Assembly (NCBI GenBank): GCA_902767915.1
Contig: CACXJE010000006.1
Coordinates: forward strand, 1-46,400
Origin: Oscillospiraceae bacterium
GTDB lineage: Bacteria > Bacillota > Clostridia > Oscillospirales > Oscillospiraceae
Reading direction: 5' to 3'
DNA length: 46,400 nucleotides
Below, in pieces: positions 1 through 46,400 of this stretch. A model generated the notes under the pieces. That model did no database searches, had not been told where the DNA came from, and saw only the letters and a program-made list of their open reading frames with translations. Positions within the stretch are counted from its first letter, which is position 1, and each line of letters starts with the position of its first letter. The position numbers were made by a program, and so were the translations under genes.

Positions 1-10
1 ATCAGATATT

Positions 11-418
11 TCATGGCGCTTGTGCTCCTTCCGGTGTGATGATTTCGTAATAGCCCTGTACCTCGTTCCGATTCTCGGAGATCATCTGCCAGACGGCAGC
101 CCCCAACAGCAGCAGGGCAGTCACGGCCACGGCTGCTGTCATCAAAAAGATCTTCCGGCGGATCCGGAAGGCCCGGTTGATCTCCCCGTAGGTCATTTCA
201 GAGACAAAGCTCACCGCCAGCTCCTCCGGGGAGCCGAACTGCTCCCGGAGCTCCGCCTCGTCGGCCCAGGGATGGTTGGCCAGATAGTCTCCCACGCTGC
301 GGCGGATCTGGGACAAAAAAGACCGTTTTCGTCTTCCGCCGATGGGGAGCCTCCGGGCAACCTTCCGGCAAAAAGCCTTCTGCCGCCGCTCAAGCGGTTT
401 CGTGGGCCTGCTTTTCAT
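11..418 (-). CDS. DUF6120/HAAS-like small membrane protein
   Basis: A 135-residue protein with a basic N-terminus, a short helical domain (about residues 25-75, containing a G-S-P-E-E-L stretch typical of the HAAS/DUF1700/DUF6120 group), and one membrane helix near residues 90-112 followed by a short outside tail. The start chosen is the ATG at 418, which overlaps the end of the PadR gene by 29 bases; a longer reading from 463 lies deep inside that gene. Proteins of this type are commonly encoded directly after a PadR regulator and are thought to modulate it or respond to envelope signals, but no biochemical function is established. It is co-transcribed with padR and divergent from the ABC exporter, so a role in controlling that exporter is an inference. 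Confidence 0.7.
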   Translation of the reverse strand: MKSRPTKPLERRQKAFCRKVARRLPIGGRRKRSFLSQIRRSVGDYLANHPWADEAELREQFGSPEELAVSFVSEMTYGEINRAFRIRRKIFLMTAAVAVTALLLLGAAVWQMISENRNEVQGYYEIITPEGAQAP

Positions 419-752
419 CGGTTGCCTCCAAAATGCTCCAGACGCCCCGGGTGATCTGCTCATAGTCCGCCCGGATCTCCTGCAGGAACTGTCTGCCCTC
501 CTGGGTGAGGGAGTAGTAGACCCGGGTCATGCGCTTGCCCACCAGGACCTTTCTGTCTGATACGAAGCCCTGCTCCTGAAGACGGTAGAGAACAGGGTAG
601 AGCGTACCCTCCTGCAGCTTCAGCTGCCCGCGGCTGAGCTCCTCCGTCGCCTGGACCAGCTCATAGCCGTACATTTCCCGGCTCTGCAGCAGGGACAGGA
701 TGCAAAGGGTGGTGACACCCTTTTTGAAATTTGGCTGCATGCGTTCTGTCAT
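390..752 (-). CDS. PadR family transcriptional regulator
   Basis: A 120-residue winged-helix protein of the short PadR type. Residues about 10-85 hold the PadR domain with recognisable elements such as the M-Y-G-Y-E-L segment, the L-x-E-G-T-L-Y-P-V-L-Y-R-L motif and the basic wing ending in R-V-Y-Y-S-L-T. The C-terminal helix would be the dimerisation part. PadR repressors usually control a divergent or adjacent transporter in response to a small ligand. Here the gene is divergent from an FtsX-type ABC exporter across a 144-base AT-rich gap holding both promoters, so repression of the exporter and of itself is the simplest reading. The RBS GAGGAAG precedes the ATG. The ligand cannot be deduced. 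Confidence 0.93.
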   Translation of the reverse strand: MTERMQPNFKKGVTTLCILSLLQSREMYGYELVQATEELSRGQLKLQEGTLYPVLYRLQEQGFVSDRKVLVGKRMTRVYYSLTQEGRQFLQEIRADYEQITRGVWSILEATDEKQAHETA

Positions 753-781
753 AGCGCTTCCTCTTTTCTTTTAATAAAATA

Positions 782-810
782 ATTATATCAAAATTATTTT
801 GAGTTGTAAA
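782..810 (-). promoter_or_regulatory. padR promoter
   Basis: On the minus strand TTTACA (805-810), a 17-base spacer and TATAAT (782-787) form a near-consensus sigma-A promoter 30 bases upstream of the padR start. The surrounding AT-rich block (about 770-840) also carries the divergent exporter promoter and probably the PadR operator, though no single clear dyad stands out. Confidence 0.7.
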
Positions 811-832
811 TACTATATAATGCAAAATATTG

Positions 833-861
833 TTGACAAATAGTAGCTCCTGTGATATGGT
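833..861 (+). promoter_or_regulatory. ABC exporter promoter
   Basis: TTGACA (833-838), 17-base spacer, then TATGGT (856-861) preceded by TG at 853-854, an extended -10. It lies 36 bases upstream of the permease GTG start and back-to-back with the padR promoter, so one bound PadR dimer could block both. Confidence 0.65.
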
Positions 862-896
862 AAAGGCAGAACCGAACGAAGGGGGAGGGAGCGCAA

Positions 897-3800
897 GTGA
901 TTTTGCGACACAGCCTGTCCTCGGTGCGCCGGACGCCCTGGAAGAGTCTGCTGTTTTCCGGTCTGATCCTGATCCTGTCCCTGGTGGTGACCCTGGGCGG
1001 GACCATGCTCTACAGCTGCCTGGCGCTGCTGAACCAGAGCCGGGCGGACTACGTGACCACCGCCGTGCTGGATTATCAGGGCGGCAAGTATCCGGACAGC
1101 GAGACGATCGACGGCACGGCCCGGAGTCTCCATGAATCCATTGACTTTGACGCCATCGAAGCGCTGGATTTCGTCCGGGAAGTGGACCGGCAGAAAACCG
1201 CGGCCGCATATATCAGCGGAATCCGGATCCCAAGCGTGCTGTCCCTGACCGGGGCCATCACCGTGGTGGACGTGACGGTGTTTGCCACCTACGGAATCGG
1301 GCTCGACGAACGGAACCTTTCTCAGATGTCGGAGGACGAACAGGAAATGTGGCGTATCCGGATGGAGCAAGAGGATCCCAGCGTCCGGGCGGAGGTCAAC
1401 CAGGTTCTCTGCGGTGACGCCATGAAGAAAGGACAACAGATCAATCTGTCTCCGGACTGCTGGGAGACGGTTACCGTTGATACCGCATCAGGCCCGGCGA
1501 TTGTCGACGTGGTAAAATACCACGGCACGGTTCCGGAAAAGGGCCATCGATACCTGGTTTGCCTGCGGGACGGCGGCGTCAGCCAGGGGATGGTTTCTCT
1601 GCGGAGGTTCCGGGTGCTGGAGGCCTATGGCGGAGACTATAACGACCTGGTGATTCCGGCGGCTGCCGCCCTGGGGGAGACCATTGAGGATCCGATCTGT
1701 GAGATCCCCTTGGAGGGTCCGGATCCCGATGCTCCCGGCGCTCGGCGCTTTTTCCATCTGATTGAGGCGGCGGAGAAGATGGATCACTGCCTGTACACCC
1801 TGGCTGTAGAGGATCCGGCTTTCCTGCCGGAGTTCTCCCAGGGGGAGTACGGAATTGTGGAGGGGGAGCTCTACGACCCCGCCGATCTGGCCGACGGGAC
1901 GATCTGCTGCCTGTTTCCCAAGCGCTATGCCGATCAGCTGGAGCTCCACGCGGGGGACGAGATCAGCCTGGAGCTGCTGTCCGCCCGGGAGCCCATCGGA
2001 TCCAACTACTGGCCGGGCTGCGAGACGTCTGAGGTGACCTGCAAGGTCGCCGGAATTTACGACTGCTCCACCGAGATCCTGCCCCGGATCTATCTGTCGA
2101 ATTTCCCGACCGGCTTCCAGGCGGCGGGCCCAGTGGGCTATACCCTGGGGAACCTGCGGCTGCGCAGCGGAACGACCCGGGCCGAGCTGGATCGGCTTCG
2201 TTCCCTGCTGCCGGAGGAGGTGACCCTGACGGTCTATGACCAGGGCTTCGCCAACCTGGAATCTGCCATGGAGGAAATGAAGCTGGAGGCCCTCACCCTG
2301 TTGGGGGTCTGCTTGCTGGCGGGTCTGGTGCTGCTGACGGTCTTTGCCCGGGTCTTTGTGGGCCGACAGGAGGAGAGCCTGGAAACCATGCGGATGATGG
2401 GCACCCCCGGCCGGAAGCGGGCGGCCTATATTCTGATTTCCACCGGGGTCCTGCTGCTTTTGTCCGCCGGAGCCGGCGGCGTGCTGGCTCTTCGGTTTTC
2501 CGAGCTGCCGAACCGGGTGCTGCAGCGTTCGGTGGCGGGCCTGGATCGGAGCATTCTGCGTTACAGCAACCTGAGCCTGGGCGTCACCCGGACGGTCAGC
2601 GCCGCGGTGAAGATGCCCTGGCAGCTGATTGCGGTTTGCGCGGGCTCCGTGGTACTGCTGGGCTGGGTCCTTTGCCTGCTTCGGCTGCGGCGGATGGGAC
2701 GGCCCGTCCGGGAACGGAGCGCCAGGGCTCTGGCCCCCAGAGACAGCGCTCGAATCTCCGGGGCCGGCAGAAAGTATCTGCTGCTGTCGATCGGCCGGAA
2801 CAAGCTGCGCAGTAGTCTGATCCTCTGCCTGATTGCCGTCATGGTCTGCTTTGTCGTGCTGCTGAACGGGGCCCTGGAGGCCTACCGGCAACAGCGGCAA
2901 AACCTGGATCGGGATACCGTGATCCGGGGATATCTGACCAGCTATAACGGCCGCAGCCGCTACCGGCTGAATCTGATTCAGGGCGAGCTGGAGGAGCTGG
3001 AGCATTCCGGCCTGTTTGAGGATCTGACGCTGATCTGCGGCGACGCCATCAGCAGCGGGCCGACGCTTGCCCAAAAGTCGGACGGAACGCCGGGAGAAGC
3101 CTTCGACTGGGAGACAAAGCCCCAAACCGAGGCGGAGCTGTTTCAGTTCAGCACCTCGGGCCTTACCGACGGCAATCAGCTGATTTATCTGCGTGACCTG
3201 GGCGCGGCGCCGGAATTCGGCGGCAAAATGCCGACGGTCCGATGGCTGGAGGGCTACGACGAGGGCTGGTTTGCCGGAACGGAGGGACTGACCGGCCTGC
3301 GGCTGGTGATGGAATACGGACAGAAGGGTATTTGGAGCTTCCAGGAGGACAGACGGGAGCTTTGCTGCGTGGCTTCCTCCGGATTTCTGGACCAGCTGGG
3401 TGCGGAGCTGGGGGATACCCTGGCCATGGAGCTGATGGTTCCCATCCCGCCACCCTCGGAATACATGGCCAATGCCGGGGACTATCTGGCTGCGGCCGCG
3501 CAGAATCCGGTGGTCGTAAAGTACAAAATTATCGGCGTCTATGAAGGGGACTCGGATCGGAGCAACCTCTATACCCGCTTCGCCAACCATCCAAAAACCG
3601 TGGGCAAGTGGGCGGCGATCCGCTCGCGCTTTTCCGCGGCAGCCTTCACGCTGCGGGATCCCGCCCGGCTGCAGGAGGCAAAGGACTGGCTGTGGGATAA
3701 CAATTTCAGCCTGGTCAACCAGGCCCGCCGACTCCGGATCTTCCCGATCCTGGAGGACCGGGACTATCTCAACGCCGCCAGTCGGCTGGACCGAAACGTG

Positions 3801-4139
3801 GCCTATCTGCGGGTTCTGCTGCCGGTGCTGACGGTTCTGGCCCTGCTGGGAGGCTTTGCCTCAGCCCTGCTGCTCCTGGGCAGACGGCTGCAGGAAATCA
3901 CAACTCTGCGTCAGCTGGGGATGTCCCGGCTGCGGACCTTCGGCGTCTTCTGGACTGAGCAGCTGCTGCTCTGCCTCGGGGGCGTGCTGCTTGCCCTGGT
4001 CGTCAGTCTGCTTTTGCGGAGGAATTGGCGGCTGCCCCAGGCCCTTGCCTTCCCGGCGGGGTATCTGGCGGGCAGCGCCGGGGCAATCCTGCGGCTACTG
4101 CGGGGGAAGCTTTCAGAACTACTGCATGAAAAGGAGTGA
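897..4139 (+). CDS. FtsX/MacB-type ABC transporter permease
   Basis: A 1080-residue membrane protein with the layout of large Gram-positive FtsX-like permeases: an N-terminal membrane helix (about 17-40), a long extracytoplasmic domain (to about 455), a three-helix FtsX core (about 460-600), a cytoplasmic linker with another helix and second extracytoplasmic domain (about 645-955), and a final three-helix FtsX core (about 965-1060). Start is GTG at 897, preceded by a strong GGGGGAGGG site at about 880-889. It is followed directly by its ATPase gene. Such pairs export peptides or lipids, or act as mechanotransmission machines for antimicrobial-peptide resistance. Control by the divergent PadR suggests induced expression; the substrate is unknown. 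Confidence 0.88.
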   Translation: MILRHSLSSVRRTPWKSLLFSGLILILSLVVTLGGTMLYSCLALLNQSRADYVTTAVLDYQGGKYPDSETIDGTARSLHESIDFDAIEALDFVREVDRQKTAAAYISGIRIPSVLSLTGAITVVDVTVFATYGIGLDERNLSQMSEDEQEMWRIRMEQEDPSVRAEVNQVLCGDAMKKGQQINLSPDCWETVTVDTASGPAIVDVVKYHGTVPEKGHRYLVCLRDGGVSQGMVSLRRFRVLEAYGGDYNDLVIPAAAALGETIEDPICEIPLEGPDPDAPGARRFFHLIEAAEKMDHCLYTLAVEDPAFLPEFSQGEYGIVEGELYDPADLADGTICCLFPKRYADQLELHAGDEISLELLSAREPIGSNYWPGCETSEVTCKVAGIYDCSTEILPRIYLSNFPTGFQAAGPVGYTLGNLRLRSGTTRAELDRLRSLLPEEVTLTVYDQGFANLESAMEEMKLEALTLLGVCLLAGLVLLTVFARVFVGRQEESLETMRMMGTPGRKRAAYILISTGVLLLLSAGAGGVLALRFSELPNRVLQRSVAGLDRSILRYSNLSLGVTRTVSAAVKMPWQLIAVCAGSVVLLGWVLCLLRLRRMGRPVRERSARALAPRDSARISGAGRKYLLLSIGRNKLRSSLILCLIAVMVCFVVLLNGALEAYRQQRQNLDRDTVIRGYLTSYNGRSRYRLNLIQGELEELEHSGLFEDLTLICGDAISSGPTLAQKSDGTPGEAFDWETKPQTEAELFQFSTSGLTDGNQLIYLRDLGAAPEFGGKMPTVRWLEGYDEGWFAGTEGLTGLRLVMEYGQKGIWSFQEDRRELCCVASSGFLDQLGAELGDTLAMELMVPIPPPSEYMANAGDYLAAAAQNPVVVKYKIIGVYEGDSDRSNLYTRFANHPKTVGKWAAIRSRFSAAAFTLRDPARLQEAKDWLWDNNFSLVNQARRLRIFPILEDRDYLNAASRLDRNVAYLRVLLPVLTVLALLGGFASALLLLGRRLQEITTLRQLGMSRLRTFGVFWTEQLLLCLGGVLLALVVSLLLRRNWRLPQALAFPAGYLAGSAGAILRLLRGKLSELLHEKE

Positions 4140-4144
4140 CCGGG

Positions 4145-4828
4145 ATGAAGCTGGAATTACAGAACGTGCATTTTTCTTACCGCACCCGCTATCAGACCAC
4201 AGAGGTGCTCAAGGGGGTGGACTGCGTCTTTTCGGAGGGACAGGTCTATGGGATCATCGGAAAATCCGGCAGCGGCAAGAGTACGGTCCTGTCGCTGATG
4301 GCAGGGCTCATGCTGCCCCAGACCGGCAGCGTTCTGCTGGACGGAGCGGATACCAGGAAACTGAACCTGGAAACCTACCGCCGGGAAAAGGTGGCGGTGG
4401 TCTATCAGAGCTTCCGGCTGCTGCCCCTGCTGACCGTTGAGGAAAACGTCATGTATCCCATGGAGCTGCGAGGCATGAAGCGGAAGCAGGCCCAAAGGCT
4501 GGCCCGGGACTATCTGCGGCAGGTGGATCTGCCGGAGCAGACCTGGCGCCGGTTTCCGGCCACCCTTTCCGGCGGCGAGCAGCAGCGGGTGGGCATTGCC
4601 CGGGCCCTGGGCACCGAGAGCCGCCTGCTGCTGGCGGACGAACCCACCGGCAACCTGGACTTTGAGAACAGCGCGCAGATCATCGGGATCCTGAAGCGGC
4701 TGGCCCGGGAGCAGGGCTACTGCGTGGTGATTGTGACCCACGATGTGGACGTAATGGACGAGCTGGACGTCATTTACCGTATGCGGGACGGACGCCTGGT
4801 GGATCAACGGGAAGCCCACGTCGTCTGA
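4145..4828 (+). CDS. ABC transporter ATP-binding protein (LolD/MacB type)
   Basis: A 227-residue nucleotide-binding subunit. Visible motifs are Walker A (G-K-S-G-S-G-K-S-T, about 38-46), the Q-loop (V-Y-Q-S-F, about 85-89), the signature L-S-G-G-E-Q-Q-R and Walker B L-L-L-A-D-E-P followed by T-G-N-L-D, and the H-loop T-H-D. These are the forms typical of FtsE/LolD/MacB ATPases that power FtsX-like permeases. The ATG at 4145 is preferred because AAGGAG ends 8 bases upstream; a GTG at 4136 is also in frame and overlaps the permease stop. The gene ends at a strong two-way terminator. Confidence 0.92.
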   Translation: MKLELQNVHFSYRTRYQTTEVLKGVDCVFSEGQVYGIIGKSGSGKSTVLSLMAGLMLPQTGSVLLDGADTRKLNLETYRREKVAVVYQSFRLLPLLTVEENVMYPMELRGMKRKQAQRLARDYLRQVDLPEQTWRRFPATLSGGEQQRVGIARALGTESRLLLADEPTGNLDFENSAQIIGILKRLAREQGYCVVIVTHDVDVMDELDVIYRMRDGRLVDQREAHVV

Positions 4829-4834
4829 AAAAAA

Positions 4835-4886
4835 CATAAACGCAAGCAAGACCGTCCGGCAGCGGACGGTCTTGCTTGCGTTTATG
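4835..4886. terminator. Bidirectional intrinsic terminator
   Basis: A perfect 23-bp stem (4835-4857 with 4864-4886) and 6-base loop, with an A-run on the left. It sits between two convergent genes (ABC ATPase and GNAT) and would serve both strands, best on the minus strand where T residues follow. Confidence 0.85.
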
Positions 4887-4909
4887 AAAATAAGAATCGT
4901 TTCTTTGCG

Positions 4910-5413
4910 TCAGTCCAGTCCGTAGACCAGGTCGTCAATATCCAACTCATCCAGCAGCCGGAAGCCCAGAGACAGGTACAGGGCCCGGGCCTTGGTGTTG
5001 GATTCCACCACTGAGAGCTTAAGCATTTCGTCAGGGAAGGCGGTTTTCAGAATCCGGACAGCCAGCTTTGCGGCGGCCTTGCCGTAGCCCTTTCCCTGGG
5101 CGTCGGCGTCCAGATACAGGCTCCAGGTGACCCCTTCGCCCAGTCCCAGCCAGCGCAGCAGGTTGATGAAGCCGATGGGAGTCCCGTCCAGGGTGCAGAC
5201 CACACAGGGGTAGTTGTCCCGGGGCTTGAGATAGGCCCGGCCGATGGAGAAGCTTGCGGCGGTCACCAGATCCCGCTGATCCTCCCGCAGCTTGCAGTCA
5301 AAAATCGCGTAGGCCAGGTCCTGCTCGGTTTCAATATGACGAAAGAAAACAGTATCGTTGGAAAAGACATCCTCCGGGAGTTTTTTCAAGGCGGCGGATA
5401 GTGATTTTTTCAT
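4910..5413 (-). CDS. GNAT family N-acetyltransferase
   Basis: A 167-residue acetyltransferase. The acetyl-CoA loop is visible as A-Q-G-K-G-Y-G-K-A (about 107-115), after the beta-4 strand S-L-Y-L-D, and the C-terminal part V-V-E-S-N-T-K-A-R-A-L-Y-L-S-L-G-F is the classic GNAT motif B. The acceptor substrate is not identifiable. It has its own near-consensus promoter (5487-5515) and an AGAAGGA ribosome site, and also lies last in the leftward run cmk-like, MATE, GNAT. Confidence 0.88.
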   Translation of the reverse strand: MKKSLSAALKKLPEDVFSNDTVFFRHIETEQDLAYAIFDCKLREDQRDLVTAASFSIGRAYLKPRDNYPCVVCTLDGTPIGFINLLRWLGLGEGVTWSLYLDADAQGKGYGKAAAKLAVRILKTAFPDEMLKLSVVESNTKARALYLSLGFRLLDELDIDDLVYGLD

Positions 5414-5486
5414 AAAAATCCTTCTTCTGTCTTCGGGCCGGATAACGGCCCGTATCTCTGCACCGCTCTTTCAGCGGAACCGTTAT

Positions 5487-5515
5487 ATTATACCAGAATC
5501 CGGGCCGATTGTCAA
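5487..5515 (-). promoter_or_regulatory. GNAT gene promoter
   Basis: Minus strand TTGACA (5510-5515), 17-base spacer, TATAAT (5487-5492): a perfect sigma-A consensus directly after the MATE gene, giving the acetyltransferase its own strong transcript. Confidence 0.85.
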
Positions 5516-5533
5516 TTCCTCCGGGACGGGTTT

Positions 5534-6898
5534 TTAATGATCCACGATCATGCTGCCCCGGGTGCGCCAGCTGCCCCTGCGGTAGTAGATGTACATGGCG
5601 AGGCTGGTCAGGACCCAGGAAACCGGGTAGCAAAGGCAGAGCACAAACAGGGTGTGGATCTGGGTGAACAGGGTGGCGATCCAGATGGCCCGCAGCAGAC
5701 AGATTCCGAGGCCTGTGATGATCACCGGCCGCACCGCGTCGCCGGAGCCCCGCAGGACCGCCGACAGCACCTCAATCACCACCCAGGTGAAGTACCAGGG
5801 AACAAAATAGATCATCATAAGCCAGGTGGTGTCCCGCACCGCCTGGTCCTTGGTAAGCACAAAGAGCAGGGGCCTGCCGGTCAGCATAATGAGCCCGCTG
5901 AGACAAACCGTGATCACCGCCGAGAGGATCATGCCCTGCCGGACGCAGAGCTTCACCCGGTCATGCTTGCCGGCGCCCAGATTCTGCCCCACAAAGCTGG
6001 TGATGGCGGCGCCGAGGGAGTTGCTCACAGCCCAGAAGATGCCGTCGGTCTTGCCGGTCATGGCCCAGGAGGCCACCACCACGGTGCCCAGGGAGTTGAC
6101 GCCCACCTGGATGATCATATTGCTGACGGCGTACATGGAGGACTGGAGGCCGGCCGGGATCCCCAGCCGCAGCATATTCCGCAGATAGACCCCCTTGAGT
6201 CGCAGCTCCCGGAAGCTCATGCGATAGGACTCCTTGGTGGTCAGCAGCTTCCAGGTGAGAAGCCCCATGTTCAGCACCTGGGAAACCACCGTTGCCACAG
6301 CCACGCCGGTAATGCCCCAGCCGAAGACCACCACAAACAGCACGTCCAGCAGAATGTTGGTGACGCAGCCCGCCACCATGTAAAGAAAGGGACTGAAGGA
6401 ATCGCCCACGGACCGGAGCATATTGGACTCCATGTTCAGCACCAGAATGAAGGGCACCCCGAGAAAATAGATCCGCAGATACAGGGAGGCGTCGGCAATG
6501 GTCTCCGAGGGCGTCTGCAGCAGACGGAGCATGGCAGGGGTGGCAATCAGGCCGAAGGCCATCAGCACCAGCCCCAGCAGGGCGAAGACCGCGAAGGCGT
6601 TGCCTGCCGCCAGCTTCACATCCCTGGTCCGGTTCGCCCCGTAGACCTGGGCAATGACCACCGAGGCTCCGGCGGTGATGGCCACGAAGAAGCCGATCAG
6701 CAGATTGATGATCTGGGCGGAGCTGCCGCCCACGGCGGCCAGGGCCACGGTGCCCACAAACCGGCCCACAATCAGCCCGTCCACGGTGTTGTAAAGCTGC
6801 TGGATGCAGGTGCCGGCGGCGATGGGCAGGAAAAACAGAAGCAGCTTCTTCCAAACCACGCCCTCGGTCAGATTTTTTCTGGATAAGCGCTGTTCCAT
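5534..6898 (-). CDS. MATE family efflux transporter
   Basis: A 454-residue, 12-helix inner-membrane antiporter. Repeats of the MATE fold are clear: the N-terminal P-I-A-A-G-T-C-I-Q-Q-L-Y-N-T-V-D-G-L-I-V-G-R-F-V-G segment (about 26-50) and the matching second-half segment around A-I-T-S-F-V-G-Q-N-L-G-A-G-K (about 300-313). Close in type to the DinF/NorM-like MATE proteins of Clostridia that export cationic drugs with Na+ or H+; the substrate cannot be read from sequence. It starts only 3 bases after the kinase-like gene, whose last codons contain its GAGGAG site, so the two are translationally linked. Confidence 0.93.
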   Translation of the reverse strand: MEQRLSRKNLTEGVVWKKLLLFFLPIAAGTCIQQLYNTVDGLIVGRFVGTVALAAVGGSSAQIINLLIGFFVAITAGASVVIAQVYGANRTRDVKLAAGNAFAVFALLGLVLMAFGLIATPAMLRLLQTPSETIADASLYLRIYFLGVPFILVLNMESNMLRSVGDSFSPFLYMVAGCVTNILLDVLFVVVFGWGITGVAVATVVSQVLNMGLLTWKLLTTKESYRMSFRELRLKGVYLRNMLRLGIPAGLQSSMYAVSNMIIQVGVNSLGTVVVASWAMTGKTDGIFWAVSNSLGAAITSFVGQNLGAGKHDRVKLCVRQGMILSAVITVCLSGLIMLTGRPLLFVLTKDQAVRDTTWLMMIYFVPWYFTWVVIEVLSAVLRGSGDAVRPVIITGLGICLLRAIWIATLFTQIHTLFVLCLCYPVSWVLTSLAMYIYYRRGSWRTRGSMIVDH

Positions 6899-6901
6899 GG
6901 G

Positions 6902-7525
6902 CTACTCCTCAAATCGGGCCAGGCAGAAATCCGCCAGGGCCTCCGTCAGCCGGTGGACCTCCCAGCCGGTGGTATTCACGGTGAGATCGAAGGCGCTGCT
7001 GTCGCCCCGGGACTTTCCGGTCAGGATCTCCCGGGTGAGGGCCCGGTTCCGGTCCATCCGGCGGATGTTCCGGAGGATCTGTTTTTCCGTCAGCTGTTCC
7101 GATTCCGGACGGCGCTTTTCGTGCCGCATACAGCGGTCCAGCCGGGCCTGCAGGTCGGCGCAGACATAGATCCGGAAGGGATGGTAGGCCTCCAGGATCA
7201 CGTCCGCGTCCCGGCCGATGATGATGCAGTCGTTGCCCAGCTCGGCAATGCCCTTCAAAATCTCCCGTTCCCGGACCAGAAGCTCGGTGTGCTGGCCCGG
7301 ATTGTAGAGCAGATGGGAAAAGCTGTTGCGGTAGGTGAGCTGGACGTTCTGCCAGCCGTGGTTGGCCAGGGAGCGCTTGATAAACTCCGGGGCGTAGCCG
7401 TGGGACTCCGCCAGCGCGTCGATGATCTCCCGGTCGTAATAATCCCAGCCCAGACGGTCCGACAGCCGCTTTCCCAGCTCCCGGCCGCCGCTGCCGAACT
7501 GGCGGCTGAGGGTAATGATTCGCAT
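6902..7525 (-). CDS. Cytidylate kinase-like family protein
   Basis: A 207-residue P-loop protein. The nucleotide loop is S-R-Q-F-G-S-G-G-R-E-L-G (about 7-18), followed by the Y-Y-D-R-E-I segment seen in the cytidylate-kinase-like family (PF13189). The central D-C-I-I-I-G-R-D-A-D stretch and the R-x-x-R-D-S-S-like C-terminal region also fit. This family is common next to MATE pumps in Clostridia; it is distinct from the housekeeping cmk and its true substrate is not established. First gene of the leftward operon, with a clear promoter at 7555-7583 and GGAGGG site. Confidence 0.85.
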   Translation of the reverse strand: MRIITLSRQFGSGGRELGKRLSDRLGWDYYDREIIDALAESHGYAPEFIKRSLANHGWQNVQLTYRNSFSHLLYNPGQHTELLVREREILKGIAELGNDCIIIGRDADVILEAYHPFRIYVCADLQARLDRCMRHEKRRPESEQLTEKQILRNIRRMDRNRALTREILTGKSRGDSSAFDLTVNTTGWEVHRLTEALADFCLARFEE

Positions 7526-7554
7526 GAGGATCCCTCCTTTGTTTCGACACGCTT

Positions 7555-7583
7555 ATCTTAGCAGAGCTGCCCTGGATTGTCAA
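7555..7583 (-). promoter_or_regulatory. Promoter of the kinase-MATE operon
   Basis: Minus strand TTGACA (7578-7583), 17-base spacer, TAAGAT (7555-7560). It is divergent from, and nearly abutting, the patB promoter. Confidence 0.75.
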
Positions 7584-7594
7584 TTGTTCCGTGC

Positions 7595-7623
7595 TTGCAA
7601 CCGGAACTGTTGTGTGTTATAAT
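7595..7623 (+). promoter_or_regulatory. patB operon promoter
   Basis: TTGCAA (7595-7600), 17-base spacer, TATAAT (7618-7623), 33 bases before the ATG of the aminotransferase-like gene. Confidence 0.75.
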
Positions 7624-7655
7624 ACCTGCAGAATACATAGAAAAGGGGATCGCCA

Positions 7656-8867
7656 ATGAAATACGATTTTACCACCCTGCCGGACCGGCGGGGAAAGGAC
7701 GCCATTGCCCTGGATATGGTGGGCCAGCCCGGCGGCTTTGCTCCTGCGGGACCCAAGGAGGGCTTTTCTGTTATCCCCATGTGGGTGGCGGATATGAACT
7801 TCCTGGCCTGCCCGGCCATCCAGGAGGCGGTGATCCGCCGGACCGAGCATCCGGCCTTCGGCTATTTTGAGCCCTCCGACGCCTATTACGACAGCATCAT
7901 CCGCTGGCACCGGCTCCGCAACGGGGTGGAGGGTCTGGAAAAGCGGCACATCGGCTATGAGAACGGCGTGCTGGGCGGGGTGATCTCCACCCTGAACGTG
8001 CTCTGCTCCAAGGGCGACCCGGTGCTGGTCCAGAGCCCCACCTATGTGGGCTTCACCCATGTGCTGGAGAATAACGGCTACGAGATCGTCCACAACCCCA
8101 TGTACCGGGACGAGGCCGGGGTCTGGCGCATCGACTATGCGGACCTGGAGCAAAGGATCGTGGAAAAGCACATCCACGCCACCATCTTCTGCAGCCCCCA
8201 CAACCCCTGCGGCCGGGTCTGGGAGCGCTGGGAGATCGAGAAGGCCATGGCCATCTTTGAAAAGCATCAGGTCTGGGTGGTTTCCGACGAGATCTGGTCG
8301 GACCTGATCCTGGGGAATCACAAGCATATCCCCACCCAGTCCGTGAGCCCCTGGGCACATGACCATGTGGCGGCCATGTACGCTCCCTCCAAGACCTTCA
8401 ACCTGGCTGGCCTCATCGGCAGCTACCATATCATCTACAACGACTGGCTCCGGGACCGGCAGGCCAAGGAGAGCTCTCTGTGCCACTACAACTCCATGAA
8501 CGTGCTGTCCATGCACGCCCTGATCGGCGCCTACAGCGACGCCGGCCATGCCTGGGTGGACCAGCTCCGGGAGGTGCTGACGGAGAATATCGCCTTTGCG
8601 ACGAGCTTTATCCGGGAACGCTTTGAAGGCGTCACCCTGATGCAGCCCGAGGGCACCTATATGCTCTTCCTCCACTGCGAGGACTGGTGCAAAGCCCACG
8701 GCAGAACTCTGGACGAGCTGCAGAAGCTGGGCACCGACGTGGGCGTGGCCTGGCAGGACGGCCGGATGTTCCTGGATCCCTGGGGAATCCGGGTGAACCT
8801 GGCCCTGCCGAATTGGGTGGTCCGGGAGGCCTTCGACCGCCTGGACCGGTACGTATTCAACCCGTAA
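7656..8867 (+). CDS. PatB/MalY-type PLP-dependent C-S lyase
   Basis: A 403-residue fold-type I PLP enzyme of the MalY/PatB group, which cleaves C-S bonds of cystathionine or cysteine conjugates (cystathionine beta-lyase, EC 4.4.1.13). The N-terminal block with G-K-D-A and P-M-W-V-A-D-M (about 47-53) is characteristic of this group, as are S-P-H-N-P-C-G-R-V-W, the S-D-E-I-W-S-D-L segment, and the PLP lysine in A-P-S-K-T-F-N-L-A-G (about 244-253). Full length for the family. It heads a rightward operon with DUF523, LUD and the C26-YunG fusion; a sulfur or amino-acid salvage theme is possible but unproven. Confidence 0.93.
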   Translation: MKYDFTTLPDRRGKDAIALDMVGQPGGFAPAGPKEGFSVIPMWVADMNFLACPAIQEAVIRRTEHPAFGYFEPSDAYYDSIIRWHRLRNGVEGLEKRHIGYENGVLGGVISTLNVLCSKGDPVLVQSPTYVGFTHVLENNGYEIVHNPMYRDEAGVWRIDYADLEQRIVEKHIHATIFCSPHNPCGRVWERWEIEKAMAIFEKHQVWVVSDEIWSDLILGNHKHIPTQSVSPWAHDHVAAMYAPSKTFNLAGLIGSYHIIYNDWLRDRQAKESSLCHYNSMNVLSMHALIGAYSDAGHAWVDQLREVLTENIAFATSFIRERFEGVTLMQPEGTYMLFLHCEDWCKAHGRTLDELQKLGTDVGVAWQDGRMFLDPWGIRVNLALPNWVVREAFDRLDRYVFNP

Positions 8868-8890
8868 ACCGACCCGAGGAGGGACGATTC

Positions 8891-9355
8891 ATGTATCTGA
8901 TCAGCGCCTGTCTCGCCGGGGAGCCCTGCAGGATGGACGGAAGGGCCAAGCCCGTGCCGGAGATCCAGGCCCTTGTGAAGGCCGGAAAGGCAGTCCTGGT
9001 CTGCCCGGAGGTTCTGGGGGGCCTGGACACACCCCGTTCTCCCAGCGAGCGGCAGTCCGACGGCCGGGTGGTGAACAGGCTGGGGCAGGACGTGACCGCC
9101 GCCTTTGCCCGGGGCGCTGCCCTGGCGCTGGAGATCTGCCGGAACACCGGCTGCAGCTGCGCAATCCTGAAGGCCAGAAGCCCCTCCTGCGGCAAGGGGG
9201 AGATCTACGACGGCAGCTTTACCGGAACCAGAGTCCCGGGGAACGGGGCCTGCGCCGGGCTGCTGCTGGAGGCCGGGATCCCGGTTCTCACAGAGGAAGA
9301 ATATCTGATAACGCTTCAAAAAACGGAGAATAAACAATCGGAGGTATTGCCATGA
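8891..9355 (+). CDS. DUF523 domain-containing protein
   Basis: A 154-residue cysteine-rich protein that fills the DUF523 domain: S-A-C-L-A-G near the start, V-C-P-E-V-L-G-G-L with T-P-R-x-P (about 37-50), and the block A-I-L-K-A-R-S-P-S-C-G (about 91-101). The conserved cysteines suggest a metal or Fe-S site; the biochemical role is unknown. The start at 8891 follows a GAGGAGGGA site; an in-frame extension upstream runs through the patB gene and is unlikely. It overlaps the next gene by ATGA, so the two are translationally coupled. Confidence 0.9.
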   Translation: MYLISACLAGEPCRMDGRAKPVPEIQALVKAGKAVLVCPEVLGGLDTPRSPSERQSDGRVVNRLGQDVTAAFARGAALALEICRNTGCSCAILKARSPSCGKGEIYDGSFTGTRVPGNGACAGLLLEAGIPVLTEEEYLITLQKTENKQSEVLP

Positions 9356-9981
9356 ATGAGAACATCACCAAACGCAACACCCTGCTGGCCCAGAAGGTCA
9401 TCAAGGGGCTCCGGTCCCGCAACATGTCCGGCTACTGGGCGGAAAACCGGGCCGAAGCCCTTCGCATTGCCCTGGAGCTGATCCCCGAGGGCAGCTCCGT
9501 CACCATTGGCGGCGCCATGAGCGCCCACGAGATCGGCCTGGTGGAGGCCGTGAAGGCCGGACCCTACCGGTTCCTGGACCGGGACGCGGTGGCCGACAAA
9601 CGGGCCGCCATGCTGGCTGCCTATGACGCCGACGTATTTTTGGCCTCCTGCAACGCCATCACCGAGGACGGGGTGCTGGTAAACATCGACGGCAACGCCA
9701 ACCGGGTCTCCGCCATTGCCCAGGGCCCGAAAAAGGTCGTGATGATCGTTGGCATGAACAAGGTCTGCCCCGACGTGGACGCCGCCATGAAGCGGGCCCG
9801 GAACGTGGCCGCTCCCACCAACGCCCAGCGCTTCGGCCTGTCCACTCCCTGCGCCAAAACCGGCGCCTGTATGAACTGCAAATCCCCGGATACCATCTGC
9901 TGCCAGTTTTTGATCACCCGGTTCTCCCGCCACGCGGACCGGATCCATGTGATCCTGGTGAACGATGTCCTGGGCTTCTGA
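9352..9981 (+). CDS. Lactate-utilisation (LUD) domain protein
   Basis: A 209-residue single-domain LUD protein (LutC/DUF1121 type). Typical features are the T-I-G-G-A-M-S segment (about 51-57), the G-N-A-N-R-V-S-A-I motif (about 115-123), the P-K-K-V-V-M-I-V-G-M-N-K stretch and a C-terminal cysteine cluster (C-A-K-T-G-A-C-x-x-C, about 165-174, then C-C). LUD proteins occur in lactate oxidation complexes with Fe-S partners, but this stand-alone type lies with no LutA or LutB here, so a lactate role is not supported by context. The ATG overlaps the DUF523 stop. Confidence 0.88.
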   Translation: MNENITKRNTLLAQKVIKGLRSRNMSGYWAENRAEALRIALELIPEGSSVTIGGAMSAHEIGLVEAVKAGPYRFLDRDAVADKRAAMLAAYDADVFLASCNAITEDGVLVNIDGNANRVSAIAQGPKKVVMIVGMNKVCPDVDAAMKRARNVAAPTNAQRFGLSTPCAKTGACMNCKSPDTICCQFLITRFSRHADRIHVILVNDVLGF

Positions 9982-9993
9982 GGAGGAATCGGT

Positions 9994-11154
9994 ATGAAGC
10001 GGCCTGTGATCGGCATATTGCCGCTGTATGACATGGAGATGGACTCCTACTGGATGCTGCCGGGCTATCTGCGGGGCGTAGAGGAGGCGGGCGGGATCCC
10101 GATGATCCTGCCGCCCCGGGGGGACAAGGCGGCTTTGCGGGAGCTTCTGGACCGGCTGGACGGCCTGCTGTTCACCGGCGGCCAGGACGTGGACCCCGCC
10201 ATCTATGAGCAGGAGCCCACGGAGCGCTGCGGCCGTCCCTGCGTGGAGCGGGACCGGCTGGAGACCGCCCTGCTCCCCCTGGCCCTGGAACGGGATCTCC
10301 CGGTTCTGGGCATCTGCCGGGGCATCCAGCTCTTCAACGGGGCCCTGGGCGGCACCCTCTGGCAGGATCTGCCCACGGAGCGTCCCACCGATACCGCCCA
10401 TCGAATGGAGCCCCCCTACGACCGGGTGGGCCATTGGGTCAACCTGACCCCGGACGGGCCCCTGGCCCGGCTTCTGGGCACGGAGCGGCTGGGGGTCAAC
10501 AGCCATCACCACCAGGCCATCAAGGAGCTGGCCCCCTGCCTGCGGGAGATGGCCCGGTCTGAGGACGGTCTGATCGAAGCGGTCTATGCCCCGGACAAGC
10601 GGTTCTTCTGGGGGATCCAGTGGCATCCGGAGATGTCTCTGGAAACCAGCCCTGCCAGCCCCAGGATCTTCCAGGCCTTTGTGGAGGCCTGCGGATCCAG
10701 GCCGGAAACGAACGATTCCGAGCCCCTGGGCTTCTACGGCAGCGAAAAAGCAATCATGACCGCGGAAACCGGCCTGCCCGGGATCCACACGCCCCGGGAT
10801 CTGTATCGGGTCCTGCTCCATTGCTGGAGCGCGGAGACCTGTGCCTCCCGGATGCGGCCCCATTGGACCCCGGAGAATCCCACCCTGGGCCAATGCTCCA
10901 TCACCGCCTTCCTGGTCCAGGACCTGTTCGGCGGAGAGGTCTGCGGCGTGCCCTTGAAGGGTGGCTTCTACCATTGCTACAACGTGATCGACGGCTGCGC
11001 CTTCGATCTGACCAGCGAGCAGTTCGGCGATGAGATTCTGAACTACGAAAACAACCCGGAGCAGTACCGGGCCCAGCACTTTTCCATCCCGGAGAAGCGG
11101 GAGCGCTATGCCAAGCTCTGGGCGGCCCTGATCAGATATCTCCGACTGGGCTGA
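9994..11154 (+). CDS. Peptidase C26 (gamma-Glu hydrolase) fused to YunG-like domain
   Basis: A 386-residue two-domain protein. Residues 1-235 are a class I glutamine-amidotransferase-like hydrolase of the C26/PuuD group: F-T-G-G-Q-D-V-D-P (60-68), nucleophile Cys108 in L-G-I-C-R-G-I-Q, and the catalytic pair His211 and Glu213 in W-G-I-Q-W-H-P-E. This part should hydrolyse gamma-glutamyl amide bonds such as gamma-glutamyl-GABA. Residues 267-386 look like the YunG family: W-T-P-E-N-P-x-x-G-Q-C-S-I-T-A-F-L-V-Q-D (291-310), F-G-G-E, and D-G-C-A-F-D-L-T-S-E-Q-F (333-344). C26 proteins normally end near residue 240, so the second half is an added domain. The frame is continuous through the join. 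GAGGAGG site; last gene before a strong terminator. Confidence 0.87.
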   Translation: MKRPVIGILPLYDMEMDSYWMLPGYLRGVEEAGGIPMILPPRGDKAALRELLDRLDGLLFTGGQDVDPAIYEQEPTERCGRPCVERDRLETALLPLALERDLPVLGICRGIQLFNGALGGTLWQDLPTERPTDTAHRMEPPYDRVGHWVNLTPDGPLARLLGTERLGVNSHHHQAIKELAPCLREMARSEDGLIEAVYAPDKRFFWGIQWHPEMSLETSPASPRIFQAFVEACGSRPETNDSEPLGFYGSEKAIMTAETGLPGIHTPRDLYRVLLHCWSAETCASRMRPHWTPENPTLGQCSITAFLVQDLFGGEVCGVPLKGGFYHCYNVIDGCAFDLTSEQFGDEILNYENNPEQYRAQHFSIPEKRERYAKLWAALIRYLRLG

Positions 11155-11156
11155 AA

Positions 11157-11195
11157 AATCGGAACCCGGACGGCTTTTCCGTCCGGGTTCCGATT
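11157..11195. terminator. Bidirectional intrinsic terminator
   Basis: A 17-bp perfect stem (11157-11173 with 11179-11195) with a 5-base loop, between the convergent C26-YunG and carbonic anhydrase genes. Confidence 0.8.
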
Positions 11196-11205
11196 GAACG
11201 TGGCC

Positions 11206-11862
11206 TTATATCTGCTCTCTGAGCAGGGTCACAGAGCCGGTGCGCAGCTCATACATGCCGCCGGCGACGCCCAGCTTGCCTTCGGCCGTAAGCTTGCGGA
11301 GGGCGGGGCTTTCTCCCAGACCCGCCAGGGCGGACTCCAGATTTTTGAGCTCCGCCTCCCTGGGGCTATGGACCCTGCCGATGCCCCGGGCCACCCGGGC
11401 GATCCACTCGTTCAGGGCAGCCTCCTCCGGGGCGCCCTCCCCGTGATGGGTCAGCGCGGAGGCCACGGCGCCGCAGCCCCGGTGCCCCAGAATCAGCACC
11501 AGCGGCACATGCAGATGGCAGACCGCGTATTCCACGCTGGCCAGCACGGAGCCGGTGACCAGGTTGCCGGCGTTCCGGATCACGAAAAGCTCGCCGATCC
11601 CCGCCTGGAAGATATGCTCCGGCGGCACCCGGGAATCTGCGCAGCAGACCACCACAGCATAGGGATGCTGGCCCTCCTGGGCCGTCTGCAGCCGGATCAG
11701 GTCTGTGAGCTTGGCCGTGTTGTGCTCGTGGGCCAGATAGGAAGCGTTTCCGGCGGTCAACCGCCGCAGCGCTGCCTCCGCGGCAGGACAGGGGGGCGGC
11801 TCCAGAGAAAAGGCGCAGCCTGCGCCGACGGTCAGAGCAGAGGAGAACAGGTGATTTGTCAT
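11206..11862 (-). CDS. Beta-class carbonic anhydrase
   Basis: A 218-residue beta-carbonic anhydrase, which interconverts CO2 and bicarbonate (EC 4.2.1.1). The zinc site is visible: Cys plus the Asp-Arg dyad in C-A-D-S-R-V-P-P-E (about 74-82), then His and Cys in G-H-R-G-C-G-A-V (about 126-133). R-N-A-G-N is also present. The stretch before residue 30 is a little longer than in minimal members. Strong AAAGGAG site. It is divergent from the deoxyinosine glycosylase gene with only 53 bases between the starts. Confidence 0.94.
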   Translation of the reverse strand: MTNHLFSSALTVGAGCAFSLEPPPCPAAEAALRRLTAGNASYLAHEHNTAKLTDLIRLQTAQEGQHPYAVVVCCADSRVPPEHIFQAGIGELFVIRNAGNLVTGSVLASVEYAVCHLHVPLVLILGHRGCGAVASALTHHGEGAPEEAALNEWIARVARGIGRVHSPREAELKNLESALAGLGESPALRKLTAEGKLGVAGGMYELRTGSVTLLREQI

Positions 11863-11915
11863 GGTGCCGGGGCTCCTTTCAGATTATAGTTTATGTGCGT
11901 AAAGGAGGATGCGTG

Positions 11916-12395
11916 ATGCGGATCGAGCACCCTATCCCGCCGGTATACCGGGGGGATTCCGAGATCCTGATCCTCGGCAGCTTTCCCTCGGTGAAATCCC
12001 GGGAGGCCATGTTCTTTTACGGCCATCCCCAGAACCGGTTCTGGCGGGTGACCGCCGCGGTGTTCGGGGACGATTATCCCCAAACGATCCCGGAGCGCCG
12101 GGCCTTTCTGCTGCGGCACCGGATCGCGGCCTGGGACGTGATCGCCTCCTGCGAGATCACCGGCTCCTCAGACGCCAGCATCCGGGACGTCAAGGCCAAC
12201 GACCTGGGGCCGATCCTGGAGGCAGCGCCGATCCGACGGATCTTCGTCAACGGCAGGACCGCCGAAAAGCTGTACCGGAAATACATCGAGCCGGTCACCG
12301 GCCGCCCGGCGATCTGCCTGCCCTCCACCAGCCCGGCCAATGCGGCCTGGAGCCTGGAACGGCTCATCGAGGCCTGGCAGGTGCTGCGAGATTAA
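11916..12395 (+). CDS. DNA-deoxyinosine glycosylase (UDG superfamily)
   Basis: A 159-residue member of the small uracil-DNA-glycosylase fold. The first motif I-L-I-L-G-S-F-P-S (about 16-24), the F-F-Y-G-H-P-Q-N-R-F-W segment (about 32-42) and the late L-P-S-T-S-P-A-N-A (about 136-144) match the group annotated as DNA-deoxyinosine glycosylase, which removes hypoxanthine arising from adenine deamination. The ATG at 11916 follows AAAGGAGG at a good distance; a GTG one codon earlier is possible. Ends before a hairpin plus T-run terminator. Confidence 0.88.
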   Translation: MRIEHPIPPVYRGDSEILILGSFPSVKSREAMFFYGHPQNRFWRVTAAVFGDDYPQTIPERRAFLLRHRIAAWDVIASCEITGSSDASIRDVKANDLGPILEAAPIRRIFVNGRTAEKLYRKYIEPVTGRPAICLPSTSPANAAWSLERLIEAWQVLRD

Positions 12396-12412
12396 TAAAA
12401 TATTTAAAAAAT

Positions 12413-12455
12413 CGACGGAGAAGCGAAGTCAATCGTTTTCTCCGTCGGATTTTTT
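12413..12455. terminator. Intrinsic terminator
   Basis: 10-bp stem (12413-12422 with 12438-12447), 15-base loop, then seven T residues on the plus strand; an A-rich stretch on the other side allows use by the convergent redox operon too. Confidence 0.75.
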
Positions 12456-13000
12456 TATGATTCGCCGTCGGAGGGAAACACCAATGCGTTCAGGGCGGCC
12501 TCACTCAGAGAGCCGACCTTGTTATAAATCACGATCCCGTCCGGGTCCACGATCAGGGTCTGAGGCAGAACCGTGGAGCCTCCCAGCCGGGCAATCAGGT
12601 CACCCTCCCGGTCCACCGCAAAGGGCATCTGATAGTCAAAGGCGGAGAGGAAGGCCGCCACGTCCTCGGTCACCATCTCGGAGTGGAGGGCCAGCACCGA
12701 AACCGCTTCGGGGTGCTCCCGCTGCAGCCGGTCAAAGCTCCCCAGCTCCTTGACACAGGGGCCGCACCAGGTGGCCCAAAGGTTGATCACCACGGTCTTT
12801 CCCCGGTGCTGGGAGAGGGTGAAGTCGCTGCCGTCGAGGCAGGTGACGGTGAAATCCGGCAATTCCTCTCCCACGGCGGAGCCCTGAGCCGCGGCAGTCG
12901 CGGTCTTCTGCCGGGAATCCGGCAGATTGACAAACACAATCACCGCCGCCAGAAGCACCAGGGCCAGAGCCCAGAGCAGAGCGGAACGACGCTGTTTCAT
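12455..13000 (-). CDS. TlpA-like membrane-anchored thioredoxin
   Basis: A 181-residue protein with an N-terminal signal anchor (about 7-25) and an extracytoplasmic TlpA/ResA-like thioredoxin domain. The redox motif is W-A-T-W-C-G-P-C (about 77-84), followed by the L-D-G-S-D-F-T-L-S-x-H-R-G-K-type approach strand upstream and the cis-proline region T-V-L-P-Q-T-L (about 144-150). Expected to reduce or oxidise protein thiols on the outside of the membrane. Its ATG overlaps the stop of the polyferredoxin gene (ATGA), as for every junction in this cassette, so it most likely works with that protein. Last gene of the leftward unit. Confidence 0.92.
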   Translation of the reverse strand: MKQRRSALLWALALVLLAAVIVFVNLPDSRQKTATAAAQGSAVGEELPDFTVTCLDGSDFTLSQHRGKTVVINLWATWCGPCVKELGSFDRLQREHPEAVSVLALHSEMVTEDVAAFLSAFDYQMPFAVDREGDLIARLGGSTVLPQTLIVDPDGIVIYNKVGSLSEAALNALVFPSDGES

Positions 13001-13890
13001 TTCTGCAGCCTCCTTTCGGGAAGCTCCGGACCCATCAGAACGAGCTTGCCGGCCCGGAAGGAAATGGCCTTCTGCCCGCAGACAGAGATGCATTTCCCGC
13101 AATGGACGCATTCCCGGTCTCCGACGGTGCGGATGTCCATGGGGCAGACCCGCACACAGGCCCCGCAGTCGCTGCAGCGGGCGGGATCCACCCTCACGCC
13201 CAGCAGCGCCAGCCTTGCGAACAGACTGTAGATGGCGCCCAGGGGGCAGAGAAAGCGGCAGAAGGCCCGGTGGATCACCGCGCAGGCGGAGAGCACCAGG
13301 ATCAGCACCGACAGCTTCAGCAAAAACAGGCTGCCCAGCAGCCCCCGGAGATCTCCGTTTGCCGGATGCAGCACCAGGGCCACAGCACCTTCCAGGGTGC
13401 CGGCGGGGCAGATATACTTGCAGAAGCCCGGCAGGGGCACATGGCGCAGGGCAAAATACGCGGGGATCGCCAGGGCGAAGACCGCCAGCACCCCGTATTT
13501 CAGCCAGCTGAGCCGCCGGGACCACCGTCCCTTTTTGACCTTTTTGCCGGGGATTTTGTAGAGCAGCTCCTGGATCAGCCCGAAGGGACAGAGCCATCCG
13601 CAGATGACCCGGCCCAGGGTCAGGCCGAAGAGCAGCAGCAGGCCCACCACGTAGAAGGCAGGGCGGTTGGCGGAGGCGGAGACCGCATTTTGCAGGGAGC
13701 CCAGGGGACAGGCCCCGATGGCGCCGGGACAGGAATAGCAGTTCAGTCCCGGGACGCAGACCGCCTTGGTTTTTCCGGTGTAGATGTCGCCCTCGACGAA
13801 GCCCCGGATGTGGGCGTTGTAGAGGACGGCGGTATAGAGCTGTACGAATCGCCTTGTGGCAGGGATCCGCTGACGGGCTCGGCTACCCAA
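12997..13890 (-). CDS. NapH-like membrane 4Fe-4S (polyferredoxin) protein
   Basis: A membrane protein of about 297 residues with four to five helices and many cysteines: C-V-P-G-L-N-C-Y-S-C-P-G-A near residue 45, then three C-x-x-x-C-P motifs in the membrane part (C-G-W-L-C-P, C-K-Y-I-C-P, C-R-F-L-C-P), and two C-terminal [4Fe-4S] sites (C-S-D-C-G-A-C-x-x-x-C-P and C-V-H-C-G-K-C-x-x-x-C). This is the NapH/CcoG/RdxA-like layout, a transmembrane electron carrier. No ATG fits the expected N-terminus; a TTG at 13888-13890, with GGAG about 10 bases upstream, gives a sensible start that overlaps the CXXC mini-gene by 8 bases. An ATG start at 13983 would add 31 residues antisense-free but out of family and inside the neighbour. 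Confidence 0.88.
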   Translation of the reverse strand: MGSRARQRIPATRRFVQLYTAVLYNAHIRGFVEGDIYTGKTKAVCVPGLNCYSCPGAIGACPLGSLQNAVSASANRPAFYVVGLLLLFGLTLGRVICGWLCPFGLIQELLYKIPGKKVKKGRWSRRLSWLKYGVLAVFALAIPAYFALRHVPLPGFCKYICPAGTLEGAVALVLHPANGDLRGLLGSLFLLKLSVLILVLSACAVIHRAFCRFLCPLGAIYSLFARLALLGVRVDPARCSDCGACVRVCPMDIRTVGDRECVHCGKCISVCGQKAISFRAGKLVLMGPELPERRLQK

Positions 13891-14023
13891 GGCCGATACA
13901 CTCCGAGCAGATTCGTGCCGCCTTGGCGTACACGTCATAGGCCCCGCCGATGATTGCTCCCGCTGCCACAAACGCGACGGCAACCGTCAGCAGAACCAGA
14001 CGCAGGATATTCCGCCGGCTCAT
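13883..14023 (-). CDS. CD1871A-like 46-residue CXXC membrane protein
   Basis: A tiny gene found by reading the gap between the lipoprotein and polyferredoxin genes. It encodes 46 residues: a basic start (M-S-R-R-N), one membrane helix (about 6-27), a short A-Y-D-V-Y-A-K-A-A-R-I stretch, and a C-terminal C-S-E-C-I-G-L-G, with Cys40 and Cys43. This matches my memory of the CD1871A family of CXXC-motif mini-proteins in Clostridia, which sit beside the same polyferredoxin and TlpA genes. Its ATG overlaps the TlpA lipoprotein stop (ATGA) and AAGGAG lies just upstream inside that gene. It could hand electrons between the membrane protein and the outside thioredoxins; that is inference. Confidence 0.85.
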   Translation of the reverse strand: MSRRNILRLVLLTVAVAFVAAGAIIGGAYDVYAKAARICSECIGLG

Positions 14024-14943
14024 GGATTCTCCTTGGTCAGATACACGATCAGCGTGGAGGAATAGGGACCGGCCTCCATCTGAGAGTAGTGCTTCAGAAC
14101 CGTCCAGCCCTCCGGCAGAGATACGACCTGGAGGTGGTAGTCCGTGGGAGCGCCGATGAACAGGGCGGTGCCGTCGTCATCGGTTTGAACCGGGACGCAG
14201 AGCTCGTCGTTGCAGAAGCTGAAGGCGCAGTCGGGCACGGGCTTGCCGTCCATGTCCATGCAGATCAGGGTGTAGGTGCATTCCGAGGGAGTCTGGTAGT
14301 CGTCGCCGAGATAGTCCGCGAACAGCGCCTCAAACTCCTCCACGGAGCCCTTGGCGCCGATCTCCACGGCGGTGACGGCGCCGGACCGATCCACCAGGAT
14401 CGAGGTGGGGATCATCCCGCCGGGGGAGAAGGTTTCCATCAGATCGGTGCCCTCGGCGCTGCCCATGGGGAAGGTCAAGCCCCGCTGTTCCGCGTAGGCT
14501 CGGATCACGTCCAGACTGTCACTGGGCTCCACAGACAGGGCGATGACCGCCACCTTGTCCTGGTTCTGTTCCCAGGCGGTCTGCAGGAAGGGGAACTCGT
14601 AGGCACAGGGGCCGCACCATGTGGCCCAGAGATTCACCAGCACCAGCTCATGGTCCTGCAGGGCCTGGGAGAGGGTGAAGGTGCCGCCGTCGATGGTCTC
14701 CACGGTGAAATCCGCCATGGTGATCCGGTCAGAGGGGAGGGGCTGGGCGGTCTCCTCCGGGGCTTCCGTGGTTTCCGCGGGAAGGTCAGAGGGTTCGTCG
14801 GTTCCGGCGGGCTCTGTGTCGGGGGCCTCGGAGACAGGGGCGGCAGCTCCGGTGGTTTCCGGGGCAGACGCGGGTTTCGTGCTGCAGGCTGTGAGACAGC
14901 CGATCAATAGCAGCAGGGAGAGCAGTAGAGCAAGCTTTTTCAT
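14020..14943 (-). CDS. TlpA-like thioredoxin lipoprotein with extra C-terminal domain
   Basis: A 307-residue lipoprotein. The signal peptide ends in a lipobox L-T-A-C (lipidated Cys about 20), followed by a low-complexity linker rich in Ala, Pro, Thr and Glu (to about 75). The TlpA domain follows with W-A-T-W-C-G-P-C (about 109-116). A C-terminal domain of about 85 residues (about 220-305), with the pattern of a carboxypeptidase-regulatory-like beta sandwich (M-D-G-K-P-V-P-D and D-D-D-G-T-A-L-F), is not usual for TlpA proteins. Start at 14943 follows GGAGG; ten codons further upstream also read open but have no signal-peptide logic. Confidence 0.9.
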   Translation of the reverse strand: MKKLALLLSLLLLIGCLTACSTKPASAPETTGAAAPVSEAPDTEPAGTDEPSDLPAETTEAPEETAQPLPSDRITMADFTVETIDGGTFTLSQALQDHELVLVNLWATWCGPCAYEFPFLQTAWEQNQDKVAVIALSVEPSDSLDVIRAYAEQRGLTFPMGSAEGTDLMETFSPGGMIPTSILVDRSGAVTAVEIGAKGSVEEFEALFADYLGDDYQTPSECTYTLICMDMDGKPVPDCAFSFCNDELCVPVQTDDDGTALFIGAPTDYHLQVVSLPEGWTVLKHYSQMEAGPYSSTLIVYLTKENP

Positions 14944-14966
14944 GGGTGAGCCTCCTTTATTATGCG

Positions 14967-15614
14967 TTACCAAATAAAGTTCGATTTCAGCATTTCGCCG
15001 TTGTCAATCAGAATATCCTCCCCGGTGACGGAGTGGTTGACGGCCAGCAGATACCAGGCCAGATCCGCGATCTCGGAGGCCTCGGCCCATTTGCCCAGCA
15101 GGGTCTCCGCCTTGACCGCCCGGTAGAGCCGGTCGTTTTCCAGAATGTGCCGGTTGGCGGGGGTGATGACGCCCCCGGGGGAGATGCTGTTGCAGGTGAT
15201 GCCCCGGGGCGCGACCGCGCCGGCCAGATATTTCATATAACCCACCAAGCCTGCCTTGCTGGCCACGTAGCGGGGAAATTCTGCCCCGTTGCGGGCGGAG
15301 GCGGAGGCGATCAGCAGCACCGACCGCAGGCCGGGACTCTCCAAAAAATGCTCGGTAAACCGCATGGCTCCGGCGAGATTCACGTCGATGGCCTCGGCTT
15401 CCTCCAAGGTCCCGGCGCAGCTCACCAGAAAGTCCGGATCCGGCAGGGCAGGGAAGGCCCCGTCCCGGACGTCGTGGAGAACGTGGTGGTAGGCGGGATG
15501 GTCGATGGCGGCGGAACTGCGGTCAAAACCCCAGACCTGGCAGCCCTCAGCCAGGAATTTTTCGGAGATGGCTTTTCCGATTCCGCTGGCGGAACCGCTG
15601 AGCACAAGCATCAT
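14967..15614 (-). CDS. SDR family oxidoreductase
   Basis: A 215-residue short-chain dehydrogenase. The NAD(P) motif is G-S-A-S-G-I-G (about 7-13), then the C-A-G strand (S-C-A-G-T, about 66-70) replaces N-A-G, and the active site is Ser (S-A-S-A-R, about 101-105) with Tyr-x-x-x-Lys in Y-V-A-S-K (about 111-115). The I-S-P-G motif follows. The reaction cannot be named; the family includes hydroxysteroid-type and sugar or alcohol dehydrogenases. It starts 3 bases after the transporter stop, so it is in the riboswitch-headed operon. Confidence 0.9.
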   Translation of the reverse strand: MMLVLSGSASGIGKAISEKFLAEGCQVWGFDRSSAAIDHPAYHHVLHDVRDGAFPALPDPDFLVSCAGTLEEAEAIDVNLAGAMRFTEHFLESPGLRSVLLIASASARNGAEFPRYVASKAGLVGYMKYLAGAVAPRGITCNSISPGGVITPANRHILENDRLYRAVKAETLLGKWAEASEIADLAWYLLAVNHSVTGEDILIDNGEMLKSNFIW

Positions 15615-15617
15615 GGT

Positions 15618-16337
15618 TTATACCCTTTCTGTATCCGGGAGCTGATTGCGGTCCCGAAGAATGGCTCTGGACATCCGATAGCCGATGGGGGAGAAGAACA
15701 CCTCAAACAGCAGCTCCAGCACCGCGCCGGTGAGGGCGCAGGTCAGACATTGGACCAGGGTCCAGCCGAAGAACAGCTGGCTTACCAGCAGGGCGAAGAT
15801 CAGGTTGTCGGCAAACTGAGCCAGGAAGGTGGAGATGTAGGACCGGGCCGCGAAGACCCCGAAGCCCTGCTTCCGCTTCAGCAGCCTGCCGATGCCGTAG
15901 TTGAGGAAGTTGTTCAGCACCGCGGAGGCCAGGAAGGCCACGGAGCTGCCGAGAATGATGAACCAGGTGCCGCCGAAGGTGTTGTCCAGGGCGGAATTGA
16001 TCACGTCCTCGCTGCCCTCCACAAAGCTCTCGCCCCAGACACCGGGGATCCGGCTGGCCAGGAAGAAAATCAGGGCCATAAACAGATTCAGCGCCAGAGC
16101 GGTGAAGGAGAGGGCGGTGGCGGCCTTCGGCCCGTAGCAGTGGGTCAGCACGTCCATGCACAGGAAGGTCAGCCAGGAGAACAAAATGCCGCAATCCAGG
16201 GCGAGCCAGTCAACGCCGGTGTCGATGCTTTTGTTGGCCAGCAGGTTCATCCCCACAACGGAGAGAATCAGCAGCGAAACGATGAGCGGCGGAACGGAAC
16301 GCAGAAGATTACCGAACGAGAGAATGGTTTTTTTCAT
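15618..16337 (-). CDS. Queuosine precursor transporter (VUT/YhhQ family)
   Basis: A 239-residue membrane protein with about six helices of the vitamin-uptake-like transporter family. Family marks include the early N-L-L-A-N-K-S segment (about 32-38), the D-V-L-T-H-C-Y-G stretch (about 62-69), and the late pair around R-S-Y-I-S-T-F-L-A-Q-F-A-D-N (about 164-177). Members import preQ0, preQ1 or queuine for tRNA queuosine synthesis. The preQ1-I riboswitch found just upstream strongly supports this substrate class. It heads the leftward unit that continues into SDR and redox genes. Confidence 0.9.
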   Translation of the reverse strand: MKKTILSFGNLLRSVPPLIVSLLILSVVGMNLLANKSIDTGVDWLALDCGILFSWLTFLCMDVLTHCYGPKAATALSFTALALNLFMALIFFLASRIPGVWGESFVEGSEDVINSALDNTFGGTWFIILGSSVAFLASAVLNNFLNYGIGRLLKRKQGFGVFAARSYISTFLAQFADNLIFALLVSQLFFGWTLVQCLTCALTGAVLELLFEVFFSPIGYRMSRAILRDRNQLPDTERV

Positions 16338-16346
16338 GGGTAATCG

Positions 16347-16384
16347 ACTCCTTGTTTTTTTCAGGTGGTTATCAAGAACACCTT
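16347..16384 (-). promoter_or_regulatory. preQ1-I riboswitch
   Basis: On the minus strand the stem AGGTG (16379-16383) pairs with CACCT (16363-16367) around an 11-base loop TTCTTGATAAC, followed by GAAAAAAACAAGGAG. This is the compact preQ1-I aptamer layout: short hairpin plus an A-rich tail that folds back into the groove as an H-type pseudoknot. The tail itself contains the AAGGAG ribosome site (16348-16353) of the transporter, so ligand binding would hide it and stop translation, as in the Thermoanaerobacter aptamer. The downstream gene is a queuosine-precursor transporter, which fits exactly. Confidence 0.85.
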
Positions 16385-16413
16385 ATTTCGTTTTATGCCC
16401 ATGGGGCAAGCTC

Positions 16414-16442
16414 ATTATAGTACAAAGCCGCAGAAAAAGCAA
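16414..16442 (-). promoter_or_regulatory. Promoter of the preQ1-riboswitch operon
   Basis: Minus strand TTGCTT (16437-16442), 17-base spacer, TATAAT (16414-16419), about 30 bases upstream of the aptamer. Confidence 0.7.
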
Positions 16443-16490
16443 GGGCCAAGTGATCGGGACGACAGCGGAATAAAAATCCGGAAAGGATCC

Positions 16491-16498
16491 CATACATT
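16491..16498 (+). promoter_or_regulatory. Possible sigma-E/K-type -10 element of sigK
   Basis: CATACATT fits the -10 of mother-cell sporulation promoters and lies 45 bases upstream of the sigK start. A matching -35 (an ATA at 16470-16472) is spaced a little too far, so the assignment is weak. Confidence 0.3.
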
Positions 16499-16542
16499 CG
16501 GACAAACAGCGGCGGAATATACTGTCCGCAGGAGGTGAGAGA

Positions 16543-17223
16543 ATGCTCTCTGCGGCAGTTCTCATGATGCTTGGGTCGATGCTGTATTCCCTGCGGCTGG
16601 ATCAGCCCGGGTCCTTTCCCAAGCCTCTGTCTCAAAAGGAGGAGCGGGCCTACCTGGAGCGGGCGGCCCGGGGGGATATCCAGGCCAGGAACATTCTTGT
16701 AGAGCGGAATCTGCGGCTGGTGGCCCACATTATGAAGAAGTATTACACCGCCACAGCCGACCAGGAGGATCTGATCTCCATCGGCACCATCGGCCTGATC
16801 AAGGGGATCGAGACCTTTGATCTGGAAAAGGGGGCTCGTCTGGCCACCTATGCGGCCCGGTGCGTGGAGAATGAGATCCTGATGTACTTCCGCAGCCAGA
16901 AGAAAACAGCGGGGGATATTTCGCTTTCGGATTATCTGGAGACCGGCAAGGACGGAACTGCCCTGTCGGTGCAGGACGTGGTGGCCTCGGAGGAGGATCT
17001 GTTTGAGGATCTGGCCCGGAAGGAGGCCAACGGCAAGCTCTATCGGGCCATCGAGCAGAAGCTGACGCCCAGGGAACAGACGGTGATCCGCCTGCGCTAC
17101 GGCCTGGGGGACGCGCGGCCGCAAAAGCAGCAGGAGGTGGCGAAGGCTTTGGGGATCTCCCGCAGCTACGTCTCCCGCATCGAGAAAAAAGCCCTGGAAA
17201 AGCTCCGCACCGCCCTGGAGTGA
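16543..17223 (+). CDS. sigK: RNA polymerase sporulation sigma factor SigK
   Basis: A 226-residue sigma-70 protein matching SigK in order and detail: a hydrophobic pro-sequence (about 1-22), P-K-P-L-S-x-x-E-E, region 2 with R-N-L-R-L-V-A-H-I and D-L-I-S-I-G-T-I-G-L-I-K-G-I-E (about 79-93), A-T-Y-A-A-R-C-V-E-N-E-I-L-M, and region 4 ending in L-G-I-S-R-S-Y-V-S-R-I-E-K-K-A-L. It directs late mother-cell transcription during spore formation; the pro-sequence is normally cut before activation. The gene is intact, with no skin-type insertion. Perfect AGGAGGTGA site. It stands alone between divergent and convergent neighbours. Confidence 0.95.
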   Translation: MLSAAVLMMLGSMLYSLRLDQPGSFPKPLSQKEERAYLERAARGDIQARNILVERNLRLVAHIMKKYYTATADQEDLISIGTIGLIKGIETFDLEKGARLATYAARCVENEILMYFRSQKKTAGDISLSDYLETGKDGTALSVQDVVASEEDLFEDLARKEANGKLYRAIEQKLTPREQTVIRLRYGLGDARPQKQQEVAKALGISRSYVSRIEKKALEKLRTALE

Positions 17224-17231
17224 ACCGAAAA

Positions 17232-17260
17232 AAGGCGTGCTGCGGATTGCAGCACGCCTT
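17232..17260. terminator. Intrinsic terminator between sigK and PRTase-like gene
   Basis: 12-bp stem (17232-17243 with 17249-17260), 5-base loop. The T-run lies on the minus strand, so it best serves the leftward phosphoribosyltransferase-like gene; it may also stop sigK transcripts. Confidence 0.8.
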
Positions 17261-17277
17261 GTGTGTACCGAAAAAGC

Positions 17278-17907
17278 TTACAGAGCGGAATAGCCGAAGC
17301 TGTTGACCAGCGCGTCGAGCCGGCGGCCCTGCTTGCAGAAGGGGCAGTCCCGGTAGTCGTAGCTCTTGTAATCCGGCAGGTCGTTGACGTCATAAACCGA
17401 GTGGACCACCATGCCGGCGGCCTCATGGACGGCGCTGTACAGGCTGGTGACGCCCACCACGGTGCCGCCGTAGTAACCGACGGCCTCAATGGAGCGGCCG
17501 GCGGTAAAACCGGTGGTGACGCTGGCCATCAGGATCAGAACGTGCTTGTTCCGAATCAGAGGCTGCGCGTTATCCCGGAAAATAATCTGGCTGTTGGCGT
17601 TGTACTCGGGCTCCAGCACGCAGATGGCGCCGTTGGAGTTGACGCTGCGGCGGGTGCCCACCAGCTCCTCGGCCAGGCAGGTGCCGATGACCGCGGTGCC
17701 GTCCAGGCAGAGAATGGTATCCACGGGAATGTTGTTATAGTGGGGCGCCAGCTGCTTGGCCACGTCCTTCGCCTCGCTCAGACGGGTTTTCTGATAGGAA
17801 ATGTCGATGTAATAGTTAATGTGGCTGTGGTTGGTGGCGAAATGCCCTCTTGCGATCCGAAGGGGCACGTTTCCTCTTCTGACTGGAAGTTCTTCAATCT
17901 CGATCAT
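17278..17907 (-). CDS. Orotate phosphoribosyltransferase-like protein with altered PRPP loop
   Basis: A 209-residue type I phosphoribosyltransferase fold. The order is an N-terminal hood, the strand T-I-L-C-L-D-G-T-A-V-I-G (about 64-75), a flexible loop with R-R-S-V-N, and the PRPP loop at 123-135. In normal family members two acidic residues sit before the T-T-G; here the positions are Met127-Ala128 (L-I-L-M-A-S-V-T-T-G-F-T). A C-terminal C-P-F-C (about 187-190) is also unusual. It therefore looks like a divergent clade that may bind another ligand or have weak catalysis. No pyr genes are nearby. Own promoter, 5-prime UTR hairpin and terminator make it a single-gene unit. Confidence 0.75.
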   Translation of the reverse strand: MIEIEELPVRRGNVPLRIARGHFATNHSHINYYIDISYQKTRLSEAKDVAKQLAPHYNNIPVDTILCLDGTAVIGTCLAEELVGTRRSVNSNGAICVLEPEYNANSQIIFRDNAQPLIRNKHVLILMASVTTGFTAGRSIEAVGYYGGTVVGVTSLYSAVHEAAGMVVHSVYDVNDLPDYKSYDYRDCPFCKQGRRLDALVNSFGYSAL

Positions 17908-17931
17908 TGTACAGTCCTCCCTGGATAGAAT

Positions 17932-17985
17932 AAAAGATCCCCCGGCGAGAGATTACTTGCACGCGGCCGGCGGGAATGCTCTTTT
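17932..17985 (-). promoter_or_regulatory. Structured 5-prime UTR hairpin of PRTase-like gene
   Basis: The leader between promoter and ribosome site folds into a bulged stem: AAAAGA and the CCCGCCGGC region near 17965-17985 pair with GCCGGGGG and TCTTTT near 17932-17946. T residues follow, so it could act as a transcription attenuator, or only as a stabilising hairpin. Confidence 0.4.
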
Positions 17986-17987
17986 AT

Positions 17988-18017
17988 ATTGTAACCCCAA
18001 ACCCGGGAGCTTGTCAA
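17988..18017 (-). promoter_or_regulatory. Promoter of PRTase-like gene
   Basis: Minus strand TTGACA (18012-18017), 18-base spacer, TACAAT (17988-17993). Confidence 0.7.
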
Positions 18018-18085
18018 GATTTTTTTATCGGCGTTTTTTACGACAGGAACCAACAAAAATTGTTGAAATTTCGTGATTTTTCCAG

Positions 18086-18114
18086 TTGCAATCGGAAGGG
18101 TCCTGTGCTACAAT
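18086..18114 (+). promoter_or_regulatory. yitT-like gene promoter
   Basis: TTGCAA (18086-18091), 17-base spacer, TACAAT (18109-18114) with an extended TGC directly before the -10. Confidence 0.75.
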
Positions 18115-18145
18115 ACCGCCGACTTTTATCCGGAGGTTATAAATA

Positions 18146-19033
18146 ATGAGTGCTTTCACCCAGCGGAAGCCGGACTATAAGTCCGCCTGGATTTTCCCTG
18201 TGCTTGGCTTTATTGCGGCGCTGACCTACGCGCTGCTGATCTTTCCCAACGGCTTTGCGCCGGCCGGTGTCGGCGGCATTGCCACCATGGTGCAATACGT
18301 GTTCAAGTTCAATGCGGGCTATCTGAACCTGCTGATCAACGTGCCCATTCTGATCGCCGCCTGGTTTTTGGTGGATCGGGAATTCGTGCTGAAAAGCGGC
18401 CTGTTCACCTTGAGCTTTTCCGGCTTTCTGATGGCGTTTCAGAGCCTGGATCCCGAAAAGCTGCAGCGCTTCCAGTACACCTCCACCAACGGCAACAGCA
18501 TCATTCTTGCGCCTGTAGCGGCTGCCGCGGTGCTCGGCACCCTCTATGGCATCACGCTTCGCAAGCATGGATGCACGGGCGGCACAGACGTGGTGTCCTT
18601 CTGCATCAAGCACTATCATCCGGAATACAATGTTACCTGGATCGGCTTTGTGCTGAACGCCACCATCGCCATAGTGTCCTTCTTTGTCTACGGCTTCCAG
18701 TTTGAGCCGGTAATCTGCTGCATCATCTACTGCTTTGTGGTGAGCATGGTGGGCAATTCCGCCATGAAGGGCGCGCAGTCCGCCCTGAAATTTGAGATCG
18801 TGACAGAGGAGCCGGAGAAGCTGGCTGCGGATCTGATGGAGCACCTGCACCACGGCGTCACCCTGCTGCCGGCCCAGGGCGCCTATACCCACCTGCAGAA
18901 GAGCCTGATTGTCTGCATCATCAACAAGCATCAGATCGCGGACATCCAGCGGATCATCCAGCGCTATCCCGGCTCCTTCACCTACATCACCTCGGTCAGC
19001 GAGACCATCGGCAATTTCCACAAGATCAAATAG
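18146..19033 (+). CDS. YitT family membrane protein (DUF2179)
   Basis: A 295-residue protein with five to six N-terminal membrane helices (to about residue 205) and a C-terminal cytoplasmic DUF2179 domain (about 215-290). Family signs include F-A-P-A-G-V-G-G-I-A-T (about 37-47), the G-C-T-G-G-T-D-V-V (about 140-148) glycine-rich turn, and the C-terminal H-x-G-V-T-L-L-P-A-Q-G-A-Y-T with D-I-Q-R-I-I-Q. The biochemical role of the family is unknown. Monocistronic, with GGAGG site and a large palindromic terminator after it. Confidence 0.92.
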   Translation: MSAFTQRKPDYKSAWIFPVLGFIAALTYALLIFPNGFAPAGVGGIATMVQYVFKFNAGYLNLLINVPILIAAWFLVDREFVLKSGLFTLSFSGFLMAFQSLDPEKLQRFQYTSTNGNSIILAPVAAAAVLGTLYGITLRKHGCTGGTDVVSFCIKHYHPEYNVTWIGFVLNATIAIVSFFVYGFQFEPVICCIIYCFVVSMVGNSAMKGAQSALKFEIVTEEPEKLAADLMEHLHHGVTLLPAQGAYTHLQKSLIVCIINKHQIADIQRIIQRYPGSFTYITSVSETIGNFHKIK

Positions 19034-19038
19034 CCTAC

Positions 19039-19074
19039 AAGCAGTCCCCGCCGGGATCCCGGCGGGGACTGCTT
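19039..19074. terminator. 36-base perfect palindrome, probable terminator
   Basis: A perfect inverted repeat with no separate loop (18 bp each arm, GATC at the centre is part of the symmetry) directly after the yitT-like gene. It lacks a T-run, so it may protect the 3-prime end or be part of the repeat element that follows. Confidence 0.55.
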
Positions 19075-19105
19075 GGTAAAGGGAACAGGGAACGGGGAAC
19101 CGCTA

Positions 19106-19180
19106 AACCTCCCCCAACGGCGCCGGAGGTGACTTTAGGGGAGGGGGACCGCCGCGCAAAGCGCGGTGGTGGAGGGGTTC
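19106..19180. repeat. Dispersed palindromic repeat, family A, copy 1
   Basis: Starts AACCTCCCC, has a TTTAGGGGAGGGGGACC core, a GC hairpin (CCGCGC...GCGCGG) and ends TGGAGGGGTT. Related copies lie at 24862, 37507 and 42893. It is flanked by AGGGAACAGGGAA-type simple sequence. Confidence 0.8.
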
Positions 19181-19197
19181 CAGTTGAGGGAACAGGT

Positions 19198-19566
19198 TTA
19201 TTTCGCTTTGGTCTCCTCCGGGGCGTCGCCCTGGCGCTCAAAGATCAGGATGGTGCCCTCGTCGTGCAGAATCAGATTCTTGCCCTCCTTGTCGAAAACC
19301 ATGGTTCCGTCGATGCTCTCCACGGTGACCGTGTTCTTGGTCTCGGTCCAGGTCAGATTGATGGACGCGCCGTTGTGGAGGCCTGTGCCGGTCCCGTCCG
19401 ACTGCAGGGTGAAGGTGAAGCTCATCCCCAGGTCGCTGGGCTTGACGGCGGTTCCGTTGAAGGTCGCCTTGGTGAGAGTATAAACGCCGCCGGCGGATTT
19501 CGCGCAGGCGGTGAGGGTCAGGGCCAGAAGCAGGACCAGTCCCAGGGCAAAGATACGTCGTTTCAT
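19198..19566 (-). CDS. Small lipoprotein of unknown function
   Basis: A 122-residue putative lipoprotein with a signal peptide and lipobox L-T-A-C (lipidated Cys about 21). The mature part is a small beta-rich domain with G-x-Y-T-L-T-K-A-T-F-N-G and several Thr/Gly strands, resembling the calycin-like or META-like small lipoproteins found in Clostridia, but I cannot assign a family. The start at 19566 is chosen because it begins the signal peptide and AAAGGAG lies upstream. It has its own promoter, divergent from the valS leader. Confidence 0.75.
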   Translation of the reverse strand: MKRRIFALGLVLLLALTLTACAKSAGGVYTLTKATFNGTAVKPSDLGMSFTFTLQSDGTGTGLHNGASINLTWTETKNTVTVESIDGTMVFDKEGKNLILHDEGTILIFERQGDAPEETKAK

Positions 19567-19603
19567 CGGTGCGACACGCTCCTTTGCATCAGCTTGTGCC
19601 TGC

Positions 19604-19632
19604 ATTATACCCTAAGATCGGGGGTTTGTCAC
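19604..19632 (-). promoter_or_regulatory. Promoter of small lipoprotein gene
   Basis: Minus strand GTGACA (19627-19632), 17-base spacer, TATAAT (19604-19609). Confidence 0.65.
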
Positions 19633-19683
19633 GAATTATTTTGTGCGAAGGAGGGAAAGTGCCGGAAATCCGGCAGTTTCCCC

Positions 19684-19712
19684 TTGACAAACCGGCTTTC
19701 TTTGGGTATGAT
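19684..19712 (+). promoter_or_regulatory. valS promoter
   Basis: TTGACA (19684-19689), 17-base spacer, TATGAT (19707-19712); transcription would begin about 19719, at the first bases of the T-box Stem I. Confidence 0.8.
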
Positions 19713-19718
19713 TTTACC

Positions 19719-19951
19719 TGAAAATGCGTGGATAAAGAGGAGTACTCCCCACGCTTCGCTGCAGAGAAGGGGCGGTTGGTGCAAGCCCTGCGGAGCCGGG
19801 AGGAAGGTCGCTTTTGAGCAGTCCGGCCGAAGGCCAGTAAGTCGGATCGGGTCCTCCCGTTACAGAGGCAGAGTGCCCGGCCCAGCCGGGAATTCAGGTG
19901 GTACCGCGGTATATTTTGCCGCCCTGAACAAGCGTTCGGGGCGGCTTTTTT
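19719..19951 (+). promoter_or_regulatory. T-box leader (valine, GUC specifier) with terminator
   Basis: A T-box that reads uncharged tRNA-Val. Stem I has the AGTA loop-E element (about 19742), the CAGAGAA bulge, and the GGTGCAAG distal loop (about 19779-19786). On the return strand the specifier loop reads GGAAGGTCGC, giving GTC (valine). The T-box sequence AGGTGGTACCGCGG lies at 19896-19909, and the terminator stem 19918-19929 with 19934-19945 is followed by six T residues. Uncharged tRNA would stabilise the antiterminator and switch on valS. The specifier agrees with the gene. Confidence 0.93.
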
Positions 19952-19952
19952 G

Positions 19953-19975
19953 TAGGGGCGGCCAATGGCCGCCCG
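19953..19975. repeat. Short palindromic repeat, family D, copy 1
   Basis: TAGGGGCGGCC followed by its inverted partner GGCCGCCCG, a small hairpin between the T-box terminator and valS. A near-copy is at 38343. Confidence 0.6.
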
Positions 19976-20015
19976 CCTGAAGAAAGAACTTCCCATATAA
20001 AAGGAGGAAAATCAT

Positions 20016-22658
20016 ATGGCACGCGAACTCCCCAAGACCTACGACCCGAAGCAGGTCGAGGACCGAATTTATCAATTCTGGATGGACAAGGGCTGCTTCA
20101 AGACCCAGCGCGACCCGGAAAAGAAGCCCTTCACCATCGTCATGCCGCCCCCCAACGTCACCGGCCAGCTCCACATGGGCCATGCCATGGACGCCGCCCT
20201 GCAGGACATTCTGATCCGCTTCAAGCGGATGCAGGGCTACGCCGCCCTCTGGGTCCCCGGTGTGGACCACGCCGGAATCGCCACCCAGATCAAGGTGGAG
20301 GAGGAGCTCCGCAAGGAGGGCCTGACCCGCTATGACCTGGGCCGGGAAAAGTTCCTGGAGCGGGTCTGGGACTGGAAGAACAGATACGGCAACCGCATCG
20401 TGGAGCAGCAGAAGCGCCTGGGCGCCTCCTGTGACTGGGACCGGGCCCGCTTCACCATGGACGAGGGCTGCTCCAAGGCCGTGCGGGAGGTCTTTGTGCG
20501 CCTGTATGAGAAGGGCCTGATCTACAAGGGCAGCCGCATCATCAACTGGTGCCCCCACTGCACTACCGCCCTGTCTGACGCCGAGGTGGAATACGTGGAG
20601 AAGCCCGGCCACCTGTGGCACATGCGCTATCCGCTCTCCGACGGCAGCGGCTATCTGGTGGTGGCCACCACCCGGCCCGAGACCATGATGGGCGACACCG
20701 GCGTGGCCGTGAACCCCAACGACGCGCGCTATCAGCATCTGGTGGGCAAGACCTGCATCCTGCCTCTGATGAACCGGGAAATCCCCATCGTGGCGGACGA
20801 CTACGTGGAGATGGACTTCGGCACCGGCTGCGTCAAGATGACTCCCGCCCACGACCCCAACGACTTTGAGGTGGGCCTGCGGCACAATCTGGAGTCCATC
20901 AAGGTCATTGCCGACAACGGCACCATCAACGAGAACGGCGGCCGCTACTGCGGCATGGACCGCTACGAGGCCCGGAAGGCCGTGGTGGCGGATCTGGAGG
21001 CCCTGGGCCTGCTGGAAAAGACCGAGGACTATTCCCACAGCGTGGGCACCTGCTACCGCTGCCACAACGACGTGGAGCCTCTGATCTCCGCCCAGTGGTT
21101 CGTGAAGATGCAGCCCCTGGCCGTGGAGGCCCTGCGGGTGGTGAAAGAAGGGGAGACCAAATTTGTCCCCGAACGCTTCACCAAGACCTACACCAACTGG
21201 ATGGAGAACGTCCGGGACTGGTGCATCTCCCGCCAGCTCTGGTGGGGCCACCAGATCCCCGCCTGGTACTGCGCCGACTGCGGCCATGTGACCGTCAGCC
21301 GCCAGGACGCGGTCTGCTGCGAGAAGTGCGGCAGCACCCGGATCGAGCGGGATCCCGACGTGCTGGACACCTGGTTCTCCTCGGCCCTGTGGCCCTTCGA
21401 GATCCTGGGCTGGCCCGAGAAGACCCCGGATCTGGACTATTTCTATCCCACCGACGTGCTGGTCACCGGCTACGACATCATCTTCTTCTGGGTCTCCCGG
21501 ATGATCTTCTCCGCCTGCGAGCACACCGGCAAGCCGCCCTTCCACACCGTGCTGATCCACGGCCTGGTCCGGGACGACAAGGGCCGCAAGATGTCCAAGT
21601 CCCTGGGCAACGGCATTGATCCGCTGGAGATGATCGAGCGCTACGGCTCCGACGCCCTGCGTATGAATATGATCACCGACAACAGCCCCGGCAACGACAT
21701 GCGCTTCTACGTGGAGCACTGCGAGGCCATGCGGAACTTTGCCAACAAGCTCTGGAACGCCAGCCGGTACGTGATGATGAACCTGGATCTGGAAAAGAAC
21801 CAGCTGCCCGCGCCTGAAAAGCTGGAGATCGCCGACCGCTGGATCCTCTCCAAGCTGAACCGCACCATCCGGGAGTCCACCGAGAACCTGGAAAAGTACG
21901 AGCTGGGCATGGCGGTCCGGAAGGTCTACGACTTCATCTGGGACGACTACTGCGACTGGTATATCGAGCTGACCAAGGCCCGCCTCTACGGCGACAACGC
22001 CGAAAGCAAGCGGACCGCCCAGCAGGTGCTGCTGTACGTGCTGGATCAGATCCTGCGGCTGATGCATCCCTTCATGCCCTTTGTCACCGAGGAAATCTGG
22101 CAGGCCATCCCCCACGAGGGCGAGGCTCTGATCCTGGCCAAGTGGCCGGAATATTCCGAGCAGATGAACTATCCCACCGAGGAGCAGCACATGGAGGCCA
22201 TTATGCTGGCCATCCGCACCATCCGCAACCGCCGCTCCGAGATGAACGTGCCTCCTTCCCGGAAGGCGGACCTCTATGTGGTCACCGACAAGGCGGAGAT
22301 CTTCTCCGAGGGCGTGCCCTTCATCACCCGTCTGGCCTATGCCGAGCAGGTCTTCGTGTCTGAGCAGGAGCCGGAGGGCCATGAGGACATGGCCCAGGCC
22401 ATCACCCCGGACGCCAAGCTCTATCTGCCCCTGGCCCAGCTGGTGGATCTGGAGAAGGAGCTGGCCCGGGTGGCCAAGGAAACCGAAAACGCGCAGAAGG
22501 AGATCGCCCGGGCGGAGGCCCAGCTGGCCAACGAGAAATTCGTGTCCCGGGCCCCGGCCAACGTGATCCAGGCCCAGCGGGAAAAGCTGGAGCAGAACCG
22601 GAAGCTGCTGGCCCAGCTGGCGCAGAGCGAGGAACGGCTCCGCAGACTGAAAAAATAG
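20016..22658 (+). CDS. valS: Valine--tRNA ligase
   Basis: An 880-residue class I synthetase that charges tRNA-Val (EC 6.1.1.9). Visible are the HIGH-type motif H-M-G-H (53-56) after P-P-P-N-V-T-G, the editing domain with [11 protein letters not shown] (about 220-230) and D-P-N-D-F (editing site), a zinc-ribbon-like pair C-x-x-C and C-x-x-C (about 420-445), K-M-S-K-S at 525-529, the anticodon-binding domain and a C-terminal coiled coil (about 810-880) as expected for ValRS. Full length. AAGGAGG site; controlled by the valine T-box. Confidence 0.98.
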
Positions 22659-22661
22659 GGC

Positions 22662-22690
22662 TTGTATATTGCGAAGAAATCGGTTACAAT
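22662..22690 (+). promoter_or_regulatory. gls24-yloV promoter
   Basis: TTGTAT (22662-22667), 17-base spacer, TACAAT (22685-22690), directly after valS. Confidence 0.6.
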
Positions 22691-22748
22691 AGACTGAATA
22701 GATTTGCGGCTGAGTGTTGCAACCCAACTGCTGCAAGGAGGTTTTAAG

Positions 22749-23102
22749 ATGGTAAAAGTGCAAAACGAAAAAGGCGAGATCTCTGTCAACAGCGGCGTGT
22801 TTACCAATATCGTGGGCCTGGCTGCCTCCAACTGCTTCGGCGTGAAGGGCATGGCGGTCCGCTCCATGACCGACGGCCTGGTCCATCTGCTCCGCAAGGA
22901 AGCCATGAGCAAGGGCGTTCTGGTCACCTTCCATGAGGACGGCGCCATCTCCATCGACCTGCATATCATTGTGGATCACGGCGTCAACCTGAAGGCCGTG
23001 GGCGATTCCATCATCTCCGAGGTGCGCTACGTGGTGGAAAAGACCACCGAGACCCCGGTCCGCCAAATCAATGTGTTCATTGATTCCATGGTCGTTGGAT
23101 AA
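22749..23102 (+). CDS. Asp23/Gls24 family envelope stress protein (YloU-like)
   Basis: A 117-residue Asp23/Gls24 protein. The family shape is plain: an initial G-E-I-S-V-N-S-G-V-F-T-N-I-V-G-L-A-A (about 9-26), a central D-G-A-I-S-I-D-L-H-I-I-V-D-H-G-V-N (about 64-80), and the end strand V-R-Q-I-N-V-F-I-D-S-M-V. In Clostridia and Bacilli this gene sits just before yloV/fakA, as here, and is thought to support cell-envelope homeostasis. Start at 22749 follows AAGGAGG. Confidence 0.92.
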   Translation: MVKVQNEKGEISVNSGVFTNIVGLAASNCFGVKGMAVRSMTDGLVHLLRKEAMSKGVLVTFHEDGAISIDLHIIVDHGVNLKAVGDSIISEVRYVVEKTTETPVRQINVFIDSMVVG

Positions 23103-23120
23103 GACGGGAGGATAACTGCT

Positions 23121-24755
23121 TTGAGACAGACAATCGACGGAGTCGCGTTCCGGCGCATGATCATCAGCGCCGCCGCGGCCGTAGAGATCAACAAACAGAA
23201 GATCAACGAATTAAACGTGTTCCCGGTGCCGGACGGCGACACCGGCACCAACATGAGCATGACGCTCAACAACGCCGTGGCAGACCTGAAGCGGACCGAG
23301 GATCCCAGCCTGACCCAGGCTGCGGACATCACCGCCTCCGCCCTGCTGCGGGGCGCCCGGGGCAACTCCGGCGTCATCCTCTCCCTGCTGTTCCGGGGCA
23401 TTGCCAAGGGCCTGAAGGGGGAGACCGAGATCGGCGGCACCCGCCTGGCCTCCGCCATGCAGGTGGGCGTGGACAGCGCCTATAAGGCCGTTATGAAGCC
23501 CGCCGAGGGCACGATCCTGACCGTGGCCCGGCTGGCTGCCCAGGGGGCAGAGAACGCCGCCAAGGAAAACAACGCTGCCGAATTCGTGCTGGAGCAGGCC
23601 ATTGCGGAGGGCAAGATCGCCCTGGAAAACACCGTGAACCAGAACCCGGTGCTGCAGAAGGCCGGCGTGGTGGACGCGGGCGGCGTGGGCTGGATCACCA
23701 TCCTCAATGCCATGCTCTCCTCCCTGCGGGGAGAGGACGTGATCGCCCCCGAGGATACCGGCGCTGAGACCGCTCCCAAGGAGCAGGCCAGCTTCTCCGA
23801 TTTTGCCACCGAGGACATCACCTTCGCTTACTGCACCGAGTTCATCGTCTCCCGGGACAACGATCTGGACCCCGAGGCCCTGCGGAATTATCTCAACGGC
23901 ATGGGCGACAGCCTGGTGCTGGTGGACGACGACGAGATCATCAAGGTCCACGTACATACCAACCACCCCGGCGAGGTCATCGAAAAGGCTCTGACCTACG
24001 GCGGCCTCATCACCGTGAAGATCGAGAACATGCGCCTGCAGCACACCGAGAAGGTGCTCTCCGAGGCGGAGAAGAACAATCAGATCGCCCCGCCGGAAAA
24101 GCATTACGGCATGGTGGCGGTCTGCGCCGGCGAGGGCCTGAGCTCCGTGTTCCGGGATCTGGGCGCGGACGCCATCATCCAGGGCGGCCAGACCATGAAC
24201 CCCTCCACGCAGGACATTCTGATGGCCATCAACCGGACCCCGGCGGAGACGGTGTTCGTCTTCCCCAATAATAAGAACATCATCCTGGCCGCAGAGCAGA
24301 CCATTCCCCTGACCGAGAAGGAGGTCGTGGTGGTCCGGTCCCGGACCGTGCCCCAGGGCATCAGCGCCATGCTGGCCTTCGACCCGGAGGCGGATGTGCA
24401 TACAAACCTGGAGAACATGCGGGTAGCCCGCCACAACGTGACCACCATGCAGATCACCTACGCGGCCCGCAACTCCGACTTTGACGGCTACGCCATCCAC
24501 GAGGGCGACTACCTGGCCCTCTACGGCAGCGCTCTGTTCGGCACCAGCCGGGACGTGAACAGCCTGTTGAAGGACCTGGCGGAGAAGGTCGCCAGCGAGG
24601 AGAAGGAGATCATCACGATCTTCTACGGCCAGGACATCGACGAGAAGACCGCCGAGAAGGCCTGCCGCATCTTTGAGAAGGCCTGCCCCGACGCCGAGAT
24701 CAGCCTGATCAACGGCGGCCAGCCGGTCTACTACTATCTGATTTCCGCGGAATAA
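23121..24755 (+). CDS. fakA: DAK2-domain fatty acid kinase A-like protein (YloV)
   Basis: A 544-residue protein. The N-terminal DAK2 kinase domain (about 1-205) has N-V-F-P-V-P-D-G-D-T-G-T-N-M-S (about 33-47), with the acidic metal-binding residues, and R-G-A-R-G-N-S-G-V-I-L-S. The middle and C-terminal parts (about 230-544) carry H-V-H-T-N-H-P-G and G-G-Q-T-M-N-P-S-T-Q (about 355-364). FakA phosphorylates fatty acids held by FakB (DegV) proteins for phospholipid synthesis. Start is TTG at 23121 with GGGAGGA upstream; 18 bases after the gls24-like gene. No fakB gene is in the window. Confidence 0.9.
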   Translation: MRQTIDGVAFRRMIISAAAAVEINKQKINELNVFPVPDGDTGTNMSMTLNNAVADLKRTEDPSLTQAADITASALLRGARGNSGVILSLLFRGIAKGLKGETEIGGTRLASAMQVGVDSAYKAVMKPAEGTILTVARLAAQGAENAAKENNAAEFVLEQAIAEGKIALENTVNQNPVLQKAGVVDAGGVGWITILNAMLSSLRGEDVIAPEDTGAETAPKEQASFSDFATEDITFAYCTEFIVSRDNDLDPEALRNYLNGMGDSLVLVDDDEIIKVHVHTNHPGEVIEKALTYGGLITVKIENMRLQHTEKVLSEAEKNNQIAPPEKHYGMVAVCAGEGLSSVFRDLGADAIIQGGQTMNPSTQDILMAINRTPAETVFVFPNNKNIILAAEQTIPLTEKEVVVVRSRTVPQGISAMLAFDPEADVHTNLENMRVARHNVTTMQITYAARNSDFDGYAIHEGDYLALYGSALFGTSRDVNSLLKDLAEKVASEEKEIITIFYGQDIDEKTAEKACRIFEKACPDAEISLINGGQPVYYYLISAE

Positions 24756-24761
24756 GCTGCG

Positions 24762-24808
24762 GCACAAAATCCCCGAGCGAAGCCAAGCTTCGCTCGGGGA
24801 TTTTGTGC
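24762..24808. terminator. Intrinsic terminator after yloV
   Basis: A 22-bp perfect stem (24762-24783 with 24787-24808) and 3-base loop; the right arm contains four T residues. Confidence 0.75.
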
Positions 24809-24810
24809 AG

Positions 24811-24855
24811 GGACTAGGGACTAGGGAACAGGGACTAGGGACTAGGGAACAGGGA
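24811..24855. repeat. Short tandem repeat AGGGACT/AGGGAAC
   Basis: Repeats of AGGGACT and AGGGAACAGGGA units, the simple-sequence flank that accompanies several intergenic repeats here (also near 19081, 28806, 35350). Confidence 0.6.
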
Positions 24856-24861
24856 TCCGCC

Positions 24862-24930
24862 AAACCTCCCCTATCGGCCCGTTAGGGACTATAGGGGAGG
24901 GGGACCATGCAAAGCATGGTGGAGGGGTTC
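24862..24930. repeat. Dispersed palindromic repeat, family A, copy 2
   Basis: AACCTCCCCTAT start, TATAGGGGAGGGGGACC core, a CATGCAAAGCATG hairpin in place of the usual GC hairpin, and TGGAGGGGTT end. The changed stem keeps its pairing. Confidence 0.8.
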
Positions 24931-24970
24931 CTGTTGAGGGAATCGGGAAGAGTGAATAGGGAATAGGTTC

Positions 24971-25020
24971 GGAGTTTTGCAGATTGCGATCTGCAAAACA
25001 TATCAAATTCTCAATTCTCA
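24971..25020. repeat. Dispersed repeat, family B, copy 1
   Basis: GGAGTTTTGCAGATTGCGATCTGCAAAACAT hairpin followed by ATCAAATTCTCAATTCTCA; near-identical to 35375-35424 and related to 29702-29745. Confidence 0.75.
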
Positions 25021-25035
25021 ATTATCAGTTGTCAA

Positions 25036-26307
25036 TTATTTCCTCTCCCGCAGCTCGGGGGCGCCGGTCAATTCATCGATCCGGGCAAGGTCCTCCACCA
25101 GCTTTTCGTACAGGGGCTTGGAGACCCGGATGTAGTAATTCTCCCGGTAGTGGGACACGGCCTGCAGGCTGTCCAGCACCTCATAGGAGTCGCTTTCCAG
25201 ATCCTCGGAGGGATAGGCGGAGAAGGTGGGGGAATAGCTGATCCCGGACATGGTCACCCGATCCTCGTGCTTTTCAAAGCTGACGTTCAGAATGCAGCCG
25301 CTTCGGAAGGAATCGCCCTCGGAAACGGAGAGAAAATCTCCGAGCCCGTAGGCCACCGCGTATCTGCCGGTCTGGATCGATTCGCCGGTCTCTATGGGGC
25401 CCACGCAGTGGGAATGGGTGCCCACGATCAGGCTCACGCCGTTTTCCAGCATCAGCTGGGCAATCTGCCGCTGGGAGTCGGCGATTTCCTCGGTGTATTC
25501 GCTGCCCCAGTGGACCAGGGCCACGATCACGTCGGGAGAGGAGGCCTTTGCCCGGTCCAGCACCCGGACAATGCCGTTTTCGGCGATGGATTTGTAGTTG
25601 GTGTCGTAATCCTCGTAGAGGAGATTGACGCAGTATTCCGAGCCCTCGGGGAGCCGCAGGTTATTGAGGCCCTTTGTGAAGGCCACAAAGGCAAAGCGGA
25701 TGCCGTTGACCTCCCGGATCAGCACGCTGCCGGTTTCGCTCCACTGCTCGGGAGATTCGCAGGTGCCCACCGGAGCCATGCCCGCGGCAGTGATTTCCTG
25801 GCTGGTCCGGACCAGACCGGTGATACCGTTCTGGATGCTGCAGGAGTTGGCGGTCTGCAGCACGTCCACGCCGGTGAGATACAGGGCGTCCAGCAGGGCG
25901 GCGGGATAGTTGTAGTCGCCTACGGCGTCCGGATCGGTGATATTTCCTTCCAGGTTGCCGATGGTGAGGTTCGCGGCCTGGAGATCCGCGGTGACCCACT
26001 GGAAGCAGGGGGAGAAGTCATAACCCTCGGGGGTGCGGAAGAACCGGATCATGTCGTCGTTCAGGGTAATGTCTCCCAGAAAGGCCAGACGCACCACTGC
26101 GTCGTCGGAAACGACGGTCTCCGGCTCCGGCTCCTGCTTCGGGGCAGAATGACGGACCAGCCAGACGATTCCCGCCGCCAGCAGAATCACCAGCAGGCAC
26201 AGGGGGATCAACCAACGGATCCTTTTTCGCCTGCGGTGGATGGCCGCCAGCCGCTGTATTTCTCTCAGCTCGTCTTCCAAGCTGTCGGAGCGATGATAGT
26301 CTGCCAT
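25036..26307 (-). CDS. CapA family (poly-gamma-glutamate synthesis-like) protein
   Basis: A 423-residue membrane-anchored protein: cytoplasmic basic segment, one helix (about 34-52), then an extracytoplasmic CapA/PgsA metallophosphatase-like domain. Matches include L-A-F-L-G-D-I-T-L-N (about 76-85), G-N-L-E-G-N-I-T (about 123-130), the L-V-H-W-G-S-E-Y (about 248-255) and G-T-H-S-H-C-V-G-P-I (about 282-291) motifs and Y-G-L-G-D-F-L. In the T-A-N-S-C-S-I-Q-N-G segment (about 156-165) the usual N-N-H is N-S-C, so one expected His metal ligand is replaced. The substrate is unknown and no capsule or pgs genes are adjacent. GGAGG site; divergent from the lysozyme gene. Confidence 0.87.
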   Translation of the reverse strand: MADYHRSDSLEDELREIQRLAAIHRRRKRIRWLIPLCLLVILLAAGIVWLVRHSAPKQEPEPETVVSDDAVVRLAFLGDITLNDDMIRFFRTPEGYDFSPCFQWVTADLQAANLTIGNLEGNITDPDAVGDYNYPAALLDALYLTGVDVLQTANSCSIQNGITGLVRTSQEITAAGMAPVGTCESPEQWSETGSVLIREVNGIRFAFVAFTKGLNNLRLPEGSEYCVNLLYEDYDTNYKSIAENGIVRVLDRAKASSPDVIVALVHWGSEYTEEIADSQRQIAQLMLENGVSLIVGTHSHCVGPIETGESIQTGRYAVAYGLGDFLSVSEGDSFRSGCILNVSFEKHEDRVTMSGISYSPTFSAYPSEDLESDSYEVLDSLQAVSHYRENYYIRVSKPLYEKLVEDLARIDELTGAPELRERK

Positions 26308-26347
26308 AGATCTGCCTCCATGGATGAATTTCGGGATGGTAACCCGT

Positions 26348-26376
26348 ATTTTACAACACTTTTTGCAAAAACACAA
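26348..26376 (-). promoter_or_regulatory. Possible capA-like gene promoter
   Basis: Minus strand TTGTGT (26371-26376), 17-base spacer, TAAAAT (26348-26353). Confidence 0.45.
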
Positions 26377-26395
26377 TAAATATTTTGTTTTCCTG

Positions 26396-26424
26396 TTGGA
26401 AGTTGAAGAAAAATATGCTATAAT
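26396..26424 (+). promoter_or_regulatory. Lysozyme-gtrA promoter
   Basis: TTGGAA (26396-26401), 17-base spacer, extended TGC and TATAAT (26419-26424), 31 bases before the ATG. Confidence 0.7.
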
Positions 26425-26455
26425 AATTTTTAGTATGCAAAAAAGGAGGCACGGC

Positions 26456-27253
26456 ATGAAACAAAAACCCGTTCTTTGCGGACTTGCGGCACTGCTGTGC
26501 CTGCTGCTTCTGCTGTCCGGCTGTGCCGGCCTGAAGCGGCTGTTGCAGGACGACGCCGGGGAGAACCTGAATCTGCCCCGAAACGATACCGACATGGCAG
26601 CCTTCTCCAAGCTGGAGGACGGAACCGTCACCTATCCGGGAGCCCGGCAGGGAATCGACATCTCCGGCTATCAGCAGTATATAGACTGGAGCCGGGTCCG
26701 GGCCGCCGGGATCGACTTTGCGATCCTCCAGATCGGGTTCCGGGGCTACGGCGCCGACGGCACCTTGAATTCCGACGTCCGATTTGCCGAATACTATAGC
26801 GGCGCCGAGGCGGTCGGCATCGATGTCGGCGTCTACTTCTACTCCCAGGCCACCTCTGTGGAGGAGGCCAGGGAAGAGGCCCGGTACGTGCTGGAGCTCT
26901 TGGAGGACAGAGCCCTGCAGCTGCCGGTTTTCTACGACTGGGAAGAGGTCCAGAAGGGGAGAACCAAGGGCCTTGCCAATTCCCGGGTGGGGGATTACGC
27001 CAAGGCCTTCTGTGAGGAAATTACCGCCGGAGGCTATTCCGCCGGTGTCTACTTCAACCAAAAATACGGCTATTCCATTATGGGGCTGGAGCAGCTGCGG
27101 GACTATGCCTTCTGGCTGGCGGAATATAACCCCTACCAGTCCTTCAGCTACGCGGTGCAGATCTGGCAGTATACCGGCCAGGGCGCCGTGGACGGGGTCG
27201 ACCTGCCCGTGGACCGGGATCTGATGTACCTTGAAGAGGAGGAAACCGAATGA
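26456..27253 (+). CDS. Glycoside hydrolase family 25 (lysozyme) lipoprotein
   Basis: A 265-residue predicted lipoprotein with signal peptide and lipobox L-S-G-C (Cys about 22). Residues about 62-260 form the GH25 muramidase domain: G-I-D-I-S-G-Y-Q (about 66-73, with the conserved Asp), F-A-I-L-Q-I-G-F-R-G-Y (about 90-100), the D-W-E-E pair (about 163-166) and the end pattern A-V-Q-I-W-Q-Y-T-G-x-G-x-V-D-G-V-D-L-x-V-D-R-D. It should cut peptidoglycan glycan strands outside the cell. The start at 26456 follows AAAAAGGAGG; the open frame upstream is promoter DNA. Confidence 0.93.
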   Translation: MKQKPVLCGLAALLCLLLLLSGCAGLKRLLQDDAGENLNLPRNDTDMAAFSKLEDGTVTYPGARQGIDISGYQQYIDWSRVRAAGIDFAILQIGFRGYGADGTLNSDVRFAEYYSGAEAVGIDVGVYFYSQATSVEEAREEARYVLELLEDRALQLPVFYDWEEVQKGRTKGLANSRVGDYAKAFCEEITAGGYSAGVYFNQKYGYSIMGLEQLRDYAFWLAEYNPYQSFSYAVQIWQYTGQGAVDGVDLPVDRDLMYLEEEETE

Positions 27254-27819
27254 AGCGCTTGTTTAAGAAGCTGTTTGACAAGACTTTTTTGATCTATGTT
27301 GCCCTGGGCTTTCTCAATTATGGCTTCTGCAGCGCCGTCATGCTGTTTTTCAAGCACGAGCTGGGCGTGCCGGACGTCCCCTGTATGTACATTTCCTTCT
27401 TCCTGCAGACCACGATCTCCTTCTTCCTGAACCGCTATGTGACCTTCCGGGGTCTGGAGATTTCCCGGTACTGGCCGGTGTATTTTGTGATTTCGGTGGC
27501 AAGCTGTGTGGTGATTGCCCGGGTGCTGCTGAAGAAGCTGCTGGAATATCTGATCACCCTGCCGTTCTTCATCTCCATTGCGGACTGGGTCCAGAGCGTG
27601 TTTTTTGCGATCACCAAAAAACAGATCGCCCCGGCGGATTTCCGGGACGATCTGATTCTGCTGACCTGTACGTTTACCTACAGCGTGATCAACTACATCG
27701 GCCAGCGATATTTTGTGTTTAAGCCTCGGAAGCGGGATAGAGAATATCCCCCGATACCGGCCGATAGAACAGACGGCGGATCTGATCCGGATCCGAGGTC
27801 TGCCCCAGAATCCACATAA
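27250..27819 (+). CDS. GtrA family membrane protein
   Basis: A 189-residue protein with four membrane helices in the GtrA pattern: F-L-I-Y-V-A-L-G-F-L-N-Y-G-F (about 13-26), F-L-Q-T-T-I-S-F-F-L-N-R-Y-V-T-F (about 51-66), and V-I-N-Y-I-G-Q-R-Y-F-V-F-K (about 146-158). GtrA proteins are proposed flippases or helpers for lipid-linked sugars. Its ATG overlaps the lysozyme stop, so both are co-translated. Unusually, about 30 polar residues after the expected F-V-F-K end lie antisense to the 3-prime end of the asparaginase gene (27719-27819). Confidence 0.9.
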   Translation: MKRLFKKLFDKTFLIYVALGFLNYGFCSAVMLFFKHELGVPDVPCMYISFFLQTTISFFLNRYVTFRGLEISRYWPVYFVISVASCVVIARVLLKKLLEYLITLPFFISIADWVQSVFFAITKKQIAPADFRDDLILLTCTFTYSVINYIGQRYFVFKPRKRDREYPPIPADRTDGGSDPDPRSAPEST

Positions 27820-28723
27820 GCTTGCCCACCACAGCCTCGGTGGTCATGTCGTAGGCCTCCAGCACACCCAGCTGGGACTTCAGACGGCTGCCCACGCTGT
27901 AGACCGAAAGATCGCTGCCCTCGTTTTCCACCTGGGTGGTCATCACAATGGTTTTACCCTCGGAGATCGCCTGTTTCATGATGTCATAGAACTCGGTTCC
28001 CTGATAGGAGGGCATGCCGCCCACGCCGAAGCTTTCGATGATGACTGCGTCGTTGTGATCGAGCAGATAGGCAAGCAGCTGGCTGTCAGCTCCCGGAATC
28101 ATCTTCATGAGAGCGACCCGGGGGTTCATTTTGTCATAAAAGACCGGCACGCCTCTGTGCTCCGGCCGGATGAAGGAGAGCACATGGCCGTTCTGGATAT
28201 AAGCCAGCTCGGGATAGTTGATGCTGGAAAAGGCCTTGAAGCTCTTGGTCCGGGTCTTCCGGGCCCGGGTGCCGAGAATGACCCGGCCGTTGAAGACGAT
28301 CATCACGCCGCAAAGCTCTGAGCAGGCGCAGCGGAAGGCGTCCTCCAGGTTGATTTTGGAGTCGGTGCTGTCAGAGCCGATGGGCTTCTGGGCGCCGGTG
28401 AGGACGATGGGCTTGGGGCTGTCCTGAATCAGATAGGACAGGGCCGCCGCGGTGTAGGCCATGGTGTCGGTGCCGTGGATGATCACAAAGCCGTCGTACT
28501 GCCAGAAATGCTCCTTGATGCAGGCGGCAATCTGCAGCCAGTGATTCGGGGACATATTGGTGCTGTCGATGCAGAACAGCTGGATGCAGTGGACGCTGCA
28601 AAAGCCGCCGATCTGGGGCACCTGCTCCAAGAGCTGATCCGCTGTAAGCTCCGGGGTGAGACCGTCCGGCATTTTCTGGGAAGCGATGGTGCCGCCGGTT
28701 CCGATGGCAAGAATCTGTTTCAT
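27719..28723 (-). CDS. ansA: L-asparaginase (type I)
   Basis: A 334-residue asparaginase (EC 3.5.1.1), converting asparagine to aspartate and ammonia. The first active-site motif T-G-G-T-I-A-S lies at about 9-15 and the second, H-G-T-D-T-M, at about 84-89. Also visible is the V-L-T-G-A-Q-K-P (about 106-113) segment and the G-V-G-G-M-P-S stretch in the C-terminal domain. No signal peptide, so cytoplasmic. Own promoter at 28762-28790. The last 101 bases overlap the end of gtrA on the other strand. Confidence 0.95.
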   Translation of the reverse strand: MKQILAIGTGGTIASQKMPDGLTPELTADQLLEQVPQIGGFCSVHCIQLFCIDSTNMSPNHWLQIAACIKEHFWQYDGFVIIHGTDTMAYTAAALSYLIQDSPKPIVLTGAQKPIGSDSTDSKINLEDAFRCACSELCGVMIVFNGRVILGTRARKTRTKSFKAFSSINYPELAYIQNGHVLSFIRPEHRGVPVFYDKMNPRVALMKMIPGADSQLLAYLLDHNDAVIIESFGVGGMPSYQGTEFYDIMKQAISEGKTIVMTTQVENEGSDLSVYSVGSRLKSQLGVLEAYDMTTEAVVGKLMWILGQTSDPDQIRRLFYRPVSGDILYPASEA

Positions 28724-28761
28724 AACCTGATACTCCCTTCAGGTGCTGTATTCCTGCTTCT

Positions 28762-28790
28762 ATTGTAGCGCATCCGCTGACGGATTGCAA
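28762..28790 (-). promoter_or_regulatory. Asparaginase promoter
   Basis: Minus strand TTGCAA (28785-28790), 17-base spacer, TACAAT (28762-28767). Confidence 0.7.
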
Positions 28791-28839
28791 CGGTTTTCTT
28801 TTTTTAGGGAACAGGGAATCGGGAATAGGGAACAGAGCC

Positions 28840-28998
28840 GCCCGTAGGGGACGGGTCTCCCGTCCCACCGCACCCCGCCCGTAGGGGACGGGTCTTCCGT
28901 CCCGCCGTACCACGCCCGTAGGGGACGGGTCTCCCGTCCCGCCGTACCCCGCCCGTAGGGGACGGGTCTTCCGTCCCACCGTACCCCGCCCGTTCGGG
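28840..28998. repeat. 37-base tandem repeat, four copies plus a partial
   Basis: Units begin GCCCGTAGGGG at 28840, 28877, 28914 and 28951, with a broken fifth at 28988. Each unit holds a hairpin GGGACGGG / CCCGTCCC (3- or 4-base loop). Units differ by TCTC/TCTT and a few third-part bases. There is no spacer, and the 37-base period argues against CRISPR. It fills most of the 308-base gap between the asparaginase and HAD genes. Confidence 0.9.
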
Positions 28999-29031
28999 GG
29001 AACGGGGAACGCAGAGCAAGGAGAATACAAC

Positions 29032-29676
29032 ATGAACAAGGATCAATCTGCAGTCATTTTCGATCTGGACGGCACCCTCTGGGACTCCGGCGACACCGTG
29101 GCGGAGGCCTGGAACGACTGGTGCGGGGCTCAAGGGATCTGCCGGCGGTTTACGCCGGACGAATGCCGCAGCTATTGCGGCAAAACCCTGGAGGAAATCG
29201 CCGCCCTGGTGTTTCCGGAGCTGGAGAAGGCCCGCCGGGAGGAGCTCCTTCTGGGCTGCTGCATGGCAGAAAACCCGCCCCTTTCGGAGAAGGGCGGGAC
29301 CCTCTATCCCGACCTGATCCCGGTGCTGGAGGAGCTGAAAAAGCACCATTTCCTTGCTGTTGTCAGCAACTGCCAGGAGGGCTATATCGAGGCCTTCTTC
29401 CGGGGCAACAAAACCGGATATCTGTTCTCGGATTCCGAAAACGCCGGCCGCACCGGCCTGACCAAGGGAGAAAACATCCGCCTGGTGATGGAGCGGAACG
29501 GCATCCGCCGGGCCGTCTACGTGGGCGACACCGACGGCGACCGGAAGGCCGCCGAACAGGCCGGGATCCCCTTCATTCATGCCGCCTACGGCTTCGGCAC
29601 CGTGGAGCGGGCCGACGCGGTGATCCGGTCGTTCCGGGAATTGCCGCAGGTCTTGGCAAGCCTGCTGAATGAATAG
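29032..29676 (+). CDS. HAD family hydrolase (phosphatase-like)
   Basis: A 214-residue HAD phosphatase of the beta-phosphoglucomutase/Gph type. Motif I is D-L-D-G-T-L-W-D-S (about 11-19), motif II the V-V-S-N-C strand (about 111-115), motif III the T-K-G-E-N region (about 143-147) and motif IV V-G-D-T-D-G-D (about 164-170). An alpha-helical cap sits between motifs I and II. The substrate is a phosphate monoester not defined by sequence. AAGGAGA site; preceded by the 37-base tandem repeats and with no clear promoter of its own. Confidence 0.9.
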   Translation: MNKDQSAVIFDLDGTLWDSGDTVAEAWNDWCGAQGICRRFTPDECRSYCGKTLEEIAALVFPELEKARREELLLGCCMAENPPLSEKGGTLYPDLIPVLEELKKHHFLAVVSNCQEGYIEAFFRGNKTGYLFSDSENAGRTGLTKGENIRLVMERNGIRRAVYVGDTDGDRKAAEQAGIPFIHAAYGFGTVERADAVIRSFRELPQVLASLLNE

Positions 29677-29701
29677 TGAATATTGAATAATGAATAATTG
29701 T

Positions 29702-29745
29702 GGAGTTTTGCAAATGCAATTTGCAAAACACAATAGATTGTCAAT
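29702..29745. repeat. Dispersed repeat, family B, copy 3 (diverged)
   Basis: GGAGTTTTGCAAATGCAATTTGCAAAACACA: the same stem-loop as the other B copies with paired base changes that keep the hairpin, followed by ATAGATTGTCAAT. Confidence 0.6.
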
Positions 29746-29746
29746 G

Positions 29747-29809
29747 AACAGGGTCGGGCATCTCCCCATCGCAGGATATGGGGAAGCCCGACCCTGTTCC
29801 CCGTTTTTT
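29747..29809 (+). terminator. Intrinsic terminator after HAD gene
   Basis: Long stem (about 29747-29769 with 29775-29797, one internal mismatch) followed by CCCCG and six T residues (29804-29809). Confidence 0.75.
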
Positions 29810-29856
29810 GCCTTTGTTTCCGAAAGAAGATCCCCGTTCCCACGGTTGAAACCATG

Positions 29857-29885
29857 TTGACAAGACTGGAAAAATCGGCTATAAT
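29857..29885 (+). promoter_or_regulatory. Topoisomerase operon promoter
   Basis: TTGACA (29857-29862), 17-base spacer, TATAAT (29880-29885): a perfect sigma-A consensus, the strongest in the window. Confidence 0.9.
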
Positions 29886-29943
29886 AACCACAATATAGTG
29901 GGTTAGAATGCCCAAGTTATACACTAAATCGTGTGAGGGAACC

Positions 29944-31935
29944 ATGAGCAAGAAAAAACAGGAATACGGCAACGAGAGTATCGAGGTCCTGGAGGGGGAG
30001 GATCGGGTCCGAAAGCGCCCTGCGGTCATCTTCGGCTCCGACGGACTGGACGGCTGCGAGCACGCGGTCTTCGAGATCGTCTCCAACGCCATCGACGAGG
30101 CCCGGGAAAAGCACGGCGATCTGATCATCGTCACCCGCTACGCCGATCAATCCATCGAGGTAGAGGACTTCGGCCGTGGCTGCCCCGTGGACTGGAACGA
30201 AAAGGTGGGCCGCTACAACTGGGAGCTGGTGTTCTGCGAGATGTACGCCGGCGGCAAGTATAAAAACAACGAGGCCGGCAACTATGAATACAGCCTGGGC
30301 CTCAACGGCCTGGGCACCTGCGCCACCCAGTATGCCTCGGAGTATTTCGACGCGGTGATCCATCGGGACGGGTTCCAGTATACCCTCCATTTTAAGAAGG
30401 GCCGCATCGACGGAGAGATGGAAAGGGTCCCCACCACCCGGAAGCAGACCGGCTCCCGGTTCCATTGGAAGCCGGATCTGGAGGTCTTCACCGATATCGA
30501 CATTCCCGCGGAGTACTACACCGACATGCTCAAACGGCAGGCCGTGGTGAACGCCGGCGTGACCTTCCGGTTCCGCAACCAGGTGGGCAAGCAGTTCGAG
30601 ACCGTGGAATACCGCTATGAGAACGGCATCCAGGATTATGTAAACGAAATTGCCGAAACCGAGCAGCGCAGCCCCATCACCATGACCCAGTATTGGGAGG
30701 CCGAGCGGGTGGGCCGGGACCGGGCCGACATGGAGGACTACAAGGTGAAGATCACCGCGGCCCTTTGCTTTGCCAAGCAGGGCGGCCGGGTGGAATACTA
30801 CCACAACTCCTCCTGGCTGGAATATGGCGGCGCTCCGGAAAAGGCTGCCAGAAACGCCTTCGTCTACGCGGTAGACGCCTGGCTCAAGCAGGAAAACAAA
30901 TACACCAAAAACGAGAGCAAGATCACCTGGCAGGACGTCTGCGACTGTCTGATCCTGGTGACCAACTGCTTCTCCACCCGGACCTCCTACGAAAACCAGA
31001 CCAAGAAGGCCATCACCAACAAGTTCATTCAGGACGCCATGGTGGACTTCTTCCGGTCCCGGCTCCAGGTCTATTTCATCGAGAACCGGCAGGAGGCGGA
31101 GCTGCTGGCGGCCCAGGTGCTGGTGAACAAGCGCAGCCGCGAAACCGCCGAGCAGGCCCGGCTGACCGTAAAGAAAAAGCTGTCCGGCAGCGTGGACATT
31201 GCCAACCGGGTTCAGAAGTTTGTGGACTGCCGGTCCAAGGATCCCAACGTCCGGGAGCTCTACATCGTGGAGGGCGACTCCGCCATGGGCGCGGTGAAGC
31301 TGAGCCGGGACGCGGAGTTCCAGGGCATCATGCCGGTCCGGGGCAAGATCCTCAACTGCCTCAAGGCAGACTACGGAAAGATTTTCAAGAGCGAGATCAT
31401 CACGGACCTGCTTCGGGTCATCGGCTGCGGGGTGGAGGTCCGGGAGAAGAAGGTCAAGGATCTGCCGGAATTCGACCTGGGCAATCTGCGCTGGAATAAG
31501 ATCGTGATCTGCACCGACGCCGACTACGACGGCTACCAGATCCGAACCCTGATCCTCACCATGCTCTATCGGCTGGTGCCCACTCTGATCCAGGAGGGCT
31601 ACGTCTATATCGCCGAGTCTCCGCTCTTTGAGATCACCTGCAAGGAAAAAACCTGGTTTGCCTACAACGAGCAGGAGAAGACGGACATCCTCCGGCAGCT
31701 GGAGGGGAAGAAGGTCAGCATCATGCGGTCCAAGGGCCTGGGCGAAAACGAGCCCATGATGATGTGGATGACCACCATGAACCCGGAAACCCGGCGCCTG
31801 ATCAAGGTCATGCCGGAGGACGCCCAGCGCACGTCCGTCTACTTTGATATGCTCCTGGGGGACAATCTCCAGGCCCGGAAGGACTATATCGCCGAAAACG
31901 GCTATAAATATCTGGATCTGGCGGATATTTCGTAA
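29944..31935 (+). CDS. Divergent type IIA topoisomerase subunit B (GyrB/ParE-like)
   Basis: A 663-residue GHKL ATPase plus TOPRIM protein. The ATP site shows S-N-A-I-D-E-A (about 41-47) and D-F-G-R-G (about 76-80), with a short P-loop-like G-L-N-G-L-G. The TOPRIM domain has E-G-D-S-A (443-447, Glu443 catalytic) then Met where gyrases have Gly, P-V-R-G-K-I-L-N, and the metal-binding D-A-D-Y-D-G (525-530) instead of the usual D-A-D-V-D-G. It is clearly off the main GyrB and ParE lines, so is probably the third type IIA enzyme seen in many Clostridia. ATG 29944 with GAGGGA is preferred to 29908. Confidence 0.88.
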   Translation: MSKKKQEYGNESIEVLEGEDRVRKRPAVIFGSDGLDGCEHAVFEIVSNAIDEAREKHGDLIIVTRYADQSIEVEDFGRGCPVDWNEKVGRYNWELVFCEMYAGGKYKNNEAGNYEYSLGLNGLGTCATQYASEYFDAVIHRDGFQYTLHFKKGRIDGEMERVPTTRKQTGSRFHWKPDLEVFTDIDIPAEYYTDMLKRQAVVNAGVTFRFRNQVGKQFETVEYRYENGIQDYVNEIAETEQRSPITMTQYWEAERVGRDRADMEDYKVKITAALCFAKQGGRVEYYHNSSWLEYGGAPEKAARNAFVYAVDAWLKQENKYTKNESKITWQDVCDCLILVTNCFSTRTSYENQTKKAITNKFIQDAMVDFFRSRLQVYFIENRQEAELLAAQVLVNKRSRETAEQARLTVKKKLSGSVDIANRVQKFVDCRSKDPNVRELYIVEGDSAMGAVKLSRDAEFQGIMPVRGKILNCLKADYGKIFKSEIITDLLRVIGCGVEVREKKVKDLPEFDLGNLRWNKIVICTDADYDGYQIRTLILTMLYRLVPTLIQEGYVYIAESPLFEITCKEKTWFAYNEQEKTDILRQLEGKKVSIMRSKGLGENEPMMMWMTTMNPETRRLIKVMPEDAQRTSVYFDMLLGDNLQARKDYIAENGYKYLDLADIS

Positions 31936-31985
31936 TTTGAAATCCGGGATTCGGGATTGAGACAGAGAAAGGTTGTGTTCCGAAC

Positions 31986-33092
31986 ATGGGCGGCATAAAA
32001 CCCGAGCGCAATTACGGAATTGATCTGCTTCGGATCGTGGCCATGTGGATGATCTGCTGCCAGCATATCATCAACCGGGGCGGCGTCTATGCCGCCGTGG
32101 GAGAGCAGCGGCAGCTGCTGTATCCCCTGTGGGTCCTGTCCACGGCGGGGGTCAATCTCTATGCCTTGATCTCCGGCTATGTGGGGGTCAACGGCCGGTT
32201 TCATCCGGCCCGGGTGGCGGAGCTCTGGCTGCAGGTCTTTGTGCTGGACCTGGTGCTCAGCACCGCGGGCAGCCTCTACAATCCCGCCTGGATGGACGCG
32301 GATATGTGGCGGCGGAATCTGATGCCTCTGACCCAGAAGGCCTACTGGTACTTTACGGCCTACGTGGGGGTCTACGCGCTGAGCCCCCTGGTGAACCGGG
32401 GAATCCTGGCTCTGAACCGCAGGCAGACCGCCGGGATGTTCTGGCTGATGCTGCTGCTGTTCAGCGTGGGCACGACCCTGGGCTACGCCTGGCAGGGAGA
32501 CCCCTATGCCATCGGCGGCGGCTTCTCGGTGCTCTGGCTGCTGGCCCTGTATGTGACGGGGGCCTGTATGCGGCATGGAAAGCTGCTGGAAAGGGTCCCC
32601 TGGTGGGCCCTGCTGCTGGGGGCGGTGCTCTGCATCCTTCTGCTGACCCACTTCCATGATCTGATGTACCAAAGAAACGTATCCCAATTCTGGAAGGACC
32701 AGCGCAAGCAGCTGCTGCGCTACACCAACCCCTTTATGACAGGGCTGGCGGTGTTTTTGACGGCGCTGTTTGCCAGAATCCGGCTGGGAGGCTTTGCGGC
32801 CCGGCTGGTGAAGCTGCTGGCGCCCCTGACCTTCGGCGTCTATGTGATTCACGTCCAGCATGTGGGCTGGTACCGGATCGAGAACGCCTATCGCCCCCTG
32901 CTGAAGCTGGCCCCCGGGGTTCTGCCCTGGGCGGTGCTGGGAGCCGGTCTGGGCCTGTTTCTGGCCTGCGCCGTGCTGGATTGGCTGCGGCTGCAGCTGT
33001 TCCGGCTGCTGCGGGTCCGGAAGGGGCTGGACGCCCTGGAGCGCAGGCTGCTGGGCTGGCTGAACAAAGAAAAGAATGAAATCCGGCTGTGA
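31986..33092 (+). CDS. Acyltransferase 3 family membrane protein
   Basis: A 368-residue protein with about ten membrane helices, of the acyltransferase-3 (OafA/WecH-like) family. Family marks: R-N-Y-G-I-D-L-L-R-I-V-A-M-W-M-I-C-C-Q-H (about 8-27, with the usual conserved Arg and His), and L-I-S-G-Y (about 66-70). Such enzymes move acetyl or other acyl groups onto surface sugars. It lies between the two topoisomerase subunit genes, 50 bases after the first and 10 bases before the second, with which it has no known functional link. Weak RBS (GAAAGG). Confidence 0.88.
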   Translation: MGGIKPERNYGIDLLRIVAMWMICCQHIINRGGVYAAVGEQRQLLYPLWVLSTAGVNLYALISGYVGVNGRFHPARVAELWLQVFVLDLVLSTAGSLYNPAWMDADMWRRNLMPLTQKAYWYFTAYVGVYALSPLVNRGILALNRRQTAGMFWLMLLLFSVGTTLGYAWQGDPYAIGGGFSVLWLLALYVTGACMRHGKLLERVPWWALLLGAVLCILLLTHFHDLMYQRNVSQFWKDQRKQLLRYTNPFMTGLAVFLTALFARIRLGGFAARLVKLLAPLTFGVYVIHVQHVGWYRIENAYRPLLKLAPGVLPWAVLGAGLGLFLACAVLDWLRLQLFRLLRVRKGLDALERRLLGWLNKEKNEIRL

Positions 33093-33102
33093 GAGTTGAA
33101 TT

Positions 33103-35349
33103 ATGGCGAAGAAGAAAAAAGAAGAAGTATTGAATAAGAAAATCGACCCCAACGTGGAGGGCCTCCGGGGTGAGGTCATGGAGCAGGCCATCTGCGACAC
33201 GCTGGAGCTGAACTATATGCCCTATGCCATGTCGGTCATCGTGTCCCGGGCCATCCCGGAGATCGACGGCTTCAAGCCTGCCCACCGGAAGCTGCTCTAT
33301 ACCATGTATAAAATGGGCCTGCTGACGGGCGGCCGCACCAAGTCTGCCAACATCGTGGGCGCCACCATGCGCCTGAACCCCCACGGCGACGCGGCCATCT
33401 ATGAGACCATGGTCCGTCTGTCCCGGGGCAACGGGGCCCTGCTGCATCCCTTTGTGGACTCCAAGGGCAACTTCGGCAAGGTCTATTCCAAGGACATGGC
33501 CTACGCCGCCTCCCGCTACACCGAGGCAAAGCTGGAGTCCATCTGCGCGGAGATTTTCCGGGACATCGACTCCGACACCGTGGATATGACCGACAACTAC
33601 GACGGCACTATGAAGGAGCCCACCCTGCTGCCCACCACCTTCCCCAACGTGCTGGTTTCCAACAATACCGGCATCGCGGTGGGCATGGCCAGCAACATCT
33701 GCGGCTTCAATCTGCGGGAGGTCTGTGAAACCACCAAGGCCTTTATCCGCAACCCCAACTGCGACCTGCTGGAGACGCTGCCCGCCCCGGATTTCCCCAC
33801 CGGCGGCGACATCCTCTACGATCCCGTGGAAATGCACCGGATCTATGAGCAGGGCAGAGGCTCCTTCAAGGTCAGGGGCCGCTGGCGCTATCAAAAAGAG
33901 GGCAATCTCATCGAAATCTATGAGATCCCCTATACCGCCTCCACCGAGGCCATCATCGACAAGGTCTCCGAGCTGATCAAAACCGGCAAGATCCGGGAGA
34001 TCAACGACATGCGGGACGAAACCGACCTGTCCGGTCTGAAGCTGACCATCGACCTCAAGCGTGGCGTGGATCCCGACAAGCTGATGCAGAAGCTGTTCCG
34101 ATCCACCCCATTGGAGGACAGCTTCCCCTGCAACTTCAATATTCTGATCGCCGGCAGCCCCCGGGTCATGGGGATCCGGGAGATCCTGGAGGAGTGGGTG
34201 GCCTGGCGCAGCGAGGGCATCCGCCGCCGGACGTATTTCCAGCTCCAGCGGAAGAAAGAAAAGCTCCACCTGCTGCTGGGTCTGGAAAAGATCCTGCTGG
34301 ACATCGACAAGGCCATCGCCATCATCCGGGGCACCGAGGCGGAAGCGGAGGTCATCCCCAATCTGATGATCGGCTTCGGCATCGACGAGATCCAGGCCAA
34401 CTTCGTGGCGGAGATCAAGCTCCGCAATATCAACAAGGAATATATTCTCAAGCGCACCGCCGAGACCGAGGAGTTGGAGAAGGAGATCGCGGATCTGGAA
34501 AAGATCCTCAAGAGCGACGCCCGGGTCAAGACCATCATCGTCAAGGAGCTGGACGAGGTCAGCAAAAAATACGGCACAGACCGGAAAACCGGCCTGATCT
34601 ACGACCACGAAATCCAGGAGGACCTGACTGAGGAGCCCGCGCCGGACTATCCGGTGACGATCTTCGTCTCCCGGGAGGGCTATTTCAAAAAGATCACCCC
34701 CCAGAGCCTGCGTATGTCCGGGGAGCAGAAGTACAAGGAGGGGGACGGTCCCGCCTTCAGCTGCGAAACCACCAACCAGGCGGAGCTGCTGGTGTTTACC
34801 AACCGGGCCCAGGTCTACAAGACCAGATGCGAGGCCTTTGCTGACGGCAAGGCCTCGGTGCTGGGCGATTACCTGCCCCAGAAGCTGGGCATGGACGAAG
34901 GCGAGACCGTCGTCAGCGTCTGTCTGCCCGGAGACTACAACGGCTTCATGCTGTTCGTCTATGAAGACGGCAAGGCGGCCAAGGTGGAGCTTTCTGCCTA
35001 CGCCACCAAGTCCAACCGGAAAAAGCTCACCGGCGCCTACTGCGACAAGAGCCCCCTGAAGGCGGTGTTCTGCCTGCGGGAGGATACCCAGATAGCCCTG
35101 TACTCCACCGAGGGCCGGGCTCTGATTTTCTCCACGGCCCAGCTGGCCCCCAAGACCAGCCGTACCACCCAGGGCGTGGCGGTGCTGACCCTGAAAAAGA
35201 AGGCCCTGCTGCACCGGGCCGCTCTGTTGGAAAACTCCGGCATCGTCAACGCTGCCCGCTACCGCACCAAGACCATCCCCGCCGCCGGCGCCATCCTAAA
35301 GGATGAGGATACCGGCGCCGTCCAGCTGCCCCTGGAGCCCAAGAATTAG
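33103..35349 (+). CDS. Divergent type IIA topoisomerase subunit A (GyrA/ParC-like)
   Basis: A 748-residue DNA cleavage subunit. Residues about 35-160 hold the winged-helix CAP-like domain; the catalytic tyrosine is Tyr139 in A-A-S-R-Y-T-E. The QRDR reads P-H-G-D-A-A-I-Y-E, so E. coli GyrA Ser83 is Ala97 and Asp87 is Glu101 here. A coiled coil (about 380-480) and C-terminal beta-pinwheel (about 500-735, strand repeats such as K-K-I-T-P and A-Y-A-T-K-S-N-R-K) follow. No Q-R-R-G-G-K-G GyrA box is seen, so it is not a standard gyrase; a decatenase or ParC-like role is more likely. RBS is weak (GAGAG). Confidence 0.88.
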   Translation: MAKKKKEEVLNKKIDPNVEGLRGEVMEQAICDTLELNYMPYAMSVIVSRAIPEIDGFKPAHRKLLYTMYKMGLLTGGRTKSANIVGATMRLNPHGDAAIYETMVRLSRGNGALLHPFVDSKGNFGKVYSKDMAYAASRYTEAKLESICAEIFRDIDSDTVDMTDNYDGTMKEPTLLPTTFPNVLVSNNTGIAVGMASNICGFNLREVCETTKAFIRNPNCDLLETLPAPDFPTGGDILYDPVEMHRIYEQGRGSFKVRGRWRYQKEGNLIEIYEIPYTASTEAIIDKVSELIKTGKIREINDMRDETDLSGLKLTIDLKRGVDPDKLMQKLFRSTPLEDSFPCNFNILIAGSPRVMGIREILEEWVAWRSEGIRRRTYFQLQRKKEKLHLLLGLEKILLDIDKAIAIIRGTEAEAEVIPNLMIGFGIDEIQANFVAEIKLRNINKEYILKRTAETEELEKEIADLEKILKSDARVKTIIVKELDEVSKKYGTDRKTGLIYDHEIQEDLTEEPAPDYPVTIFVSREGYFKKITPQSLRMSGEQKYKEGDGPAFSCETTNQAELLVFTNRAQVYKTRCEAFADGKASVLGDYLPQKLGMDEGETVVSVCLPGDYNGFMLFVYEDGKAAKVELSAYATKSNRKKLTGAYCDKSPLKAVFCLREDTQIALYSTEGRALIFSTAQLAPKTSRTTQGVAVLTLKKKALLHRAALLENSGIVNAARYRTKTIPAAGAILKDEDTGAVQLPLEPKN

Positions 35350-35374
35350 GGGACAGGGAACAGGGAACAGGTGT

Positions 35375-35424
35375 GGAGTTTTGCAGATTGCAATCTGCAA
35401 AACACATCAAATTCTCAATTCTCA
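35375..35424. repeat. Dispersed repeat, family B, copy 2
   Basis: Same hairpin and same ATCAAATTCTCAATTCTCA tail as the copy at 24971, lying between the topoisomerase and lipoprotein genes. Confidence 0.75.
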
Positions 35425-35473
35425 AATGAAAAGCCACAGACAAAGGGCCGCAGTCCGGGAAAGGAGCGCTTTT

Positions 35474-36655
35474 TTGAAAACGATCATAAAATGCTGGATC
35501 CCGCTGCTGGCTCTGTGCCTGCTGCTCACAGGCTGCCGGGAGCTGTACAAAAATGAATATCTCTCTTTGTCGGAACACGACGCTCCCTTTGCCTTTCGGG
35601 AGACCGAAGCCCCCGAGGAGACAGCGGATTCCGCCACGCCCACCGCATCCAACTATTACAGTATGCGGTCGATTCTGACGTCCTACGTGGCGGGCGGCGT
35701 GGAGCACGGCGAGATCCTGCTGACGGACTACGATGGGGAAGTGGAGCAGGATCTGAAGCGGGTGACCCGGTTTCTGACCACGCAGGATCCTGTCAGCGCC
35801 TATGCCACGGACTTTGTCAGCTATGAGCGCTATGAGTCCGACCGGGGCTGGCTGGTGACCTTCAATATGGTGTTCCGCCGATCCACCGGCGAGATTGCGT
35901 CCATCGAGCCCGTTCGGGGCAACGAGGCTGCCGTCCGGAGGATGCTGGACGCCCTGAGCCAGCAGCAGAGCGCCCTGACCCTGCAGATCTCCGGCTATAC
36001 GGAGCAGGATTTTGCCGAGGCTATGGAGGATTACTGCCTGCAGCATCCCAATGAGATCGTGGAGCCGCCGAGAATTTCCGTGGCAGTCTATCCCAACAGC
36101 GGCAACGTCCGGGTGGTGGAGATCCACTATGTCTACAACAACGACCGGGAGACCCTGCGTGGCATGCGGGTGGAGACGGAATCCGTTCTCAACTCCGCCT
36201 ACAGCTTTATCCGCTATGCCAAGACGGACCGGGAGAAGCTGGAGCTGCTCTATTCCTATCTGACCAGCCGCTTCGACTATACCGATCCGGAGGAGAATGC
36301 CAGCGTCTACGATCTGCTCTGCCAGGGAAAAAGCAACTCCCGCAGCATGTCAGTGGTGGTCCGCTATCTGTGCGAGAAGGCGAATATCCCCAGCTGGCTG
36401 GTGGTGGGACGGAAGGGCGGCACAGCCTACTGCTGGAACATCGTCCAGGCGGACGGCCAATACTATCACATGGATTTCCAGCGGGATGCCCTTGAGGAGG
36501 CGCCGCTGCAGTTCCGCTACGAAACCGATCTGCCCCACAACTATATCTGGGAGATCGACAAATACCCCCGCAGCCTGGAGCCGGAGCCCGAACCGGAGCC
36601 GGACGCCTCGGAGCCGGAATCCGGGGAGCCCACAGAGGAAGCCCCTGCAGACTGA
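35474..36655 (+). CDS. Lipoprotein with degenerate transglutaminase-like domain
   Basis: A 393-residue protein beginning with a signal peptide and lipobox L-T-G-C (Cys about 21). After a linker it has an alpha/beta region (about 70-235) and a transglutaminase-like fold (about 250-345). There the usual triad is mostly gone: the nucleophile position is Ser289 in G-K-S-N-S-R-S, the His position is Tyr319 in A-Y-C-W-N, and only Asp334 (Y-H-M-D-F) remains. It ends in an E-P-E-P-E-P-rich tail. Probably a non-catalytic binding protein at the cell surface. TTG at 35474 with AAAGGAG is chosen; an ATG at 35426 has no ribosome site and lies at the edge of a repeat. Confidence 0.8.
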   Translation: MKTIIKCWIPLLALCLLLTGCRELYKNEYLSLSEHDAPFAFRETEAPEETADSATPTASNYYSMRSILTSYVAGGVEHGEILLTDYDGEVEQDLKRVTRFLTTQDPVSAYATDFVSYERYESDRGWLVTFNMVFRRSTGEIASIEPVRGNEAAVRRMLDALSQQQSALTLQISGYTEQDFAEAMEDYCLQHPNEIVEPPRISVAVYPNSGNVRVVEIHYVYNNDRETLRGMRVETESVLNSAYSFIRYAKTDREKLELLYSYLTSRFDYTDPEENASVYDLLCQGKSNSRSMSVVVRYLCEKANIPSWLVVGRKGGTAYCWNIVQADGQYYHMDFQRDALEEAPLQFRYETDLPHNYIWEIDKYPRSLEPEPEPEPDASEPESGEPTEEAPAD

Positions 36656-36675
36656 TCCGCCGAAGGGAGCCTTTT

Positions 36676-37497
36676 ATGGCCAATGTCATTGAAATCCAAA
36701 GCTTTTCCGATCCCGCCCTGGACGTCTATGCCAGGCTCACCGAAAACCAGCTGGTGAACCGGGCGGACCCGGAGAATGCCCTGTTTATTGCCGAGAGCCC
36801 CAATGTGATCCACCGGGCCCTGGACGCAGGCTGCGTGCCGGTGTCCATGCTGCTGGAACGAAAGCACATCGAGGGCCAGGCGAAGGAGATCATCGCCCGC
36901 TGCGGTGAGATCCCGATCTATACCTCCACTTTGGAGGTGCTGACCCAGCTCACGGGCTTCCCCCTGACCCGGGGGGTCCTGTGCGCCATGCGCCGGCCGA
37001 AGCTGCCGGCTCCGGAGGAGATCCTCCGGGATGCCCGCCGGATCGCGGTGCTGGAAAACATCATGAACCCCACCAATCTGGGAGCTATCTTCCGGTCCGC
37101 GGCGGCGCTGAATATGGATGCCGTGCTGCTGACGCCCGCCTGCACCGACGCCCTGTATCGCCGCTGCGTCCGGGTCAGCATGGGCACGGTGTTCCAGATC
37201 CCCTGGACCTATCTGGACCGGGACTGGCCGGAGCCGGGCATGACGTTTCTGAAAAGCCTCGGCTTCAAGACCGCCGCCATGGCCCTGCGGGACGAATCCG
37301 TCTCCGTGGACGATCCCGGCCTGATGGCGGAACCGAAGCTGGCTCTGATTTTAGGCACCGAGGGCGACGGCCTGGCCGACGCCACCATTGCCGACTGTGA
37401 TTACACCGTAAAGATCCCCATGTCCCATGGGGTGGATTCGCTGAACGTGGCCGCCGCCTCCGCGGTAGCCTTCTATCAATTATGTAAACCAATGTAG
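36676..37497 (+). CDS. SpoU/TrmH family RNA 2-prime-O-methyltransferase
   Basis: A 273-residue knotted methyltransferase. An N-terminal substrate-binding domain with E-N-Q-L-V-N-R (about 23-29) precedes the SPOUT domain: motif 1 N-P-T-N-L-G-A-I-F-R-S-A-A (about 131-143), motif 2 L-I-L-G-T-E-G-D-G-L (about 223-232), and motif 3 I-P-M-x-x-G-V-D-S-L-N-V-A-A-A-S (about 246-261). It methylates ribose in rRNA or tRNA; the exact site is unclear. Just downstream of the lipoprotein gene (20-base gap) with GGGAGCC-type site; may be co-transcribed. Confidence 0.92.
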   Translation: MANVIEIQSFSDPALDVYARLTENQLVNRADPENALFIAESPNVIHRALDAGCVPVSMLLERKHIEGQAKEIIARCGEIPIYTSTLEVLTQLTGFPLTRGVLCAMRRPKLPAPEEILRDARRIAVLENIMNPTNLGAIFRSAAALNMDAVLLTPACTDALYRRCVRVSMGTVFQIPWTYLDRDWPEPGMTFLKSLGFKTAAMALRDESVSVDDPGLMAEPKLALILGTEGDGLADATIADCDYTVKIPMSHGVDSLNVAAASAVAFYQLCKPM

Positions 37498-37506
37498 GTG
37501 CGCTCC

Positions 37507-37570
37507 AAACCGCCCCTAACGCCGTTAGGCTTTAGGGGAGGGGGACCGGCCGCAAGGCCGGTGGAGGGGT
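37507..37570. repeat. Dispersed palindromic repeat, family A, copy 3
   Basis: AACCGCCCCTAAC, then TTTAGGGGAGGGGGACC, a GGCCGCAAGGCC hairpin and GGTGGAGGGGT, in the same order as the other copies. Confidence 0.8.
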
Positions 37571-37620
37571 GTTGCCCACCAAAACACCTGGCCATAGAAC
37601 TGTGATTGGAGGAAAACCCT

Positions 37621-38079
37621 ATGAAACTTGCAACCGCTTTATCCGAACGGGCCGACATCCAGCGTCGGCTTGCCCAGCTGCAGACCCGGCTGAACAACAA
37701 CGCCAAGGTCCAGGAGGGCGAGGAGCCCGCCGAGGATCCGAAGGCCCTTCTGAAGGAGCTGGACGCCCTTTTGGTCCGTCTGGAGTGGCTGATCGCGAAG
37801 ATCAACCTGACCAATAGCGCCACCCTGTCCGGCGGCAAGACCATGACCGAGCTTCTGGCCCGCAGGGACTGCCTGTCCAAGCGGCTGAACATGATGCGTT
37901 CCTTCCTGGACAACGCCAGCGCCAAGGTGGACCGCTATTCCCAGAAGGAGATCAAGATCCTCTCCACGGTGAAGGTTTCCACCCTCCAGAAGCAGGTGGA
38001 CGACGTCTCCAAGGAGCTCCGGCAGCTGGACGAGCAGATCCAGTCCCTGAACTGGACCACAGAACTTTTGGAAAACTGA
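37621..38079 (+). CDS. DIP1984 family protein
   Basis: A 152-residue, almost entirely helical protein that I recognise as the DIP1984 family (sometimes labelled septicolysin-like in old annotations). It begins M-K-L-A-T-A-L-S-E-R-A-D-I-Q-R-R-L, has the L-T-N-S-A-T-L-S-G-G-K-T-M-T segment in the middle (about 66-79), and ends in a coiled coil with the L-N-W-T-T-E-L-L end. Function is not established. ATG 37621 follows GGAGG. Confidence 0.88.
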   Translation: MKLATALSERADIQRRLAQLQTRLNNNAKVQEGEEPAEDPKALLKELDALLVRLEWLIAKINLTNSATLSGGKTMTELLARRDCLSKRLNMMRSFLDNASAKVDRYSQKEIKILSTVKVSTLQKQVDDVSKELRQLDEQIQSLNWTTELLEN

Positions 38080-38342
38080 GAACTGATATTGTTGGTAACC
38101 CGGAAAGGCGAGCGGGATCTCTTGTGGGTCGAGAATGGTACTCACACTCTGCAAAGCGACGGGCGCGCTTCCCGGCTTATGCCGTAACACAGCAACGCCC
38201 AGCACACTGACACGCGCACGGTTTTTGCGCACAGTTACTACCATCAACGCTGATTTCCGGGCGAGGGCGGGAACGGGGACATTCAATTGAGAATTGAGAA
38301 CTGAGAATTGAGAATTACAATACAAGACGCGGCAAACACGCC
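38080..38342. other. Intergenic block with open frame resembling a conserved peptide
   Basis: This 260-base stretch carries no clear promoter for murD. On the minus strand a continuous frame (about 38090-38265) would give peptide parts such as V-S-V-L-G-V-A-V-L-R-H-K-P-G and A-P-V-A-L-Q-S-V, which I have a vague memory of seeing in small predicted proteins of gut Clostridia. It has no ribosome site and runs on into the antisense of the DIP1984 gene, so it is more likely a repeat element than a gene. Its end (38283-38320) is GAGAATTGA simple repeats. Confidence 0.35.
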
Positions 38343-38450
38343 GTAGGGGCGGCCATCGGCTGCCCGCAAAAGCCTTACCCCTCGGGCATTGTGCCCTTTA
38401 CGGGTAGAAGGTGTCGCGGGCGCAAGGCCGTGACGGATGAGGGGCGTCCC
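38343..38450. repeat. Palindromic repeats (family D copy 2 and a family E element)
   Basis: 38343-38366 is TAGGGGCGGCCATCGGCTGCCCG, like the element at 19953. It is followed by a larger element (about 38375-38450) with TACCC...GGGTA and GTCGCGGGCGCAAGGCCGTGAC stems, ending GGATGAGGGG, in shape like family A. Confidence 0.55.
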
Positions 38451-38479
38451 GAATGGGGAGCACCAACAGGAGAATGATC

Positions 38480-39859
38480 ATGACAAGACTGGACAACTAT
38501 TTTGAACAACTCAAGGGCAAGCGCGTCCTGGTCCTGGGCGTGGGCGTCAGCAACCGGCCGCTGGTGCGGCTGCTGCTGCGTTACGGAATCGACGTGACCT
38601 GCTGCGACAAGACCCCCCGGGAAAAGCTGGACGCCGAGGTGCTGGACCTGGAGGCCGCCGGCGCAAAGCTGCACCTGGGCGAAAACTATCTGGAGGATCT
38701 GGAAGGGGACGTGGTGTTCCGCACCCCGGGTCTCCACCCGGACACTCCTCAGATCAAGGCCCTGCGGGAAGCCGGGGCCGTGATTACCTCGGAAATGGAG
38801 GCCTTCTTCCAGGTCTGTCCCTGCGAGATCATCGCGGTGACCGGCTCCGACGGCAAGACCACCACCTCCACCCTGATTTCCGAGCTGCTGAAAAAGCAGG
38901 GCTATCGGGTCTGGCTGGGGGGCAACATCGGCACGCCCCTGCTGGACAAGGCGGATGAAATGGCGCCCACCGATCAGGTGGTGCTGGAGCTCTCCTCCTT
39001 CCAGCTGATGTACTTCCCCTACAGCCCCCATGTGGCGGTGATCACCAACCTGGCCCCGAACCATTTGGATATCCACAAGGATATGCAGGAGTACATTGAG
39101 GCCAAGGAGAACCTCTACCGGCACCAGGGCCCCGAGGACCGGCTGATCCTGAACCTGGACAACGCCATCACCCATTCCTTCGCCCCCAAGGCCAGGGCCC
39201 GGGTGGAGGAATTCTCCCGCCGGGGGATCCCGGCCCAGGGCGTCTTTTTCCGGGACGGGGCCATCCGCCGCACCGAAACGCCCGATGAGATCCTGCTGGC
39301 TCAGTCGGACATTCTGATTCCGGGTTTACATAACGTTGAAAACTACATGGCCGCCATCCTGGCGGTGGGGGACCGGGTCTCCGATGAGAACATCCGGGCG
39401 GTGGCCCGTACCTTCGGGGGCGTGGAGCACCGGATCGAGCTGGTCCGGGTCAAGGACGGAGTCAGGTTCTACAACGACTCCATCGCCTCCTCTCCCTCCC
39501 GCACCACGGCGGGCCTGCGGAGCTTTACCCAGAAGGTGATCCTGATTGCCGGCGGCTATGACAAGCACGTTCCCTTCGAGCCCCTGGGGCCGGAGATCGT
39601 GGCGCACGTCAAGACCCTGGTGCTGACCGGGGCTACCGCTCCCAAGATCGAGGCTGCGGTGCTGGCTGCCCCGGAGTATGCCCCCGGCAGACCCGAGATC
39701 CTCCACGAGGAGGACTTCTACGAGGCGGTCCGGCTGGCGGCCCGGGTGGCGCAGCCCGGGGACGTGGTGATCCTGTCCCCGGCGGGCCCGGCCTTCGATA
39801 AATTCAAGAACTTTATGGTTCGCGGAAAAGAATTCAAAAAAACTGTGATGGAGCTGTGA
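38480..39859 (+). CDS. murD: UDP-N-acetylmuramoyl-L-alanine--D-glutamate ligase
   Basis: A 459-residue Mur ligase that adds D-Glu in peptidoglycan synthesis (EC 6.3.2.9). N-terminal Rossmann-like domain with G-V-G-V-S-N-R (about 20-26), the ATP loop T-G-S-D-G-K-T-T-T (about 125-133) in the Clostridia form, E-L-S-S-F-Q-L (about 171-177), N-L-A-P-N-H-L-D-I-H (about 193-202) and the C-terminal D-S-I-A-S-S-P-S-R-T (about 334-343) and S-P-A-G-P-A-F-D-K-F (about 434-443) motifs. ATG 38480 gives best spacing from AGGAGA; ATG 38474 is possible. It is away from the usual mur/div cluster and heads the M42 run. Confidence 0.95.
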   Translation: MTRLDNYFEQLKGKRVLVLGVGVSNRPLVRLLLRYGIDVTCCDKTPREKLDAEVLDLEAAGAKLHLGENYLEDLEGDVVFRTPGLHPDTPQIKALREAGAVITSEMEAFFQVCPCEIIAVTGSDGKTTTSTLISELLKKQGYRVWLGGNIGTPLLDKADEMAPTDQVVLELSSFQLMYFPYSPHVAVITNLAPNHLDIHKDMQEYIEAKENLYRHQGPEDRLILNLDNAITHSFAPKARARVEEFSRRGIPAQGVFFRDGAIRRTETPDEILLAQSDILIPGLHNVENYMAAILAVGDRVSDENIRAVARTFGGVEHRIELVRVKDGVRFYNDSIASSPSRTTAGLRSFTQKVILIAGGYDKHVPFEPLGPEIVAHVKTLVLTGATAPKIEAAVLAAPEYAPGRPEILHEEDFYEAVRLAARVAQPGDVVILSPAGPAFDKFKNFMVRGKEFKKTVMEL

Positions 39860-39863
39860 TAAG

Positions 39864-40889
39864 ATGGATATGAAACAAGCCTTATTCGAGCTCTCCGCCT
39901 GCGCCGGTCCCAGCGGGGCCGAGCAGGGGGTCAGCGAGACGGCGAAGGCCCTGCTGAAGCCCTTCGTCCGGTCCGCCACCCGGGACGTGCTGGGAAATGT
40001 GGTGGGCATTCGGACCGCCGCCAAGTATTCCCAGCGCTGCATCCTGCTGGACGCCCATCTGGACGAGGTGGGCATGCTGGTGACCGACCACGACAAGGGC
40101 TTTCTGAAGTTTGCGGCCATCGGCATTGATCCCCGGATCCTGCCGGGGCTGGAGGTCAAGGTCTGCACCGAGCCCCCCATCTACGGCGTGGTCAGCTGCC
40201 TGCCGCCCCATGTGTCCGCCCCGGAGGACCGGGAGAAGCCCTTCCCCATGGAGGAGCTGCGGATCGACTGCGGCCTGACCGCCGAGGAAGCCCCGCGGCG
40301 GGTGCCGGTGGGAACCCGGATCGTCTACGGCACCGAGCCCTTTTCCATGGGCAAAAATCTGGTTTGCGGCAAGAGTCTGGACGACCGGGCCTGCTTTGTG
40401 ATCCTCTGCCGGGTTATGGAGCTTTTGAAGGACGAGCCCCTGCCCGTGGACGTCTGTGTCCTGGGCTCGGTCCAGGAGGAGTATACCGGCGCCGGCGCCA
40501 TGACCGGGGCCTACAATATGGTGCCGGATCAGGCCATCGTGGTGGACGTCAGCTTTGCCGAAACCCCCGACAGCCCCAAGGAGGACACCGCCCCCCTGGG
40601 CAGCGGCGCCATGATCGGCGTGGGCCCCGTGATGAACCGGGCCATGTCCAAAAAGCTGATCGCCCTGGCAAAGGAGAACGGCATTTCCTATACCAAGGAG
40701 ATCATGGCGGGCCGCACCGGCACCAACGCCGACGGGGTCCAGATCAGCCGGGAGGGCGTGGCGGTCTGCTGTGTGAGCCTGCCCCTGCGGTATATGCACA
40801 CCCCCATTGAGGTGGTCAGCCTGGAGGATATGGAAGCCTGCGCCCAGCTGATTGCCAAGTATATTCTGTCGCTGAAGGAGGAAGCCTGA
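39864..40889 (+). CDS. M42 family metallopeptidase (1st of three)
   Basis: A 341-residue two-metal aminopeptidase of the PepA/FrvX (TET-like) family. Metal ligands are visible as His65 and Asp in D-A-H-L-D-E-V (63-69), Asp in S-L-D-D-R-A (about 170-175), Q-E-E (about 206-208, with the general-base Glu), the V-D-V-S-F Asp (about 228) and the late His in L-R-Y-M-H-T-P (about 312-318). A PDZ-like insert domain (about 85-165) is present. These enzymes form large dodecamers that trim peptides in the cytoplasm. Starts 4 bases after murD stop. Confidence 0.92.
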   Translation: MDMKQALFELSACAGPSGAEQGVSETAKALLKPFVRSATRDVLGNVVGIRTAAKYSQRCILLDAHLDEVGMLVTDHDKGFLKFAAIGIDPRILPGLEVKVCTEPPIYGVVSCLPPHVSAPEDREKPFPMEELRIDCGLTAEEAPRRVPVGTRIVYGTEPFSMGKNLVCGKSLDDRACFVILCRVMELLKDEPLPVDVCVLGSVQEEYTGAGAMTGAYNMVPDQAIVVDVSFAETPDSPKEDTAPLGSGAMIGVGPVMNRAMSKKLIALAKENGISYTKEIMAGRTGTNADGVQISREGVAVCCVSLPLRYMHTPIEVVSLEDMEACAQLIAKYILSLKEEA

Positions 40890-41920
40890 TGCTGTTTGAT
40901 ACACTCAAGGAGCTTTGCGCCCTCTTCGGACCCTCCGGCTGTGAAGACGAGGTCCGCGCCTATATCCGCCGGGAGGCGGAGCCCTACGCCGATGAGATCA
41001 TCGAAAGCCGCCACGGGGATCTGATGATCCTCAAGCACGGCAAAACTCAGATCAAGCACACCGTTATGCTGGCCGCCCACATGGACGAGGTGGGCGTGAT
41101 CGTTCGCTCCGTCACCGAGGACGGGTTCCTGCGCTTTGCCTTTGTGGGGGGCGTGGACCGTCGGGTGGCCCTGGGCCGGAAGGTCTTCCTGGGGGATAAC
41201 CGGATCCCCGGCATCATCGGCATGAAGCCGATCCACCTGACCACCCAGGAGGAACGGAAAAGCCTGCCCAAGGTCAAGGACCTCTACATCGACATCGGCG
41301 CCTCCTCCAGGGAGGAGGCCGAGGCCCTGGTGGAGCCCGGCGATTACGGCTGCTTTGCGCCCGGCATGACCGAGCTGCAGAACGGCCTGGTCCGGTCCAA
41401 GGCCATTGACGACCGGATCGGCTGCGCGATCCTGCTGGAGACCCTGAAGCAGGATCTGCCGGTGGATACCTGGTTTGCCTTTACGGTCCAGGAGGAGATC
41501 GGCAGCCGGGGCGCCTTTGCGGCGGCCTTTGCGGTGAAGCCGGACGTGGCTGTGATCCTGGAGGGCACCTCCGCCGCGGACCATCCCCAATCCCAGGGGA
41601 CCAAGCGGGTCTGCGCCACCGGAGAAGGCCCGGTCCTGTCCATGATGGACAAGGGCGCCATCTATGACCGCGGGCTGTTCGACCTGTTGCGGGCCATTGC
41701 CGAGGAGAAGGGCACCGGCTGGCAGATCAAGACCCGTGTGGTGGGCTCCACCGACGCCAGAGCCTTCCAGCAGTCCCTGGGGGGCTGCAAGGCCGCGGGC
41801 ATTTCCGCCCCGGTCCGCTATATTCACAGCCCCTCCTGTGTGGGCAGTATCAAGGATTTTGAAGCCATGAAGGTGCTTGTGAATGCCTTCCTGGAGAAAA
41901 TGGAGGATTATCATGGATAA
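40889..41920 (+). CDS. M42 family metallopeptidase (2nd of three)
   Basis: A 343-residue paralogue of its neighbours. It keeps A-A-H-M-D-E-V (about 61-67), A-I-D-D-R-I-G (about 172-178), V-Q-E-E-I-G-S-R-G (about 200-208), and I-H-S-P (about 312-315). The third-ligand site is L-E-G-T-S-A-A-D (about 228-235), Glu for the Asp of the first copy, as in many YsdC-type members. The first base of its ATG is the last base of the preceding stop codon (TGATG), so translation is coupled. Confidence 0.92.
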   Translation: MLFDTLKELCALFGPSGCEDEVRAYIRREAEPYADEIIESRHGDLMILKHGKTQIKHTVMLAAHMDEVGVIVRSVTEDGFLRFAFVGGVDRRVALGRKVFLGDNRIPGIIGMKPIHLTTQEERKSLPKVKDLYIDIGASSREEAEALVEPGDYGCFAPGMTELQNGLVRSKAIDDRIGCAILLETLKQDLPVDTWFAFTVQEEIGSRGAFAAAFAVKPDVAVILEGTSAADHPQSQGTKRVCATGEGPVLSMMDKGAIYDRGLFDLLRAIAEEKGTGWQIKTRVVGSTDARAFQQSLGGCKAAGISAPVRYIHSPSCVGSIKDFEAMKVLVNAFLEKMEDYHG

Positions 41921-42869
41921 ACTGTTGCAAAAGCTCGTGCCTCCCGTTTCCGTATCCGGCCGCGAGGAGGAGATTTCCAGGGTGATCGAGACCCTGGCCA
42001 AGCCCTACGGACAGATTTCCAGAGACCATCTTGGGAACCTGGTGGTGCATAAGCCCGGCAACGGCCGCCGGATCCTGCTGGCCGCCCACATGGACACCAT
42101 CGGCCTCATCGTCACCCACGTGGATGAAAAGGGCTTTGTCCGCTTTGCCGCCATCGGCGGCCTGCGCCTGGTGCCGATGATCGGCCAGCGGGTGAAGTTT
42201 GAGAGCGGTGTGGTGGGCATCGTCTGCTATGACCGGGGCACGGAGCCCGGGGACCTGACTGTGGACAAGCTCTATGTGGACACCGCCGGCGCCAAGGTGG
42301 AGATTGGCGAGACCGCCGCCTTCTGCGCCGAGCCCCTGTTTGCGGGCAGAAAGGTGATTTCCCCCTATCTGGACAACCGACTGGGCTGCGCGGTCTGCCT
42401 GAAGGCACTGGAGCTTTTGAAGCATACCGACAACGATATCTTCTGCGTCTTCACCGTCCAGGAGGAGGTGGGCTGCCGGGGCGCCAAGCCCGTGGCCTAT
42501 ACCATCACCCCGGACCTGGCCATCGCCGTGGATATCTGCGGTCTGGCGGACTTCCCCGGGGAGGACAAGCCCAACAGCCTGACCGTGGAAGGCGGTCCCG
42601 TCATCAAGATCATGGATGCCGGCGTAATCTGCCATCCCACCGTGGTCTCCATGCTGGAGGAGGCGGGAAAGAAGCTGAACATCGCCACCCAGCGCTACGT
42701 CACCAGATCCGGCGGCACCGACGCCGGCGCCATCTTCAATACCCGGGGCGGCGTGCCCAGCGGCGTGCTGTCCATCCCCATCCGGTATACCCACAACCCC
42801 AATGAGCTGGCGGACCTGGACGTGGCGGAAAACTGCGCCAGGCTGCTGGCAGAGGCCATCCGGGCCTGA
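41913..42869 (+). CDS. M42 family metallopeptidase (3rd of three)
   Basis: A 318-residue third paralogue, the most diverged. It has A-A-H-M-D-T-I (about 54-60), where the usual E-V after the Asp is T-I, Y-L-D-N-R-L-G (about 153-159) with Asn for the second Asp, V-Q-E-E-V-G-C-R-G (about 183-191) and Y-T-H-N-P (about 295-299). The main ligands and the Q-E-E Glu are present, so it is probably active but with altered specificity. Its ATG lies 8 bases inside the previous gene. Good GGAGG site. Confidence 0.92.
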   Translation: MDKLLQKLVPPVSVSGREEEISRVIETLAKPYGQISRDHLGNLVVHKPGNGRRILLAAHMDTIGLIVTHVDEKGFVRFAAIGGLRLVPMIGQRVKFESGVVGIVCYDRGTEPGDLTVDKLYVDTAGAKVEIGETAAFCAEPLFAGRKVISPYLDNRLGCAVCLKALELLKHTDNDIFCVFTVQEEVGCRGAKPVAYTITPDLAIAVDICGLADFPGEDKPNSLTVEGGPVIKIMDAGVICHPTVVSMLEEAGKKLNIATQRYVTRSGGTDAGAIFNTRGGVPSGVLSIPIRYTHNPNELADLDVAENCARLLAEAIRA

Positions 42870-42892
42870 TAACCGGCAGCAGGAGAACGAGA

Positions 42893-42960
42893 AAACCTCC
42901 CCTGACGCTGCGAAGCAGCTTTAGGGGAGGGGAACCGGCCCCAAGGCCGGTGGAGGGGTT
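42893..42960. repeat. Dispersed palindromic repeat, family A, copy 4
   Basis: AAACCTCCCCTGACG, CTTTAGGGGAGGGGAACC, GGCCCCAAGGCC-type hairpin and GGTGGAGGGGTT, between the third M42 gene and ispD. Confidence 0.8.
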
Positions 42961-43007
42961 CTCTGCCCCCTCAGTTGAATGCAACACTGATTTAGGAGGA
43001 AGTAACC

Positions 43008-43736
43008 ATGGGCGTTTCCAACGTACTTCGCAAGATCTCTTCCCGGGGCGCCAAGTGCGCCGCGGTCATCGTGGCGGCCGGAAAGGCCAGCCGCATGCAG
43101 GGCACGGATAAGATTATGGCGGATCTGGCGGGAGAACCGCTGATCGTCCACACCATCCGGGCCTTCGAGCAGAGCGAGGACATTCAGGAGATCATCCTGG
43201 TCACCCGGGAGGACCTGCTGGAGGGCCTCAGCGAGCTCTGCGTGGCAAAGAAGCTCACCAAGGTCACCAAGATCTGCAAGGGCGGCGAGACCCGGGCGGA
43301 GTCTGTCCAGCTGGGTCTGGACCAGGTCTCCAAAAACTGCGACTTTGTGGCCATCCACGACGGAGCCCGGCCCCTTGTGACGCCCACGGTCATCCATGAC
43401 GCGGTGCGCAAGGCCGCCAAATTCGGGGCGGCGGCGCCGGCTGTACCGGTGAAGGACACCATCAAGGTGGTCCATGGGGGCGTGATCGAATCCACCCCGG
43501 ACCGCAGCGGCCTCTACGCCGTGCAGACCCCCCAGGTCTTCAATCTGAAGGTCTACAAGGCCGCGCTGGAAACTGCCATCGGCGGCAAAAAGGAGCTGAC
43601 CGACGACTGCTCCGCGGCGGAGGCCTACGGCATCAACGTGGTCATCACCCCGGGCAGCGACGAGAATCTCAAGGTGACCACCCCCACCGATCTGGTGCTG
43701 GCGGAGGCCATTCTGGCGGCGAGGAACCAGGCATGA
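43008..43736 (+). CDS. ispD: 2-C-methyl-D-erythritol 4-phosphate cytidylyltransferase
   Basis: A 242-residue MEP-pathway enzyme (EC 2.7.7.60), making CDP-methylerythritol. Residues 25-35 show [11 protein letters not shown] with the CTP-binding Arg and Lys (D-K-I-M), the H-D-G-A-R-P-L-V motif lies at about 119-126, V-K-D-T-I-K at about 148-153, and Q-T-P-Q-V-F at about 171-176. The first 18 residues are a short extension. ATGA overlap with ispF shows tight coupling. AGGAGG site. Confidence 0.95.
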
Positions 43737-44233
43737 GGATCGGCCACGGCTATGACGTCCATCGGCTCACCGAGGGACGGAATCTGATTCTCGGCGGCGT
43801 CCGGGTGCCCCACAGCCTGGGGCTGGACGGCCATTCCGACGCGGACGTGCTGACCCACGCGGTGATGGACGCCCTGCTGGGGGCTGCGGCCCTGGGAGAC
43901 ATCGGCCGCCATTTCCCGGACACGGATCCCCAATACAAGGGCATCTCCAGCCTGAAGCTGCTGGCGGCGGTCCGGGAGCTGATCTATGGCAAGGGCTATC
44001 GGATCTCCAACATCGACGTGACGGTGCTGGCCCAGAAGCCCAAGCTGGCGCCCTATATCGCGCAGATGGAGCAAAACCTCTCCCAGGTGCTGGGCCTGGA
44101 GCCGGGCCGGATCAACGTGAAGGCCACCACCGAGGAGCATCTGGGCTTTACCGGCCGGGAGGAGGGCATCGCCTGCCACGCGGTCTGCCTGTTGGAGGAA
44201 GCATCCCTCCGGGTGGTGCCGCTCCGGGGATAA
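43733..44233 (+). CDS. ispF: 2-C-methyl-D-erythritol 2,4-cyclodiphosphate synthase
   Basis: A 166-residue trimeric zinc enzyme of the MEP isoprenoid pathway (EC 4.6.1.12). The zinc ligands appear in G-Y-D-V-H-R-L (about 6-12) and [11 protein letters not shown] (about 34-44), with D-I-G-x-H-F-P-D-T-D-P (about 60-70) and the end T-T-E[12 protein letters not shown] (about 128-142). Normal family length. It overlaps ispD by ATGA; together they make consecutive-type steps in isoprenoid synthesis. Confidence 0.96.
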
Positions 44234-44238
44234 AGCCC

Positions 44239-44267
44239 TTGAAATTTGGAAAAACCTGTGCTATACT
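44239..44267 (+). promoter_or_regulatory. ABC-F leader promoter
   Basis: TTGAAA (44239-44244), 17-base spacer, extended TGC and TATACT (44262-44267). Transcription would start near 44274, just before the ribosome site of the two-codon ORF. Confidence 0.8.
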
Positions 44268-44290
44268 GCATACAAGAACGGAGGGATAAA

Positions 44291-44299
44291 ATGCGCTGA
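44291..44299 (+). CDS. Two-codon upstream ORF (Met-Arg-stop)
   Basis: ATG CGC TGA sits 5 bases after GGAGGG, a good ribosome site, at the very start of the expected transcript. It lies within the 5-prime strand of the long-range stem, so a ribosome paused there would open the stem. Very short upstream ORFs of this sort control some ABC-F resistance genes (for example Listeria lmo0919). Confidence 0.5.
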   Translation: MR

Positions 44300-44401
44300 G
44301 AATCCTGCTTTGATGATAGGGCGCGAGACGGCAGCTGCCGTCCGGTTTGGTGCGCCGTAAGCAGGAAATCACGCATTGCATCCGCCTGAAACAGGGGTAC
44401 T

Positions 44402-44434
44402 ATGGCTGCAAGTGGATTTCTTGCAGCCATTTTT
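44402..44434 (+). terminator. Leader terminator (attenuator)
   Basis: 11-bp perfect stem, 7-base loop and five T residues, ending 22 bases before the ABC-F start codon; most transcripts should stop here unless it is disrupted. Confidence 0.8.
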
Positions 44435-44455
44435 ATCAATTCAGGAGGAACCGTT

Positions 44456-45955
44456 ATGGCATTGATCTCTGTTCAAAACCTGACCTTCGGTTATGACGGC
44501 AGCCCGGAGCTGCTGTTTGAGGAGGTCAGCTTTCAAATCGACTCCGACTGGCGTCTGGGCTTTGTGGGCCGGAACGGCCGGGGGAAAACAACCTTTTTGC
44601 GGCTGCTGATGGGGGAGCTGGAATACCGGGGCAGCATCCGGGCCCCCATGGCCTTCGACTATTTTCCCTTCCCGGTGCCGGACGAATGGGAAACCGCCGG
44701 GGAAATCACCGGAAGGAGCTGCCCGGAGCTGCAGCGCTGGAGGCTGGAGCGGGAGCTGAGCCAGCTGGAGCTGGATCCGTCGGTGCTGGACCGGCCCTTT
44801 GCCACCCTTTCCAACGGGGAGCGGACCAAGCTGCTGCTGGCGGCCCTGTTTTTGCGGGAAAACCGGTTCCTGCTGATCGACGAGCCCACCAACCATCTGG
44901 ATCTGCAGGGCCGCCGGGTGCTCAGCCGCTATCTGCGCTCGAAAAGCGGCTTTATTCTGGTGTCCCACGACCAGGCCTTTTTGGACGGCTGCATCGACCA
45001 TGTGCTCTCCATCAACCGGGCCACCATCGAGGTTCAAAAGGGAAACTGCACCACCTGGCTGGAGACCCGGCGGCAGCAGGATGCCTTTGAGCTGGCCCAA
45101 AACCAGCGGCTGAAAAAGGAAATCTCCCGTCTGGAGCAGACCGCCCGGGAAAAGGCCTCCTGGGCGGACAGGTCAGAGCGGGAGAAGATCGGCGCCGGGC
45201 CGAACGGAAATGAGATGAACGCGGGCCGAAGACCCTATCTGGGCGAGAAGTCCAGAAAGGCCAACAAGCGGGCCAAGGCCATTGCCGGCCGGCAGGAGGC
45301 CGCCATCGAGGAAAAGAGCAGACTGCTGAAGAACATTGAAAAGGCCGACAATCTGCGGCTGCCCTGCCTGTCCTATCGCAGCGAGCTGCTGGCGGAGCTG
45401 ACGGACGTGACCGTGGATTACGGCGACGGGCCCGTGTTCCGGCCGGTCAGCTTTCAGATCCGCAGGGGAGACCGGCTGAACCTCATCGGCCGGAACGGGG
45501 CGGGGAAAACCAGCCTTCTCAAGCTGCTGACCGGAGAGGCTGCGCCCACCCGAGGCGCCGTCCGTCTGGCGGGCGGGCTGACCGTTTCCTATCTGCCCCA
45601 GGACGCTTCCGGCCTGTCCGGGAGTCTGACGGACTATGCCAGGCAGAACGGGCTGGACTATACCATGTTTCTGACCTTCCTGCGGAAGCTGGACTTTCAG
45701 CGCAGCCAGTTTGAGAAGCCCATGGAGCAGTTCAGCATGGGCCAAAAGAAAAAGGTGCTGCTGGCCCGCAGCCTCTGCGAGCCCGCCCATCTCTATCTCT
45801 GGGACGAGCCCCTGAACTTCATCGATATCCTCTCCCGGGGCCAGGTGGAGGACCTGCTGCTGGAGAGCAGCCCCACGATCCTGTTTGTGGAGCACGACGC
45901 GCGCTTCTGCGACCGGATCGCCACCGGCCGGATCTGCCTTCAAAGGGAGCCGTAG
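44456..45955 (+). CDS. ABC-F ribosomal protection protein, Lsa-like
   Basis: A 499-residue soluble protein with two ABC domains. First: L-G-F-V-G-R-N-G-R-G-K-T-T-F-L-R (about 35-50), signature L-S-N-G-E-R-T-K, Walker B L-L-I-D-E-P-T-N-H-L-D. The interdomain linker (about 190-310) is long and charged, as in resistance ABC-Fs. Second: N-L-I-G-R-N-G-A-G-K-T-S, signature F-S-M-G-Q-K-K-K, L-Y-L-W-D-E-P-L-N-F-I-D. The F-Y-F-P-type start, A-F-E-L-A-x-N segment and overall order match Lsa proteins, which push lincosamides, streptogramin A and pleuromutilins off the ribosome. AGGAGG site; regulated by the attenuator leader. Confidence 0.9.
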   Translation: MALISVQNLTFGYDGSPELLFEEVSFQIDSDWRLGFVGRNGRGKTTFLRLLMGELEYRGSIRAPMAFDYFPFPVPDEWETAGEITGRSCPELQRWRLERELSQLELDPSVLDRPFATLSNGERTKLLLAALFLRENRFLLIDEPTNHLDLQGRRVLSRYLRSKSGFILVSHDQAFLDGCIDHVLSINRATIEVQKGNCTTWLETRRQQDAFELAQNQRLKKEISRLEQTAREKASWADRSEREKIGAGPNGNEMNAGRRPYLGEKSRKANKRAKAIAGRQEAAIEEKSRLLKNIEKADNLRLPCLSYRSELLAELTDVTVDYGDGPVFRPVSFQIRRGDRLNLIGRNGAGKTSLLKLLTGEAAPTRGAVRLAGGLTVSYLPQDASGLSGSLTDYARQNGLDYTMFLTFLRKLDFQRSQFEKPMEQFSMGQKKKVLLARSLCEPAHLYLWDEPLNFIDILSRGQVEDLLLESSPTILFVEHDARFCDRIATGRICLQREP

Positions 45956-45984
45956 ACCAAGCTTCACCCGATGCCGCCCCGTAG

Positions 45985-46006
45985 TGGCCGCAGACCTCTG
46001 CGGCCA
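45985..46006. other. Hairpin after ABC-F gene
   Basis: 9-bp perfect stem (45985-45993 with 45998-46006) with 4-base loop and no T-run, 30 bases downstream of the ABC-F stop. Confidence 0.4.
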
Positions 46007-46053
46007 TGGCGCAAAGCGCCTGTTGATGCGATTTGCCGGATACAAAAAGAAAA

Positions 46054-46101
46054 ACACAGAGGACGACTACCCGCATTGCTGCGTGCTGTCGTCCTCTGTG
46101 T
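46054..46101 (-). terminator. rpmB terminator
   Basis: 14-bp stem (46054-46067 with 46088-46101), 20-base loop, followed on the minus strand by T-rich TTTTCTTTTTG; directly downstream of rpmB. Confidence 0.8.
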
Positions 46102-46114
46102 GGTATATCGCCAA

Positions 46115-46303
46115 TCAGATGGCCCGTTCAACCTTGTTGGAACGGAGACATCTTGTACAAACGTATACGTGGCGCGGAGTACCGTCGACAATCGCCTTGA
46201 CGCGCTTGACATTGGGCTTCCACATTCTGTTGGAACGTCTGTGGGAGTGGGAGACCTTGATACCGAAAGTCACACCCTTGCCGCAAATATCGCACTTAGC
46301 CAT
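46115..46303 (-). CDS. rpmB: 50S ribosomal protein L28
   Basis: A 62-residue L28 of the zinc-binding type: C-D-I-C (4-7) and C-T-R-C (about 49-52) form the ribbon, with the S-H-S-H-R-R-S-N-R-M-W-K-P-N-V (about 18-32) rRNA-binding core. Start at 46303 follows GGAGGT; an upstream ATG in the same frame lies in the leader. Monocistronic, with promoter and terminator. Confidence 0.97.
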   Translation of the reverse strand: MAKCDICGKGVTFGIKVSHSHRRSNRMWKPNVKRVKAIVDGTPRHVYVCTRCLRSNKVERAI

Positions 46304-46365
46304 CAGCTGCACCTCCAATCCATAGGTGGGATACCGAAATTGACGCCCTAAAAGCATCGGGCTAT

Positions 46366-46394
46366 ATGATAGCAGATTTCCCGGAAAAAAGCAA
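46366..46394 (-). promoter_or_regulatory. rpmB promoter
   Basis: Minus strand TTGCTT (46389-46394), 17-base spacer, TATCAT (46366-46371). Confidence 0.65.
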
Positions 46395-46400
46395 GAGGAA

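Follow-up and report, generated by a model that had tools for sequence, protein, structure and literature searches.

Background

Several ABC-F genes are known to be controlled by an RNA leader that carries a short upstream open reading frame (uORF), among them vmlR of Bacillus subtilis and cplR of Clostridioides difficile (PMC9226507, PMC10201436, both as excerpted). The excerpted text of PMC10201436 gives the uORF consensus as MR[I/M] for cplR, MIN for vmlR, MK[L/Q] for vmlR2 and MAGN for LsaA, and its authors call for study of how the consensus relates to inducibility. The cplR leader has a short uORF beginning with Met-Arg in a 5' hairpin and a terminator before the ABC-F gene, and that terminator hides the Shine-Dalgarno sequence (SD) of the gene. 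It is induced by lincomycin and retapamulin. A cplR reporter loses its activity when the uORF start is mutated, and premature termination is described as not essential for induction (PMC10201436).

For vmlR an attenuation model has been proposed in which the uORF lies in an anti-antiterminator stem, an alternative antiterminator can form and the ribosome is arrested at initiation (PMC9226507, in the portion available). A pause hairpin and an SD-hiding hairpin are also described, and the uORF variants MDN, MDK and MRK also induce (PMC9226507). The uORF(MIN) sequence is called crucial for vmlR induction (PMC10201436). The lsaA gene of Enterococcus faecalis is likewise preceded by a uORF (PMC10201436). 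In the uORFs of are5sc and tiaA, lincosamides, streptogramin A and pleuromutilins are reported to arrest the ribosome at the start codon (PMC12421871, as excerpted).

Here we describe a leader from an Oscillospiraceae bacterium, found in a stretch of 46,400 nucleotides (the window; contig CACXJE010000006.1 of assembly GCA_902767915.1). The leader occupies 44239-44456, between ispF, which ends at 44233, and an Lsa-like ABC-F gene (44456-45955). It is very probably a transcription attenuator that senses the ribosome through a two-codon uORF, Met-Arg-stop. The experimentally studied parallels vmlR, cplR and are5sc/tiaA would favor this reading by analogy. A preliminary description of this DNA considered a short uORF buried in a 5' stem unusual, a view that the published uORFs MIN, MR[I/M] and MAGN do not sustain (PMC9226507, PMC10201436, in part).

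The likeness to each known system has its bounds. The uORFs of cplR (Met-Arg-Ile) and vmlR (Met-Ile-Asn) have three codons against two in the present leader, and the LsaA consensus MAGN differs from Met-Arg-stop in both sequence and length; the likeness to lsaA consists in the protein and the presence of a uORF. The gene SD is hidden by the terminator in cplR, whereas here it follows the terminator and may pair with 44382-44389. The resemblance to vmlR consists in the stem and the antiterminator. Induction by drugs, as in cplR, and arrest at initiation, as in vmlR, would apply here by analogy (PMC9226507, PMC10201436, as excerpted).

Anatomy of the leader

The promoter, ribosome site, two-codon ORF and terminator of the preliminary description are all located in 44239-44456, together with the long stem and followed by the ABC-F gene. 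All lie on the forward strand. The promoter (44239-44267) consists of TTGAAA, a 17-nt spacer and TATACT with an upstream TG. Its hexamers match at 10 of 12 positions, with one such site in the 2501 bases scanned against 0.4 expected, and the TG and TA of the -10 region are invariant in a genus alignment. Transcription would start near 44274. The SD of the uORF, GGAGGG (44280-44285), is invariant in all eight complete genus leaders that were aligned (mean column identity 74%) and stands 5 nt from the ATG of ATG-CGC-TGA (44291-44299).

The uORF and TCCTGC belong to segment 1 (44284-44308), the 5' side of the long stem P1, which is the anti-antiterminator according to folds and the paired cells of 86 leaders. 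Folds and alignments place an apical hairpin with the stretch GGTTTGGTGCGCC on P1 (44317-44357). Many leaders have a stretch of GGTTTTGTTGTGCC type on the 3' side of this hairpin, directly ahead of segment 2 (alignment A5). Segment 2 (44361-44383), which includes TTGCATCC, is both the 3' side of P1 and the 5' side of the antiterminator, as seen in folds and paired cells. Segments 3 and 4 form the intrinsic terminator (44402-44434), a hairpin of 11 pairs (44402-44430) with a T run (44430-44434). The terminator scan, with 4 sites against 2.7 +/- 1.8 expected, is by itself not significant; paired changes support the terminator, and the hairpin is kept in the eight aligned genus leaders, where 98.8% of the hairpin cells are paired. 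The 3' side of the antiterminator (44404-44424), defined by nascent folds with a blocked uORF and by paired cells, takes in the terminator 5' arm, the loop and most of the 3' arm. The SD of the ABC-F gene, AGGAGGA, lies at 44443-44449.

The gene encodes an ABC-F ribosome-protection protein of 499 aa. It scores 644.3 bits with the NCBIfam Lsa model NF000167, below the cut-off of 750, and 434.5 bits with the wider ribosomal protection-like ABC-F model NF000355, above the cut-off of 380; for this reason we keep the earlier term Lsa-like and do not call it Lsa. Its nearest solved relative is Lsa(A), and Lsa is nearer than VmlR-type chains. The reading frame is open back to an ATG within the terminator (44402), and automatic annotation may therefore choose a start 54 nt upstream of 44456, the position that the SD marks as the probable true start.

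No Rfam 15 family matches the leader at gathering score; at E values up to 10 the sole match is mir-2970 (E 2.3). Ten related loci gave tRNA and TwoAYGGAY matches, none at the leader. Elsewhere in the window, a T-box leader (RF00230, 129.9 bits) lies at 19720-19929, upstream of a gene starting at 20016. The first residues of its product resemble a valyl-tRNA synthetase.

Folding of the nascent RNA

The RNA from 44274 to 44440 folds at -70.1 kcal/mol (z -5.18), and none of 200 shuffles is as good. In the minimum-energy fold part of TTGCATCC (44376-44383) is paired with the uORF and GGAT (44284-44287), which overlaps the uORF SD, and the long stem buries the uORF and part of that SD. The claims that the uORF is one strand of a long stem and that part of TTGCATCC is locked in it thus hold. 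When the RNA to 44440 carries no block, P1 and the terminator each have probability 1.0.

The picture changes when bases up to 44306 (the uORF plus 15) are blocked. The minimum-energy structure of the nascent RNA at 44425 is then a single hairpin, 44361-44383 with 44404-44424. Its inner part, UUGCA:UGCAA, is absent at 44412 and present at 44416, and its outer part is GCAGGAAAUC:GAUUUCUUGC. An isolated pairing of TTGCATCC with the terminator arm, the antiterminator first proposed, gives way to this longer helix, in which TTGCA of TTGCATCC survives as the inner part. With the uORF blocked the terminator has a probability of 0.85 once 44430 is out and 0.58 on RNA to 44440. Because the terminator wins on longer RNA, the antiterminator is at best kinetically favored, and the model needs the order and speed of synthesis. 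As long as the nascent RNA ends between 44310 and 44372, the AUG is unpaired with probability 0.41-0.93; from 44378 the value is 0.01 or less, which suggests that the time for ribosome loading is limited. The SD of the uORF is unpaired with probability 0.27-0.98, with no clear trend.

Folds to 44480 bring in the SD of the ABC-F gene, which is partly paired when no ribosome is present and nearly all paired when the uORF is blocked, mostly with CCGCCTGA (44382-44389); in the blocked fold the terminator forms as well. Pairing of CCGCCTGA with the SD region TCAGGAGG (44441-44448) could mask the SD. TCCGCCTGA or a close variant occurs in all nine genus leaders and CAGGAGG in seven of the nine. A second, translational layer at this SD is therefore possible on the folding model. 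It is unlikely that such gating is the main mechanism and the terminator minor, as the cplR data might suggest: two genus leaders (L087 and L091) are without matching SD letters, several members have 81-114 nt from terminator to gene, and the blocked fold hides the SD more, the opposite of what induction would need unless 44382-44383 are held by the antiterminator.

The uORF within the genus

An orthologue of the ABC-F gene is present in 10 of 23 genus genomes, the one in the window and nine at 77-82% identity, and nine of the ten keep the Met-Arg-stop uORF. The eight aligned leaders all read AACGGAGGGATAA-R-ATGCGCT-R-AG, where the first R is A in the window only, so that the stretch from SD to stop varies at just two A/G positions. 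Six of the uORFs end in TGA and two (L086, L087) in TAA. The ninth leader (L084) keeps the SD and Met-Arg-stop and has an insert in the long-stem loop; the tenth orthologue (L090) has a terminator-like hairpin only, without such a leader. In L084 (3187-3429, minus strand) the apical-loop insert is about 85 nt, with GTGCGCCGCAAGC repeated at its ends. The terminator ends 24-25 nt from the gene in the window, L086, L088 and L091, and 81-114 nt from it in L083, L085, L087 and L089, with extra DNA between.

Model R1, built from the eight leaders, has strong matches (E <= 1.2e-23) in 9 of the 23 genus genomes, all just upstream of the orthologue. Three more genus matches score weakly (E 6.1e-5 to 8.8e-4), and one of them is antisense to a leader. 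In the 70 sources searched few leaders outside the genus score, the best being L172 (E 1.8e-7), and some matches are either short or on the antisense strand. The conservation from SD to stop in the genus leaders is not due to chance. The conservation of codon 2 may reflect the RNA and not the peptide, because CGC also pairs in P1.

Lsa-type leaders outside the genus

Lsa-type genes were found, at E 1e-120 or better, in 108 of 400 sampled family genomes and in 76 of 295 order genomes, two samples that overlap. Upstream DNA was examined for 105 of the 108 family genomes, leaving out three with incomplete gene starts. Outside the genus a uORF and terminator were called at 88 of 100 family loci, two of which were dropped later; the other 12, some of them short pieces, had no leader call. 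The uORF tally covers 122 leaders: 81 from the family with duplicates removed, 9 from the genus, 7 named loci and 25 at order level. For the last set 28 loci were taken, three of which had no assigned start, and near-duplicates (e.g. L238, L239) were kept. Most of these family and order leaders share the plan of SD, uORF, P1, antiterminator and terminator.

The uORFs range from two to seven codons. Ten leaders have 2 codons, 30 have 3, 5 have 4, 2 have 5, 48 have 6 and 27 have 7, which puts Met-Arg-stop among the shortest. The longer ones include MRK, MRN, MRNFSC and MINFSCK. Nine of the ten two-codon uORFs are MR and one is MI, and among the 122 leaders Met-Arg-stop is confined to the genus of the window. 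The MI leader (L173) has a weak SD and a start set by hand. In a protein tree of 77 genes, from which L173 is absent, a branch with support 99/90 separates the nine MR rows from all others and the three-codon uORFs require 8 changes, which fits repeated shifts in length and a single origin of Met-Arg-stop in the sample.

The spread of lengths bears on whether the switch is set by slow release or drop-off of fMet-Arg-tRNA at a minigene rather than by arrest at the AUG. An effect of a minigene on the translation of a toxin-antitoxin gene has been published (PMC8708949, in part), and in the genus the stop comes straight after codon 2 and is conserved as either TGA or TAA. Beyond the genus, on the other hand, leaders that share the plan mostly stop after 3 to 7 codons, so the stop position is not a general feature, and we regard this mechanism as distinctly improbable.

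The second residue is Arg in 68, Ile in 26 and another residue in 28 of the 122 uORFs. The calls depend in part on the picker, which required an SD-like site and 2-8 codons and gave a bonus for Arg or Ile at codon 2; about two dozen starts were set by hand and all order-level starts by eye. Without the bonus and the hand-set starts the pick is unchanged in 88 of 96 leaders, different in 4 and absent in 4, and of the 81 leaders with a single candidate 50 have Arg and 13 have Ile at codon 2. Lone uORF calls outside the genus can be chance, because 103 of 480 shuffled upstream regions also yield a short frame with an SD-like site. The frequency of Arg, including all nine genus leaders, might recall an attenuator in which scarce charged tRNA-Arg stalls the ribosome on CGC; given the leaders with Ile or other residues, the weakness of a single codon as sensor and an ABC-F gene as the target, we think this very improbable.

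A second leader plan, with a layout nearer to cplR, is seen at nine loci (L122, L150, L171, L233, L235, L244, L248, L249, L250). Its uORFs are MFIR, MHIR, MIG, MIR, MIIQ and MKNR, and in several of these leaders the SD of the main gene lies within the terminator. Outside Clostridia, an Lsa gene on a Paenibacillus urinalis plasmid (L253) has, by eye, a similar arm-and-terminator pattern upstream. Among lsa(E), lsa(B) and two other plasmid Lsa genes viewed in the same way, the family-like pattern was seen only in L253.

Switching and paired changes across leaders

The set used for folding tests was reduced from 104 to 96 leaders by removing five duplicates, L199 and L142 (wrong uORF or terminator call) and L004, whose uORF call is also MR and which sits within upstream coding-like sequence. 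A leader was scored as switching when blocking the uORF gained at least 4 spacer:terminator pairs. By this measure 78 of 96 leaders shift to the antiterminator in the nascent fold; when the spacer is shuffled, 44 of 480 do so. With a narrower segment 2 the count is 72 of 96, and 7 of 8 for the complete genus leaders, L083 failing with 2.0 pairs. The order-level set gives 23 of 25 against 22 of 125 shuffled.

In a swap test, segment 2 pairs with its own terminator loop and 3' arm at -15.0 kcal/mol, against -11.5 with those of other leaders, a difference reached by none of 2000 permutations. The median swap is beaten by 79 of 96 leaders and 95% of swaps by 20 of 96. This pairing was not fitted, since the choice of segment 2 went by its match to the uORF side and that of the terminator by its own hairpin; the result still contains the relatedness among leaders.

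Paired changes were sought in 86 leaders, aligned with MAFFT without structural information and with relatedness not removed; nine leaders were left out by name and one was lost to a length filter. The family alignment was used because variation within the genus is too small. P1 cells are paired in 84.8% (81.4 in shuffles; slid controls at most 53.1%), antiterminator cells in 91.5% (84.7; at most 69.0%) and terminator cells in 98.3% (86.0; at most 59.8%), each percentage being reached by 0 of 500 shuffles. All three helices are above all 500 shuffles also in cells with two-sided changes and in covariation score, and they outdo their slid versions in percentage paired and covariation score. The number of pairs with two-sided changes separates them less evenly: 6 of 8 in the terminator is reached by 0 of 500 shuffles, 6 of 8 in the antiterminator by 68, and 4 of 6 in P1 by 123. 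Paired changes in the genus alone are weak, the OFF score being reached by 27 of 500 shuffles and the antiterminator score by 119.

A short, predicted uORF with a ribosome site near the leader 5' end, an intrinsic terminator between uORF and gene and, in silico, mutually exclusive anti-antiterminator and antiterminator helices are the marks of an ABC-F attenuator, and this leader has all three, the helices being weakly marked in the genus alone. The preliminary description had looked to a conserved ORF and to paired changes for support; the uORF kept in 9 of 10 genus orthologues and the helices paired over 86 leaders provide it, the covariation at family scale and weakly within the genus. The attenuator it proposed is thus supported in silico by anatomy, conservation, three exclusive helices with paired changes and a nascent switch, with an antiterminator pairing longer than first drawn. 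That the leader has no sensor and is a plain terminator with 5' UTR structure, ATG-CGC-TGA being incidental, is scarcely credible, since the double use of uORF bases as stem bases, whose identity could be kept for pairing, and the short frames in shuffled regions stand against an SD, start and stop kept jointly in nine genus leaders, changes of TGA to TAA that preserve the stop, the uORF and terminator at 88 of 100 family loci and the excess of switching leaders over shuffles.

Proposed mechanism

For the transcription attenuator we infer that the uORF is translated, that a drug arrests the ribosome at its AUG and that this induces the gene; by analogy the cognate drug would be a lincosamide, pleuromutilin or streptogramin A. 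With no drug, the ribosome would read Met-Arg in one step and depart, and the emerging RNA would close P1 over the uORF. Segment 2 would then be locked, and the terminator would halt transcription ahead of the ABC-F gene. A drug at the peptidyl transferase center would hold the initiating ribosome at the AUG, where it would cover segment 1 with a footprint taken as +15. This would free segment 2, and UUGCA could pair with the terminator 5' arm as it emerges. The helix would extend outward through GCAGGAAAUC:GAUUUCUUGC during synthesis of the loop and 3' arm, the terminator would be delayed or prevented and the ABC-F gene would be transcribed. As the frame is only two codons long, what is sensed should be initiation, formation of the first peptide bond or release, and of these initiation seems the most likely.

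Conclusions

The regulatory kind is already known from vmlR and cplR, and what is new is the extra-short two-codon version. The suggestion of a new leader class fares accordingly: no Rfam 15 family covers the leader, and no paper on Clostridia Lsa-type leaders or on a Met-Arg-stop ABC-F uORF was found among open-licence PMC papers, but the mode of regulation is not novel. In the main text of two surveys of bacterial structured RNAs the terms 'ABC-F' and 'Lsa' are absent. The LsaA-type consensus MAGN is not matched by Met-Arg-stop (PMC10201436, as excerpted).

Met-Arg-stop could be a minimal working antibiotic sensor, in three-way switches that stand before Lsa-type genes in Clostridia and are absent from Rfam. 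We hold this tentatively, as a fair possibility that falls short of the probable; it is made less likely by the crucial role ascribed to the uORF(MIN) sequence in vmlR (PMC10201436, in part). If it is true, a frame with one peptide bond would report only arrest of initiation, failure of the first bond or release, and, together with relatives of two to seven codons, this would mean that the peptide past the first bond has no role in sensing in this group. A natural minimal uORF makes it possible to ask if codons and peptide are read by ABC-F leaders in addition to the initiating ribosome. The leaders described here suggest that inducible ribosome-protection genes sharing an RNA switch outside Rfam are common in this bacterial family. 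Where resistance is read from genomes, the ABC-F gene may be there yet off.
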